Below, piece after piece: positions 1 through 64,000 of a stretch of 64,000 nt of DNA (the first letter of the stretch is position 1; each line of letters starts with the position of its first letter). Source of the DNA: Anaerolineales bacterium (GTDB lineage Bacteria > Chloroflexota > Anaerolineae > Anaerolineales > UBA11579). Location of the stretch: the NCBI GenBank assembly GCA_020059485.1, contig JAGVCA010000048.1:1-64000 (forward strand), given 5' to 3'. Below the pieces are notes generated by a model. It saw only the letters and a program-made list of their open reading frames with translations, did no database searches and was not told the DNA's origin. Made by a program: the position numbers and the translations under genes.

Positions 1-132
1 CGTTGTCCTGGTTGTGGACTGGTATTGGACCGGGATGTGAATGCTGCCCGGAATGTGTTGGCAAGTGCATTCGACTCGCTCGGACGGAGCGATCAAGACG
101 GAACGTGGGCGGCTGCGCCGGGCGTGTCTTGA
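1..132 (+). CDS. tnpB: IS200/IS605-family TnpB (OrfB) C-terminal fragment, 5' part outside the window
   Basis: Frame 1 reads RCPGCGLVLDRDVNAARNVLASAFDSLGRSDQDGTWAAAPGVS*; CPxCG zinc-ribbon half plus DRDxNAARN RuvC motif diagnostic of TnpB. Confidence 0.85.
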   Translation, partial: RCPGCGLVLDRDVNAARNVLASAFDSLGRSDQDGTWAAAPGVS

Positions 133-136
133 GAAG

Positions 137-156
137 CTGTCGCCTTCAAGCGACAG
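137..156 (+). other. Hairpin at probable IS605-type right end / TnpB omega-RNA 3' region
   Basis: Perfect 7-bp stem CTGTCGC-CTTCAA-GCGACAG starting 4 nt after the tnpB stop, followed by AGTCGTCAC. Confidence 0.55.
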
Positions 157-499
157 AGTCGTCACAGGTCCTTTCCAATGTGATCAAATTGGCGCGGTGC
201 GTCAATTGGTTGTTAAGAATATTCAGAAAGATGTTCAGGGCATCGATTAACTGCGGCTCGGCCAGGGAGTAATAGACTGTATGTCCTTCCCGGCGGGTGG
301 CGACCAGTTCTTTTTCGCGCAGGACTTTGAGATGCCGGGAGGTGGCAGAAGAACTCAACCCAAGCTGCCTGGCGAGGGATTTGACGTTCCGTGGACCGCC
401 CGCCAGTTGATAAACGATCTGGACCCGATTGGGGTCGGCAACCGCGGTGCAGAACTCGGCTTGCAGTGTAGTGATCTCGGTAGAAAGGACATCCATCAT
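146..499 (-). CDS. ArsR/SmtB-family HTH transcriptional regulator
   Basis: 117 aa; winged-helix sequence GPRNVKSLARQLGLSSSATSRHLKVLREKELVATRREGHTVYYSL. Confidence 0.85.
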   Translation of the reverse strand: MMDVLSTEITTLQAEFCTAVADPNRVQIVYQLAGGPRNVKSLARQLGLSSSATSRHLKVLREKELVATRREGHTVYYSLAEPQLIDALNIFLNILNNQLTHRANLITLERTCDDSVA

Positions 500-512
500 T
501 ATAGTATTAGCC

Positions 513-530
513 TATTCGTTAATGCGAATA
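513..530. promoter_or_regulatory. Candidate ArsR operator
   Basis: TATTCG-TTAATG-CGAATA inverted repeat 14-31 bp upstream of the arsR-like start. Confidence 0.45.
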
Positions 531-637
531 TATCATTTGTGATAATTGTAACATGATGAAAATATCCGTAAAGTTACAGAATGTCCTGAGTATTTCGGGA
601 CATTTGTCATGTCGCGGAATTATCCGTGAAAAGAAAA

Positions 638-661
638 CAAGGGCATCCGGAGATGCCCTTG
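638..661 (-). terminator. Intrinsic terminator of the nrfD-like operon
   Basis: CAAGGGCATC-CGGA-GATGCCCTTG perfect 10-bp stem, T-rich tract downstream on the minus strand. Confidence 0.8.
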
Positions 662-680
662 TGTAGAGAACAAGAGGCGG

Positions 681-1976
681 TCAGTCGGCTGCAGCGGCAT
701 CGTGCCCAGGCCCGTGAAGGTGATCCTCACCTTTAAAGGGCAGGAACCTGGCTGCCAGGCTGAATGCGATCAGCCAGTACGAGATCACACCGATGGCGAC
801 CTGCCACTCGGTTTGGGTCGGGGAGTAGTTGTTCAGGATGACCGTCGGAGTGAACGGATCGTAAGTGATCTGTGCGATCAGGCCGGAGAGGTTGTAGTTC
901 CAGCGGGTCAGGATCGTGCACACGATTGGCATCAAGGCAAACAGAGCCAGCACCCGGATGCTCTTGATGCGCTTGGCGCTGATTAGCACAATCCCGGGGA
1001 TGACGGCAAACAGGATCTGCCCGATCCAAAAGGAAGTTGCATACGGGGCGACCTTGTTAAGCAGTTCGGTCTGCAGGGCGACTTCGAGATCGAAGCTGTA
1101 GTAGTTGGTGACTGCCCAGTCCCAGATGCGAATGTAGATGCACAGCAATGTGGCATAACCGGCGATCTGGGCAAGTTCGCGCAATACTTTGTCCTGGACC
1201 AGCCCTGGCCGCATGACCCGGAAGACGATGATGCTGGTGACAAACAGCAAGCAGGTACCACCCGCCACCGCTGAAACGACAAAGATGATCGGAGCAGATT
1301 GGCTGAACCACAGGCCGCGTCCCGAGAGCACACCGTAGGTCGCGCCAAGTGAGGCCTGGTGGAGCAGTGATAGCGTCAGGCCAACCACAGCGAGGAACGG
1401 CCCGGCTTTGTGCAGCCATCCAGAAAGTTTCTGCAGGAAATCCGTGGCGAGTTGCAGGAACTTAGACTTTTCAAGTATTGGGTGAGAATGAAAGAGGGGA
1501 TGCTCAAGGACGATCGGAAGCAGTTCGGCCAACAGCACGCTCAGGTAGAGTACCACGCACATGGTGATCTCCCACAACAGGGAGTGCGGCTGCCAATAAA
1601 CGATCGGGTGCCAGAAGCGGAACGGTTGGCCGAGATCGAAAAGCAGCACCATGCCGGCGGTGGAATAACCGAGGAACCCAAGCAGTACGGCCAGCATGCC
1701 GATGCGCTTGAAGCGTTCGATCCGCAGCAGATAGACGATCACGCCGAAGACAAACGCGCTGCCTCCCAGAGCAATGGCGGAGAGGTCGATGGCGATCCAT
1801 AGACCCCAGGCAACCTGGTTGGACAGCCCGGTGACCGAGAGGCCATCCCGGAGAACGGTGATCATGCCCTCTACCCCGATCAGGAAGCCGACCAGGAGGA
1901 AGACAACCCACAGCGGGAAGATATTGAACTTGCGCTGCCCAATCGTGATGGTGGGAACTTGGATGCTGTTTTCCAT
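681..1976 (-). CDS. NrfD/PsrC-family polytopic membrane (quinone-interacting) subunit
   Basis: Multiple TM helices; adjacent FeS and multiheme genes; start chosen at MENSIQVPT with GGGAGG SD. Confidence 0.85.
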   Translation of the reverse strand: MENSIQVPTITIGQRKFNIFPLWVVFLLVGFLIGVEGMITVLRDGLSVTGLSNQVAWGLWIAIDLSAIALGGSAFVFGVIVYLLRIERFKRIGMLAVLLGFLGYSTAGMVLLFDLGQPFRFWHPIVYWQPHSLLWEITMCVVLYLSVLLAELLPIVLEHPLFHSHPILEKSKFLQLATDFLQKLSGWLHKAGPFLAVVGLTLSLLHQASLGATYGVLSGRGLWFSQSAPIIFVVSAVAGGTCLLFVTSIIVFRVMRPGLVQDKVLRELAQIAGYATLLCIYIRIWDWAVTNYYSFDLEVALQTELLNKVAPYATSFWIGQILFAVIPGIVLISAKRIKSIRVLALFALMPIVCTILTRWNYNLSGLIAQITYDPFTPTVILNNYSPTQTEWQVAIGVISYWLIAFSLAARFLPFKGEDHLHGPGHDAAAAD

Positions 1977-1980
1977 TGGT

Positions 1981-2793
1981 CTAACCTCCCTTGGCCCGGG
2001 GCGGGATATAGAGCACGGCAGGTTCGGTGCTGAGTTCATCGCGCAGCCGGATGGGGTTGTCGCTGACCGCCAGTTTGCGGTTGGCCGGGCTTTCCGGGTC
2101 GTTCAGGTCGCCAAAGACGCGCGAGCCGGTGGGGCAAGCCACGATGCAGGCTGGCGTGGCGGCGGCATCCACGCCCGGAACTAGGCCGCGTTCCAGGCCA
2201 TAGTCGATCCGGTGGGAGCAAAAATGACATTTTTCCATCACGCCGCGGTCACGCGGGGGCAGTTCCGGCGTACCGAACAGCGGTACGGTCGGGCTGTCCT
2301 CGGAGAAATCTTTCCAGTTGAAGACCCGGACATCATACGGGCAGGCGATCATGCAGTAACGGCAGCCGATGCACAGATCGTAATCCATGGCAATGATGCC
2401 GTCATCCCGGATGTAGGTGGCCTCGACCGGGCAGACATGGACACAGGGCGGGCTACCGCACTGCATACATGGGCGAGAGAGGAAATACTCATCGCCATTT
2501 TCGGTCGTCTCCGTGGTGACGATGTTGTAGCGCATCTCGTCGGTCAGGTTGTTGACCGCCTGGCAAGCGTAGGTGCAGTAGTTACAGCCAATGCACAGGT
2601 CGATGTCGATGATCATTCCCCAGCGGTGCTTGCCTTCCGGATTGTCACTTGCACCCCGATCAGACTTAGGGGCTTTGGTGACCTGCCGCAGGGCGGCTGT
2701 CCCTAAGGCGGTACCGCTCAACAGGAGGAAATCCCGGCGCGACAGTTTGCCGTTGTCCTGCGATTGGTCTGGTATGTTGGTTTTTTCAGACAT
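1981..2793 (-). CDS. TAT-exported 4x[4Fe-4S] ferredoxin-type subunit (DmsB/NrfC/PsrB-like)
   Basis: SRRDFLLLSG TAT-like signal; CIGCNYCTYAC, CMQCGSPPCVHVC, CIGCRYCMIAC clusters. Confidence 0.9.
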   Translation of the reverse strand: MSEKTNIPDQSQDNGKLSRRDFLLLSGTALGTAALRQVTKAPKSDRGASDNPEGKHRWGMIIDIDLCIGCNYCTYACQAVNNLTDEMRYNIVTTETTENGDEYFLSRPCMQCGSPPCVHVCPVEATYIRDDGIIAMDYDLCIGCRYCMIACPYDVRVFNWKDFSEDSPTVPLFGTPELPPRDRGVMEKCHFCSHRIDYGLERGLVPGVDAAATPACIVACPTGSRVFGDLNDPESPANRKLAVSDNPIRLRDELSTEPAVLYIPPRAKGG

Positions 2794-2826
2794 TTTTAAT
2801 TCTCCAGGTTGCCTGGTTGGTGCGGA

Positions 2827-5079
2827 TCAAACATCAGAGGCTGGGGGTTCTTCATCAGTCTCCGGTGTATCACCGTTCCCGCCTTTGCGGCTGAACACGA
2901 TTGTCAGGCCGACACCGAGTACCAGAGCGCCAAAGAAAGCGGCCCAGACGGGGATGTTGATGCCCACCCGCTCAGGTTCTTCGACCACCACTTCTTCCAC
3001 CGGGAGCGGGGAAGTAGTGTCGCTGCCGGTGATGATCGCGTTGGCGCTGTGGATCGATTCCTGATGACATTCCAGACAGGTATCGGAGCCGATCTTCCAG
3101 GTGTGGCCGGTATTGAATTCCGTGTTCATATGGCATTCGTTGCAGACCAACCCGGCAGCTGTGTGGGTGGAGTGAGCGATCTGCTCGGTGTTATCTGGGT
3201 GGCAGGTCTGGCAGGAGATCACGAACCCGCCGATGGTCATCTGGTCCTGCGAGTGGGGGTTGTGGCAGGTGACGCAGGTGACGTTGTACTCACTGTGGAC
3301 ACTCTCTTCCCAGTCGCGGTATTCGTTGATGTGACAGGCGCCGCAGATCTCAGCGGCCTTGGACATCGTGAAGGCTACCTGCGGGTGCGGACCGTCTTCT
3401 TCAAGATGGTGGCAGGAAACACAGCCAACCGAGTTATCCATGTGGGAACTCGTGCCCCACAGTTCATGTTCGGTGACATGGCAGGCTTTGCAGGCATCCG
3501 GGTCGGTCGGGGTAGAGGGAAGCGGCTCGACGAAGCTGGTTTCAGGCGGGAAGTTGGTCAGTTTGGTGACCTCCGCCTCTGAATAACCGAGGGCAACGAA
3601 ATCGAGCCGGCTGCCTTCGCCTGTGTGACAGTCCTGGCAAGCCAGCGCCTGGGAGGCGGGTGCAACCATATGGGTGATCGGCCAGTACATCTGGGAATCG
3701 ACAAAGCCGAAATTGCCGCTGTAGGGCAGGCCGGCGTATTCCATCCCGGAGGTGATGGCCGCGTTCCAGTCAAAGGTCTTCCAGTAGGCAGCCTCGTCCT
3801 GGCCGAAAAGATGCGGGATGGCCAGGATGTTGTTGCCTGAATCGTAAGGTTGTTTGGCAGTGAAATTTTTAACCGGGTAGAGCCTGGCGTTCGGGTCGTC
3901 TTTGTCACCGAGGAAGGTGTTAATGGCGACTACGCCAGAGGGATCAATCACCTCACCGGGCAGGCTGTAAGAGACATTGCCGTTGTACCAGGTGTATTGC
4001 GGCACAACATTGGTCTCGAAGGTGAAAGCGCCTTTCTTGCTGTCATAGATCACCCAGCCGTTATCATCGGCGTCGGTATACGGTTTTTCTGCCGAGTTCA
4101 ATTGCCCGGCCACCGACCAATCCCAGGTCATCTTGGTGGGCAGACCGCCGCGCGCAAATTCGGGGATATGGCAAGTCTGGCAGGCAACTTTGTCGCTGTG
4201 ATTGTTGAGCGAATCAAGGTCGTGGGGTGTGGTGGTGTGGCAATCTTCGCAGCCCTGCCAGTCGCCCTCGGCGCTGGCATACCTGCTGCCGGCGATCTGG
4301 TGTCCTTCGGTCATGTGGCAGGCGGTGCAGTTGAAGTCTGCGCCGTCAGCGGACATATGGACATCGAGTTCATACGGCGGATCGATCAGCGTGGTGTCCA
4401 GGTCGCCGTGTTTGACGTAATCGCCGCCGCCGCCGTAGAAGTGGCAGGAGCCGCAGGTCTCGCGGGAAGTCCGGCCGATGTTCTGGGCGACGTTGGCCAG
4501 GTCGGGCGGGGAGAAGATCTTACCGCTGCCGACAGGAAATTCGGTCTCAGAGGCTGCGGGATAGCCGGCGCCGGTGGGGAACTTTTCGTAGGTGCCGGTG
4601 GTGTCGTGGCAGACCAGACAATCGATATTCTCCTCCTCAGAGAAATCGAATGTATTGTCTTCCCAGCCGTAACCGATATGGCAGCTGGTGCAGCGCGGTT
4701 CGTTGGACTGAATGCTGATACAGAAGTTGTTGATCAGGTTTTTCTTGCCCAGCACCTGGCCGGTTTGTTCGTTGGTCAGCTCCCAGGTCCAGTGAACGGT
4801 GTTCATGATCTCGGGGGCGACGTCGGTATGGCAGGAGAGACAGGCTCTCGTGACCGCCTGGGGAGTCTCGAATGGCCCTTGCAGCGCGCCGAAGGTGCTG
4901 TGATCGATGACCGGGTCTTGCGGGTTGGGTCCAGGTTCGGGCGTGTTGTCCTGTGCGCTGACGGTCATTACCCCGGTTAACCCAATGGCAACAATCATCA
5001 GGGTCAGCCCAAGAATGATAAAGAGCCAATTCGCGTTTGGTTTTCTGGAATGGTGCATGTGCATCTCTCCTTGGATCAA
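2827..5079 (-). CDS. Multiheme c-type cytochrome, octaheme tetrathionate reductase-like, 15 CxxCH
   Basis: 15 CxxCH motifs counted; N-terminal signal; C-terminal TM anchor; CTSCHIGYGW...NIDCLVCHDTTGTYEK resembles the OTR family. Confidence 0.85.
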   Translation of the reverse strand: MIQGEMHMHHSRKPNANWLFIILGLTLMIVAIGLTGVMTVSAQDNTPEPGPNPQDPVIDHSTFGALQGPFETPQAVTRACLSCHTDVAPEIMNTVHWTWELTNEQTGQVLGKKNLINNFCISIQSNEPRCTSCHIGYGWEDNTFDFSEEENIDCLVCHDTTGTYEKFPTGAGYPAASETEFPVGSGKIFSPPDLANVAQNIGRTSRETCGSCHFYGGGGDYVKHGDLDTTLIDPPYELDVHMSADGADFNCTACHMTEGHQIAGSRYASAEGDWQGCEDCHTTTPHDLDSLNNHSDKVACQTCHIPEFARGGLPTKMTWDWSVAGQLNSAEKPYTDADDNGWVIYDSKKGAFTFETNVVPQYTWYNGNVSYSLPGEVIDPSGVVAINTFLGDKDDPNARLYPVKNFTAKQPYDSGNNILAIPHLFGQDEAAYWKTFDWNAAITSGMEYAGLPYSGNFGFVDSQMYWPITHMVAPASQALACQDCHTGEGSRLDFVALGYSEAEVTKLTNFPPETSFVEPLPSTPTDPDACKACHVTEHELWGTSSHMDNSVGCVSCHHLEEDGPHPQVAFTMSKAAEICGACHINEYRDWEESVHSEYNVTCVTCHNPHSQDQMTIGGFVISCQTCHPDNTEQIAHSTHTAAGLVCNECHMNTEFNTGHTWKIGSDTCLECHQESIHSANAIITGSDTTSPLPVEEVVVEEPERVGINIPVWAAFFGALVLGVGLTIVFSRKGGNGDTPETDEEPPASDV

Positions 5080-5107
5080 AATAAAAACTGATGCTTGTGT
5101 ATTATCT

Positions 5108-5140
5108 AAACTTATAAAAGCAGACAGGTTTTATAAGTTT
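5108..5140. promoter_or_regulatory. Long inverted repeat upstream of the 15-heme cytochrome operon
   Basis: AAACTTATAAAA-GCAGACAGG-TTTTATAAGTTT, perfect 12-bp arms. Confidence 0.6.
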
Positions 5141-5199
5141 TGTGAAAATTGTAGCATGGGGAGGTGTTCTTATAAGGAGAGAATGTACCTATATTTATA

Positions 5200-5213
5200 G
5201 GGACAAATGTCCC
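5200..5213. promoter_or_regulatory. GGGACA-AA-TGTCCC palindrome (candidate operator)
   Basis: Perfect palindrome upstream of the cytochrome operon; related sequence at 597-610. Confidence 0.4.
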
Positions 5214-5299
5214 GAATGGATTTAATGGGAATTTTGGATAAAAACGAGGGGTTTGGCGGATCCGGGCTTGAACCTGATGGAATCGTTCAGGTTCTGGCG

Positions 5300-5782
5300 T
5301 CAGTCGGTCGGATCAGTCAGGACCGCGAGCCGCGCGCCAGTTAGATTAACCAGGTCGGCAGGTGCCAGTTCGAGGTTCAGTCCGCGCTGCCCGCCGGAGA
5401 CCAGGATGGTGGCATACTTCTCGGCGGCGCGGTCAAGCAGGATCTGGAACCCTTTGTTGATCAACGCCAGGGGGGAGATGCCACCGGTCTGGAGCCCTGT
5501 GAGGGATTCGGCCTGGTCGTGTGAGGCGACCTTGAGTTTTTTCTCGCCGAGGACGGCGGCCGCCAGTTTCAGGACGAGTTCGCGGTCTCCTGGGATGACC
5601 GCCAGGACCGGTTTGCCCGGCCCGGTGCGGACCGCTACGATGGACTTGAAGATCTGGCCGGCCGGCAGGTGCAGAAAATCGGCTACCTCCTGCGCGCTGA
5701 GTTTTTCATCCGGCAGGGGATGGGCGGCGTAATTCACTTTTTTCGCGTCCAGCATCCGGGTGACGTTATTTGTGACCGTCAA
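5300..5782 (-). CDS. ybaK: YbaK/EbsC-type aminoacyl-tRNA deacylase
   Basis: 160 aa; KSIVAVRTGPGKPVLAVIPGDRELVLKLAA...GGISPLAL family pattern. Confidence 0.85.
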   Translation of the reverse strand: MTVTNNVTRMLDAKKVNYAAHPLPDEKLSAQEVADFLHLPAGQIFKSIVAVRTGPGKPVLAVIPGDRELVLKLAAAVLGEKKLKVASHDQAESLTGLQTGGISPLALINKGFQILLDRAAEKYATILVSGGQRGLNLELAPADLVNLTGARLAVLTDPTD

Positions 5783-7218
5783 TCAGCCCTCCTGATCGGG
5801 AGAACAACAGTGAAGACCGCCCCTCCCTCAGAGTGGTTGGCGGCGGTGATCAATCCGCCATGGGCCTGGGCCAACCGCTGGGCGATCGTCAATCCCAGGC
5901 CGGTGCCGCCTTGCTGGCGGTCGCGGGAGTGGTCCGCACGGTAAAAACGTTCGAAGATGTGGGGAAGCGCTTCCTGTGCGATACCCGGGCCTGTGTCATG
6001 GACCGTTATTTGCTGCTGGTCCGCATTGCAGGTCAGTGCTACTGTGATCTGACCGCCCGGAGGGGTATGCCTAAGGCTGTTGCTTAGCAGATTGGTGATC
6101 ACCTGGGAGATGCGCTGCGGATCCGCCATTAATGGCGGGCAGTCGGCCGGGAGGCTGGTCTCAAGGGTGAGTTGGCGTGCCTCCATATTGGGCCGGAACG
6201 CCTCGACATTCTGCTGGATCAGGCTCGAAAGTGTACATGACTCAAGGCGCAGGGTCAGTGAGTTCTCATCCGCCAATGCCAGCGTCCGCAGGTCTTCGAC
6301 AAGTTGGCTGAGCAGTTGGTTTTGATGGATGACCGGTCCGAGGTTTTCGAGCGTGAGGGGATAGATACCATCCTGGATAGCCTCCAGATTGGCACGCTGG
6401 ACAGCCAAGGGGGTACGCAGTTCATGGGCGATATCGGCAGTAAGGGCCTGGCGCAGCTGTTGAGAGTGTTGCAATCGGCTTGCCATCTGGTTGAAAGCGC
6501 CGGCCAGCTGACCGATCTCGTCCCGACTCTCGATCTTGGAGCGGACTGCGAGATTATCTTCTGCAAAGGCTGAGACGGTATCTGTCAGGCTGCGGACCGG
6601 ACGCATCAGGACGTAAGCGAATAGAATGGCCAGCCCCAGCGAAAGACCGCCGGTCAGCAAAGCCGTCAGCAGCAGCGAGCGGTTAATGCTCGCGCTTAAT
6701 TCGGCTTGTACGACCTCACCCAGGTCTATCACCCGGCTGTCGGGGATGAGATACCCGACGGTCTGGTTCTGGCTTACGACCGGGAGGGCGGATTCCAGAA
6801 TATTGGGCGACAGAAGCGTGTCTGGTTCAAACGATTCTGAAAAGATCACGACTCCGGCAGCATCCGTTAAAGTAAGTTCTCCGAGCATGCTCAAGCCCAT
6901 CAGACCAGTACTGCCCTGCGGTGTCCCCTGTTGTGCTCCCTGGCCCTGACCTTGCGGTCCTCCATGGCCCATGCCCCCTGGACTGCCGGTCATCCCGCTT
7001 TGCATACCATCGGCGAGAACATCCGCGACCCCGTCCCAACTCCCATTGGTGCCGTAATAATCGGCCAGATGGTCAGCGAGGCGGTCCGCGCCTGCAAACC
7101 CGCCGCTTCGGGCGAACGATGCCAGGGTGGACCTGGTTTGAGTTCCAACCACAGTCCCCAGGATCACGAGGGCGATCAGGGCGATCAGGAGAAAGGCAAG
7201 GAATAATTTGATCCGCAT
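5779..7218 (-). CDS. Sensor histidine kinase with HAMP domain
   Basis: HELRTPLAV H-box, NLLSNSLRHTPPGG N-box, GTGLGLTIAQRL. Confidence 0.95.
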   Translation of the reverse strand: MRIKLFLAFLLIALIALVILGTVVGTQTRSTLASFARSGGFAGADRLADHLADYYGTNGSWDGVADVLADGMQSGMTGSPGGMGHGGPQGQGQGAQQGTPQGSTGLMGLSMLGELTLTDAAGVVIFSESFEPDTLLSPNILESALPVVSQNQTVGYLIPDSRVIDLGEVVQAELSASINRSLLLTALLTGGLSLGLAILFAYVLMRPVRSLTDTVSAFAEDNLAVRSKIESRDEIGQLAGAFNQMASRLQHSQQLRQALTADIAHELRTPLAVQRANLEAIQDGIYPLTLENLGPVIHQNQLLSQLVEDLRTLALADENSLTLRLESCTLSSLIQQNVEAFRPNMEARQLTLETSLPADCPPLMADPQRISQVITNLLSNSLRHTPPGGQITVALTCNADQQQITVHDTGPGIAQEALPHIFERFYRADHSRDRQQGGTGLGLTIAQRLAQAHGGLITAANHSEGGAVFTVVLPIRRAD

Positions 7219-7221
7219 GGG

Positions 7222-7908
7222 TCAATCCCCGGCAAACTTATAGCCAACGCCGAAAACCGTCAGAATGTAGCGCGGCTGTTTGGGATCTGGTTCGATCTTG
7301 CTGCGAAGATTTTTGATGTGGGCATCGATGGTGCGTTCATAGCCTTCATAAGCGCTGCCATCCTGGGTTTGTTCCAGCAGCTGCAGCCGGGAAAAAACCC
7401 GGCCAGGTGCGCTTGCCAGGGCAGTCAGCAGTTGGAACTCGGTTGGTGTCAGGTCAAACGAGGTGCCATTCTGAATGACGGAATGATTCTCGGGATTGAT
7501 CTCAAACCCGGCAGACCGAATGATGGCGGTACCGCGCTGGACTGAACCGGTGGCGCGGCGCAGGACGGTCCGCACCCGGGCGACCACTTCTCTTGGAGAA
7601 TAGGGTTTGGAGATGTAATCGTCTGCACCAAGCTCCAATCCGATCAACCGGTCGGTTTCTTCTACCCGGGCGGTGACCATGATGATCGGCGTATCGTCCT
7701 GGCGGCGGATCGTCCTGGCGACGTCCAGGCCGTCCATACCAGGCAGGTTAAGATCGAGGATCACCAGGTCGGGATGGGTGGACCGCCAGGTCTCCAGGCC
7801 GGTATCGCCGCGATAGGAGCTGTGGACCTCAAATCCAGCCTGTTCCAGGTAAGATCTGAGGACTTTCACCAGTTCGGCTTCGTCTTCAATGATCAGGATG
7901 CGCTGCAT
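7222..7908 (-). CDS. OmpR/PhoB-family response regulator
   Basis: MQRILIIEDEAELVKV receiver and C-terminal winged helix; paired with the kinase. Confidence 0.95.
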   Translation of the reverse strand: MQRILIIEDEAELVKVLRSYLEQAGFEVHSSYRGDTGLETWRSTHPDLVILDLNLPGMDGLDVARTIRRQDDTPIIMVTARVEETDRLIGLELGADDYISKPYSPREVVARVRTVLRRATGSVQRGTAIIRSAGFEINPENHSVIQNGTSFDLTPTEFQLLTALASAPGRVFSRLQLLEQTQDGSAYEGYERTIDAHIKNLRSKIEPDPKQPRYILTVFGVGYKFAGD

Positions 7909-7947
7909 AGCTAAATTATAGTCCAGAAGGTTGGCCTGCCTGGCAAA

Positions 7948-7973
7948 AGAGGCGTATGTTCCCATACGCCTCT
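7948..7973 (-). terminator. Intrinsic terminator between the small secreted-protein gene and the response regulator
   Basis: AGAGGCGTATG-TTCC-CATACGCCTCT with flanking T-rich tract. Confidence 0.65.
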
Positions 7974-7995
7974 CTTTTCAAGGTTGTGTTTGATC

Positions 7996-8520
7996 CTAGC
8001 TGCCGGGTTGGGTGGTTTCATTCAGATGCGGGCAACCGCCGCCAAACCCACCGCCATTGCCTTTACCCGGTCCCCCGAATTGGCGGAAACCGCCCCCACC
8101 ACCGGGCATGCCGCCGTGCATTCCGGGACCAAAACCGCTCTCCATCCGATCTTTCATGAAGGTGTATTGATCCTCCGTCAGCGTACCGTCGGCATAGGCC
8201 AGGTCCAACGCATCAAGGCGGGCTTGCAGGAATAGATCTCTGATCTCCGCTTGCTCGAAACCGAGGTCTGCGGCGATCTCGTAAAAGCTTTCGCCTGCTG
8301 CAATGCGGGCCTCGAAGGTTTCTTCGGAAATACCCAGTGCACTGGCCAGTCCGGTGTGCATGTAATCCGACATCCAACCTGAACCTTGTTCGGCTTGTTC
8401 ACCCTCCCCGCAGAACGGGCAGAACGGAGTAGGGGGATCCTCAGTCTGGGCCATGACGACCCCGAGGGTTAGCACCCCGAGCACGGCAAGAATGCCACCA
8501 ATCATCAATAAACGTTTCAT
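7996..8520 (-). CDS. Small secreted protein with Gly-rich C-terminus
   Basis: Signal peptide MKRLLMIGGILAVLGVLTLGVVMAQ; low-complexity GGGGGFRQFGGPGKGNGGGFGGG tail. Confidence 0.75.
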   Translation of the reverse strand: MKRLLMIGGILAVLGVLTLGVVMAQTEDPPTPFCPFCGEGEQAEQGSGWMSDYMHTGLASALGISEETFEARIAAGESFYEIAADLGFEQAEIRDLFLQARLDALDLAYADGTLTEDQYTFMKDRMESGFGPGMHGGMPGGGGGFRQFGGPGKGNGGGFGGGCPHLNETTQPGS

Positions 8521-8569
8521 ATCTTTCTCCTTTTGGATATTTAATTATTTTCATTGTAGGATATAGCTA

Positions 8570-8588
8570 TGAAGAAGTTGTGAAGAAG
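8570..8588. promoter_or_regulatory. Tandem direct repeat, OmpR-type response-regulator site candidate
   Basis: TGAAGAAG-TTG-TGAAGAAG, 11-bp periodicity, upstream of the secreted-protein / TCS genes. Confidence 0.45.
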
Positions 8589-8617
8589 GTTTGTGGAAAT
8601 ATTGATGACAAGGAAGA

Positions 8618-8635
8618 TTGTGTAAATAATCACAA
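8618..8635. promoter_or_regulatory. CRP/FNR-family-like palindrome
   Basis: TTGTGTAAATAATCACAA upstream of the 21-heme cytochrome operon. Confidence 0.45.
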
Positions 8636-8716
8636 TAAGGAGTATGTTGGTAAGATTTACCTATGTCGGTATTTGGATGGGGGGGGATATAATAATTTCA
8701 GTCTTGAGGAGGTATT

Positions 8717-8974
8717 TTGGCCAAGTTAGCGTTCGAAGAAGTTTCCCGTTATAAGGCGCTTGCTGGGGGCAGGGTAGTGCCAGATCCGTACCGCTGTGTG
8801 CAGTGTGGTATCTGCTCGTATAACTGTCCGATTGGGATAGATGTGCGGCGGTTTGCGTGGCTTGGCAAGCCGGTTGTCGACCGACACTGTCTTACCTGTG
8901 GCGAGTGCATTGCCAGATGTCCCCGCGGCGTCCTGCGCTTTGAAGGCGCTGAACTTCCAGTCAGGGAGACATAA
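8717..8974 (+). CDS. 4Fe-4S dicluster ferredoxin-like protein
   Basis: CVQCGICSYNCPIG...CLTCGECIARCPRG; TTG start after GGAGG; TAATG overlap with next gene. Confidence 0.85.
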   Translation: MAKLAFEEVSRYKALAGGRVVPDPYRCVQCGICSYNCPIGIDVRRFAWLGKPVVDRHCLTCGECIARCPRGVLRFEGAELPVRET

Positions 8975-10296
8975 TGCGGTATGCCATATTGGGGATGGGC
9001 GCAGCTGGGATTGCTGCTGCCGAAGCGATCAGGGCTCACGACTCTGGCGGAGAGATAGTTTGCATCAGTTTTGAGTCAGATGGATATTATTCCCGACCAG
9101 GTTTGGCCTACTATTTGAGCAAGGAGATGGGGAAACGCTCGCTCTACCCAATGAGCGACAGGGACTTTTCTGACAGGCAGATCAAGAAATACCACAACCT
9201 GGCTGTCCGGTTGGATACAGTGAATAATGAGATCCTGCTCTCGGATGGAAAACGCTTACGCTATGACAAGGCCTTGTTGGCCCTGGGTGCAGAAGCCGTG
9301 GTGCCTGACTTGGAGGGTGTCAACCTAAAGGGAGTCGTTTACCTGGACTCCATGGCGCGGACGCGGGAGATGATTGATCTGGCACGCAGGCATAAGCGAG
9401 CGGTGGTTGTGGGGGGTGGGATCACCGCGCTTGAGTTGGCAGAGGGATTGGCAGCGCGCCGCGTACGAGTAGATTATTTTTTACGCGGTGACCGGTATTG
9501 GAATCGGGTATTGGATGAAATGGAATCCGGGCTCATCATACAGCGGTTGAAGCATGAGGGCGTCCAAGTCCACTTCAACACCGAGGTTGGTGAGATTGTG
9601 GGAAAACGCGGGCAGGTCAACGCAGTTCGGACCACAGATGGGCGCTTATTTAAAACCAATCTGGTAGGTTTGGCGATTGGGGTGCGGCCCCGACTGGATT
9701 TGGCCAGGGTTAGTGGGCTAACGGTCAACCGCGGTGTCATCGTCGATGAGTTCCTACAAACCAGTGCGCCACAGGTATGGGCTGCAGGTGATGTCGCTGA
9801 GGTTGTGGATCCCGACAGCGGCCGCGGTGTGGTGGATAGTTTGTGGCCGGTAGCCCGTCAGCAGGGCAGAGTAGCGGGGCTGAATATGGCTGGGATCCGA
9901 ACTGAATACCACCGCCGCAGCCCATTAAACGTCACACGGCTGGCAGGGCTGACCACCACGATCATCGGCCAGGTAGGCACAGAGTCGAATAACGGAGATG
10001 ACCTGACCATCGTGCGCGGAGAGAGCGAGACCTGGCAACGGACTCCGGAGGCGGTGATCTGTCAGAATGTGGAGGATATTAACCGGGTCAGAGTGATGGT
10101 GGCACAGAACAAGTTGGTCGGTGCGGTCGTGATGGGCGATCAGGCCCTTTCCCGACCTTTGGATGACCTGATCTCCAATGAGGCTAATATCGCACCCATC
10201 CGGGATCGATTGACTGCTCCTGGGGCAGATATTAGTAAGATCATTCGTCCTTTCTGGGAGAATTGGAGGAGGAATAATGCGGATCAAGAACCTTGA
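8974..10296 (+). CDS. NAD(P)/FAD-dependent oxidoreductase
   Basis: ILGMGAAGIAAAEAI FAD motif, VVVGGGITALELAEGL, QVWAAGDVAE. Confidence 0.9.
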   Translation: MRYAILGMGAAGIAAAEAIRAHDSGGEIVCISFESDGYYSRPGLAYYLSKEMGKRSLYPMSDRDFSDRQIKKYHNLAVRLDTVNNEILLSDGKRLRYDKALLALGAEAVVPDLEGVNLKGVVYLDSMARTREMIDLARRHKRAVVVGGGITALELAEGLAARRVRVDYFLRGDRYWNRVLDEMESGLIIQRLKHEGVQVHFNTEVGEIVGKRGQVNAVRTTDGRLFKTNLVGLAIGVRPRLDLARVSGLTVNRGVIVDEFLQTSAPQVWAAGDVAEVVDPDSGRGVVDSLWPVARQQGRVAGLNMAGIRTEYHRRSPLNVTRLAGLTTTIIGQVGTESNNGDDLTIVRGESETWQRTPEAVICQNVEDINRVRVMVAQNKLVGAVVMGDQALSRPLDDLISNEANIAPIRDRLTAPGADISKIIRPFWENWRRNNADQEP

Positions 10297-10858
10297 ACTA
10301 TGGGCAGCCTTTGGAACAATGATCGTTCTGGGGGCAGGTTATGGGATATGGTCTTCTCAAAATGGGCTGCCAAAATCCAGCGGGTTGGCGGGTCATCTGA
10401 TCGGAGTGGTTGGGTTTTTACTGATGCTGATGACTGAGATCCTGTATTCCGTGCGGAAAAGTTCACCGAATGCCCGCTGGGGGAAACTACAGCACTGGCT
10501 GGCGTTCCATGTTTACACCGGTCTGGTTGGGCCATTTTTGGTTTTGCTTCACACTGCCTGGCGCTTCAATGGGATTGCCGGGATCTTGACTTTGCTGATG
10601 GTCATCATTGTTTTAAGCGGTTTTGTCGGGCGGTTCTTTTACACCCAAATCCCGCGGGATGAAGACGGCCAGTTGCTGCCAGATGAACTCGTACCGGAAC
10701 AACAGGAGCAGCAAATACGCGGAGCAGCCCGAACAGCCAAAGCGCGCCGCTTACTGGCGGTCTGGCATGCGTTCCATGTCCCGTTTGGGGTGGTGATGTT
10801 TACGATTGCCTTTATTCACATCGGGGCGGCGTTGTATTACGCCACCCTGGTGCGGTGA
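10277..10858 (+). CDS. Membrane protein, cytochrome b / ferric-reductase-like
   Basis: 193 aa, several TM helices with conserved His; translationally linked to neighbours. Confidence 0.6.
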   Translation: MRIKNLELWAAFGTMIVLGAGYGIWSSQNGLPKSSGLAGHLIGVVGFLLMLMTEILYSVRKSSPNARWGKLQHWLAFHVYTGLVGPFLVLLHTAWRFNGIAGILTLLMVIIVLSGFVGRFFYTQIPRDEDGQLLPDELVPEQQEQQIRGAARTAKARRLLAVWHAFHVPFGVVMFTIAFIHIGAALYYATLVR

Positions 10859-10868
10859 GGAGGAGGCG

Positions 10869-12527
10869 ATGAAACGGAGAAATCTAGGCTGCCTGACCAG
10901 TGGCGGGATGATCGCGCTGGTCATCTCGTTGGTCTTTGCTGGCGCGAGTTATGCCATTGGCGGGGGTAAAATGTTCAGCCCGGGAGAACTAAAGGCTGAT
11001 TCGTCAGCCAATTCCCTAGGAGCGATTGCTTCTCACGCCGAACTTGAAAAAGAATGTGCTGCCTGTCATCCGGCTTTCTGGGATGCAGACACAATGACCG
11101 ACCTGTGTCTGGATTGCCACGTCGATATCCAGGATTCGATGAGCGATTCAACCTCGCTGCATGGCGCAGTGATGTCAAAATTCTCAACCATCAACTGTCG
11201 GGAATGCCATAATGAACACAACGGGCCGGAAGGCGAGATTACTGAAAGATTGTCGGAGGATTTCCCGCACGAACTGGTTGGGTTTGCGCTGACCGGACAT
11301 CAACAATTGGATTGGGACCAGGATGTCACTTGTCTCGACTGCCATCAGGCTGGATACACCGTGGTGGAAAATATCTTATGCCGGAACTGCCATGAGCAGG
11401 TGGACAGCGATGTCACAGGTACGCATATTGATCTTTTTGGAACTGACTGCATGGACTGCCACGATGGTATTGATACCTACGGCAAAGACTTTGATCATAA
11501 TGCCCATCCCTTCCCGCTGGTTGGCAACCATATCCCGCTGAGCTGCGTCGAATGCCACCAGGATGCCAGCAGCCTGGACGAACTGCAAAACACACCGCAG
11601 GATTGCCGGGAGTGTCACGAGGACCGCGATGACCATGAAGGCACTCTGGGTGACAATTGCGCGGTCTGCCACACGCCTGATGGATGGGAGTTCGGGGTCT
11701 TTGACCATTCTCAAACTGGTTTTGACCTGATCGGCGGGCATGCCGAGATCGACTGTGAGGATTGTCATGTTGATGCCACTTACCAGGGGGCAGACCCGGC
11801 CTGTATTGCCTGTCACGCGGAGGACGATGAGCATCAGGGAACATTCGGAACAGAATGCCAGGCCTGTCATAACCCGGTTAGCTGGCTGGATGTGACCTTT
11901 GATCATCAGGGACCGTTAGCGGCCGACTGCTTTGCCTGTCACACCAATGATAAGCCCGTGGACCATTATCCCGGAATCTGCTCGGCTTGCCACACCACCT
12001 TTGCCTGGCTGCCAGCCACGTTCGACCACCAGGTGGCGGGCGCATCGGATTGCCTGAGCTGCCATACCAAGGATAAACCGGGAGAACACTTCGGCGGGCA
12101 ATGTTCGGCCTGTCACAACACCAGCGGTTGGCTGCCGGCTTCCTTCAATCACGTCGCTGCAGGAGCTACAGATTGCCTTGCCTGCCATACTGGGCAGCGT
12201 CCGGCGAACCACTTCGGTGGGCAATGTTCCATGTGTCACAGTACCAGCGCCTGGAAGCCGGCCAGTTTCAAGCATACCTTCCCAATGAACCACGGCGGGG
12301 CAAATGAAAAGTGCGCGACTTGCCACCCGAGCGGGAGTTACCCTAACTACACGTGCTATGGCTGCCATGAACATACTCCCGCCAACATCAACAACGAACA
12401 TGAAGGTATTGCCAATGTGAACAACTGTGTCGCCTGCCACTGGGATGGCGACAAGCATGATGATGGCGGTGAAGACAGCGGCGGAAATGATGGGGGCAAC
12501 AACGAGAACAACGAAAACAACAATTGA
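10869..12527 (+). CDS. Secreted multiheme c-type cytochrome with 21 CxxCH motifs
   Basis: 21 CxxCH counted; repeated module CxxCHTxxxPxxHFGGQCSxCHxTxxWxPAxFxH; acidic/Asn-rich tail. Confidence 0.9.
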   Translation: MKRRNLGCLTSGGMIALVISLVFAGASYAIGGGKMFSPGELKADSSANSLGAIASHAELEKECAACHPAFWDADTMTDLCLDCHVDIQDSMSDSTSLHGAVMSKFSTINCRECHNEHNGPEGEITERLSEDFPHELVGFALTGHQQLDWDQDVTCLDCHQAGYTVVENILCRNCHEQVDSDVTGTHIDLFGTDCMDCHDGIDTYGKDFDHNAHPFPLVGNHIPLSCVECHQDASSLDELQNTPQDCRECHEDRDDHEGTLGDNCAVCHTPDGWEFGVFDHSQTGFDLIGGHAEIDCEDCHVDATYQGADPACIACHAEDDEHQGTFGTECQACHNPVSWLDVTFDHQGPLAADCFACHTNDKPVDHYPGICSACHTTFAWLPATFDHQVAGASDCLSCHTKDKPGEHFGGQCSACHNTSGWLPASFNHVAAGATDCLACHTGQRPANHFGGQCSMCHSTSAWKPASFKHTFPMNHGGANEKCATCHPSGSYPNYTCYGCHEHTPANINNEHEGIANVNNCVACHWDGDKHDDGGEDSGGNDGGNNENNENNN

Positions 12528-12549
12528 ATTTGGCTGATCCGAGAAGCAA

Positions 12550-12581
12550 CGAGGCGGCTCTGAAGAGCCGCCTCGTTTTTT
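12550..12581 (+). terminator. Intrinsic terminator
   Basis: CGAGGCGGCTC-TGAA-GAGCCGCCTCG-TTTTTT. Confidence 0.9.
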
Positions 12582-12617
12582 AAAAGTGAAAATTCCGTTC
12601 TGGTTCGGTGCGCAGGG

Positions 12618-14660
12618 TTATTCTTTTTGCCCGGCCAGCACTTTGATCCGTTCCCAGGGTTTCAGGGATTCGTCCTCGGCCAGGATCGTGCGCAGTTCGT
12701 AGATCTGGTCGCGCAGCAGGGCGGCCTGCTCAAACTCGAGATCGGCAGCAGCTTGCTTCATGCGGGATTCGAGCGCTTCGATCATCTTCTCCAGTTCGCG
12801 TTTGGGCACCGGGCCGGGCTGGCCGGCATCGTAGCCCGCTGCCGACTCCGCCACCGCGCTGACAGCGACCCGGTCGGTCAGGTCGCGGATCGCTTTGATG
12901 ATGCTGACCGGCTCAATGCCGCGTTCGAGGTTGTAGGCGATCTGCTTGTCGCGGCGGCGGTCGGTTTCTTCGAGTGCGCCTTGCATCGCTTCCGTGACCT
13001 TGTCGGCATACATGATCACCCGGCCCTCCACATGACGGGCGGCGCGGCCGATGGTTTGGATCAGGGCGGTTTGCGAGCGCAGGAAGCCCTGCTTGTCGGC
13101 GTCCAGGATCGCGACCAGAGAGACCTCCGGCAGATCGAGGCCTTCTCGCAGCAGATTGATCCCGACCACGACATCGAAGATGCCCCGGCGCAGGTCGCGC
13201 AGGATGCCGATGCGTTCAAGGGTGTCGACCTCGGAGTGCAGGTAATGAACCTTGATGCCCATCTCCAGCAGGTAGTCGGCCAGGTCTTCGGCCATCCGCT
13301 TGGTGAGCGTGGTGACCAGTGTGCGCTGTCCGACCTCGATGCGGGACCGGATCTCGCCGATCAGGTTATCGATCTGACCTTCGATCGGCCGGACTTCGAC
13401 CTGGGGGTCCACCAGCCCAGTCGGGCGGATGACCTGATCAACCACCTGGGCGGCGCGTTCAAGTTCGTACGGGCCGGGCGTGGCAGAGGTGTAGATCACC
13501 TGGCCGATGTATTCCTCAAACTCGCTAAAGGTGAGCGGCCGGTTGTCCATGGCGGATGGCAGGCGGAAACCGTACTCGACCAGCACGGACTTTCGGGCCT
13601 GGTCGCCGTTGTACATACCGCGGATCTGTGGGATGGTCATGTGCGATTCGTCGATGAACAGCAGGAAGTTTGGCGAGAAGTAGTCCAGCAATGTCCAGGG
13701 ATGGGTGCCGGGGGGCCGGCCATCCAGGTGGCGGGAGTAGTTCTCGACCCCGGCGCACGAGCCGGTCTCACGCAGGATCTCGAGGTCGTAACGGGTGCGC
13801 TGCTCCAGCCGCTGGGCTTCGAGCAGCATCTCGTTCTGCTTGAAGTATGCCAGTCGCTCGTCAAGTTCGGCCTGAATCGTCTGAAGCGCCTCCAGCAGCT
13901 TGACCTCTTCAGTAATGAAATGCTTGGCCGGGTAGATCGAAACGCTGTCCAGTTCTTCCTTGATCTCGCCGGTGAGCATGTTCATCTCGACGATCCGCTC
14001 GACCTCATCGCCAAAGAATGTGATCCGGTAGCCGAGTTTGTCCTGGTAGGCTGGGACCAAATCTAGGGTGTCGCCGCGCACCCGGAAGGCGCCGGAAGCC
14101 AGGTCGATGTCGTTGCGCTGGTAGTGGATTTCGATCAGGCGGCGGAGCAGGAAATTGCGCCGGATGGCCTCGCCGACCTTGAGATTGACGACGACCTTAC
14201 CATAGGCTTCCGGATTGCCGAGGCCATAGATGCACGAGACCGAGGCGACGATGATGACATCCTTGCGGGAAAGCAGCGAGGTGGTGGCGGCCAGGCGCAG
14301 GCGTTCGATCTCCTCGTTGATGTCGGTCTCTTTTTCGATGTACAGGTCGCGGCGCGGGACGTACGCCTCTGGCTGGTAGTAGTCGTAGTACGAGGTGAAG
14401 TATTCGACGGCGTTGTCGGGGAAGAATTCCTTGAACTCGGCGTACAGCTGGGCGACGAGGGTCTTGTTGTGGGCGATCACCAGGGCAGGGCGCTGGGTCT
14501 GGGCGATGATGTTGGCCATCGAGAAGGTCTTGCCGGTGCCGGTAGCGCCGAGCAGGACCTGGTGCTGGTAGCCCTGTTCGAGGCCGGCGACGAGCTTGTC
14601 GATCGCCTCGGGCTGGTCACCGGTGGGTTTGAACGGAGAGTGTAAGTTAAATTGTTTCAT
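12618..14660 (-). CDS. uvrB: Excinuclease ABC subunit B
   Basis: [39 protein letters not shown]-terminal UVR motif. Confidence 0.97.
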
Positions 14661-14785
14661 GTGTTTATTATTGTAAGATATATTGCAAATAAATTGTGTC
14701 TTGCGTACCGAGTCACAGAGCGATAGGGATCCTGGACTCATATTTTATGCAAGAATACGACAGAATTGACTCGCTGACAATTATA

Positions 14786-14797
14786 GAACAAATGTTA
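14786..14797. promoter_or_regulatory. Possible SOS (LexA/Cheo-type) box upstream of uvrB
   Basis: GAAC-AAAT-GTTA next to a minus-strand TATAAT (14784-14779). Confidence 0.3.
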
Positions 14798-14834
14798 GAG
14801 TTCGGGAAGGGGATTTGTGCCGGTTAAAAAGTAC

Positions 14835-14860
14835 TTCGCCCAACGATTTCGTTGGGCGAA
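14835..14860 (-). terminator. Intrinsic terminator
   Basis: TTCGCCCAACGA-TT-TCGTTGGGCGAA followed by T-run on the minus strand. Confidence 0.75.
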
Positions 14861-14887
14861 GGTTCTCAGTGTGGTTGTTCCAGGCTG

Positions 14888-15832
14888 TTAGTTCGTCGGG
14901 TTGGGCGGGAAAGTGCCCGGGTCGGCGTAGAAGTCCTTTGGGTCGGCATTCTGGGCAGTCTGGCCGGCAGTCACCTGCACCTCGACCAGCGAGTGGTCAT
15001 TGCACTCCACGCTCAGACCGCACAACACGGCCATCGAGTAACCACCGCCTTGCTCATCCGTCCCAGGATAAGCCACCACTGTGTACGTGCCGGGCGGCAG
15101 GTTTTCTATCGTGTAGGTGGTCTGGTTCTGCTGGGTCTGGACGTAGTAATACTGCTGGGTATTGATATTGGTCGCTACGACGGTCATCGCCGGAATGAAG
15201 GAGGACGGGTACCCGAGATTACCGGAGATGGCGCCGACCAGCTGGCTGGCATCCACGTCGGGCGGGTAGGGCACGTCCCCGGGGCTGCCGTACCAGTCAC
15301 AGACTTCGATGCCAGAAGTGGTTTGGTCGGTCATGATCTCGAACTGGATCAAGGAGTGGTCGTTACATGCCACGCTCAGGCCGCACGGCACCGACTGGGA
15401 ATACGAGCCGCCGTAACTGAAGTCTGGCAGCCAGGCATACGCCACATAAGTGCCGGGGGGCAGCGGAAGTTCCATCGGCGGCTGGTTCTGCACCGTCGGA
15501 ACGGTGGTGACCTCCTGGGAATTGACGTTCTCCAGGTACAGGTTCATCGGCGGGATCATCTCGCTGGGGTAGCACAGGCTGACCGCGGCGATCCCGGTCT
15601 GGAATGGGTCTTCCGGGTCTGCCGGTTCCTCGTCGACCGGAGGCAGGTCATTGCCGCTGGCTTCCAGGGTCTGTGCAACCGTAGTGGCGATCGCACCGGC
15701 CTCAACGCCAGCTGCCTGAAGCGTTTCATAGATGGTGGTGGCGAGAGCTTCCGGGTCACCAAGCCCTTGCGGCAGCCCGCAAGCCAGCCCGACCAGGATC
15801 AAGGTTACCAGAATTAGGGTCCATCGTTTCAT
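14888..15832 (-). CDS. Lipoprotein with two internally duplicated beta-rich domains
   Basis: LVGLACG lipobox; repeated PPGTYxxxAY...CGLSVxCNDHSL units. Confidence 0.75.
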   Translation of the reverse strand: MKRWTLILVTLILVGLACGLPQGLGDPEALATTIYETLQAAGVEAGAIATTVAQTLEASGNDLPPVDEEPADPEDPFQTGIAAVSLCYPSEMIPPMNLYLENVNSQEVTTVPTVQNQPPMELPLPPGTYVAYAWLPDFSYGGSYSQSVPCGLSVACNDHSLIQFEIMTDQTTSGIEVCDWYGSPGDVPYPPDVDASQLVGAISGNLGYPSSFIPAMTVVATNINTQQYYYVQTQQNQTTYTIENLPPGTYTVVAYPGTDEQGGGYSMAVLCGLSVECNDHSLVEVQVTAGQTAQNADPKDFYADPGTFPPNPTN

Positions 15833-15891
15833 TTTATTTCTTCTCCTTAGAGTAATACTTAAATTTTGACAATCCTCATCAAAATTATACT

Positions 15892-16953
15892 CTAAAGGAT
15901 GTAGATCGGATTGCTGAAGATCCAGCCGCGGCGCTTGCCTTTGAAATGTAAATAAGCCTCGACCCGGTACACACCGGACGCATCTACCTTGTGAACCAGC
16001 GCATTGCGTTTCTGGGAGGTACGGATGGCCTCGCCGTTGTGGATCAACCGGCACTCGGCTGCACGGGGCAGCCCAATCTGGAGGGTGATCGACTGATCGG
16101 GATCGACCCGGTCACCCATGGTGTAGGTCCGGTCCTCGGCATGGGCATTGAAATGAAATCCATGTGTCGGGGCGGGCAGGTCATAGCCGATGAAGGCATG
16201 CCCGGCGGCCAAAGCCGTGAAGATCGCTTTCTTGTCTTTGGCGAGTATGCCGGTCAGAGGTTGGTCGAGCAACAGGTGGGTATTGACCGCCTGGAAGTGT
16301 TTCTCGTATGGGAACAAGGTGGCCTTGATCGGGCCGAGCGAACCGGGCAGGGCGTGCGCGTCCGAGCCGCCGACAGCTACCACCGGCTGGCCGGTGGCCA
16401 GCAACTTGTCCCACAGTTTGAGCGTTTCCGGGAACGGGCCGTGAGCGACCTGATCAAAATTCAATGAGTAACGGATCGCCGGTAAATAACCGGTTAGGTG
16501 GGATTTGAATTCGGTCATGGCGTTCCACAACTCGATGCCGGTGTAACCGCGCACATCCCAACTGACCCAGGACAGATCGTCCTGGTTGAACTTTGGCGCA
16601 GGCGGGTCAACCGGATGCGCCAGGAAGCACAGGCCGCCGGATTTGCGTACCTGGTCGATCAGCTGCTGGGGATCCGAGGCATAGGCGGCCATTTCACGCT
16701 CTGCGCCAAAGACCAGCAGGTGGTTCTTCTGCGGATCGCGGACCTGGTTATGGACTTCCTCACCGATCATCACCACCAGCCGGCGTCCATCCCGCTCGTG
16801 GACCTGTTCCAGCCCCTGCACCCATATGTTGTGGTCGGTGACGATGATCGCGTCCAGCCCGGCTTTGAATGCGGCGTCGATCAGCTCCTGGTGGGTACCA
16901 TGCCCGTCTGAGTAGACCGTGTGCATATGGAGGTTTATGGTGATCTCGTGCAT
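15892..16953 (-). CDS. PHP-domain phosphoesterase
   Basis: MHEITINLHMHTVYSDGHGTHQELIDAAFKAGLDAIIVTDHN. Confidence 0.85.
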   Translation of the reverse strand: MHEITINLHMHTVYSDGHGTHQELIDAAFKAGLDAIIVTDHNIWVQGLEQVHERDGRRLVVMIGEEVHNQVRDPQKNHLLVFGAEREMAAYASDPQQLIDQVRKSGGLCFLAHPVDPPAPKFNQDDLSWVSWDVRGYTGIELWNAMTEFKSHLTGYLPAIRYSLNFDQVAHGPFPETLKLWDKLLATGQPVVAVGGSDAHALPGSLGPIKATLFPYEKHFQAVNTHLLLDQPLTGILAKDKKAIFTALAAGHAFIGYDLPAPTHGFHFNAHAEDRTYTMGDRVDPDQSITLQIGLPRAAECRLIHNGEAIRTSQKRNALVHKVDASGVYRVEAYLHFKGKRRGWIFSNPIYIL

Positions 16954-16990
16954 GGTGATGGTCCTTTCTTTCAGGCTGCTCCTCCATCTG

Positions 16991-17020
16991 TTTGACAAAA
17001 CACCTTCTCAAACGGTATAA
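16991..17020 (+). promoter_or_regulatory. sigma70-type promoter of secG
   Basis: TTGACA-N18-TATAAT. Confidence 0.7.
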
Positions 17021-17054
17021 TCCGCCTGCTTAAGTGAATGCTGAAGGAGCGTGC

Positions 17055-17279
17055 ATGGAAACATTTTTGGATATTGCCCTGATTATAACGTCGATCGCCC
17101 TGATCGCCAGTGTGGTCTTGCAAAGCAAGGGCGGCGGCCTGGGCGGATTGGTCGGCACCGACACCGGTGGCGTGTTCTCGGCCCGGCGCGGGTTGGAGAA
17201 GACTCTATTCAATGCCACCATTGTACTGAGTGTGGTGTTCTTCTTGCTGGCCATCGTCAGCGGTGCTATCACCAACTGA
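17055..17279 (+). CDS. secG: Preprotein translocase subunit SecG
   Basis: 75 aa; VVLQSKGGGLGGLVGTDTGGVFSARRGLEK. Confidence 0.9.
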   Translation: METFLDIALIITSIALIASVVLQSKGGGLGGLVGTDTGGVFSARRGLEKTLFNATIVLSVVFFLLAIVSGAITN

Positions 17280-17400
17280 AAAACCGATTTGAACCGGACC
17301 TCAGAAGGGCTGCCCCGGCAAGGCTGCGGGCACCCTTTTGTGTTATCAGGGTCCGGTAACTCCATGTTGAAAATATCCTCAAGCGCGGTAAGATAGTGGT

Positions 17401-19095
17401 ATGAAAAACCTACGTTGGCAGATCATTATTGCCGTCATCGCCCTGGCAGCGGTGGCCGTGCTGCTTATCAGTCAGTCTCAGGTTGGCGAGACCATCACCC
17501 AGATCATTGAGCCGGCTGCGGCTGGTGGCGTGTACGTCGAGGGATTGGTCGGGCAGCCGCTGCGTTTCAATCCCCTGCTGGATACCTATAACCAGGTCGA
17601 TCAGGATGTCGACCGGCTGATCTTCAGCCGGTTGATCCGCTTTGACAGTTGGGGCAATCCCCAGCCCGAACTGGCCGAATCGTTTGGCGTCTCGGTGACC
17701 GGGGAGATCTACAACGTGCAGCTGCGCGAGGATGCCCGCTGGCACGACGGCATGCCGGTGACGACTGCTGATGTTCTCTTTACCATCGAGCTGATGCGCA
17801 ACGGCGGGATGCCGCTGCCGGAAGATGTCCGGACGCTGTGGAACTCGGTTGAGGTGGTGGCGTTCGACGCACTGCATCTGCAGTTCAGGCTGTCCAGCCC
17901 GTTTGCGCCATTCATGGATTACCTGTCGTTTGGCATCCTGCCGCGGCACCTGCTGGAAGGCAAACCCCCGGAGGAGATCATCAACGATCCGTATAACCTG
18001 CTGCCGATCGGGTCTGGCCCGTACCAGGTGGCAGACCTGGAAAGCGAGAACGGCCAGATCACTGGTGTGGTGCTGGAAGCCTTTGAGGATTATTACTTGG
18101 GCGCGCCGCTGATCCGTGAGGTGGTATTTCGCTATTTTGATTCCAGCGCTGAAGCCCTGGCCGCTTACCAGGCCGGTGAGATCCTGGGGATCGGCTCGGT
18201 CTCCGACGATGTATTGGACGAGGTGCTGGCGGAACCGAATCTGAATATCTACTCGGTGCGGATCCCTGAAATGACGTTGATCCTGTTCAACCTGGGCGAT
18301 ACCGCGCCGGTGTTCTTCAAGGATGTTGATGTCCGCACAGCCCTGATGGCCGGCTTGAACCGCAGCTGGATGATCGATCAGGCGATGGACGGCCAGGCGG
18401 TGATCGCCAACTCCCCGATCATGATGGGATCTTGGGCCTACTTTGCTGAGGGGATCACCTATGAGTACAGCACCGAAGAAGCCACGAACTTACTGCGCAG
18501 CGCCGGCTACGGACTGCCGGTGGAGGGCGACCTGGTGCGGGTCAAGGACGGCCAGCCGTTGGCCTTTGACCTGATCTATGCTGATGAGCCCCGACACGCC
18601 GAACTGGCGGCATTGATCCAGGAATACTGGGCCGAGATCGGGGTGCAGGTTAACCTGGTGGCGGTGCCGGCGGATGCACTGGTGCGCGATTACCTGGAGC
18701 CGCGCGCTTACCAAGCCGCGCTGGTCGATCTTTCGATGTTCAATTCACCGGACCCGGACCCGTATCCGTTTTGGCACCAGGCATCGATCAGCGGCGGGCA
18801 GAACTATTCGCAGTGGGACGACCGTCGGGCGAGTGAATATATGGAGCGCGCCCGCGTGACCCCAAACCATGACGAGCGCACCCGTCTGTACCGCAATTTC
18901 CAGATCCATTTTTCGCGCGAACTTCCGGCCCTGCCGCTGTTCTACCATATCTATAATTACCCGATCGACCAGCAAGTGCGCGGGGTACAGCTTGGCCCGC
19001 TGTATGACCCGGCAGACCGCTTCGACAGCATCTATTTGTGGTCGCTGGAAACCCGGACGCCAGTTGAAGAAGTGCCTGAGGCCAGAGAGCCGTAG
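17401..19095 (+). CDS. ABC transporter substrate-binding protein (family 5, peptide/nickel type)
   Basis: 564 aa; RLIRFDSWGNPQPELAESFGVS..., DVLFTIELM, typical SBP_bac_5 pattern. Confidence 0.9.
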   Translation: MKNLRWQIIIAVIALAAVAVLLISQSQVGETITQIIEPAAAGGVYVEGLVGQPLRFNPLLDTYNQVDQDVDRLIFSRLIRFDSWGNPQPELAESFGVSVTGEIYNVQLREDARWHDGMPVTTADVLFTIELMRNGGMPLPEDVRTLWNSVEVVAFDALHLQFRLSSPFAPFMDYLSFGILPRHLLEGKPPEEIINDPYNLLPIGSGPYQVADLESENGQITGVVLEAFEDYYLGAPLIREVVFRYFDSSAEALAAYQAGEILGIGSVSDDVLDEVLAEPNLNIYSVRIPEMTLILFNLGDTAPVFFKDVDVRTALMAGLNRSWMIDQAMDGQAVIANSPIMMGSWAYFAEGITYEYSTEEATNLLRSAGYGLPVEGDLVRVKDGQPLAFDLIYADEPRHAELAALIQEYWAEIGVQVNLVAVPADALVRDYLEPRAYQAALVDLSMFNSPDPDPYPFWHQASISGGQNYSQWDDRRASEYMERARVTPNHDERTRLYRNFQIHFSRELPALPLFYHIYNYPIDQQVRGVQLGPLYDPADRFDSIYLWSLETRTPVEEVPEAREP

Positions 19096-19117
19096 GTCAG
19101 GCTTCATTTCAGAATGC

Positions 19118-19149
19118 AATAACCCCGCAGCCAGCGGGGTTATTTTTTT
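19118..19149 (+). terminator. Intrinsic terminator
   Basis: AATAACCCCGC-AGCCA-GCGGGGTTATT-TTTTT. Confidence 0.9.
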
Positions 19150-19260
19150 GCTCGGCTTGGGAGGGCTGCATCACTCAAGGTTTAATTTCAGACAAAATAG
19201 ATCCAATTTTGGCCAATGTGCGTATCTTTTTCGTAACTCACTACTGATAGGAGAAAAAGA

Positions 19261-20340
19261 ATGAGAACGAAAAGGATGTATTTGATCGTGATGATGCTGA
19301 CCTTGTCACTGGTCCTGGCTGCCTGTGGCGGCAAAACGGCTGTCACGCCCAGCCTGTCCGTATCCGACCAGGATGCGAGCGACGGCATGGTAGTCGTGGA
19401 CTCTGCCACATCCGCCCAGGCTGGCTGGATGGTGATCCATGCCGATGGCGGCGGCTCACCTGGCCCGGTGATCGGGTACAGCGCAGTCGCCGAGGGTGAG
19501 AATAGCAACATTTCTGTCGCGATTGACCTCGAGGCGGCTACCGAAACGCTGTTTGCCATGCTGCATATCGATGCCGGCACCGCCAGCGTCTATGAGTTTC
19601 CCGGCGCAGACGAACCTGCCATGGCGGACGGTTCTGTCGTTGTGCAACCCTTCACAGTGACACTGCCGGAAACCGGTATGGATGAGATGGACGATGGCAT
19701 AATGACCAATTCCCTGTCGGTATCCGACCAGGATGCCAGCGACGGCACCGTTTTAGTGGATTCGGCTACCTCAGCCCAAGCCGGCTGGATGGTGATCCAT
19801 GCTGATGGCGGCGGCTCACCTGGCCCCGTGATCGGGTACAGCGCAGTCGCCGAGGGTGAGAATAGCAACGTAGCCGTCGATATCGATCTGGAGGCTGCCA
19901 CCGAAACTTTGTTTGCCATGCTGCACATTGATGCCGGCACCGCCGGGACGTATGAGTTCCCCGGCGCGGACGAACCTGCCATGTCTGACGGTTCGGTCGT
20001 TGTCCAGGCGTTCACCGTCACTCTGCCGGAGTCCGGTATGGACGAAGAGATGGAAGACGATGAGATGATGGGGGAAGAGGTTGCTACGACAATCATGGAC
20101 AGCAGCTATGAACCCGCTGAGATCACCGTTTCGGTTGGGACCACTGTCGTCTGGACGATGAATGCCAATCTGCCTCATACGGTAACCGCTGATGACGGCA
20201 GTTTTGACAGCGGGACCCTGGGCAATGGCGAGAGCTTTTCCTTCACCTTTGAGCAATCCGGCGAGTTCCCGTACTACTGCGCGTTCCATGGCGGACCAGG
20301 CGGTGCAGGCATGTCCGGGACGGTCATCGTAGAGGAATAA
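19261..20340 (+). CDS. Lipoprotein with two tandem DUF7282-like domains and a C-terminal cupredoxin domain
   Basis: LVLAACGG lipobox; SVSDQDASDG...GWMVIHADGGGSPGPVIGYS twice; type-1 Cu ligand pattern NLPH...YYCAFH...GM. Confidence 0.8.
   Translation: MRTKRMYLIVMMLTLSLVLAACGGKTAVTPSLSVSDQDASDGMVVVDSATSAQAGWMVIHADGGGSPGPVIGYSAVAEGENSNISVAIDLEAATETLFAMLHIDAGTASVYEFPGADEPAMADGSVVVQPFTVTLPETGMDEMDDGIMTNSLSVSDQDASDGTVLVDSATSAQAGWMVIHADGGGSPGPVIGYSAVAEGENSNVAVDIDLEAATETLFAMLHIDAGTAGTYEFPGADEPAMSDGSVVVQAFTVTLPESGMDEEMEDDEMMGEEVATTIMDSSYEPAEITVSVGTTVVWTMNANLPHTVTADDGSFDSGTLGNGESFSFTFEQSGEFPYYCAFHGGPGGAGMSGTVIVEE
19351..20040 (+). repeat. In-gene tandem duplication, 360-bp period
   Basis: Units at about 19351-19680 and 19711-20040 align at constant 360-bp offset; 19441-19500 vs 19801-19860 differ by 2 nt. 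Confidence 0.85.
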
Positions 20341-20362
20341 CCGCCGTTATCCAAACAACCAC

Positions 20363-20388
20363 AAAGGTCCGGCGATTGCCGGACCTTT
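20363..20388 (+). terminator. Intrinsic terminator between convergent genes
   Basis: AAAGGTCCGGC-GATT-GCCGGACCTTT followed by T. Confidence 0.8.
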
Positions 20389-20406
20389 TCACTTAATCTG
20401 GTTATG

Positions 20407-21105
20407 CTACTTTGAACCAAGGACCTTTTCGCCCGTCGGGCCGGGGCTGCCGCCGAACGGTTCGATGGTGATCCCGAAAGTGTCATAGCTGACCAGGGGA
20501 TCGTGACTGTAAACCTTGATCGTTCCATACCCACTCTCAGCCACGGTGAACACCGCGCCGGTAGCGCGCTGATCCCCGCGGACCAGCCACAACTGGTACT
20601 GCTGGTCTGCCGGCAGTGGGGCCAGATCGGATACCACCAGCGTGCCGTACTGCCCGTCCGGACTGATGACGATCAACCCCGAGGCCTGGTGCATCGCCCC
20701 GGTACCGAATAGACGAATGGTCGAAAAATCCTCCCCTGTGGCGGGACGCATCTGGTTCCACATCAACAGATTGCTGACCAACAGCACCACGATCAATCCC
20801 AGGCTGATAAAGGAGAAGGCTGGTTTCCAGCCGGTCAGTCGCCGCCAGAAACCAATTTTTGGCAAGCCGCCTGCGTGGTTCTCAGGCTGAACCTTCCGGA
20901 TGATCCGCTCCCGCATCCCGGCCGGCGGCTGCGCATCCGGCGCGCCATAACCCAGGTGCCCGACGATATCCAGCATGGCATCGAATTCCCGCTGACAGGT
21001 GGGACAGCCGGCCAGATGCTGCTGCAGACTGCCGGTTTGATCGGGTTCCAGGATGCCAAGAGCCAGGGCCGGGATTTGATCGCGTAGTTCCTGATGGTCC
21101 TTCAT
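20407..21105 (-). CDS. Anti-sigma factor, zinc-finger / RskA-like
   Basis: HLAGCPTCQREFDAML zinc-finger, single TM, C-terminal anti-sigma-K-like domain. Confidence 0.85.
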   Translation of the reverse strand: MKDHQELRDQIPALALGILEPDQTGSLQQHLAGCPTCQREFDAMLDIVGHLGYGAPDAQPPAGMRERIIRKVQPENHAGGLPKIGFWRRLTGWKPAFSFISLGLIVVLLVSNLLMWNQMRPATGEDFSTIRLFGTGAMHQASGLIVISPDGQYGTLVVSDLAPLPADQQYQLWLVRGDQRATGAVFTVAESGYGTIKVYSHDPLVSYDTFGITIEPFGGSPGPTGEKVLGSK

Positions 21106-21171
21106 GGTTGGCCTCATCCTCGTGCAATAGGGATTGGATAATAATTGTACGACCGCGGACGCCGGATGGAT

Positions 21172-21732
21172 CTATTTTTCATCGATCAACAAGCCGCGTA
21201 GTTTTTGCATCCCCAGCCGCACCCGGGTTTTGATCGTCCCGAGCGGTTCGCCGCTTTCTGCCGCGATCTCGCTGTGGGACATTTCCCGGAAGTAAGCCAT
21301 TGCCAGCGCCTCGCGCTGCTCTTCAGGCAGCATGGATAGCGCTTCCCGGACCCGGTTACGGGTCAAATTAAGTTCGGTCAGTTCTTCGGGGGTGGTCTGT
21401 TCGGAATTGTGACCATCGAGCACATCCGCCCAGGACATTTTCTGGCTGGCGCGGCTTTGTTTGCGGGCCAGATCGATCGACAGGTTGCGGGTGATGACGC
21501 CTAACCAGGTGGAGAGACTGGCCCGGGTCGGGTCGTACCGCTCGATCTTCCGCCAGACGCGCAGGAAGACTTCCTGGGTAATATCTTCTGCCAGGGCTCG
21601 ACTTTCCAGAATGCCGTAGGCGATGCTGTAGATCAGGTTGACGTACCGGTCGTAGAAGGCGTGGAAGGCCTGTGTATCCGCGTTCTGGATCAGGCCGACC
21701 AGGGCTTTGTCATCCAGTCGAGAGTCGTTCAC
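21172..21732 (-). CDS. ECF RNA polymerase sigma factor
   Basis: DITQEVFLRVWRK..., LPEEQREALAMAYFREMSHSEIAAESGEPLGTIKTRVRLGMQKLR. Confidence 0.95.
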   Translation of the reverse strand: MNDSRLDDKALVGLIQNADTQAFHAFYDRYVNLIYSIAYGILESRALAEDITQEVFLRVWRKIERYDPTRASLSTWLGVITRNLSIDLARKQSRASQKMSWADVLDGHNSEQTTPEELTELNLTRNRVREALSMLPEEQREALAMAYFREMSHSEIAAESGEPLGTIKTRVRLGMQKLRGLLIDEK

Positions 21733-21825
21733 ACGATACCTTTTGAATTGGTTTTACTATCGATGCCCACTTTGATGTCAGGGGATTATACCGTAAGGAA
21801 AATCGGAAGTGGTGGGTGGCGCATA

Positions 21826-21895
21826 CCTCACCCAAAGGCCGTAGCCGTCCACTCCTCAATCGAATGGATCGTTAATGCGCGGGCTGAGGGTTGTT
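21826..21895 (-). repeat. Structured intergenic repeat, copy 1
   Basis: Contains CCTCACCCAAAGGCCGTAGCCGTCCACTCCTC, 31/32 identical to 27188-27219; both copies end with GGTTGTT. Confidence 0.75.
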
Positions 21896-22021
21896 TTGCT
21901 GTCAAAACATGTTTGACATGTCAGGGAATGTAGAGGATTGGGTGGCGGTCTGGGAAAATGGCCCTGAAGCCGCTCATAGTTTTAATGGAGCGCTCTGATC
22001 AGCGATTGGATCGAATTGGGG

Positions 22022-22603
22022 TTAATGAAGTTTGTGAGGTAGAGGTTGTCCGCGATCTGTTTCCAGCACCAGTATCACTTTTGCCGGTTCAGGTCCAAGA
22101 TTTCGCCAGCAATGTGGTTGGCTGGCTTTGAACAGCAGCCTGTCGCCAGGTTCCAGGACAAAGCACTCATCACCGATCAGATATTCCAGACTGCCTTCCA
22201 GACAGTGGACAAATTCCTCGCCTGGATGAAAAATCGGCTCAGAACAATTGTCGGAGTTTGGTGCAACTATCATGATGAATGGTTCCAGTTGCTGTTTGGG
22301 CAACCCGCGCCCAAGGCTTTCGATCGTGATCCCGTTACTTTTCAGTTGGATTGAGTCACCTGCTTTTACGAAGACTGCATATTGGTGGATCTCCTGTCGA
22401 AAAAAGTCCGTGATCGGCACGCCCAATGCAGAAGCAAGCTGGTGCAATGACGCGACGGTGGGCGAGTTTTCACCACGCTCAATCTTGCTAATCGCATTCA
22501 CGGACAAGCCGCTTAGTTCGGACAGATCACGTAAGGATAATTCCTGGTTATTTCTGAAAACCCGGATCATTAGGCCCACATCGGGCACTCTGATTAACGA
22601 CAT
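22022..22603 (-). CDS. XRE-family HTH regulator with C-terminal cupin
   Basis: ELSLRDLSELSGLSVNAISKIERGENSPTVASLHQLASAL; cupin HPGEEFVHCLEGSLEYLIGDE. Confidence 0.9.
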   Translation of the reverse strand: MSLIRVPDVGLMIRVFRNNQELSLRDLSELSGLSVNAISKIERGENSPTVASLHQLASALGVPITDFFRQEIHQYAVFVKAGDSIQLKSNGITIESLGRGLPKQQLEPFIMIVAPNSDNCSEPIFHPGEEFVHCLEGSLEYLIGDECFVLEPGDRLLFKASQPHCWRNLGPEPAKVILVLETDRGQPLPHKLH

Positions 22604-22643
22604 GCTGCCTCCTGGGTGAATCAGTAACTATAATCCATATATA

Positions 22644-22679
22644 TACTACTTTAGTTGACAATTGTCAACAAAAGTAGTA
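22644..22679. promoter_or_regulatory. 36-bp near-perfect palindromic operator covering both -35 boxes of divergent promoters
   Basis: TACTACTTTAGTTGACAATTGTCAACAAAAGTAGTA; only one mismatched pair; TTGACA on each strand with a -10-like hexamer 17 bp away. Confidence 0.75.
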
Positions 22680-22717
22680 GGATAAAAATGAAAGCGAAGA
22701 ACAGACAGGAGCAATAG

Positions 22718-23683
22718 ATGCAGTATGTTTTTGGACCAGTTCCATCCCGCAGGCTGGGCAGATCCCTCGGGATTGATACCATCCCGCTGAAGACCTGCAA
22801 CTGGAATTGTGTTTACTGTCAATTGGGGCGTTCGAGGCCAATGACCAACCAGCGGAAGGATTATATCCCGCTGAGTGAGATCCTCTCGGATGTAGAACGA
22901 GCTTTGAGTACAATTCCCCGGAAGGAAATTGATTGGATCACTTTTGTTGGATCGGGAGAGCCCACCCTCCACGCCGGGATCGGATGGTTGATCAGACAAG
23001 TCAAGCGGAAAACTGAAATCCCGGTGGCTGTGATCACGAACGGTTCGCTTCTGTTTGTTAAATCAGTGCGCAAAGATTTGCTGGAGGCAGATGCGGTCCT
23101 GCCGAGTCTTGATGCAGGCACGGCCGCTCTCTACATGAGAATCAACCGGCCGCATCCTGATATAGCCTTCGACCGCTACGTGGCTGGATTGATTGAATTC
23201 CGAAATGAGTATCGAGGACGATATTGGCTGGAGGTCATGCTGGTCCAGGGTCTGAATGACAGTGTCGAGGCGCTGGAGCAGATCGAAGCCCTCGTTGAGA
23301 AAATTAACCCCGATCAGGTGCATATCAACTTGCCTACACGTCCGCCTGCGGAAAAGTGGGTGCAACCGACAGACCAGGAAGGGATTATGCGAGCCAGTTT
23401 GATCTTGGGCGAAGTGGCGCATGTCATTCAACCGAATGAAGGCAGTTTTGTTCTGGAGTGCGGGGGAAACTACGTTGAGGCACTCATCGGGATCATTACG
23501 CGGCATCCGATGAGTGAGGACCAACTTTTACATTCGCTTGAATTATTGCCGGAAGTGAAGCGCGCTCAAATCATCCAATCACTCAGCAGCAGTAAAAAAG
23601 TCCAAATAATTGAAAGGTATGGACAAAGCTTCTGGTGCGCTTCTCCTGCGGTCTTCCCCGATTCAAGAAAGGAAGATAATTAA
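22718..23683 (+). CDS. Radical SAM protein
   Basis: CNWNCVYCQLGR (CxxxCxxC); GSGEPTLH. Confidence 0.9.
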   Translation: MQYVFGPVPSRRLGRSLGIDTIPLKTCNWNCVYCQLGRSRPMTNQRKDYIPLSEILSDVERALSTIPRKEIDWITFVGSGEPTLHAGIGWLIRQVKRKTEIPVAVITNGSLLFVKSVRKDLLEADAVLPSLDAGTAALYMRINRPHPDIAFDRYVAGLIEFRNEYRGRYWLEVMLVQGLNDSVEALEQIEALVEKINPDQVHINLPTRPPAEKWVQPTDQEGIMRASLILGEVAHVIQPNEGSFVLECGGNYVEALIGIITRHPMSEDQLLHSLELLPEVKRAQIIQSLSSSKKVQIIERYGQSFWCASPAVFPDSRKEDN

Positions 23684-23726
23684 GCGCCGTAAACCGAATG
23701 GGATCAAAAGATTGGAGTAATTCAAG

Positions 23727-24086
23727 ATGAAAATTGCTATTTCTTCGACTATTGGCAAGATCAATGAACCGATCAGTGAGCGCTTTGGCCGTTGCAAATA
23801 CTTTCTGATCTTTGACTCAGAGTGTCGCAAATGGGATACGAAACGCAACCCAGCTGAATCAGCACGAGGTGGGGCCGGCAGCCAGGTGGTCCAATTTCTT
23901 TGTGATAATGGCGTGCGGGCTGTGATCAGTGGGCAATTTGGCCCCAATGCATATACTGCCTTGGCGGCCGCAGGTATGCAGGCTTATCGGGCAAGCAGTG
24001 GAACGCCCGAGGAATTGGTCGAGCGGCTGTTGGAAGGTGAGTTACAACAGGTTGATGTAGGATCTGGCTCAGAAAGACATTATTGA
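23727..24086 (+). CDS. NifX/NifB C-terminal-like (dinitrogenase iron-molybdenum cofactor family) protein
   Basis: MKIAISSTIGKINEPISERFGRCKYFLIFD; 119 aa. Confidence 0.85.
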   Translation: MKIAISSTIGKINEPISERFGRCKYFLIFDSECRKWDTKRNPAESARGGAGSQVVQFLCDNGVRAVISGQFGPNAYTALAAAGMQAYRASSGTPEELVERLLEGELQQVDVGSGSERHY

Positions 24087-24961
24087 TGGTGATTGCAGTC
24101 GCGAGTGGAAAAGGCGGTACCGGAAAAACTACGATAGCCGTCAGTTTGGCGAAAACACTGGCCGGGCTTGGCGTTCGGTTGTCTTTTCTGGATTGTGATG
24201 TTGAAGCGCCAGACGCAGATATCTACTTGAAACCTTCACCAGAGCAAAGAAAATCAGTTGAGATCCTGATCCCGGAAGTGGATCCCTCGCGGTGCTCTGG
24301 TTGTGGCCGATGTGCTGAAGTGTGTCAGTACAATGCGATCGTGGTTTTTGGCAACCACCCGCTTGTCCTTCCCCAATTGTGTCATGGCTGTGGAAGCTGC
24401 AGCTTGACATGTCCCGAAAGGGCGATCTCAGAAATCCCACGGCCGATTGGTTTTTTAGAGCGCGGCACAACCTCGGATGGGATTGATTTTTCCCGCGGTG
24501 TGCTCTCGATCGGAGAACCCCTGGCGGTTCCAGTCATCTCACACTTGAAACAATGGCACGACCATGCCGAAGAGGAGGTTGTCATCATTGATGCCCCGCC
24601 GGGAACGTCCTGCCCGGTGGTTGAATCAGTGCGCGGGGCTGGTTTTGTCATCCTGGTGACGGAACCTACGCCGTTTGGATTGCACGATTTGAGGTTGACG
24701 GTAAGGTTAACCGAGGAACTCAAGATTCCAAGAGGTGTGATCATCAATCGGGATGGGATCGGGAACGACGAGGTTGACCGCTATTGCCTGGCGAACGACC
24801 TACCTATCTTGATGCGGATACCTTTTGAGAGGGAAATTGGGGCAGGGATCGCTCAGGGGAAGTCCTTGGTGGAGATCGATCCGTCGTATATAGATCGGTT
24901 TCTGGCATTGTATAATCGATTGGAAGTACTGGCAGCTTCGAACGGAAAGGTGGGCGGATGA
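24086..24961 (+). CDS. MinD/Mrp-family P-loop ATPase with inserted 2[4Fe-4S] domain
   Basis: SGKGGTGKTT; CSGCGRCAEVCQYNAI...CHGCGSCSLTCPERAI. Confidence 0.9.
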   Translation: MVIAVASGKGGTGKTTIAVSLAKTLAGLGVRLSFLDCDVEAPDADIYLKPSPEQRKSVEILIPEVDPSRCSGCGRCAEVCQYNAIVVFGNHPLVLPQLCHGCGSCSLTCPERAISEIPRPIGFLERGTTSDGIDFSRGVLSIGEPLAVPVISHLKQWHDHAEEEVVIIDAPPGTSCPVVESVRGAGFVILVTEPTPFGLHDLRLTVRLTEELKIPRGVIINRDGIGNDEVDRYCLANDLPILMRIPFEREIGAGIAQGKSLVEIDPSYIDRFLALYNRLEVLAASNGKVGG

Positions 24962-25872
24962 GCCAACTGGTGATCCTGAGCGGCAAGGGAGGCACCGGCA
25001 AGACCAGCGTGGCGGCCTCATTTGCCCACCTGGCGGCATGCAGTGGTGATCCAATTCGTTCAGTATTAGTGGACGCTGATGTGGATGCCGCTAACCTGGA
25101 GCTCGTACTCGCTCCGGAGATCCTGGAGACTCATAAGTTTTACGGGGGTCAACTAGCCGTGATTGATCCGCAGGTATGTATGGGCTGCGGGACTTGCCAG
25201 CAGGTATGCCGATTTGACGCGGTGGATGAGATCGATGGAATTTATCAGATAGATCCAATCGCCTGTGAAGGCTGTGCGGCTTGCTTCTACCAATGCCCTG
25301 AAGAAGCCATTCGCCTGGAGTTGCAGCTGGCTGGGACATGGCAATACTCGCAGAGCCGATACGGGCCATTGTTCCATGCTGCACTGCGCCCAGCTCAGGA
25401 GAACTCGGGGAAACTGGTTGCTCTGGTGAAGGAGAGGGCGATCCAACTGGCCAATACCGAGCAATTCGAATTGATCCTGATAGATGGCCCGCCGGGGATT
25501 GGATGTCCGGTGATCTCGGCCGTATCCGGGGTGACGCTGGCGCTGATTGTCGTTGAGCCGACAGCCGCGGGCATTCATGACATGCATAGGATACTGGAGA
25601 CGACTCGCCATTTTGAGATACCTGCGATCGTGTGTGTCAACAAGGCCGATCTTAATCTGGACGGAACTGCCTTGATCCGGGAATATTGCCAGGAGAAGGG
25701 GATCGAGGTAATCGGAGAGATACCGTTTGACGAATCGGTAACTGAGGCAATGGTGTCCGGAGAACCGGTTACGGCGTATCGGCCGAATGCGCCTGCCAGC
25801 CTGGCTTTGATCGCTTTGTGGGCTCAGGTTGTAAGTGCCTTGAGGAGAACCATCAAGATCAATTGTGTCTAG
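24958..25872 (+). CDS. MinD/Mrp-family P-loop ATPase with inserted 2[4Fe-4S] domain (second paralogue)
   Basis: SGKGGTGKTS; CMGCGTCQQVCRFDAV...CEGCAACFYQCPEEAI. Confidence 0.9.
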   Translation: MSQLVILSGKGGTGKTSVAASFAHLAACSGDPIRSVLVDADVDAANLELVLAPEILETHKFYGGQLAVIDPQVCMGCGTCQQVCRFDAVDEIDGIYQIDPIACEGCAACFYQCPEEAIRLELQLAGTWQYSQSRYGPLFHAALRPAQENSGKLVALVKERAIQLANTEQFELILIDGPPGIGCPVISAVSGVTLALIVVEPTAAGIHDMHRILETTRHFEIPAIVCVNKADLNLDGTALIREYCQEKGIEVIGEIPFDESVTEAMVSGEPVTAYRPNAPASLALIALWAQVVSALRRTIKINCV

Positions 25873-25946
25873 ATAAACAGCAGAGGATTATTTGCCGACT
25901 TAAATTTTGGATGCATATTAACTCAACTAAAAAAAGGAAGACAAAA

Positions 25947-26330
25947 ATGCGTATAGCAATATCTGCAGAAACCAAAAATGGATTAGAAAGCCTTGTCGCC
26001 CAGCATTTCGGGCGCTGTCCTTATTTTGCGATCATCGATTTGACCGGAACTGAGATCCAGTCGGTTGATCTGGTTGAAAATCCATATTTCCACAGCCACC
26101 AGGTTGGTGAGGTGCCAGATTTCATCCACAAACAAAAAGCCGATGTGATGTTGAGCGGAGGGATGGGCGGCCGGGCTTTGCAATTTTTCAAACAATTTGG
26201 CATCGATGTCGCCACCGGAGCGGAAGGAACAGTCCGCGACACACTGGCGAATTTCATTTCCGGTAATTTAAGCGGTGCCGCTCCGTGTGCGGAGAGTGTC
26301 GAGCATGGGCATGGCACAGGCAAGGAATGA
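25947..26330 (+). CDS. NifX-like (dinitrogenase Fe-Mo cofactor family) protein, second copy
   Basis: MRIAISAETKNGLESLVAQHFGRCPYFAIID. Confidence 0.85.
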   Translation: MRIAISAETKNGLESLVAQHFGRCPYFAIIDLTGTEIQSVDLVENPYFHSHQVGEVPDFIHKQKADVMLSGGMGGRALQFFKQFGIDVATGAEGTVRDTLANFISGNLSGAAPCAESVEHGHGTGKE

Positions 26331-27093
26331 TCGACCCAATTTGATCGACGGAATCCTGTCTGTCTTACCAGACGGGGAGTGTCTGCAGGTTTGCATCGGC
26401 ATGCATTGGACTGCGGTGGTGCTGGATGTGGCGGGCGAACGCCGCTGCGGGCTGGCATCATCACTGAACGGAAATCACGACCATGGCGAGCCAGATGTCC
26501 TCTGGGCCGGTTCACTGGAGACGATGAGCGGACTGGCGCTGGCTGGTTTGATCCGAGATGAGCGATTGGCAATGGCCAGTGTCGGCGCGGCGGCGATCAA
26601 TGCTTTGTTGCCCCGGAACCAGGATCAGTGGGAAACGATTAACGCAGAAGAAGTGATCGCCCGTCATGGAGAGGGGAAGACCGTGGTCCTCGTTGGGCAT
26701 TTTCCATTCATCTCACGCTTGCGGAGCCAGGTGGGAGAATTGATTGTGCTGGAACAACGTCCGCAACCGGGGGATGTCCATGCGAATTTGGCCGGAGAGG
26801 TGATCCCAAAAGCAGGCGTGGTTGCGATCACCGGCACGACATTGATCAATCATACCCTGACAGAATTGTTATCGCTCTGTTCACCGGAGGCGACCGTGAT
26901 CTTGCTTGGCCCGAGCGCGTTCCTTAGCCCGGTGATGTTTGAGTATGGGATCGATCTGTTGTGTGGTTCGGTCGTGACGGATATTGAGGCGGTGATCAAG
27001 ACGATTATGCAAGGCGGAAATTTCCGCCAGGTTCATCTTGCGGGTGTGAAGTTGGTGTCAATGTCCAGGCTGGAGTGGACCCCAAAAGGTTAG
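26305..27093 (+). CDS. DUF364/DUF4213 putative heavy-metal-chelation protein
   Basis: GLASSLNGNHDHGE...ASVGAAAINALL...VVLVGHFPFISRLR...ITGTTLINHTL. Confidence 0.8.
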   Translation: MGMAQARNDRPNLIDGILSVLPDGECLQVCIGMHWTAVVLDVAGERRCGLASSLNGNHDHGEPDVLWAGSLETMSGLALAGLIRDERLAMASVGAAAINALLPRNQDQWETINAEEVIARHGEGKTVVLVGHFPFISRLRSQVGELIVLEQRPQPGDVHANLAGEVIPKAGVVAITGTTLINHTLTELLSLCSPEATVILLGPSAFLSPVMFEYGIDLLCGSVVTDIEAVIKTIMQGGNFRQVHLAGVKLVSMSRLEWTPKG

Positions 27094-27187
27094 ATTCAAT
27101 CCATATCAATCAAAGAGACGCATTGAGGATCAATTCTGTTGAGCTATCTATCCGGATGCGCGGGGTAATTTTTGTGCAGTGATAACT

Positions 27188-27285
27188 CCTCACCCAAAGG
27201 CCGTAGCCGCCCACTCCTCCATGTTTCATGGAAAGGGGCGCTCGCGCCGCGAGATGGATGGTTTTGAAGCGGGGTGATGGTTGTT
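27188..27285 (-). repeat. Structured intergenic repeat, copy 2
   Basis: CCTCACCCAAAGGCCGTAGCCGCCCACTCCTC plus GGTTGTT end; extra internal hairpin compared with copy 1. Confidence 0.75.
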
Positions 27286-27314
27286 CGAGTGGAAGTCAGC
27301 CGCTCTGTGTACCC

Positions 27315-29726
27315 CTACTGCCCGTAGATCCCGACATAGATATCGTACAACTCGTAGATCGAGCGGATGTAGTTGCGCGTCTCGGTAAAGCGGATCACCT
27401 CAACAAACAGGTCCGGGTCGCCATTGGCCAGCGAGCGCCAGGAAGAGGCGTTGCCGGCTCCGCCGTTGTAGGCGGCCAGGGCCGCAAACAGGTCGCCGTC
27501 GAAGAAATCGCGCTGCCGGTCCAGGTATGAGACGCCGAAGGGCACGCTGACCACCGGCCGGTACAGGTCGTCGGCGGTGTAGCTCGGCGGCCAGTTCAGC
27601 GTCCGGGCGATTTCCTCGCCGGTCGATGGGATTACCTGCATCAGGCCGCGCGCCCCGGCGGTCGAGGTCACAAAGCCCTCGAACAGGCTCTCCTGCCGCA
27701 TCACACTGTAGATGAACAGCGGGTGGAAGCCGTATTCCTCGGCCTCGGGCAGAACGATCTCCCGGAAGTAGGTCCCAAAGCGCAGGTAGTTGAAATACAC
27801 CGGGGCGGTCAGGGTGCCGGCGTCATCCAGGCCGGCCAGGTCGAGCACCCGGCGGGCGGCGATCACCCCGGAGCGGTACATCCCGATCTCGATCAGGTAC
27901 TCGGCCAGGCGGAAGGTCTTGCCCGGGTCGTCCTGAACGGCCAGCCGGTAGGATTCAAACTCCCGCCGGGCAGCCTCGTACTGGCCCAGCCGCCACAGTT
28001 CGGCCCCGCGCACCATGCGCGGGTCTGAGAACAGGGTCGCAGGGTCGGTCAGGTCCTCATCGGCGGGTAGGCTGAAGGTCGTGCGGACCCACTCGACCGC
28101 CTGGCTGCGGGCGGCCGGCAGATCGACGTTCAGGCTGTAGGCGGCTGGGGGCGAAAAGGCCGGCAGTCCGGCCAGCAGGTCGGCGGCGCGCTCGCTGTAA
28201 TAGCCGGTCGGGTCGCTGGTGCTGGCCTGCAGCCAGGCATCCGAGGCTGCCTGGGTCTGACCCTTTTGCTGGTAGGCTTTGCCGATCCAGAAATAGGCGG
28301 CGGCGGTTTGGTCTGGGCTGGTGGTCACCCCCAGGGCGGACTGCCAGGTGCTGATGGCAATGTCGTACTCTCCCAGGCGGTAGCGGGCGATACCAGCCTG
28401 GAACAGGCCATCGAAGGCCCAGGTGGAGGTCGAGAACTGCGTGCCGATCCGCTCCCACAGGGTGGCGGCGGTGGCCAGGTCGAAGTCGCGCTCGGCGGCA
28501 CGGGCGGCGTAGAACAGGTATTCGGGCGATTTTTCATGCAGCGGCGAACGGTCAACGAATTCGAGGTAGGTCTCGATGGCGTTCTCGGGCCGATTCAGAA
28601 AGACGGACTGCGTATAGGCAATCTCATCAAAGGCTTCGACCCAGAAGCGTTCGTTGATATGCTCGTCGATCAGCGCTTGCCAGGCGTCGATGGCTTGCTG
28701 ATATTCGCCCAGATTGAGGTACGCCAGTCCGAGGTAGTAGTGGGCGGCGGATTCGTGCTGGTCGGGGTTGGCGTTCAGGTAGCGGACCAGGGCATCGACT
28801 GCCAGTCCGTACTGCTTAACGAAGTAGTTGATCAGGCCGCGGTCGAAGTCGCTGACGGTTTGGCCGGCATCCAGCAGCGAAACCAGTGCCAGGTAGGCAT
28901 CATACGAGACCGGGTAGGATGTCACGATCTCCTGATAGATCGGATAAGCCTCCTGGGAAGCGCCCTGGGTGATCAGGATCTCCGCCATCTGGCGGCGGGC
29001 TTCGGCCTTCTGGAAGTCGTTGGACGTGCGGTTGAAGACGTCCTCATAGGTCACATAGGCAGTTTGCAGGTCGCCCAACGCCAGGTAGGCGCTCCCGATC
29101 CGCAGATTGAGATACAGCGTGTCGCTGAGGGCGGGGGACTGGATCGCCAGCAGGTAGGCATCAATGGCCGGTTGGTAGTTCTGGGCGGCGGTCAGATTGT
29201 CGCCGATCCGCTCGTAAATGGCGGCATCGATCAGTCCGGGCCGCAGTTGCTGGTAACGCAGGAAGGCATCGGCGGCCTCCGCCGGGCGGTCGAGGATCTC
29301 GAAGATCTCACCCTGCACGAAATACAGGTCGGCCAGGCTGTTGGTGCCGGGGTAGGCGGCAATCGCGTTGTTGACAGTGTCCAGGGCGGCCTGGGTCTGC
29401 CCGGTGCGCAGGTAGGTGCGGCCAAGCCCGAGCATGGCGGCGGCCTTGACCTCGTTCTCGGCAGTCTGGTCCAACGCCTGGGCGTATTCGTTCAGGGCCA
29501 GGTCCCAGTCACCGATGAAGTAAGCCTGGTCGCCGCTGGTGATGCGGGCGCCGGGCTCGGGTGTGGTGATCGGAGGTGGCGTCGGGGTGATGGTTGGTGC
29601 CGCCGCGACCTCCGTTGTGGGGGTAAAGGTCGGCAGGGCGGGATTGAAGATCCGGTCAACGCGGCAGGCCAGGGAGGCTGCCAGCAATACAGCGAGCAGG
29701 AGGAGCAGGGTATATTTTTTCATCAT
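27315..29726 (-). CDS. Lipoprotein lytic transglycosylase (SLT) with TPR repeats
   Basis: FIYSVMRQESLFEGFVTSTAGARGLMQVIPSTGEEIA; many TPRs; lipobox SLAC. Confidence 0.93.
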   Translation of the reverse strand: MMKKYTLLLLLAVLLAASLACRVDRIFNPALPTFTPTTEVAAAPTITPTPPPITTPEPGARITSGDQAYFIGDWDLALNEYAQALDQTAENEVKAAAMLGLGRTYLRTGQTQAALDTVNNAIAAYPGTNSLADLYFVQGEIFEILDRPAEAADAFLRYQQLRPGLIDAAIYERIGDNLTAAQNYQPAIDAYLLAIQSPALSDTLYLNLRIGSAYLALGDLQTAYVTYEDVFNRTSNDFQKAEARRQMAEILITQGASQEAYPIYQEIVTSYPVSYDAYLALVSLLDAGQTVSDFDRGLINYFVKQYGLAVDALVRYLNANPDQHESAAHYYLGLAYLNLGEYQQAIDAWQALIDEHINERFWVEAFDEIAYTQSVFLNRPENAIETYLEFVDRSPLHEKSPEYLFYAARAAERDFDLATAATLWERIGTQFSTSTWAFDGLFQAGIARYRLGEYDIAISTWQSALGVTTSPDQTAAAYFWIGKAYQQKGQTQAASDAWLQASTSDPTGYYSERAADLLAGLPAFSPPAAYSLNVDLPAARSQAVEWVRTTFSLPADEDLTDPATLFSDPRMVRGAELWRLGQYEAARREFESYRLAVQDDPGKTFRLAEYLIEIGMYRSGVIAARRVLDLAGLDDAGTLTAPVYFNYLRFGTYFREIVLPEAEEYGFHPLFIYSVMRQESLFEGFVTSTAGARGLMQVIPSTGEEIARTLNWPPSYTADDLYRPVVSVPFGVSYLDRQRDFFDGDLFAALAAYNGGAGNASSWRSLANGDPDLFVEVIRFTETRNYIRSIYELYDIYVGIYGQ

Positions 29727-29878
29727 GGGCACTATAACGGATGTGGATTGAGGCGTCAAGCAGGCCATTTGGGCCTGTTGGCGAATTGGCTTGCTCCTTG
29801 CACCGTTTCAGAGTATCCTAGAATCGCAGCCGGGAGGTTCTCCGGCAGCGTTCACAGGAGAGACTGCACAGGATCGTC

Positions 29879-30589
29879 ATGACGAGAAAGATGCGAGAAA
29901 CAGCCCAGATCACCTACCGGATCCACGACCTGGAGGAATCCGACTGTCCGCGCGAGCGGCTGGCGACCAAAGGCGCCGGGGCGCTCTCAACCGCTGAGTT
30001 GATCGCCATTCTGCAGCGGGTGGGGGTCGAAGGCGAGAATGCGGTTGAGGTCGGCCAACGGCTGCTGAACAAGTATGGCGGGCTGCACCGGGCGCCGTAT
30101 GACGAACTGGTGCTGGAATATGGCATCGGTTCGGCCAAAGCCTCTTCCCTCAAAGCCGCGTTGGAACTCGGTTACCGCTGGAGCCAGGAAGGCCCGGCAG
30201 AACCGGTCACGATCGGCCGGCCGGATGACGTCTATGACTATGTGCGCTATGAAATGAGCGGACTGGAGAAGGAACAGATGTGGGTGCTGCTGCTGAATAC
30301 CCGTAACCACGTCATTCATGTCGATAAACTGACCTCCGGCTCGGTGAATTCCTCAGTGGTGCGAGTGGCGGAGGTCTTCACCCAGGCGATCCGGCGCAAT
30401 GCCACCAGCATTATTCTGGTCCACAACCATCCCAGCGGCGACCCGACACCCAGCCCGGAAGATGTGGCCATCACCCGCAAGATCGTTGAAGCTGGCCAGG
30501 CGCTGGAGATCGAAGTTCAAGACCATGTGATCGTTGGACGGGCGGGGTTCCGCTCACTGCGAACGCTCGGTCTCGGGTTCAACGGATAA
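29879..30589 (+). CDS. radC: RadC-family JAB-domain DNA repair-like protein
   Basis: HNHPSGDPTPSPEDVAITRKI; RLATKGAGALSTAELIAILQRVG. Confidence 0.93.
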   Translation: MTRKMRETAQITYRIHDLEESDCPRERLATKGAGALSTAELIAILQRVGVEGENAVEVGQRLLNKYGGLHRAPYDELVLEYGIGSAKASSLKAALELGYRWSQEGPAEPVTIGRPDDVYDYVRYEMSGLEKEQMWVLLLNTRNHVIHVDKLTSGSVNSSVVRVAEVFTQAIRRNATSIILVHNHPSGDPTPSPEDVAITRKIVEAGQALEIEVQDHVIVGRAGFRSLRTLGLGFNG

Positions 30590-30596
30590 GGCTGCC

Positions 30597-32324
30597 ATGG
30601 CGCGCGGGCATTTGATCTTACTCCCCAGAGCTGATTACTACAAATGGGTGCGGGCGGCGCAGCAGTACGCCCTGCATTTTGGGGTTGGGATCACGCCCGA
30701 CCCGGCCAAAGCGGCGGACCAGCAGGTGGTGACCGTGGTTGCACCGCCAGGTGGTTACCCAAACGAAGGTGATATCCACCAGTGGATCAAGAAACGCTAC
30801 CCGCAGCTGCTGGTGGACCTGGTGTATGTCGATACCCAGGAGAAGCTGCGACAGGTGCTGGAAGAGCGCATTCGTGCCGGGCGCGCTTACCAGGAGAGCC
30901 GAGAGGTCAAATCCGGCGAAGAGCAGGTGGCGCGTTTCCCGCAGGATCGGCTGTATCTGTTCTGGCCGACCGATTATGGCGAGGTCCTGCAGCCGTTTGG
31001 GGCCAACCCGGAACTGTACTCCCAATATGGACTGCCTGGTCATGAAGGCCTGGATATCCGCGCCCCGCACGGGGCGAATGTTTATGCCTGTGCGGAGGGC
31101 GAGGTCTATCTGGTGGAAGACGGCCGGCTGGGACATAACTACGGCTGCCAGGTGCGTATTCGGCATGCCGGCGGGTATAAAACCATTTACGCCCACCTGG
31201 AGCGGGCGTTGGTGCAGGTTGGTGAGCAGGTCAAAGCCCGGCAGTTGATCGGGCGGGCAGATTCCAGCGGGAACTCTAGCGGCAATCACCTGCACCTGAC
31301 GTTGAAGAAGACCGGCGTGACGGACGGCGGCGAGAGCGATTATCCGCTGGATATCATCGATCCGACCCCCTTCCTGGTGTACCCGCAAATGGAGGACGAG
31401 GTCATGGCCGTGATGGGGATCACCAGGCCTGAGCGGTCGGTCCGGTACCCCTGGACAAGAGACAATTTGGCCGGGATCAATCTCCGGGTGGGCGGCAGCA
31501 TGCAGGAAAGCGATTTCTCTACCCTGGAACGGGCGGGATTTGATGCCGTCAAGGTCTACGCGCACACTTCCGAGAGCGTCCTGCGCAGACTGCGGGCGAT
31601 CAATCCAGATATGTTCATTATGGCCCGCATGGCGCGCCAATTCGACGGGCAGGTACTCAGCGGTCGGGCATGGGCTCAGTTGATGATGCCAGATCTGTCA
31701 CGGCTGATCGATCAGGGTGTGCAATATTTCGAGCTGCACCAATCCCCAAACCTGCAGCAGAATGGCTGGCGGCTGGTGTGGGACTCGGGGGAAGGATTTG
31801 GCGAGTGGTGGCTGGCGGTGGTCGAGGATATCAAAGGCCGGTTCCCGCAGGCCAGAGTCGGTTTCCCGGGGGTTTCTCCCGGTGGTCAGATCCCTGGACA
31901 GCGGTTGGATGCCGAGGTTTTTCTGGAGGGGGCAGATCGGGCTATGGCGCAGGCAGACTGGCTCGGGGTGAACTGTTACTGGCACAGCGAAGGTGAGATG
32001 CATGCGATCGAAAAAGGCCGGTATTACGTTCGGACGCGGGAGCGTTATCCGGACAAACTGCTGTTCATCACTGAGTTTGGGAATACGAATCCGCTGACCA
32101 ACCCGGAAGTCAAGGGGCGCGAGTATCTCAAATATCTGGAAACGGTGCGGGAGACCCCCGGGGTCGGGGCCGCCTTTGCGATGGTGCTCTCAGCCGCGCG
32201 CGGGTATCAGGGGATGACCTGGCGGTCGGAGTCGGGAAAGATCAGTCCGATCGTGGATGTGTTTACGCGGAAAAATGTCCAGTCCCGGGGGAATCTAGAC
32301 CGTCCAGCGCACCTGGAAGTCTGA
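30597..32324 (+). CDS. M23-type peptidase domain fused to a glycoside-hydrolase-like barrel domain
   Basis: GLDIRAPHGANVYACAEGEV...IYAHLE...NHLHLTL; C-terminal LLFITEFGNTNP. Confidence 0.75.
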   Translation: MARGHLILLPRADYYKWVRAAQQYALHFGVGITPDPAKAADQQVVTVVAPPGGYPNEGDIHQWIKKRYPQLLVDLVYVDTQEKLRQVLEERIRAGRAYQESREVKSGEEQVARFPQDRLYLFWPTDYGEVLQPFGANPELYSQYGLPGHEGLDIRAPHGANVYACAEGEVYLVEDGRLGHNYGCQVRIRHAGGYKTIYAHLERALVQVGEQVKARQLIGRADSSGNSSGNHLHLTLKKTGVTDGGESDYPLDIIDPTPFLVYPQMEDEVMAVMGITRPERSVRYPWTRDNLAGINLRVGGSMQESDFSTLERAGFDAVKVYAHTSESVLRRLRAINPDMFIMARMARQFDGQVLSGRAWAQLMMPDLSRLIDQGVQYFELHQSPNLQQNGWRLVWDSGEGFGEWWLAVVEDIKGRFPQARVGFPGVSPGGQIPGQRLDAEVFLEGADRAMAQADWLGVNCYWHSEGEMHAIEKGRYYVRTRERYPDKLLFITEFGNTNPLTNPEVKGREYLKYLETVRETPGVGAAFAMVLSAARGYQGMTWRSESGKISPIVDVFTRKNVQSRGNLDRPAHLEV

Positions 32325-32597
32325 AAATTCGCCGGTGGCGGCGAGCCATTCGATTTGAAGATCATCAACATGTGAAGGGCCGGGGCCGGTGCGGAGGTCG
32401 CGCAGGAAAGCCTCCAACTGCGGGCGAGTGCCTTCGGCCACGGTCTCCACGGTACCCTGGATGCGATTGCGGACCCAGCCAGTCAGTCCATGCCGGGCTG
32501 CGGCGCTGGCGGTGAAAGCGCGGAATCCGACCCCCTGAACGCGTCCATGGACAGCGACATGGACTCTTTCTCTTTTTGATTCTGAGGTACTCATCAT
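32295..32597 (-). CDS. acyP: Acylphosphatase
   Basis: HVAVHGRVQGVGFRAFTASAAARHGLTGWVRNRIQGTVE. Confidence 0.93.
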   Translation of the reverse strand: MMSTSESKRERVHVAVHGRVQGVGFRAFTASAAARHGLTGWVRNRIQGTVETVAEGTRPQLEAFLRDLRTGPGPSHVDDLQIEWLAATGEFSDFQVRWTV

Positions 32598-33805
32598 ACG
32601 GTTCCCCGATCAGACCGCCGCAGGTTGACCAATACCACGGCAAGAGGGGCAGCCAGGATGACGAGCAGCAAGGCGATCCAGGGCAGGGCGGCGGTGAAAC
32701 TGCGCGGGACTAAGGCGTTATTGAACGTTGCCCGATACCAGACAGACTCAAGCTCAGTCATTGGAACGCCAAGGGCGCTTTCCACGCCTGCACTGCAGCT
32801 CTGACCTGCCAGATAGGCATTCAGGACAGCTTGCAGGCCGATCTTGCCAAAACGGTCGTGCAGGTAGCGCACAAAGGACTCGGATTGGGCGTAAGCCAGA
32901 CCAGCCGTCCCGGTCTCGGCTGGGAAGGATTCGCAAAGCTGTTCCAGAGGGAAGATCTCACCTGTGGCGTGGGCTGATTGCAATAGTTCCCAGTATTCAG
33001 GTGGTGTGAACTCTTCGGCTAGGGAGGCCAGTCCCTCGGCATACCACATCGGCAGGCTGCCAATCTCCTCCTGCATGTATTGCTCCAGCCGCAGATGGGT
33101 GATCTCGTGAGGGATGATGCGCCGGGCATCGAGCTGCTGGTCGAAACCTGCCGGCAGGGCGACGAGGATGGTTGATCCGCCCTGGATGGCATGGCCTGAA
33201 ACCCAGTTGCGGTCGGTCAGGCCAAGCGCGCGATTGAGATCGTCATTGGTTGGGTAAATGTACAGATCGAAATTGGGTGGGAAGGGCAGATCAATATACT
33301 GGTCCAGCCCGGTACGGGCGCTGGCCACAATATCGAGGATGCTTTGACCAAAGGCGAGGTCGCCTTCCTGCCAGTAGACGAAATAATTGTCGCCCAGATC
33401 GAGGGTTTGCCAGTCAAAACGGTTGTCGGTATATTGGAATTCCTCTTTATCGCTTTCCAGGCGGCTGCCCCCAGTGAGTTCGATCGTGAACCAGTATTCG
33501 ATCGTGGTGAAAGCCGGGATGCGGTCCTGAGGTTTGAGTGTGTATTCAGCCTGGAGGTGGCCGTTTGGCTGAATACTGGCCGGGATGACCGTGCTGGCCG
33601 AGGCATTGCCAGGTCGGAAGGTCAGGTTGGCGGACTGAACCTGTACATCGCTCTCGATCTCAGCAGAAAAAATGATCGACTGGCCAAACTGATGGGCTAC
33701 CGTGAGACGGCTGATCGGTGTGTCCGTTTGGGCCGAGACGGTCGATGTGAAGGCCGCTGCAGCCAGAAATACCCAGACGAGTAAGGGGATCCGCCGCACG
33801 GACAT
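32594..33805 (-). CDS. Peptidase MA-like metallopeptidase, secreted
   Basis: HEITHLRLEQYMQEEIGSLPMWYAEGLA gluzincin-like motif. Confidence 0.75.
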   Translation of the reverse strand: MSVRRIPLLVWVFLAAAAFTSTVSAQTDTPISRLTVAHQFGQSIIFSAEIESDVQVQSANLTFRPGNASASTVIPASIQPNGHLQAEYTLKPQDRIPAFTTIEYWFTIELTGGSRLESDKEEFQYTDNRFDWQTLDLGDNYFVYWQEGDLAFGQSILDIVASARTGLDQYIDLPFPPNFDLYIYPTNDDLNRALGLTDRNWVSGHAIQGGSTILVALPAGFDQQLDARRIIPHEITHLRLEQYMQEEIGSLPMWYAEGLASLAEEFTPPEYWELLQSAHATGEIFPLEQLCESFPAETGTAGLAYAQSESFVRYLHDRFGKIGLQAVLNAYLAGQSCSAGVESALGVPMTELESVWYRATFNNALVPRSFTAALPWIALLLVILAAPLAVVLVNLRRSDRGTV

Positions 33806-33808
33806 GGT

Positions 33809-34723
33809 TTATCCGGCTCCCAGGTAGGCCAGCAGCGGTGTGAGGGTCAGCGGGCTGAGGATGGTCGTGGCCGTGACTATCGTGGAGACCAGGGCCGGCG
33901 CGACCTCAAACTCGGTTGCCAGGATGGTGGTCATCACGGCGGTCGGCATGGAGGCCTCCGTCACACCTGCCTGGAGAGCTGGCCCTTCCAGATGAAAAGG
34001 AATGCTGAGACCGAGGGCGATCAGTGGAGCGACCGCGAGCCGCATCCCGATTGCCAGGGCCAAAGGGCCGCGGTTTTCCTTCAACCGGGCCTGGCCAAGC
34101 TGCATTCCCAACAATAACAGCATGGCGGGAATGGCTGCCCCGGCCAGCTGTTCAACAGACCGGGCAATCGGTATGGGGAGCTGCCAGCCGGTACGGTTGA
34201 AGACGATAGCCAGGATCAGGGCATACAGGGTCGGGAATTTGAGCAGATTGAGCAGACCCTCTTTTATTGAAGCCTGGCCCATCGACGCGACAGCAACGCC
34301 GATCGTGTACACCATGATACTGGAACTGACAAAGTAAATGCTGGCCAGCGCCAGGGCTTGATCACCAAAGGCAAACTGGTTCAGGGACATGCCAAAGTTG
34401 CCGGCATTGGTGAGGAACGCAGTCAGGACCACTGCGATGATCATTTCCCGCCGAAAACCAAAGAGTTTGGCGAGCAGGTAAGCCAGCAGACCGGTGGTCA
34501 GGTTGGCGGCAAAAGAGAACAGGGTGATTTGCAGGATGGCGCTGGTCTCCAGTTCGCTGCTGGAGATGATCACGAACACCAGGGCCGGGCTGAAAAGGTA
34601 AAAGGTAATGCGAGAGACGGTTTTAGGATCGAGTGCAATCGTCCGGGAGGTCAGAAAGCCGAGTCCGGCAGTGATCAGAATGGGCAGCAAGTTGGCACTG
34701 AACAGCGGCAGCAGTTTTGACAT
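33809..34723 (-). CDS. AEC-family (auxin efflux carrier-like) transporter
   Basis: 10-TM pattern; TAFLTNAGNFGMSLNQFAFG; TEASMPTAVMTTILATEF. Confidence 0.88.
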   Translation of the reverse strand: MSKLLPLFSANLLPILITAGLGFLTSRTIALDPKTVSRITFYLFSPALVFVIISSSELETSAILQITLFSFAANLTTGLLAYLLAKLFGFRREMIIAVVLTAFLTNAGNFGMSLNQFAFGDQALALASIYFVSSSIMVYTIGVAVASMGQASIKEGLLNLLKFPTLYALILAIVFNRTGWQLPIPIARSVEQLAGAAIPAMLLLLGMQLGQARLKENRGPLALAIGMRLAVAPLIALGLSIPFHLEGPALQAGVTEASMPTAVMTTILATEFEVAPALVSTIVTATTILSPLTLTPLLAYLGAG

Positions 34724-34725
34724 GG

Positions 34726-35781
34726 TTAGGCTTCCGGATCTAGGTCTTCATCTTCGTCGAACAGGTCAGGGTCCGGTTCGTCCATTTCGAGGAGACGGAA
34801 ATCGAAGCCCATCTCGTTATAGTCCAAATTCTCTAGGGCTTCTTCCAGGAATTCCGCCTCATCTTCTTCGATCGTATTGCGGGCTAGTGCTTCAATGGCG
34901 GCACGGGCATCCAGACCACCGATCTCTGACAGTGCCCAGATGGCCGCCTTGCGGACCTCGGTTTCCGGATCATCGATCAGTTGGAGCAGGTGGCTGACGG
35001 CAGGCTGTGCGGCCAGCAGTCCAGCAGCCTGCACGGCTTCCAGGCGAATCGGGAGTGAATCGTGATTGAGATCGGCAATGATCTGCGGCAGCCATTGGTC
35101 GTTGGCGGTGCGTCCGGCTGCGATCAAACCACTGATATGCCAGTCCTCTTTTTCCTGTGCCAGTGCGCTTTCGATCAAGGCGTCCAGTTGGGGCAGATTG
35201 CTAAATCCGAGTGATTCGAGCGCCCCCTGGCGGATATCCTCCGGTTGGCTGGATTCAGTTACGACAATCAGGCGGCGGGTGATCTGCTGAAATAGGCCAG
35301 GATCGAGATCACCGACCTCACCAAGATAGACAAACTTGCCCAGGCCGCGGGCTGCCTGGGCGCGCACCTCGGCCGCATCATCGGATACCAGCATCCGCAG
35401 CAATTGACGGGCGACAGCCGAGGATTCACTTTCCCATAGACCGCGCACGGCCACTCGCCGGGCATGCGGGCTGTCCTCTTTCAGGCCGAGTTGAAAAACC
35501 TGGTCAAAATCCAGATGTGTGGTCTTGTCGGCCAGGATCTCAAGATCTTCCAATAAGCGCTGCCGGCGGAGCGGGTCTACCTGAGGCCAAGTATCGGCCA
35601 GTTGTTCCAGATCCAGCCCCTCCAGTCCGGAAAATCGGTACAAGAAACGGGGTGGGAAGGTGATGGCATCATCCAGCAAGGCATCGATAACCTCGTTAAA
35701 ATCGATGGACTTTGCTTCGGGATCACTCAAGTCCTCGTCTTCGAAGTCCATACCATCCAGATCAAAATCGTCTTGTGCCAT
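34726..35781 (-). CDS. HEAT-repeat protein
   Basis: Repeated LxxDxxxEVRAQAARGLG / DPETEVRKAAIWALSEIG units. Confidence 0.8.
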   Translation of the reverse strand: MAQDDFDLDGMDFEDEDLSDPEAKSIDFNEVIDALLDDAITFPPRFLYRFSGLEGLDLEQLADTWPQVDPLRRQRLLEDLEILADKTTHLDFDQVFQLGLKEDSPHARRVAVRGLWESESSAVARQLLRMLVSDDAAEVRAQAARGLGKFVYLGEVGDLDPGLFQQITRRLIVVTESSQPEDIRQGALESLGFSNLPQLDALIESALAQEKEDWHISGLIAAGRTANDQWLPQIIADLNHDSLPIRLEAVQAAGLLAAQPAVSHLLQLIDDPETEVRKAAIWALSEIGGLDARAAIEALARNTIEEDEAEFLEEALENLDYNEMGFDFRLLEMDEPDPDLFDEDEDLDPEA

Positions 35782-35799
35782 TGGGTCTCCGCTCCAGGA

Positions 35800-36837
35800 T
35801 CAAGGTGTGGGCGTCAGCGCGTCCAGGTTGATCGATGGGTTGATGAAATCGTTCACGTTGACATACACCATCAGGGCCAGGACCAGCGCCAGGCTGACCA
35901 TGTTGAGCACGTAATACAGCCGGATCGGGACGCGCTTGCCGGTGAACAGCTCCGGCAGAGCCAGCAGGATCTTGCCGCCATCGAAGATCGGCACCGGCAG
36001 CAAGTTGATCAAACCAAGCGAGAAGGAGATCGAAGCCAAGAACCAGACCGTATTGGTCCCGGCGGTAACGCTGGTGGTGGAAGCGTCCAGGTCTTGGGCC
36101 ACCGTGAAACCATCCAGCATACCTTTCAGGCCAACCAGCCGGAACGGCAGGTTGGCGATCTGCTGAACCTGAAATACCAGCAGGGCGACACTTTCGCGAA
36201 CGGCTCCAAAGAGGGTCAGCGGTTCAAACAACCCGACACCGATCGGGCCTTCCACCAATGGATCGTACTCCAGGCGAGGGGTGAGAGTGACCGTGTCATA
36301 CTCACCGGCGCGCATGTATGTAAATTCTGTTTCCTGGCCTTTATTCCGGTCGATCAGCGCCTGCAGTTCCTCTGCGGTGGTTACCTCGATCCCATTCACG
36401 GCGACGATCTGGTCTTCAGGCATCAGCCCGGCCGCTGCGGCAGGTGATTCGGGATCAACGCCAACGATCAGGATGTGATCAATATTTTTTCCGATCTGGA
36501 AATAAGCAAAGGAAAGCATCAGAACGGCAGCCGTCAGGTTGACGGCAGATCCGGCCAGCAAAACAACGATTCGTCGCCAAGGCGCAGCAGCCATCAACTC
36601 GTCCGGGATCTCTTCATCGCCGGGGCGTTCCTTGGCGCGGACAAACCCGCCAACCGGGAGCATATTGAGGGTAAATTCTGTACCCCCTGCCCGGAAGAGG
36701 GTCACCAGGCGGGGGGGGAAGCCGATCCCGAATTCCTGGATCGGAATACGGACCAGCTTTGCGGCCAGGTAATGCCCAAGTTCATGAATCAGGATGAGGA
36801 ACCCGAGCGCCAGGATAAAGTACAACGTTGTCAGCAT
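35800..36837 (-). CDS. rseP: RseP/site-2-type membrane metalloprotease with PDZ
   Basis: HELGHYLAAKLV; NLLPVPIFDGGKI. Confidence 0.92.
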   Translation of the reverse strand: MLTTLYFILALGFLILIHELGHYLAAKLVRIPIQEFGIGFPPRLVTLFRAGGTEFTLNMLPVGGFVRAKERPGDEEIPDELMAAAPWRRIVVLLAGSAVNLTAAVLMLSFAYFQIGKNIDHILIVGVDPESPAAAAGLMPEDQIVAVNGIEVTTAEELQALIDRNKGQETEFTYMRAGEYDTVTLTPRLEYDPLVEGPIGVGLFEPLTLFGAVRESVALLVFQVQQIANLPFRLVGLKGMLDGFTVAQDLDASTTSVTAGTNTVWFLASISFSLGLINLLPVPIFDGGKILLALPELFTGKRVPIRLYYVLNMVSLALVLALMVYVNVNDFINPSINLDALTPTP

Positions 36838-36968
36838 ATCAATCTCCAGGTGTGATTACCAGTAAGTTTTACGACGATCAAGGCCTAACATGAGGATTAT
36901 AACGGTTTCTGCAACGGTGTACAGCCTCGGGGGTCTGTGCAGCAGGTATTTTGATAGGGAATCTACAT

Positions 36969-37958
36969 TCAGGCTGGACTGCGTACCAAACGGGCCGGGC
37001 CGCCGGGCTGGGCGGTCAGGACATCGATTACCCCCGGGATTTTACGCAGGTCAGCCTCCACCCTCTCGGCGCTGCCAGCCTCGCAGATCACATGGATATT
37101 CGGACCCGCATCGATGGTGTAACACACCGGTGTCCCGAGGGCTCGCCAGCGCTGCACGGCGTGCATCACAGCCATGGTGGCCGGCAGCCAGTACAGCAGT
37201 GCAGGGGTAGAGGTTTGCATGACAGCATGCATCAAATTCGAGTCGGCTTCCACGATGGCGGCAAAGGCCTCAAAGTCGCGGGCCAGCAGAGCGCGGCGGC
37301 AAATCTCAATGCGGCGGGGTGTATCCTCCACCCGGGCTGCCTGTAACGGGCTGGTATCGGCCAGACTGTGCCCGCTGGTGGATCCGGTGACCTTATGCTC
37401 TCGGCTGACAATCGCAACGCAGTCCACCAGTTCCCAGTGATCGGGGGGAGCGATGGAGAAGGCGTAAGAGGAGAGATGGGTTGTGCCTGGTTTCCATTCC
37501 ACAAATCCCCCGGGCACAGAACGGCAGGCTGAACCTGATCCGGTGCGCGCGAGCATCGAGAGCTCCTGCTCGGAGAGGGTCAGTCCAGCGGCAGCGGCAG
37601 CGGCCAAGGCCAGCGCGGAGAAAGCCGAAGCTGAGGAGGCGATCCCGGACCCGGTCGGGAAATTGTTTTCGCTGACAACTTCTGCCGAAAGATCGATCGA
37701 AGCCATCCGGCGAACGCGCTCAAGCAGATCAGACACGCGCGACAGTTGCGCCCCGATCAGGGTCCGGCCGTTCAGATTGAGGGTGTCAGAACGTAGGTCG
37801 GGGGTGAAATGTACGGTGGTGTGAGTGACCAGCCTATCCAGATTCATGGAGATGGAGCCATTTGCCGGCAGCCGCAGCTGGGGATTGCTGTTGCCCCAAT
37901 ATTTGATGAATGCGATGTTGGCACAACTGACTGCGGTTGCTTTCCCGATTGACATCAT
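36969..37958 (-). CDS. mvaD: Diphosphomevalonate or phosphomevalonate decarboxylase (GHMP family)
   Basis: SCANIAFIKYWGNSNPQLRLPANGSISMNL; FPTGSGIASSASAFSALALA. Confidence 0.85.
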   Translation of the reverse strand: MMSIGKATAVSCANIAFIKYWGNSNPQLRLPANGSISMNLDRLVTHTTVHFTPDLRSDTLNLNGRTLIGAQLSRVSDLLERVRRMASIDLSAEVVSENNFPTGSGIASSASAFSALALAAAAAAGLTLSEQELSMLARTGSGSACRSVPGGFVEWKPGTTHLSSYAFSIAPPDHWELVDCVAIVSREHKVTGSTSGHSLADTSPLQAARVEDTPRRIEICRRALLARDFEAFAAIVEADSNLMHAVMQTSTPALLYWLPATMAVMHAVQRWRALGTPVCYTIDAGPNIHVICEAGSAERVEADLRKIPGVIDVLTAQPGGPARLVRSPA

Positions 37959-38174
37959 TCAGACACCACCTTTCTCAAAACCAAGCGCTAGTGTACCACG
38001 CAGCACCGGCTGGTCAATGATGCGTCTATGACGAAACATCAGCCGGTTTGTGGGTCTGAACTGACCCGCCGAGGATGACCGTTATCAAGTACAATACACC
38101 CCGGATTGCAGGATCGTCGGCAATCGCAGCAGTGATCTTATCCACACTCGTACTAATTTCATAATGGAGGGAGC

Positions 38175-39548
38175 ATGACTACAGAAACTGTGTTGGTCAA
38201 CGACAAGCGAGAGATCTTTGGCTGGGCAATGTACGACTGGGCAAACTCTGCCTTCAGCACCACGGTTGGCACCGTATTCCTGGGTCCGTATGTAGCCAGC
38301 CTGGCCCGGATTGCCGCTGAGGCAGCCGGGACAGCCAATGTTACCCTGCTGGGTATTCAGATCGCGCCGGATTCATTTCTGCCGTATTGTATTTCCTTCT
38401 CGGTTGGTTTGCAGGTACTGTTTCTGCCGATCCTGGGAGCGATCGCCGATTATTCCAACCTGCGGAAACCGATGATGCGGCTGTTCGCCACTATCGGCGC
38501 AATGGCGACGATCCTGATGTTTTTGGTGGCGGGCGACCTGTGGTGGTTGGGCGGTTTGCTGTTCATCCTCGCCAACCTGTCTTTTGGGGCGGCAATCGTG
38601 TTCTACAATGCTTACCTGCCGGATATTGCCAGCGAAGACCAGCGCGACCGGGTTTCCTCCTACGGCTGGGCGATGGGTTACCTGGGTGGCGGCCTGCTGC
38701 TGGCGTTGAACCTGGCTTTCTTTTTATTTAGCGATACGCTTGGTGTACCGACTGACCTGGCCGTCCGGATTAATTTGGCCTCTGCAGGTATCTGGTGGTT
38801 GGGATTTTCCTTTATTACCTGGGGCAGACTGCGCGCCCGGCGGGCTTCCAGAGAACTCCCGCCGAAAGAAACCTATATCAGTATTGGTTTCAAACAGCTC
38901 CGGAAGACATTGGGCGAGATCCGAAATTTTCCTGAAACCCTGAAATTTCTGCTGGCGTATTTCCTCTACAATGACGGCATCCAGACTGTGATCGCGGTCT
39001 CGGCCACCTTTGCTGCCGCGCCGTTGATCCAGGGCGGGTTGGAACTCGGTCAGGATACGCTGACTGCGGTGATCCTGATGATCCAGTTCGTGGCTTTTGG
39101 CGGCGCGCTGCTGTGGGGCCGGCTGGCCACATGGATCGGGGCCAAGCAATCTGTGATCGTCAGCCTCGTGATCTGGTCTGGCGTGGTGATCTATGCCTAT
39201 GGCGGGCTGCAAAGTGATAATGTGACACTCGAATTTATCGTGTTGGGCATTTTCATTGCCCTGGTGATGGGCGGTTCCCAGGCGATCAGCCGCAGTTTGT
39301 TTGCCCAGATGATCCCGAAGGGCAAGGAAGCCGAGTATTATTCCTTCTACGAGGTCAGCGAGCGGGGGACTTCTTGGATCGGGCCGCTGGTGTTTGGCCT
39401 GGCCAACCAGGTCTTTGGCAGTCTGCGCTATGGCATCCTGTCGCTGATCTTCTTCTTCGTGGTCGGGTTGATCGTGCTGCCATTTGTGAATGTGGACAAG
39501 GCGATCGCGGATGTGAAGGCGCACGATGCAGCCAAAGCGATCAATTAA
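38175..39548 (+). CDS. MFS transporter, UMF1 (Atg22-like) family
   Basis: FGWAMYDWANSAFSTTVGTVFLGPY. Confidence 0.9.
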   Translation: MTTETVLVNDKREIFGWAMYDWANSAFSTTVGTVFLGPYVASLARIAAEAAGTANVTLLGIQIAPDSFLPYCISFSVGLQVLFLPILGAIADYSNLRKPMMRLFATIGAMATILMFLVAGDLWWLGGLLFILANLSFGAAIVFYNAYLPDIASEDQRDRVSSYGWAMGYLGGGLLLALNLAFFLFSDTLGVPTDLAVRINLASAGIWWLGFSFITWGRLRARRASRELPPKETYISIGFKQLRKTLGEIRNFPETLKFLLAYFLYNDGIQTVIAVSATFAAAPLIQGGLELGQDTLTAVILMIQFVAFGGALLWGRLATWIGAKQSVIVSLVIWSGVVIYAYGGLQSDNVTLEFIVLGIFIALVMGGSQAISRSLFAQMIPKGKEAEYYSFYEVSERGTSWIGPLVFGLANQVFGSLRYGILSLIFFFVVGLIVLPFVNVDKAIADVKAHDAAKAIN

Positions 39549-39690
39549 GTAGCGGATCAGTAAAATATCACCCCTATTTGATGATGCAAGAGGTGGTATC
39601 CGGCTTAACAAAGCAGTATCGGCTGCGGAAGGTGCAAACGCCAGGCCAATCGGTTATAATTGAGAAAATCACGCCCTCAAAGGAAAAGAT

Positions 39691-40143
39691 ATGGACGTCA
39701 AAGACACACTGAAATCGATCGAACTTTTCAACGGTCTGACCGAGGAGCAGTTCGAGATGATGTTGCCAAACGCCGAAGTCGTGAGTGTGCCGAAAGACCA
39801 AAACCTGTTCGCCGTCGGACAGGAGGCCAGCGACATCTACGTATTGTTGGAGGGTAAGCTCAGCATCCAGGTCAAACTCAGTTCACGGCCGGAAACGGTC
39901 GGGATCGTGGTGCTGCAGAACCGGGGTCAGCTGGTCGGCTGGTCCGGCCTGATGGGCAGTTCACACTATACGGCAGCTGGGATGTGCCTGGAAGCGAGCA
40001 AATTGCTTAGAGTGAACGGTAAAGCCTTGATGGAGGTCCTGGAGTCAAACCCGTGCACCGGTTTCCTGGTGATGCGGGAGATCTCCAAAGTGATCAGCAA
40101 CCGGATCAGGAATCTGCAAAGCGTGGTGCTCAAAACCATCTGA
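39691..40143 (+). CDS. Cyclic nucleotide-binding-domain protein
   Basis: LFNGLTEEQFEMMLPNAEVVSVPKDQNLFAVGQEASDIYVLLEGKLSI. Confidence 0.85.
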   Translation: MDVKDTLKSIELFNGLTEEQFEMMLPNAEVVSVPKDQNLFAVGQEASDIYVLLEGKLSIQVKLSSRPETVGIVVLQNRGQLVGWSGLMGSSHYTAAGMCLEASKLLRVNGKALMEVLESNPCTGFLVMREISKVISNRIRNLQSVVLKTI

Positions 40144-40153
40144 GGTAAAAATA

Positions 40154-40179
40154 CGAGAGCGGCCAGATGGCCGCTCTCG
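40154..40179. terminator. Bidirectional hairpin between convergent genes
   Basis: CGAGAGCGGCC-AGAT-GGCCGCTCTCG. Confidence 0.7.
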
Positions 40180-40198
40180 CTGATTCTAGGACTTTTCT

Positions 40199-43100
40199 CT
40201 ATTCCACGATCACGATATCACTGGCGCTGCGGCCAAATACCTCGGGGGAATACATCTCTTCGGCTTTGGCGGGCGGCACAACAAAAGTGCCGGGGATCGT
40301 GGCGCGGGTTTCGTAAGTGTATTCGTACACGCCATCCCACAGCAGTGTGGTGAAGGCCTCCACCCGGTCGTCGCGCAGGTTCTGGTGTTCGTACCACGGC
40401 CACCACCACCACCAGTAGTTGGATTCGCGCGGGGTAGCGTCTGGCGGGACGGTCTCCGAGACCGCCAGGGCGGGATTAATGACCTCCAGACCGGCGGGCA
40501 GATGGTCAACCAGAGCGACATGATAGCGGCGGTTATCAGCTACCATCGTTACCCGGACACGGACACGCGCCCCGGCCTTGATGTGCCAGACGCCATCCTC
40601 ATCCTGGTAGACATCCTCGGGATCGTCCACAGCTTCATATTCCCGCTGAACAACAAACCCCATATCGAGAGCATCCAGCTTGAGATCGACCGGGGCGTAG
40701 CGCAAGCCGAGGCGGTAGTACAGGCGGCCCTGGCCATCCTTCTGCAGGATGATGTCCTGGTCTTCTCCTTCTGTAAAGGAATCGAGCAGAAAGCCCATCG
40801 GGATGTCGAGTTGGTAGCTGTCGGTGTTGTAGCCCACAAAGGTGCTCGAGCCGACGTAATCCTCTCCCAACCACATGCGGGCGACGAAGTTCGGTTCAAC
40901 ATTCTCGAAGGTGTTGAAGTACTTGTTCAGGGCCAGCAGGACGAAGACATTCTCCTGGGTGTTGCCCCAATGACCTTTGGTGCGGTGCGCCAGTAACCCG
41001 GTAACCAGTTTCGGGATCAGGTCGCTTTCGGGGTTGTCGGAGATCAAGGCATCCAGCAGAACAGCATCGGTACGGCGGTTGCTGTGCAGCAGCACGTAGG
41101 CATCGTCGCCGTAACCGGTGGTGAAGTTGGCGGCGCCGGCTGTCTCGACCACCTGGTTGTTGACATGGCGGCGGATGCGTTCAAGCTGCACGTCGTAGCC
41201 CTCGTAACGGGTCAGTACCTGCCAGATCCAGGCCAGGCCTTCCAGAGAGATCTCTTCGACGCCGGCGTCGTCCAGCAAGGCATTCGCTTTGACCGGATCG
41301 GGGTCGTCCATCAGCAAGCGGACGTACAGCGCATAAGCCGAGATGGTCTGTTTGATCTCCTCGCTGTACCAGGAGGGGTAGAATTCCTCGATATACTGCA
41401 GGTAACCGAGCGTGTTGATCCACATTTCATCCGGCACCTCATACCCCATCTGACGGGCTTGCTGCAAGGCGTACGCGACGTGGACGGTGTTGAACGGGAT
41501 CGACTCCTGGCCGCGCCGCCAGTACGGGAAGCCGCCATCCCAGTTTTGTAGTTTGGCCAATTCGGCGATGTCCCGGTTGACGGCTTCATCCAGGTCTTCC
41601 GGCGAGGGCAAGCCCTCGGCCTCGAAGGCTTCCAGCACATCTCGCAGGGCGGCAATCGCCAGGATGCGGGAAGCGAGCTGCTCCGAGCAAGTGTAGGGAT
41701 AGGAGACCAGGTACAGCACGGCATCGGTCAGCGCCTGCAGGGCGGTGGAGGAGGTGGTGATCTCCAGGCCGCCGTAGATCGGGATGACGCCGGCCGGAGC
41801 AGCCAATGGCTGCAGCACAGCCCCTTCATCCACTACGCCATAGGTGGCAAAGGCTTCTGTGGTGGCTGGCGTGTACACCGGTAGAGAAATCTGAGCGGCA
41901 TCGACAAACTCTCCGGAGACGGCGGCAAACTGCATCCGAGCGGTGCCGGCGGTGTCTGTCGTCCCGGGAAAGCGGACTTCGACCCGGTCGTTGGCCGGGA
42001 CGGTCACCTGGAAGCCAGGCAGATCGCCAAGCGCCAGGTTGGCAGCCTGCGCAACGACCTCAACTGTCAGGTCTTCGTCGGTCTGGTTCTGCAGGACCAC
42101 CGGCATCTCAAACTGGTCGCCAAAGTTCAGGAACCGTGAGGTGGAGGGGCGGAGCATCAGCGGCAGGCGGGCGGTCAGGCTGGTCTCGCCGGTGCCGAAC
42201 TGTTTGCCGCCATTGTCCACCGCCACCACCATGATCCGGTAGCGGGTGAGGTTATCCGGCAGGCTAACCCGGATTGAGGCGGTGCCATCAGCTCCGGTGA
42301 CTACCTCAGGGGCGAACAGGGCTAAGGGGTTGAAATCTGTCCGCAGTTGGATTGGCGGCTGAGGGCTGCCAGCGCCATCCCCGGCGTCCAGATCCGCACC
42401 GCCGAAGCCCGGTTCCGCGGCAGGGGCTTCCATTTCCATCATCGCTTCTTCGGCAACATCATCCATAACGGTTTGGGTCGCCAGGGCGCGGGTGGCGGCA
42501 TCTTTGGTCTCGCTGGCCAGGATTTCGGGATCTACCAGGACAATGCTGCTGCGGCTGTAACTGGAGGATAGCCCGGAGGACCGCAGGTAGTAGAAGACTG
42601 ACAGCGGATCGACCAGCTGGTATCCGGTCAATGACAGAATGGCTTCATCGACAACCACCACGGCCAGTTCAGCATCCGGGACAGGCTGTCCGTCCGCATC
42701 GCGCAGGGTAATATCGAGCATGGTCGATTCTCCGGGCGCAAGGGCGGTCTGCCGAGGTGTGACTTCCATCTCCAGGGTGCGGCCGAGCGGCGGGATGTTC
42801 AGGGTCAGGACGCCGGCAGCAAAGGCAGGCCGCAGGGGGGCGTCTTCGACCACCTGACCGAGTTCGTCAGTGCGCGGGGTCGCCCCGACCAGATCGACCT
42901 GGATGTTCAGATTGGGGTAGTGGGTTTCGGTGATCGGGATCAGCAAGGTGGTGCTGGATTCCTCAATCGTGAAGCGTTCGGTGTACAGGATGCCGTTGCG
43001 CGTTACTGTCAGCAGGCCTTCAGCCGGGCTGAAGGGGGACTGGACCAGGATGCGGGCGGTATCGCCCGGCTGGTAGTTTTCCTTGTCAGGGATCAAGTTG

Positions 43101-46100
43101 GCTTGTTCCTGTTCGACCCGGCGGGCAGGCGGCAGTTCGCCGCCGCTGACCCAGCGGTCCATCTGGGTTTGATTCTCGCGGCCGAGGTCATCCGTGACGG
43201 TGGCGGTCAACTGGTACTTGCCGCCGAGCGGGGTTTCAAAGATGCAGCGGACCGGTTCGGCCTCGGAGGTTACCAGGCATTCCTGGATCTCCACCGGCAC
43301 TTCCTGCCATTGGCCTTGCTGGAACTTCCATTCCATCCGGGCAGCCTGAACGGTGATTGGCCGGTCAGGAACCGCGGTGCCATCCAGATCGGTGACGATC
43401 AGATCGAGCTGGATCGGTGTGCCGCGGTCGACGTAGTAGTTTTCAGTCCGCATGCCGACATACAGGTCGGCGGGATGGACCAGCAGACTGGTGCTGCCAG
43501 CCCAGGTCTGGCGGTTGACATCCTGCACGGCGGCTTCAGCGGTGACCGAATACGGTCTCGGTTCGCCGCTGTTTTGGAAGGTCATCTGCAGGTAGTGGTT
43601 GCCGGTCGCGTCTGTGAGGCCGGCGAAGGACTGGTAAGCATAGCTTTCTTCAAAGTTGGGCCAATAGAAGTCTGATTCGTAAAGGCTAAAGTTGTGCCAC
43701 CACGGGACCCAGAATCCAAAGGTGAACCCGGGCCAGTTGGGTGGGGTGTAGTTGGTCGGAGTGTGGGTCACAAACCAGTTGGTCTCGGCATTCGGCAGCG
43801 GCCCGCCGGCATAGTACGCGGCTTCGACCGCAACAACCGCTTCACTATCGACGAAGTACGGACCGGTGGTCTCGTTGCGGGCGATGACCTCAAACTCGGG
43901 GCGGCGGAATTCCTGGATCTGGAAGCTATGATAGTGCGTGCTACCGCTGATCCCGCTGAGGCTGCCGCTGGCGGTGAGGTAGATATTGGCGTACCCGAGA
44001 TTGACGTTCTCAGGGATCGTGAAATTGAAATCGAAGCCACCGAGAGCATTGACTTCGGTGGTGCCGCTGGTGATCTCATTACCGAGCGGGTCGCTGATCG
44101 AGTAGTTTACGCTCTCGACGCGTTCACCGGCCAATTCGACATCGCCTTCCGGCTCGTTATTGATCACGCGCATCCAGCCTTTGACGTGAACTTCTTCGGC
44201 CGGGCGATACATGGCGCGGTCGTCGAAGACATACCACACCAGATCGGTGCTGAGGGCATACGGCCGCCATTCGTCCGAACCCCAGATGTAGGTCGAACGG
44301 GGCAGCAAGGCGGTATCTTCACCCTGGGTTGCTACCAGGTATTGGACATTGCCGCGTAATGGAAGCCGGGCAACGCCGTCATCCCCGGTGGTGCCTTCCA
44401 GGATGGGGGTGTTGGCTGATATCGAGACACCTGAGAGCGGCTGGCCGTCCTGCAGGGCTGTAGTCCAGATGACCAGTTCATCGTTATCGGCGAAAGCATC
44501 CAATCCGATCTGGGTGATCTGCACCCACACATTGACCTGCTCCCAATAGCGGTCTTCCTCAAAAAAGCCCTTCGGTGGGCGAACCTTGACGAAGAAGTGG
44601 CCGTACTGGCCGTCCGTAACCCGGCTGAGGTCGATGGGGACTTCTGTCAGGGTATTGTCTGCGGCCTCCACCTGGACGCGTTCGTCGAGGACCAGCGTGC
44701 CGGGAGGAGAGACCGGCTGGTCGGTGCGGTAGTAGTCCTGGACATAGGTCAGAAAGTCTTCCCAATCTGAAGGTTCGACCGCATAGATCTGAACATCCAG
44801 GCTGGTGTAGTTAATCGTGTAGAGGGAGAGGACCGGTTTGGTGGAGGATGGGTCGAGCGTGACGAAGGATTGCTCGGGACCAAACAGCACCGGTTCGGCT
44901 TTACCGATCTTGTAGGTCAGCTTTTCTTCGCGGCCCAGTTGTTGCCCAAAGATGTCGGTGATGGCGCTTTCAACCGTAACGCGGTATGTGGTGTTGCCAG
45001 CAGTTGCGCCGCGGATGGTCAGGGTATTGCCGCTGATCGAAACGTTGGCACCTGGTAGGGCAGGATCAATGGTGATCATGTCCCCTGTGTACAGGTCGGC
45101 ATCCAACGGGTTGTTGAACTGGATATACAGCGGGGAGAGCGGGTAGCACAGGTCGTTATCAGAATACCACGAGCAGCCATGACTAACGATATCCAGCGGC
45201 GGGTAGGTAAAAAAGTTTATAAATTGCGGGAAGAAGGTCGTGAGTGGGCCTTCAGCGGAAGGCATCCCGGCATCGATTTTGATGGTAACGTCGGCATCAC
45301 GCGGCAGAGGTTCATCGGCCTGCAAGACCAGCCAGCGGCCTTCGGGAGTGGATTCGATCAGGTTGGGGATGGTCTCATCCTCAGCGTAATCGGCTGGTTC
45401 AACGAGCGATAGGTCGACTTCTTTGCCATCAGCAGTGGCGGTGATGAAGGGCAGGACAGCAGCGGAGTCGATGCGCTGATCGAAAGCTAAAAAGATGAAC
45501 GGTTCCAGACCCTGCGGGCCGGATGTGGGCCAGGAATTGGTCAGGGAGGGCGGCGGGGTGCGGAACTGCCAGGTGACGGTCTCGGCCAGTGCCTCGCCGG
45601 TGAGCGATAAGGTGCCAGACGGAATTGTGACCGTGTACTCGGTGGCCATCGGCAGGCGGTCGATCAGGTCGGAATCAAAGTTAAACCGCAGTGTGCGGGT
45701 GCCGACCCAGGTCCAGGTACCGGGGATCTCGGGTGATATCTGGACAGGGATTTCAATCTCAGCCAGCTGGGCTAAGGTGGCAAGCGGGACCATTGGCTGA
45801 TTGAAGGTGATATTGATGGTCGGGGCGATCGGGACATCCCCTTCCGGGGCGAAACGGAGCACTTCCAGTGGGCCATACTCGACTTCACCAGGAGAAAGCT
45901 CTTCCGGGTCGACCGGGAAGGGCTGGTCGATGATCTGGCCAGGGCGCGGCGGTGGGATCGGATCGCCAGGCAAATTAAAATCGACCTGGTCGCTGACTTC
46001 CGCTTGCAGGGCAGGCAGGCGAGCCAGAATGGTTTCGATCTGTTCTGCAGTCAGTGGTGTGGTAACCGCCTGGGGAATTGGTTCCGGGTGGTCCTCCTGG

Positions 46101-46360
46101 GCGGAACCATCGGTGAGGATGATGGTGAAAGGCTGGTCACCTTCGTCCTCGCCGCCGCCAATGCCGTCATCAACATCCACACTTGTGACGGTGCCATCTC
46201 CGGGGTCGGAAACGAGCGGGGGATTGGCGTCCGGTCCCCCTGATCCGCCCGGTGTGCGCAGGATGAAGAAATAGACCGCAAGCGCGGCAAGCGCCAGCAA
46301 CACTATGCCGGCTAGGATGAACAGCAGTCCGCTACGATTGTTAGCTGGTTCCATGAGCAT
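40199..46360 (-). CDS. Bacterial alpha-2-macroglobulin family protein with thioester
   Basis: about 2050 aa; MG domains; SYPYTCSEQLASRILAIAAL thioester CxEQ. Confidence 0.92.
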   Translation of the reverse strand: MLMEPANNRSGLLFILAGIVLLALAALAVYFFILRTPGGSGGPDANPPLVSDPGDGTVTSVDVDDGIGGGEDEGDQPFTIILTDGSAQEDHPEPIPQAVTTPLTAEQIETILARLPALQAEVSDQVDFNLPGDPIPPPRPGQIIDQPFPVDPEELSPGEVEYGPLEVLRFAPEGDVPIAPTINITFNQPMVPLATLAQLAEIEIPVQISPEIPGTWTWVGTRTLRFNFDSDLIDRLPMATEYTVTIPSGTLSLTGEALAETVTWQFRTPPPSLTNSWPTSGPQGLEPFIFLAFDQRIDSAAVLPFITATADGKEVDLSLVEPADYAEDETIPNLIESTPEGRWLVLQADEPLPRDADVTIKIDAGMPSAEGPLTTFFPQFINFFTYPPLDIVSHGCSWYSDNDLCYPLSPLYIQFNNPLDADLYTGDMITIDPALPGANVSISGNTLTIRGATAGNTTYRVTVESAITDIFGQQLGREEKLTYKIGKAEPVLFGPEQSFVTLDPSSTKPVLSLYTINYTSLDVQIYAVEPSDWEDFLTYVQDYYRTDQPVSPPGTLVLDERVQVEAADNTLTEVPIDLSRVTDGQYGHFFVKVRPPKGFFEEDRYWEQVNVWVQITQIGLDAFADNDELVIWTTALQDGQPLSGVSISANTPILEGTTGDDGVARLPLRGNVQYLVATQGEDTALLPRSTYIWGSDEWRPYALSTDLVWYVFDDRAMYRPAEEVHVKGWMRVINNEPEGDVELAGERVESVNYSISDPLGNEITSGTTEVNALGGFDFNFTIPENVNLGYANIYLTASGSLSGISGSTHYHSFQIQEFRRPEFEVIARNETTGPYFVDSEAVVAVEAAYYAGGPLPNAETNWFVTHTPTNYTPPNWPGFTFGFWVPWWHNFSLYESDFYWPNFEESYAYQSFAGLTDATGNHYLQMTFQNSGEPRPYSVTAEAAVQDVNRQTWAGSTSLLVHPADLYVGMRTENYYVDRGTPIQLDLIVTDLDGTAVPDRPITVQAARMEWKFQQGQWQEVPVEIQECLVTSEAEPVRCIFETPLGGKYQLTATVTDDLGRENQTQMDRWVSGGELPPARRVEQEQANLIPDKENYQPGDTARILVQSPFSPAEGLLTVTRNGILYTERFTIEESSTTLLIPITETHYPNLNIQVDLVGATPRTDELGQVVEDAPLRPAFAAGVLTLNIPPLGRTLEMEVTPRQTALAPGESTMLDITLRDADGQPVPDAELAVVVVDEAILSLTGYQLVDPLSVFYYLRSSGLSSSYSRSSIVLVDPEILASETKDAATRALATQTVMDDVAEEAMMEMEAPAAEPGFGGADLDAGDGAGSPQPPIQLRTDFNPLALFAPEVVTGADGTASIRVSLPDNLTRYRIMVVAVDNGGKQFGTGETSLTARLPLMLRPSTSRFLNFGDQFEMPVVLQNQTDEDLTVEVVAQAANLALGDLPGFQVTVPANDRVEVRFPGTTDTAGTARMQFAAVSGEFVDAAQISLPVYTPATTEAFATYGVVDEGAVLQPLAAPAGVIPIYGGLEITTSSTALQALTDAVLYLVSYPYTCSEQLASRILAIAALRDVLEAFEAEGLPSPEDLDEAVNRDIAELAKLQNWDGGFPYWRRGQESIPFNTVHVAYALQQARQMGYEVPDEMWINTLGYLQYIEEFYPSWYSEEIKQTISAYALYVRLLMDDPDPVKANALLDDAGVEEISLEGLAWIWQVLTRYEGYDVQLERIRRHVNNQVVETAGAANFTTGYGDDAYVLLHSNRRTDAVLLDALISDNPESDLIPKLVTGLLAHRTKGHWGNTQENVFVLLALNKYFNTFENVEPNFVARMWLGEDYVGSSTFVGYNTDSYQLDIPMGFLLDSFTEGEDQDIILQKDGQGRLYYRLGLRYAPVDLKLDALDMGFVVQREYEAVDDPEDVYQDEDGVWHIKAGARVRVRVTMVADNRRYHVALVDHLPAGLEVINPALAVSETVPPDATPRESNYWWWWWPWYEHQNLRDDRVEAFTTLLWDGVYEYTYETRATIPGTFVVPPAKAEEMYSPEVFGRSASDIVIVE

Positions 46361-46470
46361 TCTCCTCACGATAGTGATGGTTATCAGGCAGTAGGTATGC
46401 ATAGGACGGATAGAGCAGGGGAATAGTTCCCGCTTGCTTGTATTATAGATCAGGTTCGCTGCAGGGTTGG

Positions 46471-46498
46471 TTGACAGGCGGAGTGATTACGGTATAAT
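46471..46498 (+). promoter_or_regulatory. sigma70-type promoter of tRNA-Lys
   Basis: TTGACA-N16-TATAAT. Confidence 0.85.
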
Positions 46499-46516
46499 CA
46501 CGTTTGCTTAATTAAC

Positions 46517-46593
46517 GGCCCCATAGCTCAATTTGGCAGAGCAAGCGACTCTTAATCGTTAGGTTCCAGGTTCGAGTCCTGGTGGGGTCACCA
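46517..46593 (+). tRNA. tRNA-Lys (CTT anticodon), CCA encoded
   Basis: GGCCCCA...AGCGA-CTCTTAA-TCGTT...GGTTCGAGTCC...TGGGGTCACCA cloverleaf. Confidence 0.95.
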
Positions 46594-46610
46594 ATTTACT
46601 CTCGCAGTAG

Positions 46611-46640
46611 CCCTGGATATCCCCATTTTCAGGGTTTTTT
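46611..46640 (+). terminator. Terminator after the tRNA
   Basis: CCCTG...CAGGG-TTTTTT. Confidence 0.6.
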
Positions 46641-46815
46641 GTTTGCGCCTGGTGAACATGCACTAATTGAGCCAGCAGTGATTAAACAACAAGTGAATAA
46701 TATTCCAGATGCGGGACACTTTCGCTGTTTCTCAACCAATTCATTGACAATCAAAGATACAGATGTTAAGATTGTGGCGTATCATCTGCCATAATACACT
46801 TGAGGTGTCATAACT

Positions 46816-47412
46816 GTGAACCAAGACCGCCGGATCCGCCGGACGCAAAAATTGCTAGGTGAGGCATTAATCACCGAGGCGCTGGAAAAAGGCTATAAGA
46901 ATATCACTATCCAGGATGTCACAAAACGGGCTGATGTCGGTTACCGTACCTATTTTCGTCATTATACCGGTCTGGATGAATTGCTGGTAAGTGTCGCCCA
47001 GGATCGATTAGATCAATTTTACGAAATCCTTGACCTGCCCCTTCCCGGTGAATTGAAGGAGGATCCGGTGGAGTTTTTTTATAAGGTTGGGAACACACTC
47101 TTCCAGCACATCGCGGAAAATCTCGATGTTTTTCGGTTCTTGTTGTTGGATGACAGCTTGCATTTTGTGCTGGATCCGTTGATGGGCCGGGCCTGTCAAA
47201 AAGCCGAGATCTTATTGTCTGAACTCTCCCAGGAAAATATTCCTGCCGGTGTAGCAGCGAACCATATCGTCTCCTCAACTATCTCCCTGATGCGCTGGTG
47301 GCTGGAAAATGATCTGGGCCATTCCCCGCAAAAAATGGGTGATATTTTTACTGATTTGATCATCAAACCAACCTGGCTGGTGATGACTTTGGAAGACCAA
47401 AGGTATGGATAG
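46816..47412 (+). CDS. TetR-family transcriptional regulator
   Basis: RTQKLLGEALITEALEKGYKNITIQDVTKRADVGYRTYFRHYTGLDELL. Confidence 0.9.
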   Translation: MNQDRRIRRTQKLLGEALITEALEKGYKNITIQDVTKRADVGYRTYFRHYTGLDELLVSVAQDRLDQFYEILDLPLPGELKEDPVEFFYKVGNTLFQHIAENLDVFRFLLLDDSLHFVLDPLMGRACQKAEILLSELSQENIPAGVAANHIVSSTISLMRWWLENDLGHSPQKMGDIFTDLIIKPTWLVMTLEDQRYG

Positions 47413-47475
47413 AAAACCGTTAACCCCAAAAATTCAAAGCCTGATTTCCGAAAAGAAACTGGAATCCTGACCCTA

Positions 47476-48189
47476 ATGGCAGATCGAAACTCTCCTTTTA
47501 TTGAACTACGCGGGGTGGTAAAGGATTACCATTCCAAGGCAGGTGCGTTCCAGGCCTTGAAAGGGATTGATCTAGATATCTATCCCGGTGAATTCTTGGG
47601 GGTGGTCGGAAAATCGGGGGCTGGAAAATCAACGTTGCTCAATATGTTAACCGGGGTAGATAAATTGACTGCTGGGGAGGTCCGGGTGTACACCAACGGA
47701 TCAAGTATCAACCTCGCGAATCTCAGCGAAAATGAACTGGCACTTTGGCGGGGACGGACGATGGGGGTTGTCTACCAGTCCTTTCAACTTCTTCCCATGC
47801 TCAACCTGGTCCAGAATGTGATGATGGCCATGGATATGAGTGGGTTATATCATCCTCGTAAAAGTAAAGAGCGTGCCCTGGAACTGCTCGATCTGGTTGA
47901 ACTTGAGGCACATGCCTTCAAATATCCTTCTCAGATATCCGGTGGTCAACAGCAGCGGGTGGCAATCGCCCGTGCCCTTGCCAACGATCCGCCTCTGATA
48001 GTAGCCGATGAACCGACCGGCAGTTTGGATTCTGTCACTGCGGACCATATTTTTAATCTTTTCCAAAGATTCCTTCAATCTGACCGGACGATCGTAATGG
48101 TTACCCATGATCAAGGACTGATGCCCAGATTTTCACGTTATGTCAATATCGTCGATGGAGAGTTGGTGGAGAATGGGAGAGAATTGTGA
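47476..48189 (+). CDS. ABC transporter ATP-binding protein (LolD/MacB type)
   Basis: [41 protein letters not shown]. Confidence 0.95.
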
Positions 48190-49337
48190 TGGTCCCTGAA
48201 CACACACAACCTGTTCCCGGTGATTCCCCTGTCATCATAGAGATGCAGAATTTGGTAAAAACATTTATCAGCTCTGCGGGAGAATTTACCGCCTTGCAGG
48301 GCATCAACCTCAACTTGCAGGAAGGTGAATTTGTTGCTGTGATCGGCAAGTCTGGCAGCGGAAAATCTACCTTGCTGAACATGCTGACTGGGATCGATCA
48401 TCCCACCAGCGGTCAAGTCCTCGTACGTGGGGTAGACGTCTATGCCATGAGTGAAAGCAAACGATCCTTATGGCGGGGTCGGAATCTGGGGATTGTCTTT
48501 CAGTTTTTCCAATTATTGCCGATGCTCAATCTGCTTGAAAATGTCATGCTCCCCATGGATTATGTCGGGATGTATGATATCGACCAGAGACCCAAAAAGG
48601 CGATGGAGCTATTGGCCCTGGTTGGGTTGGAAGAGCATGCCCAGAAACTGCCTGCAGCGGTTTCTCGAGGACAGCAGCAGAGTGCGGCGATTGCTCGCGC
48701 CCTGGCCACTGATGCGCCTATTCTGGTGGCAGATGAGCCTACAGGCAACCTGGATTCTCAGTCTGCCAGCAAGATTATCGATCTTTTTGAAATGCTTTCC
48801 AGGCAGGGGAAGACCATCGTCATGGTCACCCATGATCCCTCTATGACCGAGAGGACTTCGAGGACGGTCTTCATCTCCGATGGAGAATTGGTCAATGAGA
48901 CCATTGCTCAGACGTTGCCTTTACTCACCCATTCGGTGATGAAGGAACTGAGCAAACGGGTCAAACGTCTTTATTTTCAACCTGGAGCGGTCATTCTGGA
49001 GCAAAAAAAGTCTGTCGGATTTTTTTACATGATCGAGAAGGGTAAGGTGGATATTGTTCTTAAAGAGCGTCGCAGTAATGATGTGGTGATTTCAACTTTG
49101 ATGGACAATGACTTCTTTGGTGAGATTGAATTGCTGAAGGGTGGCAAGTCGATTGCCAGTGTGCGAGCTTCTTTGGAGAGACCAGTGGACCTGCTGGCCA
49201 TCTCTCGGGAGGATTTTTTATGGTTGATGGAACAATCTCCCCTCACAGAGAAAGCAATCAGCACAATGGTACAAGAAAGGCTTGAGGAAAGAAAACAGAC
49301 CGATCGCCGAAAAAACAGATGGAAACTTTTTGGATAG
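48186..49337 (+). CDS. ABC ATP-binding protein fused to a C-terminal cyclic-nucleotide-binding-like domain
   Basis: [40 protein letters not shown], then PGAVILEQKKSVGFFYMIEKGKVDI...NDFFGEIELL. Confidence 0.92.
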   Translation: MMVPEHTQPVPGDSPVIIEMQNLVKTFISSAGEFTALQGINLNLQEGEFVAVIGKSGSGKSTLLNMLTGIDHPTSGQVLVRGVDVYAMSESKRSLWRGRNLGIVFQFFQLLPMLNLLENVMLPMDYVGMYDIDQRPKKAMELLALVGLEEHAQKLPAAVSRGQQQSAAIARALATDAPILVADEPTGNLDSQSASKIIDLFEMLSRQGKTIVMVTHDPSMTERTSRTVFISDGELVNETIAQTLPLLTHSVMKELSKRVKRLYFQPGAVILEQKKSVGFFYMIEKGKVDIVLKERRSNDVVISTLMDNDFFGEIELLKGGKSIASVRASLERPVDLLAISREDFLWLMEQSPLTEKAISTMVQERLEERKQTDRRKNRWKLFG

Positions 49338-49424
49338 TTCCTCTCACCCCAATCCTTCTCTTTGGTCGAGATTATTGAGCCGATCATGGGATGATGATGG
49401 TGAGTTTCTTAACAGGAGAAAAAA

Positions 49425-51857
49425 ATGCGCCCCCGCTGGCGAAAAGTGCTCTCAGACCTAATCGATAATAAAGCCCGAACCATCCTGGTGGTCTTTTCAA
49501 TTGCGGTTGGTGTTTTTGCGATTGGTGTGATCGCTGGGACTTATGTGATCATCTCGGAAGATATGGGTGTGAGTTACTCGGCAAACAATCCATCCAATAT
49601 TGAGATCCGGATGGATGATTTTGATCAGGATCTGCTGAATACCATCAGGAAATTTGACGGGATAAAAGGAGCCGAAGCGCGTCGAGTATTTACCATTCGT
49701 CTGCGTCCCCTGGGTGAAACCAAGTGGACATCGGTAGACGTGATCGCCATTGAAGATTTCCAAGAGAATGAGATCAATCTGCTTGAGCCTGTCAGTGGTG
49801 CGACAGAACCGGGGAAGAACGAGATCCTGCTTGAGCGAGATGTGCTGGATGAACTTGAGGTTTCTTCAGGCGAGTATCTGGAAGTTCAACTCCGGGATGA
49901 CACCATCAAAGAGATCATGGTGGCAGGAATTGTTCGGGATTCTTCCACCGGCGCGATTGATTTTCTCTCTCCTCCACTGGCCTATATCACAACCGATTCT
50001 TTAAAATTCTTTGATCAGCCAAAAGATTACAACCGTCTTTTTGCCACTGTTGAAGTCGGCCAGGATGACGATGAGCAGATCCGCTCGGTGTTGGCTGATC
50101 TATCAGAGAAGATAGAAAAAAACAACTATACCATCGGACGCACCTTCATCTCGAAAACCCACGAGCATCCGCTTGAACCCACCATCAATGCGGTGCTTGG
50201 GATCCTGATGGCACTTGGTGTCTTGATCGTATTCCTTTCCAGCGCGTTGATTGCGAATACCCTCAATGCCCTGCTCAATCAGCACCTGCGACATATCGGT
50301 GTCATGAAACTGATCGGAGGCCGGGATCAAATCATTTTTCGCATGTATCTGGTATTGCTGCTTGCTTTTGGCTTTTTGGCGCTCCTGATCGCGATCCCGG
50401 CCGGGGGTCAGGGCGCGTATGCATTGGCAGAATATATTGCCGATCAGATGGGTTTTTCTCTTCTGGGCTATCGGATTGTGCCACTCTCTCTCATCATTCA
50501 GGTAGCGGTGGGTATCCTGGTTCCTCTCGTCGCAGGATTCATTCCTGTCATCAAAGGATCAAAAGTTACTGTCCAGGAAGCGCTCGATGGCGATCAGGCC
50601 TCTGCTGCGGATGATGACGATTCTGCTGATCGAGAGGGGGGATCCCGATTCGAACGGTTTCAGGTTAGGTCTGTCCAGGTGCTGGCTGACCGCGGCATCC
50701 GGATTCCCCGCCAGATGCTGATTTCTCTCCGTAATACTTTCAGGCAGCGGGGGCGTTTATTATTAACCCTGATCACTCTCACCATGGGTGGGGCAATTTT
50801 CATCTCGGTTTTTAATGTCAGGGTCACCCTGCATGATTATGTTGAAGACATCGGGAATTATTTCCTGGCGGATGTCACCCTTGATTTTGAACGGCCATAC
50901 AGGCTGGAAGAAATCAAACAATATGCGCATCAGGACCCGCGTGTGACCGCGGTCGAAGGATGGTCTTACGCCAGTGCAGAGATTCTATTTCCTGATGGCA
51001 ACACGGCTGAAAATATCAGTATCTTAGCACCGCCGGCTGACAGCAACTTGGTTTCACCTTTGATGGTGGATGGACACTGGATTCAGCCCGGTGATATAAA
51101 AAAACTGACGATCAGTGAGGGAATCTACGATTATTATCCCGATCTAAAAGCCGGAGATATGATCCCGTTAAAAATAAACGGGAAAGAAGAATATTGGGAA
51201 GTTGTGGGTGTATTTAAGTTCATTGGACTGGAAGGGGTGCTCGGTTATGCGCCATATGAATATATTTCCCGCGAACAAAATCTGGCCAATCGCTCCTTCT
51301 CTTACCGGATCGTCACGGAAAAGCATGACCGAGTCTATCAGCAGGTGATGGCAAAAGAACTGGACGCTTATTTTCGGGATCAGGGTTTCCACGTGCAAGA
51401 AGCTACACCGGGACTTTCAACCATGGATAGTGCCTCGGAAAGCCTGGATATCCTGATTGCCTTCCTGTTAATTATGGCCCTGTTGACAGCAACTGTCGGC
51501 TCAATGGGACTGGCTGGCACGATGAGTATGAACGTGATGGATCGGACCCGGGAAATCGGTATCATGCGGGCGATTGGGGCCACCGATAGAGAAATTATTC
51601 GCATGGTGATCGGAGAAGGGATGCTGATTGGGTTACTCTCCTTTGGATTAGGAATGATCCTCGCAGTTCCCTTTACCTACCTACTTTCCGCGATTGTCAG
51701 TAATGCTGTCTTTGCTACACCCATTGCGGTCGTTTTTACACCGATGGGGTACTACATCTGGTTGGGGCTGGTGATCATCTTGTCCTCCCTGGCCAGCGTT
51801 CTACCTGCCCGCAATGCGGCGAGGCTGACCATTCGCGAGGTTTTGGCCTATGAATAA
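49425..51857 (+). CDS. FtsX-like permease (ABC export)
   Basis: 810 aa, two FtsX-type domains; MNVMDRTREIGIMRAIGATDREIIRMVIGEG. Confidence 0.93.
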   Translation: MRPRWRKVLSDLIDNKARTILVVFSIAVGVFAIGVIAGTYVIISEDMGVSYSANNPSNIEIRMDDFDQDLLNTIRKFDGIKGAEARRVFTIRLRPLGETKWTSVDVIAIEDFQENEINLLEPVSGATEPGKNEILLERDVLDELEVSSGEYLEVQLRDDTIKEIMVAGIVRDSSTGAIDFLSPPLAYITTDSLKFFDQPKDYNRLFATVEVGQDDDEQIRSVLADLSEKIEKNNYTIGRTFISKTHEHPLEPTINAVLGILMALGVLIVFLSSALIANTLNALLNQHLRHIGVMKLIGGRDQIIFRMYLVLLLAFGFLALLIAIPAGGQGAYALAEYIADQMGFSLLGYRIVPLSLIIQVAVGILVPLVAGFIPVIKGSKVTVQEALDGDQASAADDDDSADREGGSRFERFQVRSVQVLADRGIRIPRQMLISLRNTFRQRGRLLLTLITLTMGGAIFISVFNVRVTLHDYVEDIGNYFLADVTLDFERPYRLEEIKQYAHQDPRVTAVEGWSYASAEILFPDGNTAENISILAPPADSNLVSPLMVDGHWIQPGDIKKLTISEGIYDYYPDLKAGDMIPLKINGKEEYWEVVGVFKFIGLEGVLGYAPYEYISREQNLANRSFSYRIVTEKHDRVYQQVMAKELDAYFRDQGFHVQEATPGLSTMDSASESLDILIAFLLIMALLTATVGSMGLAGTMSMNVMDRTREIGIMRAIGATDREIIRMVIGEGMLIGLLSFGLGMILAVPFTYLLSAIVSNAVFATPIAVVFTPMGYYIWLGLVIILSSLASVLPARNAARLTIREVLAYE

Positions 51858-51897
51858 ATCAGGTTGGCCTGCATTTTGATTGCCATATAAAAAGGAG

Positions 51898-53070
51898 ATG
51901 GACATGAAAACCAAAATTACGAAAATATTTTTGTTATTGTGCCTCATATTTGCGTTCACATTGAGCGCTTGTGCGGAGAGGGAGGGGGATCCCCTGCCGA
52001 CGCCGGTGGAAAGTGTAAGTCTGGATACCGTGATCGCGGAAGGCTATCTGGTTCCAGCCCAATCTAGCTGGCTCAACTTTGCAGCCCAGGGCCGGGTCGA
52101 AGAAATTTTGGTTGTGGAAGGTGAACAAGTTGCCAAGGATCAGGTCTTGATCCGCCTGGCTGGCCACGAGCAAGCAGTCGCTTCCCTGTCAGCCGCAGAA
52201 TTTGAATTGGCACGCGCTCAGCAAGATCTTGATGCCTTCATGCGTACGACGGACCTGGGAACTGCAAATGCCTGGCAGGTTTACCTGGATGCCCAGTTGC
52301 TGCGAGCGGAAGCCGAACGCAGGTGGGAAAATCTGGACCTTGATACCCTGGAAGACGAGATAGAGGATGCCCAGGTTGAGGTACTCGACCGCAAAGAGGA
52401 TCTGGATGATGCGCAGGAAGAATGGGATAAATACAAAGATGTTGATGAGGATAATGTATCCAGACAAAACGCTGAAGATGATTTGGAAGCAGCCCAGGAA
52501 GATTATAACGAAGCGCAGCGCAATTTGGAGGAAGCCCGCCGAGAGATAGACACTGTTCGGGCCGCTTTCGATGCCGCCCTGGCGGCAGAAGCCGAAGCCA
52601 GGCGAGAGTATCAGATGTGGCTGGATGAAGGTGTTGATCATGATCAGCAAGCCCTCCTGGAACTCCGAGTCTCAGCTGCTGAGGGTGGTCTGGCGGCGTC
52701 CCAGTATGCTTTGGAAAACTACGAATTAACGGCACCTTTTGCCGGCACGGTAACTGATATTAACCTGGAGATCGGTCAGTTCATTGGTCCAGAGGCTATG
52801 GCAGTACAAATAGCTGATCTAAGTGAGTTCAAGATCGAGACCAGTGACCTGACAGAGCTCGAAGTGATCAAAATCAGTGAAGGGCAAGTGGTGGAAATTG
52901 TTCCCGATGCCCTGCCAAACATTCGGATAACAGGGATCGTGGATCAAATCGGGCAGTCATTTCGGACCCAAGCTGGCGATATCATATACAAAGTCACCAT
53001 CAAATTGGATGAGATCGACCCAAATTTGCGATGGGGAATGACCGTGGAGATCACTTTCATCCCAGAGTAA
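51898..53070 (+). CDS. HlyD/RND-type periplasmic adaptor-like lipoprotein
   Basis: LSACAER lipobox; long coiled coil; YELTAPFAGTVTDINLEIGQFI. Confidence 0.88.
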   Translation: MDMKTKITKIFLLLCLIFAFTLSACAEREGDPLPTPVESVSLDTVIAEGYLVPAQSSWLNFAAQGRVEEILVVEGEQVAKDQVLIRLAGHEQAVASLSAAEFELARAQQDLDAFMRTTDLGTANAWQVYLDAQLLRAEAERRWENLDLDTLEDEIEDAQVEVLDRKEDLDDAQEEWDKYKDVDEDNVSRQNAEDDLEAAQEDYNEAQRNLEEARREIDTVRAAFDAALAAEAEARREYQMWLDEGVDHDQQALLELRVSAAEGGLAASQYALENYELTAPFAGTVTDINLEIGQFIGPEAMAVQIADLSEFKIETSDLTELEVIKISEGQVVEIVPDALPNIRITGIVDQIGQSFRTQAGDIIYKVTIKLDEIDPNLRWGMTVEITFIPE

Positions 53071-53255
53071 AGGGAGCAGGATGACTTGTTTCTCTGGGGT
53101 GCCCGGAAGGTTTTTATCAAGTGAGATCATTTGGGATTAATTTCTCTGAATTTCATAAGAAGATCGGAGGATGGAGCAGTTCATGCCAAGCCCGATTGGA
53201 TCAAATCGCCTGCCAGTATTGATGTAATCTGGTGAATATGATAATATCCTGCATT

Positions 53256-53348
53256 ATGAACTACCACAGTGTGTCTTGCCGCCATCATCATCACGCCAAA
53301 ATGCAACCGGCCATCCCCCCGGGCAAGACTGCTTTAACTGGACAGTAA
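53256..53348 (+). CDS. hisL: Candidate his operon leader peptide MNYHSVSCRHHHHAKMQPAIPPGKTALTGQ
   Basis: Short ORF with four consecutive His codons (53283-53294) directly upstream of a terminator and hisG; in-frame alternative ATG at 53238; no strong SD. Confidence 0.75.
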   Translation: MNYHSVSCRHHHHAKMQPAIPPGKTALTGQ

Positions 53349-53374
53349 CCAAACTGACTCACCAATGCAAAGCG

Positions 53375-53402
53375 AACGCTCCCCGGAAGGGGGGCGTTTT
53401 TT
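53375..53402 (+). terminator. Attenuator-like intrinsic terminator upstream of hisG
   Basis: AACGCTCCCC-GGAA-GGGGGGCGTT-TTTT, 10-bp stem with one T.G. Confidence 0.85.
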
Positions 53403-53419
53403 ATCTTAAAGGAGTTTCG

Positions 53420-54439
53420 ATGAACGACAACACTCGCAAGATCAGGATCGCACTTCCCAGCAAGGGATTGCTTGCCGACGGCAGCCGACAATTACTATCC
53501 GATGTCGGATTGCCTGTTTACAACCCAAACCCCCGGCAGTATATTGCCGGGATCCAGTTTCTGCCTGAGGTTGAGGTTATCTTCCAGCGTCCGGGTGACA
53601 TTGTGATCAGCGTGCGGGATGGTAGCGTTGATTTTGGGATCACCGGAAGCGATATTTTTCTTGAGAAACGCGATACCAATCACAAGATTTTGGCGCTCCA
53701 CAGCAATTTGGGGTTTGGGAAATGTACCCTCAACGTGATCGTGCCGGATCAGTGGCAAAACATTGATACTATGCTCGATCTAAAAAAATACCAGGTGGAA
53801 TTACAAAGACCACTCAAGATCGCCACCAAATTTCCCAATCTCGCCAGAGGTTACTTTCAGACAATCTCCAAGATCCCTGTCGATCTGATCCAGGCCGAGG
53901 GCACCTTGGAGATAGCGCCAACGATTGGGTATGCCGATCTGATCGTTGATCTTGTTTCGACAGGCACGACGTTGCGTGACAATCGTTTGAAAAAAATCTT
54001 TGATGGGAAAATCCTGGATGCTGAGGCCTGCCTGATCGCAAACCGGGAGAGGCTTGCTTCGAATGCGCAAACACTGAAAACTGCCACATTCCTGCTAGAG
54101 ATCATCGGTGCCCATCTCCGCGGGAAGAAAAATGTGGCTGTATTTGCCAATATCAGAGCGAACAGTGAGGATGAGATCTCCGAAAAACTCTCCAGCCATG
54201 AGGTCATTGGTGGTTTGCAAGGACCGACCATCTCGCGGGTAATGTCTCGCAGCCAGGAAAAGTTCTTTGCCATCCATATCGTGGTCAAGAAGGAGCAACT
54301 GCATCAAGCCATTGCCGAACTTCGGGATATTGGCGGCAGCGGTGTGGTTGTGTCTCCGGTGAATTTTATTTTTGAAGAACAACCGAATGAAATCCTGAAC
54401 ATGATGCAAGCATTGGAGGAAAAAAATGAAGATCTATGA
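53420..54439 (+). CDS. hisG: ATP phosphoribosyltransferase
   Basis: RIALPSKGLLADGSRQLL; first gene of the his operon. Confidence 0.95.
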   Translation: MNDNTRKIRIALPSKGLLADGSRQLLSDVGLPVYNPNPRQYIAGIQFLPEVEVIFQRPGDIVISVRDGSVDFGITGSDIFLEKRDTNHKILALHSNLGFGKCTLNVIVPDQWQNIDTMLDLKKYQVELQRPLKIATKFPNLARGYFQTISKIPVDLIQAEGTLEIAPTIGYADLIVDLVSTGTTLRDNRLKKIFDGKILDAEACLIANRERLASNAQTLKTATFLLEIIGAHLRGKKNVAVFANIRANSEDEISEKLSSHEVIGGLQGPTISRVMSRSQEKFFAIHIVVKKEQLHQAIAELRDIGGSGVVVSPVNFIFEEQPNEILNMMQALEEKNEDL

Positions 54440-55739
54440 AGTCGAAGAAGCCCGAAAAACCATTCTGAAGAGAAAGGCACTGCACAGAATGGAATACTCC
54501 CCCATCCTGGTCCAGAAGACCGAAGAGTACTTTGGGGAAGGGATCACACCGCCCCAAGCAGTGGCAATCATTTTGCAATCTGTGGAGGAACAAGGGGATC
54601 AAGGCATTCGCAAATGGTCACAGGTCCTCGATGGCTACGATGGGACCGAGTTTGTCATCCCGAAAGAAGAACTCAAGCGCGCCTGGAAACAGATGGATCG
54701 AGAGATCCAGGCTGCGATAGAGGCAGCTGCTGGCCGGATTCGTACTTTTCATCAGATGCAGCCCGCGGCTAGTTGGACCACAAATGAGCTGGGAGGCATA
54801 TTGGGACAAAGGATTACACCAATAGAATCCGTTGGGGTGTATGTGCCCGGAGGTACTGCTCCGCTTCCATCATCATTGCTGATGAGTGTGATCCCTGCTC
54901 AGGTAGCCGGGGTCAGCAAGATCTATACTGCCACGCCCCCTCAACCTGAAGCCGCGATCCTGGCGGCCGCTTATTATTGTGGTGTCGAAGCGGTATATCA
55001 GATCGGCGGCGCACAAGCGATCGCGGCGTTGGCCTTTGGGACCGAAAGCATTCCAAAGGTGGACAAAATTGTTGGGGCTGGCAACCTCTTTGTGACACTA
55101 GCCAAACAACAATTATTTGGTGTTGTTGGACTAGATGGTCTGGCAGGACCTACCGAGACGTTGGTGATTGCGGATCGCTTCGCAAACCCGGTCTGGGTGG
55201 CCACAGACCTGTTGGCTCAGGCGGAGCACGATGTCCAGGCCAGCGCCATCCTGCTGACCACCGACTCTGATTTGGCTGGACAGGTATCTGAGGAAGTCCA
55301 GCTTCAGCTGTCAATCCTTTCCCGTCGGGATACCATCACGGCCTCAATCCAGAACGCAGGCGGGATTGTGCTGGTTGACTCGCTGGAACAGGCCGCCGAA
55401 CTTGCTAATGACTATGCCCCCGAGCACCTGTGCCTATCCGTAAATGATCCTGAAGGGTTAATGTCGAAGATCAACAATGCCGGCGGTTTCTTTTTAGGTG
55501 AACATTCTTTCGAGGTTTTAGGTGACTATATCGCCGGTCCCAGCCATGTCATGCCCACTGGTGGAACGGCTCGTTTCGCTTCTCCGCTGAATGTTCTTGA
55601 CTTCGTAAAAATATCAAGTGTGATCGGACTGGAGCAGGCAGGGGCCGCCGCTCTGAGTAAAACAGCGGCAATCCTCGCTGAGCTTGAAAATCTGACTGCG
55701 CATGCCGCCGCCGCCAGGGCGAGGTTGGAAACGAAATGA
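54426..55739 (+). CDS. hisD: Histidinol dehydrogenase
   Basis: VGVYVPGGTAPLPSSLLM, DLLAQAEHD, GPSHVMPTGGTARFASPLNV. Confidence 0.97.
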   Translation: MKIYEVEEARKTILKRKALHRMEYSPILVQKTEEYFGEGITPPQAVAIILQSVEEQGDQGIRKWSQVLDGYDGTEFVIPKEELKRAWKQMDREIQAAIEAAAGRIRTFHQMQPAASWTTNELGGILGQRITPIESVGVYVPGGTAPLPSSLLMSVIPAQVAGVSKIYTATPPQPEAAILAAAYYCGVEAVYQIGGAQAIAALAFGTESIPKVDKIVGAGNLFVTLAKQQLFGVVGLDGLAGPTETLVIADRFANPVWVATDLLAQAEHDVQASAILLTTDSDLAGQVSEEVQLQLSILSRRDTITASIQNAGGIVLVDSLEQAAELANDYAPEHLCLSVNDPEGLMSKINNAGGFFLGEHSFEVLGDYIAGPSHVMPTGGTARFASPLNVLDFVKISSVIGLEQAGAAALSKTAAILAELENLTAHAAAARARLETK

Positions 55740-56835
55740 CAACTTCATTCCGATTCATTCGCAAGCATATCTTGGATCTGCCGCCATACCAGCCGGTTTA
55801 TCCCCTGGATGTGCTGTCTGAAGAACTGCGCATTCCTGTCCGGAATCTGACAAAACTGGATGCCAATGAGAACCCGTACGGGCCATTGCCTGAAGTGAAA
55901 GAAGCCCTGTCACAAATTGATACCTTACACATTTACCCTGATCCGGAAAGCCGGGGAATCAGGCGTCTTCTGGCCAACTATCATAAGCTTCGGGAAGACA
56001 GCATTGTGATTGCAGCCGGTGCGGATGAAATGATTGACCTGATCATGCGTATCGTTCTGGATCCTGGCGACAAGATCGTTAATTGCCCACCGACCTTCGG
56101 CATGTATGCATTTGATGGTCTGTTGAACCAGGCTGAGATTCTGATTGTCCCCCGGAATCCGGATTTTTCACTGGATATTGATCTTTTGACCGAAGTCGTG
56201 AAAGCACATCAGCCAAAGTTGCTATTCCTCGCAAATCCGAACAATCCGGATGGCGGGATGATCTCAGCCGGTGATTTTGAGAAGATTACCGACTTCCGCT
56301 TTTGGTTGTGGTCGATGAGGCATACATTCAATTTGCGGACCGTGGAGGATCTCTTGTCTCTCGGGTTGTTGATTATCCGAACCTGATTGTGTTACAGACC
56401 TTCTCCAAATGGGCTGGTCTGGCTGGTCTGAGGATCGGCTTTGGCGTTTTCCCAAATGATTTGGCGGCGATTATGGTGAAGGCTAAACAACCTTACAATG
56501 TTTCTGTAGCAGCGGAGACAGCCGCAATCATCACAATGGAGAATCATTCACTCGCTCAGGAGAGGATTGACAGGATCGTTGAATCGCGCGCCTGGTTGAC
56601 GGAGGAACTATCCCGAATCCCGGGACTTTTGCCATATCCTTCGCAGGCCAACTTTATTCTCTGCAAAGTGATTGACGGGTTGGCACGACAGATTTGGGCT
56701 GAGTTACGTAAGCAGGGGATTCTGATCCGCTATTTTGATAAACTGGGACTCTCAGATCATATCCGGATCAGCATCGGTACAGAAAATCAAAACCAAAAAT
56801 TGCTATCAGCACTGAAAGAAATGAGGATGCAATGA
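55736..56835 (+). pseudogene. hisC: Histidinol-phosphate aminotransferase, split by a single-base frameshift near 56293
   Basis: N-terminal frame through FEKITD; C-terminal frame LVVVDEAYIQFAD...; inserting one C after 56293 restores TDLPLLVVVDEAY. Confidence 0.85.
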
Positions 56836-57419
56836 GAATTGCAAATATTGAGCGAAAGACAAAAGAAACTGAGATCGCGATTGAGATCAATCTGGATGGT
56901 ACTGGTGACTATCAGATCAATACTGGGATCGGTTTCTTTGATCATATGCTAACCCAGATAGCTGTGCACGGTCTGTGCGATTTGAAGATCAAGGCAGTCG
57001 GCGATTTGCAGATTGATCCTCACCACACGGTGGAAGACTGCGGGTTGGTGATTGGCAGTGCCTTTGGAAAAGCCCTGGGCGATAAAGCCGGTATCGAGCG
57101 GGCAGCATCTGCTTTCTATCCAATGGATGATGCGCTTGCCCAGGCTGTTGTGGATTTCTCCGGCCGGCCTTATTCGGTGATCAAGGTCAATTGGTCAGCG
57201 CCTACAGTCGGTGGTTTGGACACGACTTTGGTTGAACATTTTTTTCAGTCATTTTCGGTTGGCAGTGGATCCAATCTGCATCTGCAAGTACATTATGGCA
57301 AAGACAATCACCATATTGCCGAAGCGATGTTCAAAGCCTTTGCGCGGGCAGCCATGGCAGCAACACGGATTGATCCCCGGCGTTCAGGGAAAATACCCAG
57401 TTCAAAGGGAGTTATATGA
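56832..57419 (+). CDS. hisB: Imidazoleglycerol-phosphate dehydratase
   Basis: TGIGFFDHMLTQIAVHG, DPHHTVEDCGLVIG. Confidence 0.97.
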   Translation: MRIANIERKTKETEIAIEINLDGTGDYQINTGIGFFDHMLTQIAVHGLCDLKIKAVGDLQIDPHHTVEDCGLVIGSAFGKALGDKAGIERAASAFYPMDDALAQAVVDFSGRPYSVIKVNWSAPTVGGLDTTLVEHFFQSFSVGSGSNLHLQVHYGKDNHHIAEAMFKAFARAAMAATRIDPRRSGKIPSSKGVI

Positions 57420-58021
57420 TGATCGCGGTGGTCAATTACGGGCTGGGTAATCTCCATTCTGTCCAAAAGGCAATCAATTTTGTCGGCGGGAATGCTGAAG
57501 TGACAGATGATCCTGACACCATTCGCAGGGCAAGCAAGGTCGTGCTGCCGGGGGTTGGGGCGTTCGCAGACGGCATGGAAGGTTTGGCTTCACGTGGTTT
57601 AGGGAGTGTATTAAGGGATGTGGTCGATGCTGATATTCCTGTGTTGGGGATCTGTCTGGGGATGCAATTGCTGTTTGAGGAAGGTCAGGAGCAAGGCATT
57701 CACCAAGGGTTGGGTTTTTTGCGCGGGAAAGTGGTGGCATTCCAATCTTCGGGTATCAAGATCCCTCAGATCGGATGGAACCAACTTGAGTTCTCAAGGG
57801 GTTCTGAGCTGATGGGGGATGTCATAGATGGCAGTTATGTTTATTTCAACCATGGATACTACTGTATCCCGGCAGACCGGGACGAGATCATCGCGATGAC
57901 AGACTACGGCGGCAACTACGCCTCCGCTGTTCAACGGGGTAATATCTTTGGGGTCCAGTTCCACCCGGAGAAAAGTCAGAGGATCGGCTTAAAAATCATG
58001 AAAAACTTTGTGGAGTTATAA
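57416..58021 (+). CDS. hisH: Imidazole glycerol phosphate synthase, glutamine amidotransferase subunit
   Basis: VLGICLGMQLLFEEG, FGVQFHPEKSQ. Confidence 0.97.
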   Translation: MMIAVVNYGLGNLHSVQKAINFVGGNAEVTDDPDTIRRASKVVLPGVGAFADGMEGLASRGLGSVLRDVVDADIPVLGICLGMQLLFEEGQEQGIHQGLGFLRGKVVAFQSSGIKIPQIGWNQLEFSRGSELMGDVIDGSYVYFNHGYYCIPADRDEIIAMTDYGGNYASAVQRGNIFGVQFHPEKSQRIGLKIMKNFVEL

Positions 58022-58022
58022 G

Positions 58023-58754
58023 GTGAGGAATTTTACGATCTATCCTGCGATTGACCTGCGCATGGGCCAGGTTGTCAGGCTGAGTCAGGGGAAGAGCAAT
58101 CAACAAACCATCTACAGTGATTCTCCCGATGAGGTCGCGAATGGTTTTATTCAGGGAGGGGCGGAGTGGCTGCATGTGGTCAATCTGGACGGGGCTTTTG
58201 GGGAACCGTTCAACAACAATCAAAAAGCAATACAAGATATTGTGGGTGTGGGAAGTGCCCGGGTTAAGATTCAGTTAGGCGGTGGCTTGCGAATGATCGA
58301 CCAAATTGCCGCAGCAATCGACCTTGGTGTTTCCCGGATCGTGCTTGGGACCGCCATCATCGAGGAGCCGGTATTTGGTGAGAAGGTGCTCCGGATATTT
58401 GGAGGTGAGCGGATCGCGCTTGGTTTTGATGCGCTCGGGCAAAAATTGATGAGCCGCGGATGGAAAATTGCTTCTGACTCGGATATGGTCTCGTTGGCAC
58501 AGCGGTTCGCCGATGCAGGTGCGAAAACGCTGATTTACACCAATGTTCTCAAAGATGGTATGCAAACTGGCGTGGATTGGGAAACTGCCATGCATCTCTC
58601 AGACCAGACCGGTATGGATGTGATCGCATCCGGAGGGACCAGCAGTTTGAAGGATATCGAGACTGTTCGCAATGCCGGTCTGGCTGGAGTGATCATCGGC
58701 CGGGCGTTGTATGAGGGGAACTTTTCGCTGAAGGACGCAATCAATGTTCGCTAA
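58023..58754 (+). CDS. hisA: ProFAR isomerase (HisA)
   Basis: [32 protein letters not shown]. Confidence 0.96.
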
Positions 58755-59517
58755 ACGGATCGTGCCTTGCCTGGATGTCAAAGATGGCCGTGTGGTCAAA
58801 GGGATCAATTTTCTCAACCTGAGAGATGCGGGTGACCCGGTTGAACAAGCCACACTCTACGATGAAATGGGGGCGGATGAGCTGGTGTTCCTGGATATCT
58901 CAGCGACACCACAAGGACACCAAACCACGCTGAAAACTGTGCAGGCAATCGCCGAGCGAGTTTTTCTGCCTCTGACAGTTGGCGGCGGCATTCGAGAAGT
59001 TGATGACATTCGGAAGACCTTGATGGCTGGAGCCGATAAGGTGAGCATTAACTCGGCGGCTGTCAGGAACCCAGATCTGCTCACCGAGAGCGCGAAACGG
59101 TTTGGCAACCAGTGTATTGTCCTGGCTATTGATGCCAAACCTACTGACCTGGGATGGGAAGTGTTTATCAATGGCGGCAGAATCGCTACCGGGATCGATG
59201 CCGTGGAATGGGCAAAACGAGGGGTCGCAGCCGGGGCGGGCGAGATCCTGCTGACTAGTATGGACCGGGATGGGACCCGCAGCGGATTTGACCTAGAATT
59301 GACCGGGTTAATATCTTCGGCTGTCAATGTGCCAGTGATAGCCAGTGGTGGAGCAGGCAGCATGATGGATTTTTTGGATGTTTTTGTCCACACCCAGGCT
59401 GAAGCAGCATTGGCTGCGACATTGTTCCATGACGCGGTTATTACGATCGAAGACTTGAAAGAGTTTTTGGCCAATCAGCAGATTCCAATTCGCCCTATCC
59501 ATCAGATCGGGAGTTGA
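58744..59517 (+). CDS. hisF: Imidazole glycerol phosphate synthase, cyclase subunit
   Basis: [23 protein letters not shown]. Confidence 0.97.
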
Positions 59518-59520
59518 TGT

Positions 59521-59847
59521 ATGCTAGATCTTAAATTCGACGAAAATGGTTTATTGACCGGGATTGCCCAGGACTTGGAGAGCGGTCAGGTGTTGATGGT
59601 TGCAATGATGAACGCGGATGCTGTGCGGCTGACATTGGAGACAGGCTTGGCCCACTTCTGGTCTCGCAGCCGGCAGACATTATGGCTCAAAGGCGAAACT
59701 TCCGGTAACCGATTGGAGATTCAGAAAATAATGGTCGACTGTGATGGCGATTCCCTGTTATTGCTCGTTATCCCCCGTGGACCGGCCTGCCATACCGGAG
59801 CGCAAAGTTGTTTTTTCACTGAACTGGAGATGAAAGATGCTGAATGA
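59521..59847 (+). CDS. hisI: Phosphoribosyl-AMP cyclohydrolase
   Basis: AHFWSRSRQTLWLKGETSGN, VDCDGDSLLLLV. Confidence 0.96.
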   Translation: MLDLKFDENGLLTGIAQDLESGQVLMVAMMNADAVRLTLETGLAHFWSRSRQTLWLKGETSGNRLEIQKIMVDCDGDSLLLLVIPRGPACHTGAQSCFFTELEMKDAE

Positions 59848-60118
59848 ATTGTATCGGATCATCAGGGATCGATCCATTCATCCGAAAACCGGATCCTACA
59901 CCAACCAGCTATTACAGCAAGGGTATCAACGGATCGCCCAAAAAGTTGGTGAAGAGGCTGTTGAGGTCATTATTGCTGTCGGAAATCAGGGTCGGCAGCG
60001 GATCATTGAAGAGGTGGCAGACCTTTATTATCATTTGCTGGTCTTGCTGGTGGACCAGGGGATAGAGCTTCAAGAGATTGAGACCGAACTCGAAAAACGA
60101 CATAGTGGGAAGGCTTGA
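59837..60118 (+). CDS. hisE: Phosphoribosyl-ATP diphosphatase
   Basis: SYTNQLLQQGYQRIAQKVGEEAVEVIIA, EEVADLYYHLLVLL. Confidence 0.95.
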   Translation: MLNELYRIIRDRSIHPKTGSYTNQLLQQGYQRIAQKVGEEAVEVIIAVGNQGRQRIIEEVADLYYHLLVLLVDQGIELQEIETELEKRHSGKA

Positions 60119-61207
60119 ATGGAAATCCTGATATTTGATATGGATGGCGTACTGCTTGAGCCAATTGGCTATCACCAGGCACTGAAAAAAACAGTTCAAC
60201 TGGCTGGCAGTCATCTTGGGCTTGATGACGTGAACTTGACGCAGGATCAGATCCATAGATTTGAATCTGTCGGCATCAGCAGCGAATGGCATTCCAGCGC
60301 GCTCTGTATGGCTTTCCTGAAGATCCAATTGTTATCCGGGGTTGTCAGTCCTGCCCTGTACCTGGAGGAAATGTTTGCGAACCTGCAGCGTCAGCCAATT
60401 GAGAAGCCACCGATAGAACGCGGGCTGTCAGCGATCGAGTTGCTGTGCTTTCGATCAGGCGTTGATCCTCAAACCGTAGTGAGCATCATCCGTGACAGTG
60501 AGGATATTTCACGTTCGTTCACGATGCAGTGGCTTCAGGAACTGGTTCTTGGTACGGAAGTCTATCAGTCGAAGTATCAACTGGCTGGAATGCTAAACAC
60601 CACCAGTTATCTGAAAATCTTTGATCGTCCTTTGTTATCTCCGATCAATCTCAGCCGGATTGCAGATTGCATGGCGGCGGACAAATGTCGGATAGCGATC
60701 ATGACAAACCGCCCCTCCAGCGGACCGCAAGAATTCTCCGGTTCACCGGAAGCGGAAATGGGAGCGGAAGTAGTGCAATTGTCCGGAGTACCTCTGATCG
60801 GTTATGGTGAGATCGCCTGGCTTGCTGAATATCACCAGTCTACTCCTGGAATACTTCAAAAACCACACAGTGCTCATGCCCTGGCAGCAATATTGGGCTC
60901 GATTAGCATCGAGAAGGAATTGTGCCTTACGTATTCTGTGATGGACCCGGCTCGATGGCCGGATGAGATCATCAGAATGCTTCAAGGGAGTGTCGTTACG
61001 GTCTTTGAAGATACACCAGTAGGTCTGCTGTCTGTCCAAAGCGCTGGTCAGGTGCTGAACCGGGCCGGCATCGAGGTTTCGACCCGATTGGTTGGGATTG
61101 GTGCAGATGAAATTAAAAGGAAGTCCCTGGAAATCCATGGGGCTCAGGTTTTTTCGGATATCAATCTGGCATTAGTCAGCCTCAACAACTTTGGATCGTT
61201 CGCCTGA
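60119..61207 (+). CDS. HAD-superfamily phosphatase-like protein at the distal end of the his operon
   Basis: MEILIFDMDGVLLEPIG HAD motif I; immediately follows the hisE stop. Confidence 0.75.
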   Translation: MEILIFDMDGVLLEPIGYHQALKKTVQLAGSHLGLDDVNLTQDQIHRFESVGISSEWHSSALCMAFLKIQLLSGVVSPALYLEEMFANLQRQPIEKPPIERGLSAIELLCFRSGVDPQTVVSIIRDSEDISRSFTMQWLQELVLGTEVYQSKYQLAGMLNTTSYLKIFDRPLLSPINLSRIADCMAADKCRIAIMTNRPSSGPQEFSGSPEAEMGAEVVQLSGVPLIGYGEIAWLAEYHQSTPGILQKPHSAHALAAILGSISIEKELCLTYSVMDPARWPDEIIRMLQGSVVTVFEDTPVGLLSVQSAGQVLNRAGIEVSTRLVGIGADEIKRKSLEIHGAQVFSDINLALVSLNNFGSFA

Positions 61208-61750
61208 AACGGTTATCTTAACCAATGTTTTCACCGAATAACCGGTTTCTTGTCTGATCCGGGCGACACCTTGATACTCGATTTTTTCTGCCACACAGAC
61301 GATATCAACGATGTTTGCTTCCGCTTTTTCAACAGCCTTGATCAAGGCAATCATCGTTCCCCCAGTACTGATCATATCATCCACGATTATGACTTTATCA
61401 CCTTTTTCAACGCCATTTAAAAACAGCCGCCCGTCCGTATATTCCATGCTGAAATCAACCTCGATCTGACCATCCAATCCGGATGGATACCAGCGTGCCA
61501 TCCCGAAAGGGAGGCCGGATTCCAGGGAGGAGGCTGCGACCAAGATCGCACCTTTGTCTTCTTCCCCTGCGATCTTGCTGGCCTTGTGGAAATCCCCTTC
61601 CTCTACCAGCCAAGTGGCTGCTGCCTTCAACAGTTCGGCCGATGTTGCCGGGATCTGCTCGGTTAACGGGTTGACCAGAAACTGAAAGCTTCCAAAATCC
61701 AGTAACGGCTTATCTTCAAATGCGGACTTAACCAGAGATATAAAATTCAT
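61172..61750 (-). CDS. Phosphoribosyltransferase, orotate PRTase-like
   Basis: KVIIVDDMISTGGTMIALIKAVEKA PRPP-binding motif. Confidence 0.8.
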   Translation of the reverse strand: MNFISLVKSAFEDKPLLDFGSFQFLVNPLTEQIPATSAELLKAAATWLVEEGDFHKASKIAGEEDKGAILVAASSLESGLPFGMARWYPSGLDGQIEVDFSMEYTDGRLFLNGVEKGDKVIIVDDMISTGGTMIALIKAVEKAEANIVDIVCVAEKIEYQGVARIRQETGYSVKTLVKITVSGERSKVVEAD

Positions 61751-61856
61751 CGGATCCCTCTTTGCATTACGCGGAACTTATCACTGATGGCAATCATTTC
61801 AACCGATGCGCCAATATTGTGTGTGCGTTGATGCAAAATTTGTTTTTGGTGTCTGG

Positions 61857-61892
61857 ATCAAAGACCGCTCACATTGGGGAGCGGTCTTTGAT
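61857..61892. terminator. Intrinsic terminator hairpin
   Basis: ATCAAAGACCGCTC...GAGCGGTCTTTGAT, 14-bp arms. Confidence 0.75.
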
Positions 61893-61903
61893 CGCATACA
61901 ACA

Positions 61904-64000
61904 TTATTGCCTGTTTCGGCTCCTCCGCATCAGGAATGCTGCCAGCCCGAGCACAGCGGCAGCAGCCAGACCGATCAGCACGCGGGCTTGCGGGGCCAGA
62001 CCAGGGGCATCCTCAATCACGAAGACCGCGGTCGTCCGACTAGGGATCGTGAAATCGCCTGTTGTCATCTCAAAACTGCTTTCCCGAACGGAGGTATCCT
62101 CCGAGTTCCGCTGGATGGTGTGCAGCTGGAAAGATTTGTGAGCCAGGCTGCTGGCCGGGAAGGTAACCAATTCCGCGTTGGCGTTGAACAGCACCACAAT
62201 CTCCTGGTAAACCGGATCCCTGTTATTGGTATCTTCCAGATGTATGATGATCAGGCCGGGGATCTGGTCCGGGCCGGTATTGAGGAAGCTGACGGAGTCG
62301 ATCACGTCTTCGGCTGTCTCCAGCCTAAACAGTTTGGCGCTCTTACGGATTTGCAGAAATTCCAGGAACACATCCCGCGCAAAACTGATCTCGGCGTGAG
62401 AGGGCATCAGGTTCGGGTCGGCTAGCAGCGGGCGGATGATCGACCATTTGTCCTGGCCTTCCGGCGGCAGGCCGACGCCCCAGTTGTTGCTCTGGTAGGT
62501 CCAGTCAAGTTGGTTGTACCAGTCGCCGGAGTCGTAGGAATTGGGGTTGAGCGATTTTGAGCGCAGCAGGTCGTCACCGGCATGGAAAAAGGGTACTCCC
62601 TGGCTGAACATCACCAGGCTGATGGCCAGGTTGTTCATCCGCACACGGTCGGCCAAGGTGGCGTCTGCCGGGGCTTTGACCTGGATGGCATCGAAGAGCG
62701 TTTCGTTGTCGTGGGCAGAGACATAGACAACATTTTCCTGCGGGTCTTGCGTATAGGCAGCGGGCGGGCCTTTGTACAACACCAGGCTGCCGGGAACCAG
62801 TTCGCCGTTGGCGCGTATGAGCTGGTACTCGCTCAGGTTGCCGGACAAGCCGAGGCGGATCCAGTCTGTATAGGTAAAGAGTAAGTCCCGCTGCGGGTCG
62901 AGCGAGGTCCCGGTGAAGCGGCTTGGGGCGGTGAATAACCCGGTGACAAAGCCCTGGTCACGCGGATCGTCAAAGGGGTTCCCGCCGCGGGCGGCATCGC
63001 GCAGGCGGTCATTGAACACTCCGATGCCGGTCCCGCCGATATTGAGCTGTGAGGCATTTGCACCCCGGGCGTTATCGGCTACCTCGCCAAAATCCCAGCC
63101 CTCGCCGTACACGTAGATCGACTTGCCATCCACGCCGTCCTTGCGCACGGTCAGGTCGTCCAGCGCGTCCCGCACGGCTTGCATGTCAGCCAGCATGTGG
63201 TGGCCCATCAGGTCGAAGCGAAAGCCGTCCACTTTGTAAGCAGTCGCCCAGGTAACGACCGAATCGACCATCAGCCGCTGCATCATGCGGTGCTCGGTGG
63301 CGGTATTCTGGCAGCAGGTCGATTTCTGGACATTGCCCTCGGCATCCAGGCGGTGGTAATAGCCGGGGACGATTCTGTCGAGCATAGAATTGGGAGTCTG
63401 ACCGCTGGCGTTGGTGTGGTTGTAAACTACATCCATGACAACCCGCAGCCCAGCGTTGTTGAGTGACTGCACCATGCTACGGAATTCGAGGATCCGCTGC
63501 GGACCGTCCGGGTTGGTGGCATAACTGCCTTCGGGGACGGTAAAGTGCAGCGGGTCGTAGCCCCAATTGAAGCCGTCCACGCCGCGGATGACGGAAACTG
63601 CCTGGGCCTGCTGGTCAGAGTCCGGGGGCAGGGCGGCCAGGGCTTCTTCGTCTACGGTCTGCCAGGTGGACTTGTCCTCATTGGTGGTGGCGAAATCGAA
63701 GGCTGGCAGCAGATGGATGTGGGTCAGGCCAGCCTTAGCCAGACGAGTGAGGTGCTGCATGCCGTCCGAGTCCGGAATCGTGAAGGCCATGAAGGTGCCG
63801 CGCAAATCCTCCGGCACGCTCTGGTCGGAAGCGCTGAAATCTCGCACATGCAGTTCGTAGATCACGATGTTTTCGGGGGCGTCCAGTTTGGGTTTTTTGA
63901 GTTGATCCCATCCCTCAGGCTGATACGCTTCGTCATGCAGATTGATGATCTGGCTGCGTAGACTATTGGTCGAGAGGCTGAACGAATAGGGATCGGTCAC
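61904..64000 (-). CDS. Type I pullulanase / alpha-amylase family protein, N-terminus outside the window
   Basis: [44 protein letters not shown]-terminal TM anchor. Confidence 0.92.

What the first reader, a model, noticed from the sequence alone, without database searches (positions are those of the whole stretch)
8717..12527. Compact ferredoxin - flavoprotein - membrane cytochrome - 21-heme cytochrome operon: candidate extracellular electron conduit
Four translationally coupled genes go from a cytosolic dicluster ferredoxin and an FAD/NAD(P) oxidoreductase, through a membrane b-type-like protein, to a secreted 21-CxxCH cytochrome. The cytochrome has near-repeat modules (about 43 aa: CxxCHTKDKPxxHFGGQCSACHxTSGWLPAxFxH) whose FDH/FNH/FKH His residues are plausible distal heme ligands. 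With no outer-membrane porin partner, this would suit a monoderm cell moving electrons to or from its surface.
Basis: partly seen in the sequence, partly recalled or inferred. Interest (0 to 1): 0.7.

Follow-up and report, generated by a model that had tools for sequence, protein, structure and literature searches.

The report
NADPH-to-surface multiheme electron conduit operon
Four adjacent genes in a single-membrane bacterium, kept together across many related genomes, appear to build an electrical lead that takes electrons from the cell's NAD(P)H pool straight across the membrane to a long chain of haems outside the cell, a layout I did not find described before.

Summary
In detail: four tightly packed genes encode a dicluster ferredoxin, an FAD/NAD(P) oxidoreductase, a diheme cytochrome b and a membrane-anchored 21-CxxCH cytochrome, followed by a strong terminator. 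All four genes sit together in 24 of 26 strongly matching loci from related genomes, with gene order reshuffled, so the set is a conserved functional module. The cytochrome b has exactly four invariant His in two 14-residue-spaced pairs, the layout of two stacked hemes across a membrane. The cytochrome has 22 conserved non-CxxCH His for 21 hemes, so nearly every heme can be bis-His. Its length varies (14-30 hemes) by adding 2-heme or 3-heme modules. No Omp85 gene was found in 24 relatives, so the cell is probably monoderm. One relative carries an unrelated NAD(P)H flavoprotein/2Fe-2S gene beside the same cytochrome b and a 7-heme cytochrome, supporting an NAD(P)H-to-surface route. The operon is not tied to the nearby octaheme reductase cluster; a same-genus genome has the whole neighbourhood minus the operon. 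Direction, terminal acceptor and heme spacing are unproven (the cytochrome model failed). New variant of the known class of electron conduits.

The parts
8717..8974 (+). Dicluster 2[4Fe-4S] ferredoxin, 85 aa (TTG start)
   Evidence: Pfam Fer4_7/Fer4_10 above cut-off; eight Cys invariant in 14 homologues
8974..10296 (+). FAD/NAD(P) oxidoreductase, 440 aa, NirB/rubredoxin-reductase/AorC-like
   Evidence: PF07992 172 bits; best solved relative AorC 8c0z_E, profile E 5e-67; Arg171 invariant at the end of the second strand of the pyridine-nucleotide fold
10277..10858 (+). Membrane diheme cytochrome b, 193 aa, five helices
   Evidence: Weak PF01292 (25.4 bits, cut-off 30.1); His78/His92 and His167/His181 are the only invariant His in 29 homologues; AlphaFold pLDDT 89.7, five helices
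10869..12527 (+). 21-heme c-type cytochrome, 552 aa, N-terminal membrane anchor
   Evidence: 21 CxxCH; Pfam Cytochrome_C7/c3; 22 of 24 non-CxxCH His conserved in homologues
10869..10991 (+). Anchor segment of the cytochrome: conserved LGCLT, hydrophobic helix aa 11-30, conserved MFSPGEL
   Evidence: Helix 11-30 in the model; sequences of 23 homologues, most lacking an AxA signal-peptidase site
11658..11855 (+). 66-aa, 3-heme module (one copy here; up to seven copies in relatives)
   Evidence: Pattern scan of homologues
11928..12287 (+). Three 41-aa, 2-heme modules (aa 354-394, 395-435, 436-473)
   Evidence: Pattern scan; four copies in same-genus G002
12312..12440 (+). C-terminal 3-heme cap (CxxCH at aa 482, 496, 520)
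   Evidence: Conserved at the end of the homologues in A2/A4
12548..12577 (+). Intrinsic terminator hairpin, T-run follows
   Evidence: Fold -26.5 kcal/mol, z -5.2, 0 of 200 shuffles as stable

Best explanation
The operon encodes a transmembrane electron conduit that links the cytosolic NAD(P)H pool to the outside of a single-membrane cell without needing a quinone. Proposed path: NAD(P)H gives a hydride to the FAD protein; the FAD protein passes single electrons to the dicluster ferredoxin; the ferredoxin reduces the inner heme of the cytochrome b (His78-His167); the electron crosses to the outer heme (His92-His181); from there it enters the membrane-anchored multiheme cytochrome and hops along its bis-His hemes to the cell surface, where it meets an acceptor (mineral, electrode, humic, another cell or another cytochrome). 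The number of 2-heme or 3-heme modules sets how far the cytochrome reaches. Shown: gene set, cofactor motifs, conservation, linkage, anchor helix, lack of Omp85. Inferred: the pairing of ligands, the order of electron steps, quinone independence, outward direction (membrane potential favours electrons leaving the cytosol) and the surface acceptor.
For: All four genes in one place in 24 of 26 loci with a strong cytochrome b match, from families f1, f4-f6, f8, f10, f11, f36 and f44 of the phylum, with gene order reshuffled; the two exceptions are a contig end and a locus where no ferredoxin was detected. Pairwise divergences of FAD protein, cytochrome b and cytochrome c correlate (r 0.68-0.83, 0 of 300 permutations as high; shared ancestry contributes). 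Four invariant His spaced 14 within helices 3 and 5. 22 conserved candidate distal His for 21 hemes. FAD protein is closest to AorC, which exchanges electrons between the 4Fe-4S ferredoxin-like AorA and NAD (PMC10413684). In G279 an FNR-type flavoprotein with a 2Fe-2S domain stands in front of the cytochrome b and a 7-heme cytochrome, an independent NAD(P)H supply for the same membrane step. Omp85 absent in 24/24 relatives while 7 of 14 control genomes ring. Haem-attachment genes present in the own genome.
Against: No biochemistry. The cytochrome model is unusable, so heme-to-heme distances are untested. A quinone site in the cytochrome b cannot be excluded: His40 and His164 are also conserved among the close homologues. 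In large-genome families such as f41 the FAD protein and cytochrome b, with a ferredoxin-like gene in several loci, occur with no multiheme gene close by, so the inner part can work without an extracellular cytochrome. The operon is dispensable: same-genus G001 lacks it at the same site.
Confidence: 0.6

Rival explanations
1. Quinol-linked conduit: the cytochrome b oxidises menaquinol and feeds the multiheme cytochrome (like CbcL or the Hmc-type complexes), and the FAD protein/ferredoxin pair either reduces the same quinone pool or does something else in the cytosol.
For: Cytochrome b weakly resembles b561; complex I is present, so a quinone pool is likely; many known conduits start at the quinone pool (general knowledge). 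FAD protein plus cytochrome b without a multiheme gene in f41 would fit an NAD(P)H:quinone reductase.
Against: FAD protein and ferredoxin are linked in nearly every locus, and G279 replaces them by another NAD(P)H flavoprotein/FeS protein rather than dropping them. Two hemes from four invariant His give a complete path from inside to outside.
Confidence: 0.22
2. Electron uptake: the same chain run inward, taking electrons from Fe(II), an electrode or a partner cell to make reduced ferredoxin or NAD(P)H.
For: Components are reversible in principle; AorC works in the NAD-reducing direction; a cultured Chloroflexi isolate does both anodic and cathodic transfer (PMC5808234).
Against: Moving electrons inward works against the membrane potential, and no energy coupling is visible in the operon.
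Confidence: 0.1
3. Assimilatory or protective surface ferric/oxidant reductase, like NADPH oxidase or STEAP ferric reductases (NADPH to FAD to b heme to the outside), with the multiheme cytochrome as an extended reach.
For: Similar cofactor logic; variable, dispensable operon; Arg171 where AorC has an acidic residue hints at NADPH.
Against: 14-30 hemes exceed what soluble Fe(III) reduction needs; no iron-uptake genes recognised beside the operon in the ORF list.
Confidence: 0.07

Closest known systems
AorABC (tungsten aldehyde oxidoreductase of Aromatoleum aromaticum, PDB 8c0z) and PadF/PadH of phenylglyoxylate dehydrogenase
   Same: FAD/NAD subunit of the same family paired with a 4Fe-4S ferredoxin-like protein; electrons run between FeS chain, FAD and NAD
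   Different: There the pair serves a soluble cytosolic enzyme; here it sits with a membrane cytochrome b and an external multiheme cytochrome
Large multiheme cytochromes of Anaerolineales reported from bioanode communities (PMC7399161) and the 24-heme cytochrome of Chloroflexi RBG-9 (PMC3971608)
   Same: Large multiheme cytochromes in Chloroflexi; in PMC7399161 the CxxCH number varies between close relatives and no porin partner was found
   Different: The passages read do not report the ferredoxin-FAD-cytochrome b partners or the anchor; I could not compare sequences, so identity of the family is likely but untested
Hmc/HmcA 16-heme transmembrane complex of sulfate reducers
   Same: Multiheme cytochrome with c3/c7-type repeats coupled to membrane and cytosolic subunits
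   Different: HmcA model matched at 37 bits against a cut-off of 400; partners differ (NrfD and HdrD-like subunits in Hmc, general knowledge)
NADPH oxidase/STEAP ferric reductases
   Same: NAD(P)H, FAD, membrane b heme, acceptor outside
   Different: No separate ferredoxin, no c hemes (general knowledge); no significant fold match of the cytochrome b in PDB
Porin-cytochrome conduits (MtrCAB and others)
   Same: Multiheme route to the surface
   Different: No porin and no Omp85 outer-membrane machinery in relatives

Membership tests
Pyridine nucleotide-disulphide oxidoreductase fold (PF07992), FeS-reducing branch | PF07992 domain above cut-off, no redox-active Cys pair | tested here: met
   172.1 bits vs 26.1; YSRPGLAYY at the site where CoA-disulfide reductases carry Cys
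PadH / PadF equivalogs (NF045765, NF045763) | Score above the curated cut-off | tested here: not met
   172.6 vs 475 and 25.6 vs 150 bits: relatives, not members
Cytochrome b561 family (PF01292) | Score above the gathering cut-off | tested here: not met
   25.4 vs 30.1 bits; DUF4405 also below its cut-off
Diheme b-type four-His membrane cytochrome (functional class) | Two pairs of transmembrane His spaced for two stacked hemes, conserved | tested here: met
   His78/92 and His167/181 invariant in 29 homologues, five helices predicted; heme binding itself not tested
c7/c3-type multiheme cytochromes | Several CxxCH with c7/c3 domain match | tested here: met
   21 CxxCH; PF14522 73 bits, cut-off 24.8
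HmcA (NF045713) | Score above 400 bits | tested here: not met
   37.1 bits
Porin-cytochrome conduit | Outer-membrane porin partner and diderm envelope | tested here: not met
   No porin in the operon; Omp85 absent in 24/24 relatives
Extracellular electron transfer conduit (functional class) | Electron delivery to or from an extracellular partner | not testable with these tools
   Needs electrochemistry or reduction assays
Cytochrome nanowire (OmcS-like continuous heme chain) | Adjacent hemes within tunnelling distance along the protein | tested here: inconclusive
   Model pLDDT 62, pTM 0.29, no hemes

The most novel reading that the evidence does not exclude
A quinone-independent route that wires the NAD(P)H pool of a monoderm bacterium directly to its surface through ferredoxin, a diheme cytochrome b and a length-adjustable multiheme cable (14-30 hemes), widespread in one phylum, with heme modules added or lost to match the thickness of the cell envelope.
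Probability: 0.35. Interest if true: 0.82.

Novelty: new variant of a known kind. Interest (0 to 1): 0.62.

Why it matters
How monoderm bacteria of this group, reported from anode communities and sediments in the papers read, might respire solid acceptors has, in what I found, no molecular path beyond lists of cytochromes. This module offers a complete, testable path from NAD(P)H to the surface, a marker gene set for finding it, and a natural series of cytochromes of 14 to 30 hemes for asking what sets cable length. If quinone independence holds, it would be a different energetic logic from the better-known conduits that start at the quinone pool.

Tried and rejected
(1) Heme distances: AlphaFold on the cytochrome failed. 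(2) Fold search of the cytochrome b in PDB: no hit below E 0.78. (3) Dependence on the neighbouring octaheme (OTR-type) cluster: rejected, since among the fetched module loci a strong OTR match occurs only in same-genus G002, and G001 has OTR without the operon. (4) Control by the two-component system next door: a perfect tandem box ATGAAGAAGTTGTGAAGAA (8569-8587) is conserved in G002 and G003, but it stays in G001 where the operon is missing, so it more likely serves the small-protein/regulator side. (5) Recent tandem duplication of heme modules: rejected here, DNA identity only 53-64%. (8) The scan tool missed the terminator, probably because part of its T-run pairs in the stem; folding found it.

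Full report
What is there. The window lies in contig C17 of an unnamed, 70% complete 2.2-Mb genome. Four plus-strand genes follow one another almost without gaps: ferredoxin 8717-8974, FAD protein 8974-10296, cytochrome b 10277-10858 and multiheme cytochrome 10869-12527. The first and last each have a strong ribosome site, and a 13-bp hairpin with a T-run at 12548-12577 closes the unit.

The parts. The ferredoxin has two CxxCxxCxxxC motifs, invariant in 14 homologues. The FAD protein belongs to the branch that exchanges electrons with small iron-sulfur proteins (NirB, rubredoxin and dioxygenase ferredoxin reductases), and its best solved relative is AorC. AorC links a ferredoxin-like subunit to NAD (PMC10413684). 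Where AorC has Glu at the end of the second strand of the nucleotide fold, this family has an invariant Arg; this hints at NADPH and is an inference only. The cytochrome b falls below the curated cut-offs of known families but has five confidently predicted helices. Across 29 homologues, including very distant ones, the only invariant His are 78, 92, 167 and 181, in two pairs 14 apart. That is the spacing of two stacked b hemes. By the positive-inside rule the arginine-rich loops are cytosolic, so one heme lies near each face; this is inference.

The cytochrome. It has 21 CxxCH and 24 other His, of which 22 are conserved: about one candidate distal ligand for each heme. The N-terminus is a hydrophobic helix preceded by a conserved LGC and followed by a conserved FSPG; most homologues lack a clear cleavage site, so it is probably an uncleaved anchor. 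The N-terminal heme region and the C-terminal three-heme cap are constant, while the middle grows by 41-aa two-heme modules (own family: three here, four in same-genus G002) or by 66-aa three-heme modules (up to seven in family f11), giving 14 to 30 hemes. Variation of heme number in Anaerolineales cytochromes had been noticed before (PMC7399161).

Conservation. A cytochrome b match occurs in 15 of 61 relatives, own genome included, and in 58 of 400 genomes of the phylum, many of the latter weak. In 26 loci with a strong match, 24 have all four genes together; one exception is cut by a contig end and in the other no ferredoxin was detected. Gene order differs (for example cytochrome first, or cytochrome b-cytochrome-ferredoxin-FAD), and extra multiheme genes of up to 34 hemes can join. 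Linkage that survives reshuffling argues for one machine. Two natural variants dissect it: genomes in which FAD protein and cytochrome b occur without a multiheme gene nearby, and G279, in which an FNR-type flavoprotein with a 2Fe-2S domain replaces the FAD protein and ferredoxin in front of the cytochrome b and a 7-heme cytochrome. The recurring element is an NAD(P)H flavoprotein next to the cytochrome b, usually with a separate or fused iron-sulfur protein.

Neighbourhood. On the other strand lie an octaheme tetrathionate reductase-family protein with extra hemes and a C-terminal anchor (2827-5079), an FeS protein, an NrfD protein and a two-component system. Same-genus G001 has all of this and then uvrB directly, with no operon; G000, G002 and the other-genus G003 have the operon between the small-protein gene and uvrB. 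The simplest reading is a clean loss in G001: the operon is an accessory, independent of the octaheme cluster. A conserved regulator-like box at 8569-8587 stays in G001, so it probably does not belong to the operon.

Cell envelope. Omp85 is absent in 24 of 24 relatives, 14 of them nearly complete, while the control rings in diderm genomes. Haem-attachment proteins and complex I are present in the own genome.

How it most likely works. NAD(P)H, FAD, ferredoxin, inner b heme, outer b heme, anchored multiheme cytochrome, outside acceptor. The membrane potential would pull electrons outward, so the device could keep the pool oxidised even with low-potential acceptors, at the cost of some potential (inference). 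A quinone branch at the cytochrome b is the main rival. The role in mineral or electrode respiration is plausible but untested.

Limits. No structure of the cytochrome was obtained. Occurrence outside the phylum was not tested. Literature was limited to open-access papers; no description of this four-gene set was found in the searches run.

Noticed in passing
window 2827-5079 (-), with 1981-2793 and 681-2039: Octaheme tetrathionate reductase-family protein (TIGR04315, 622 bits) fused to a further multiheme DmsE-like part and a C-terminal hydrophobic helix, in a cluster with a 4Fe-4S protein and NrfD: a second, probably quinone-linked respiratory unit, conserved in G001 and G002.
   Followed up: partly
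window 8569-8587 (+): Tandem box ATGAAGAAGTTGTGAAGAA (11-nt direct repeat, OmpR/PhoB-like spacing), conserved at the same place in G001, G002 and G003; 0.02 expected by chance in the window.
   Followed up: partly
L087 (G001:C19) 8713-11371: Natural empty site: same-genus genome has the same neighbourhood with uvrB directly after the small-protein gene and no conduit operon.
   Followed up: yes
L084 5152-8700 (G279): FNR-type flavoprotein with 2Fe-2S domain, cytochrome b homologue and 7-heme cytochrome in a row: an alternative version of the module.
   Followed up: partly
L080, L082, L083, L085: FAD protein and cytochrome b homologues, with a small ferredoxin-like gene in L085, without a multiheme gene nearby, mostly in families with large genomes; function unknown.
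   Followed up: no
window 10869-10900 and homologues in A4: Conserved Cys just before the membrane helix of the cytochrome (LGCLT) in 21 of 23 homologues; it would face the cytosol and its role is unexplained.
   Followed up: no
L034 13635-16367, L024, L026, L035: Partner multiheme cytochromes with a different start motif (PFxPGDxLFP) and up to 34 hemes beside the module.
   Followed up: no
window 24083-25872 (+): Two adjacent P-loop ATPases, each with 4Fe-4S motifs in the middle.
   Followed up: no
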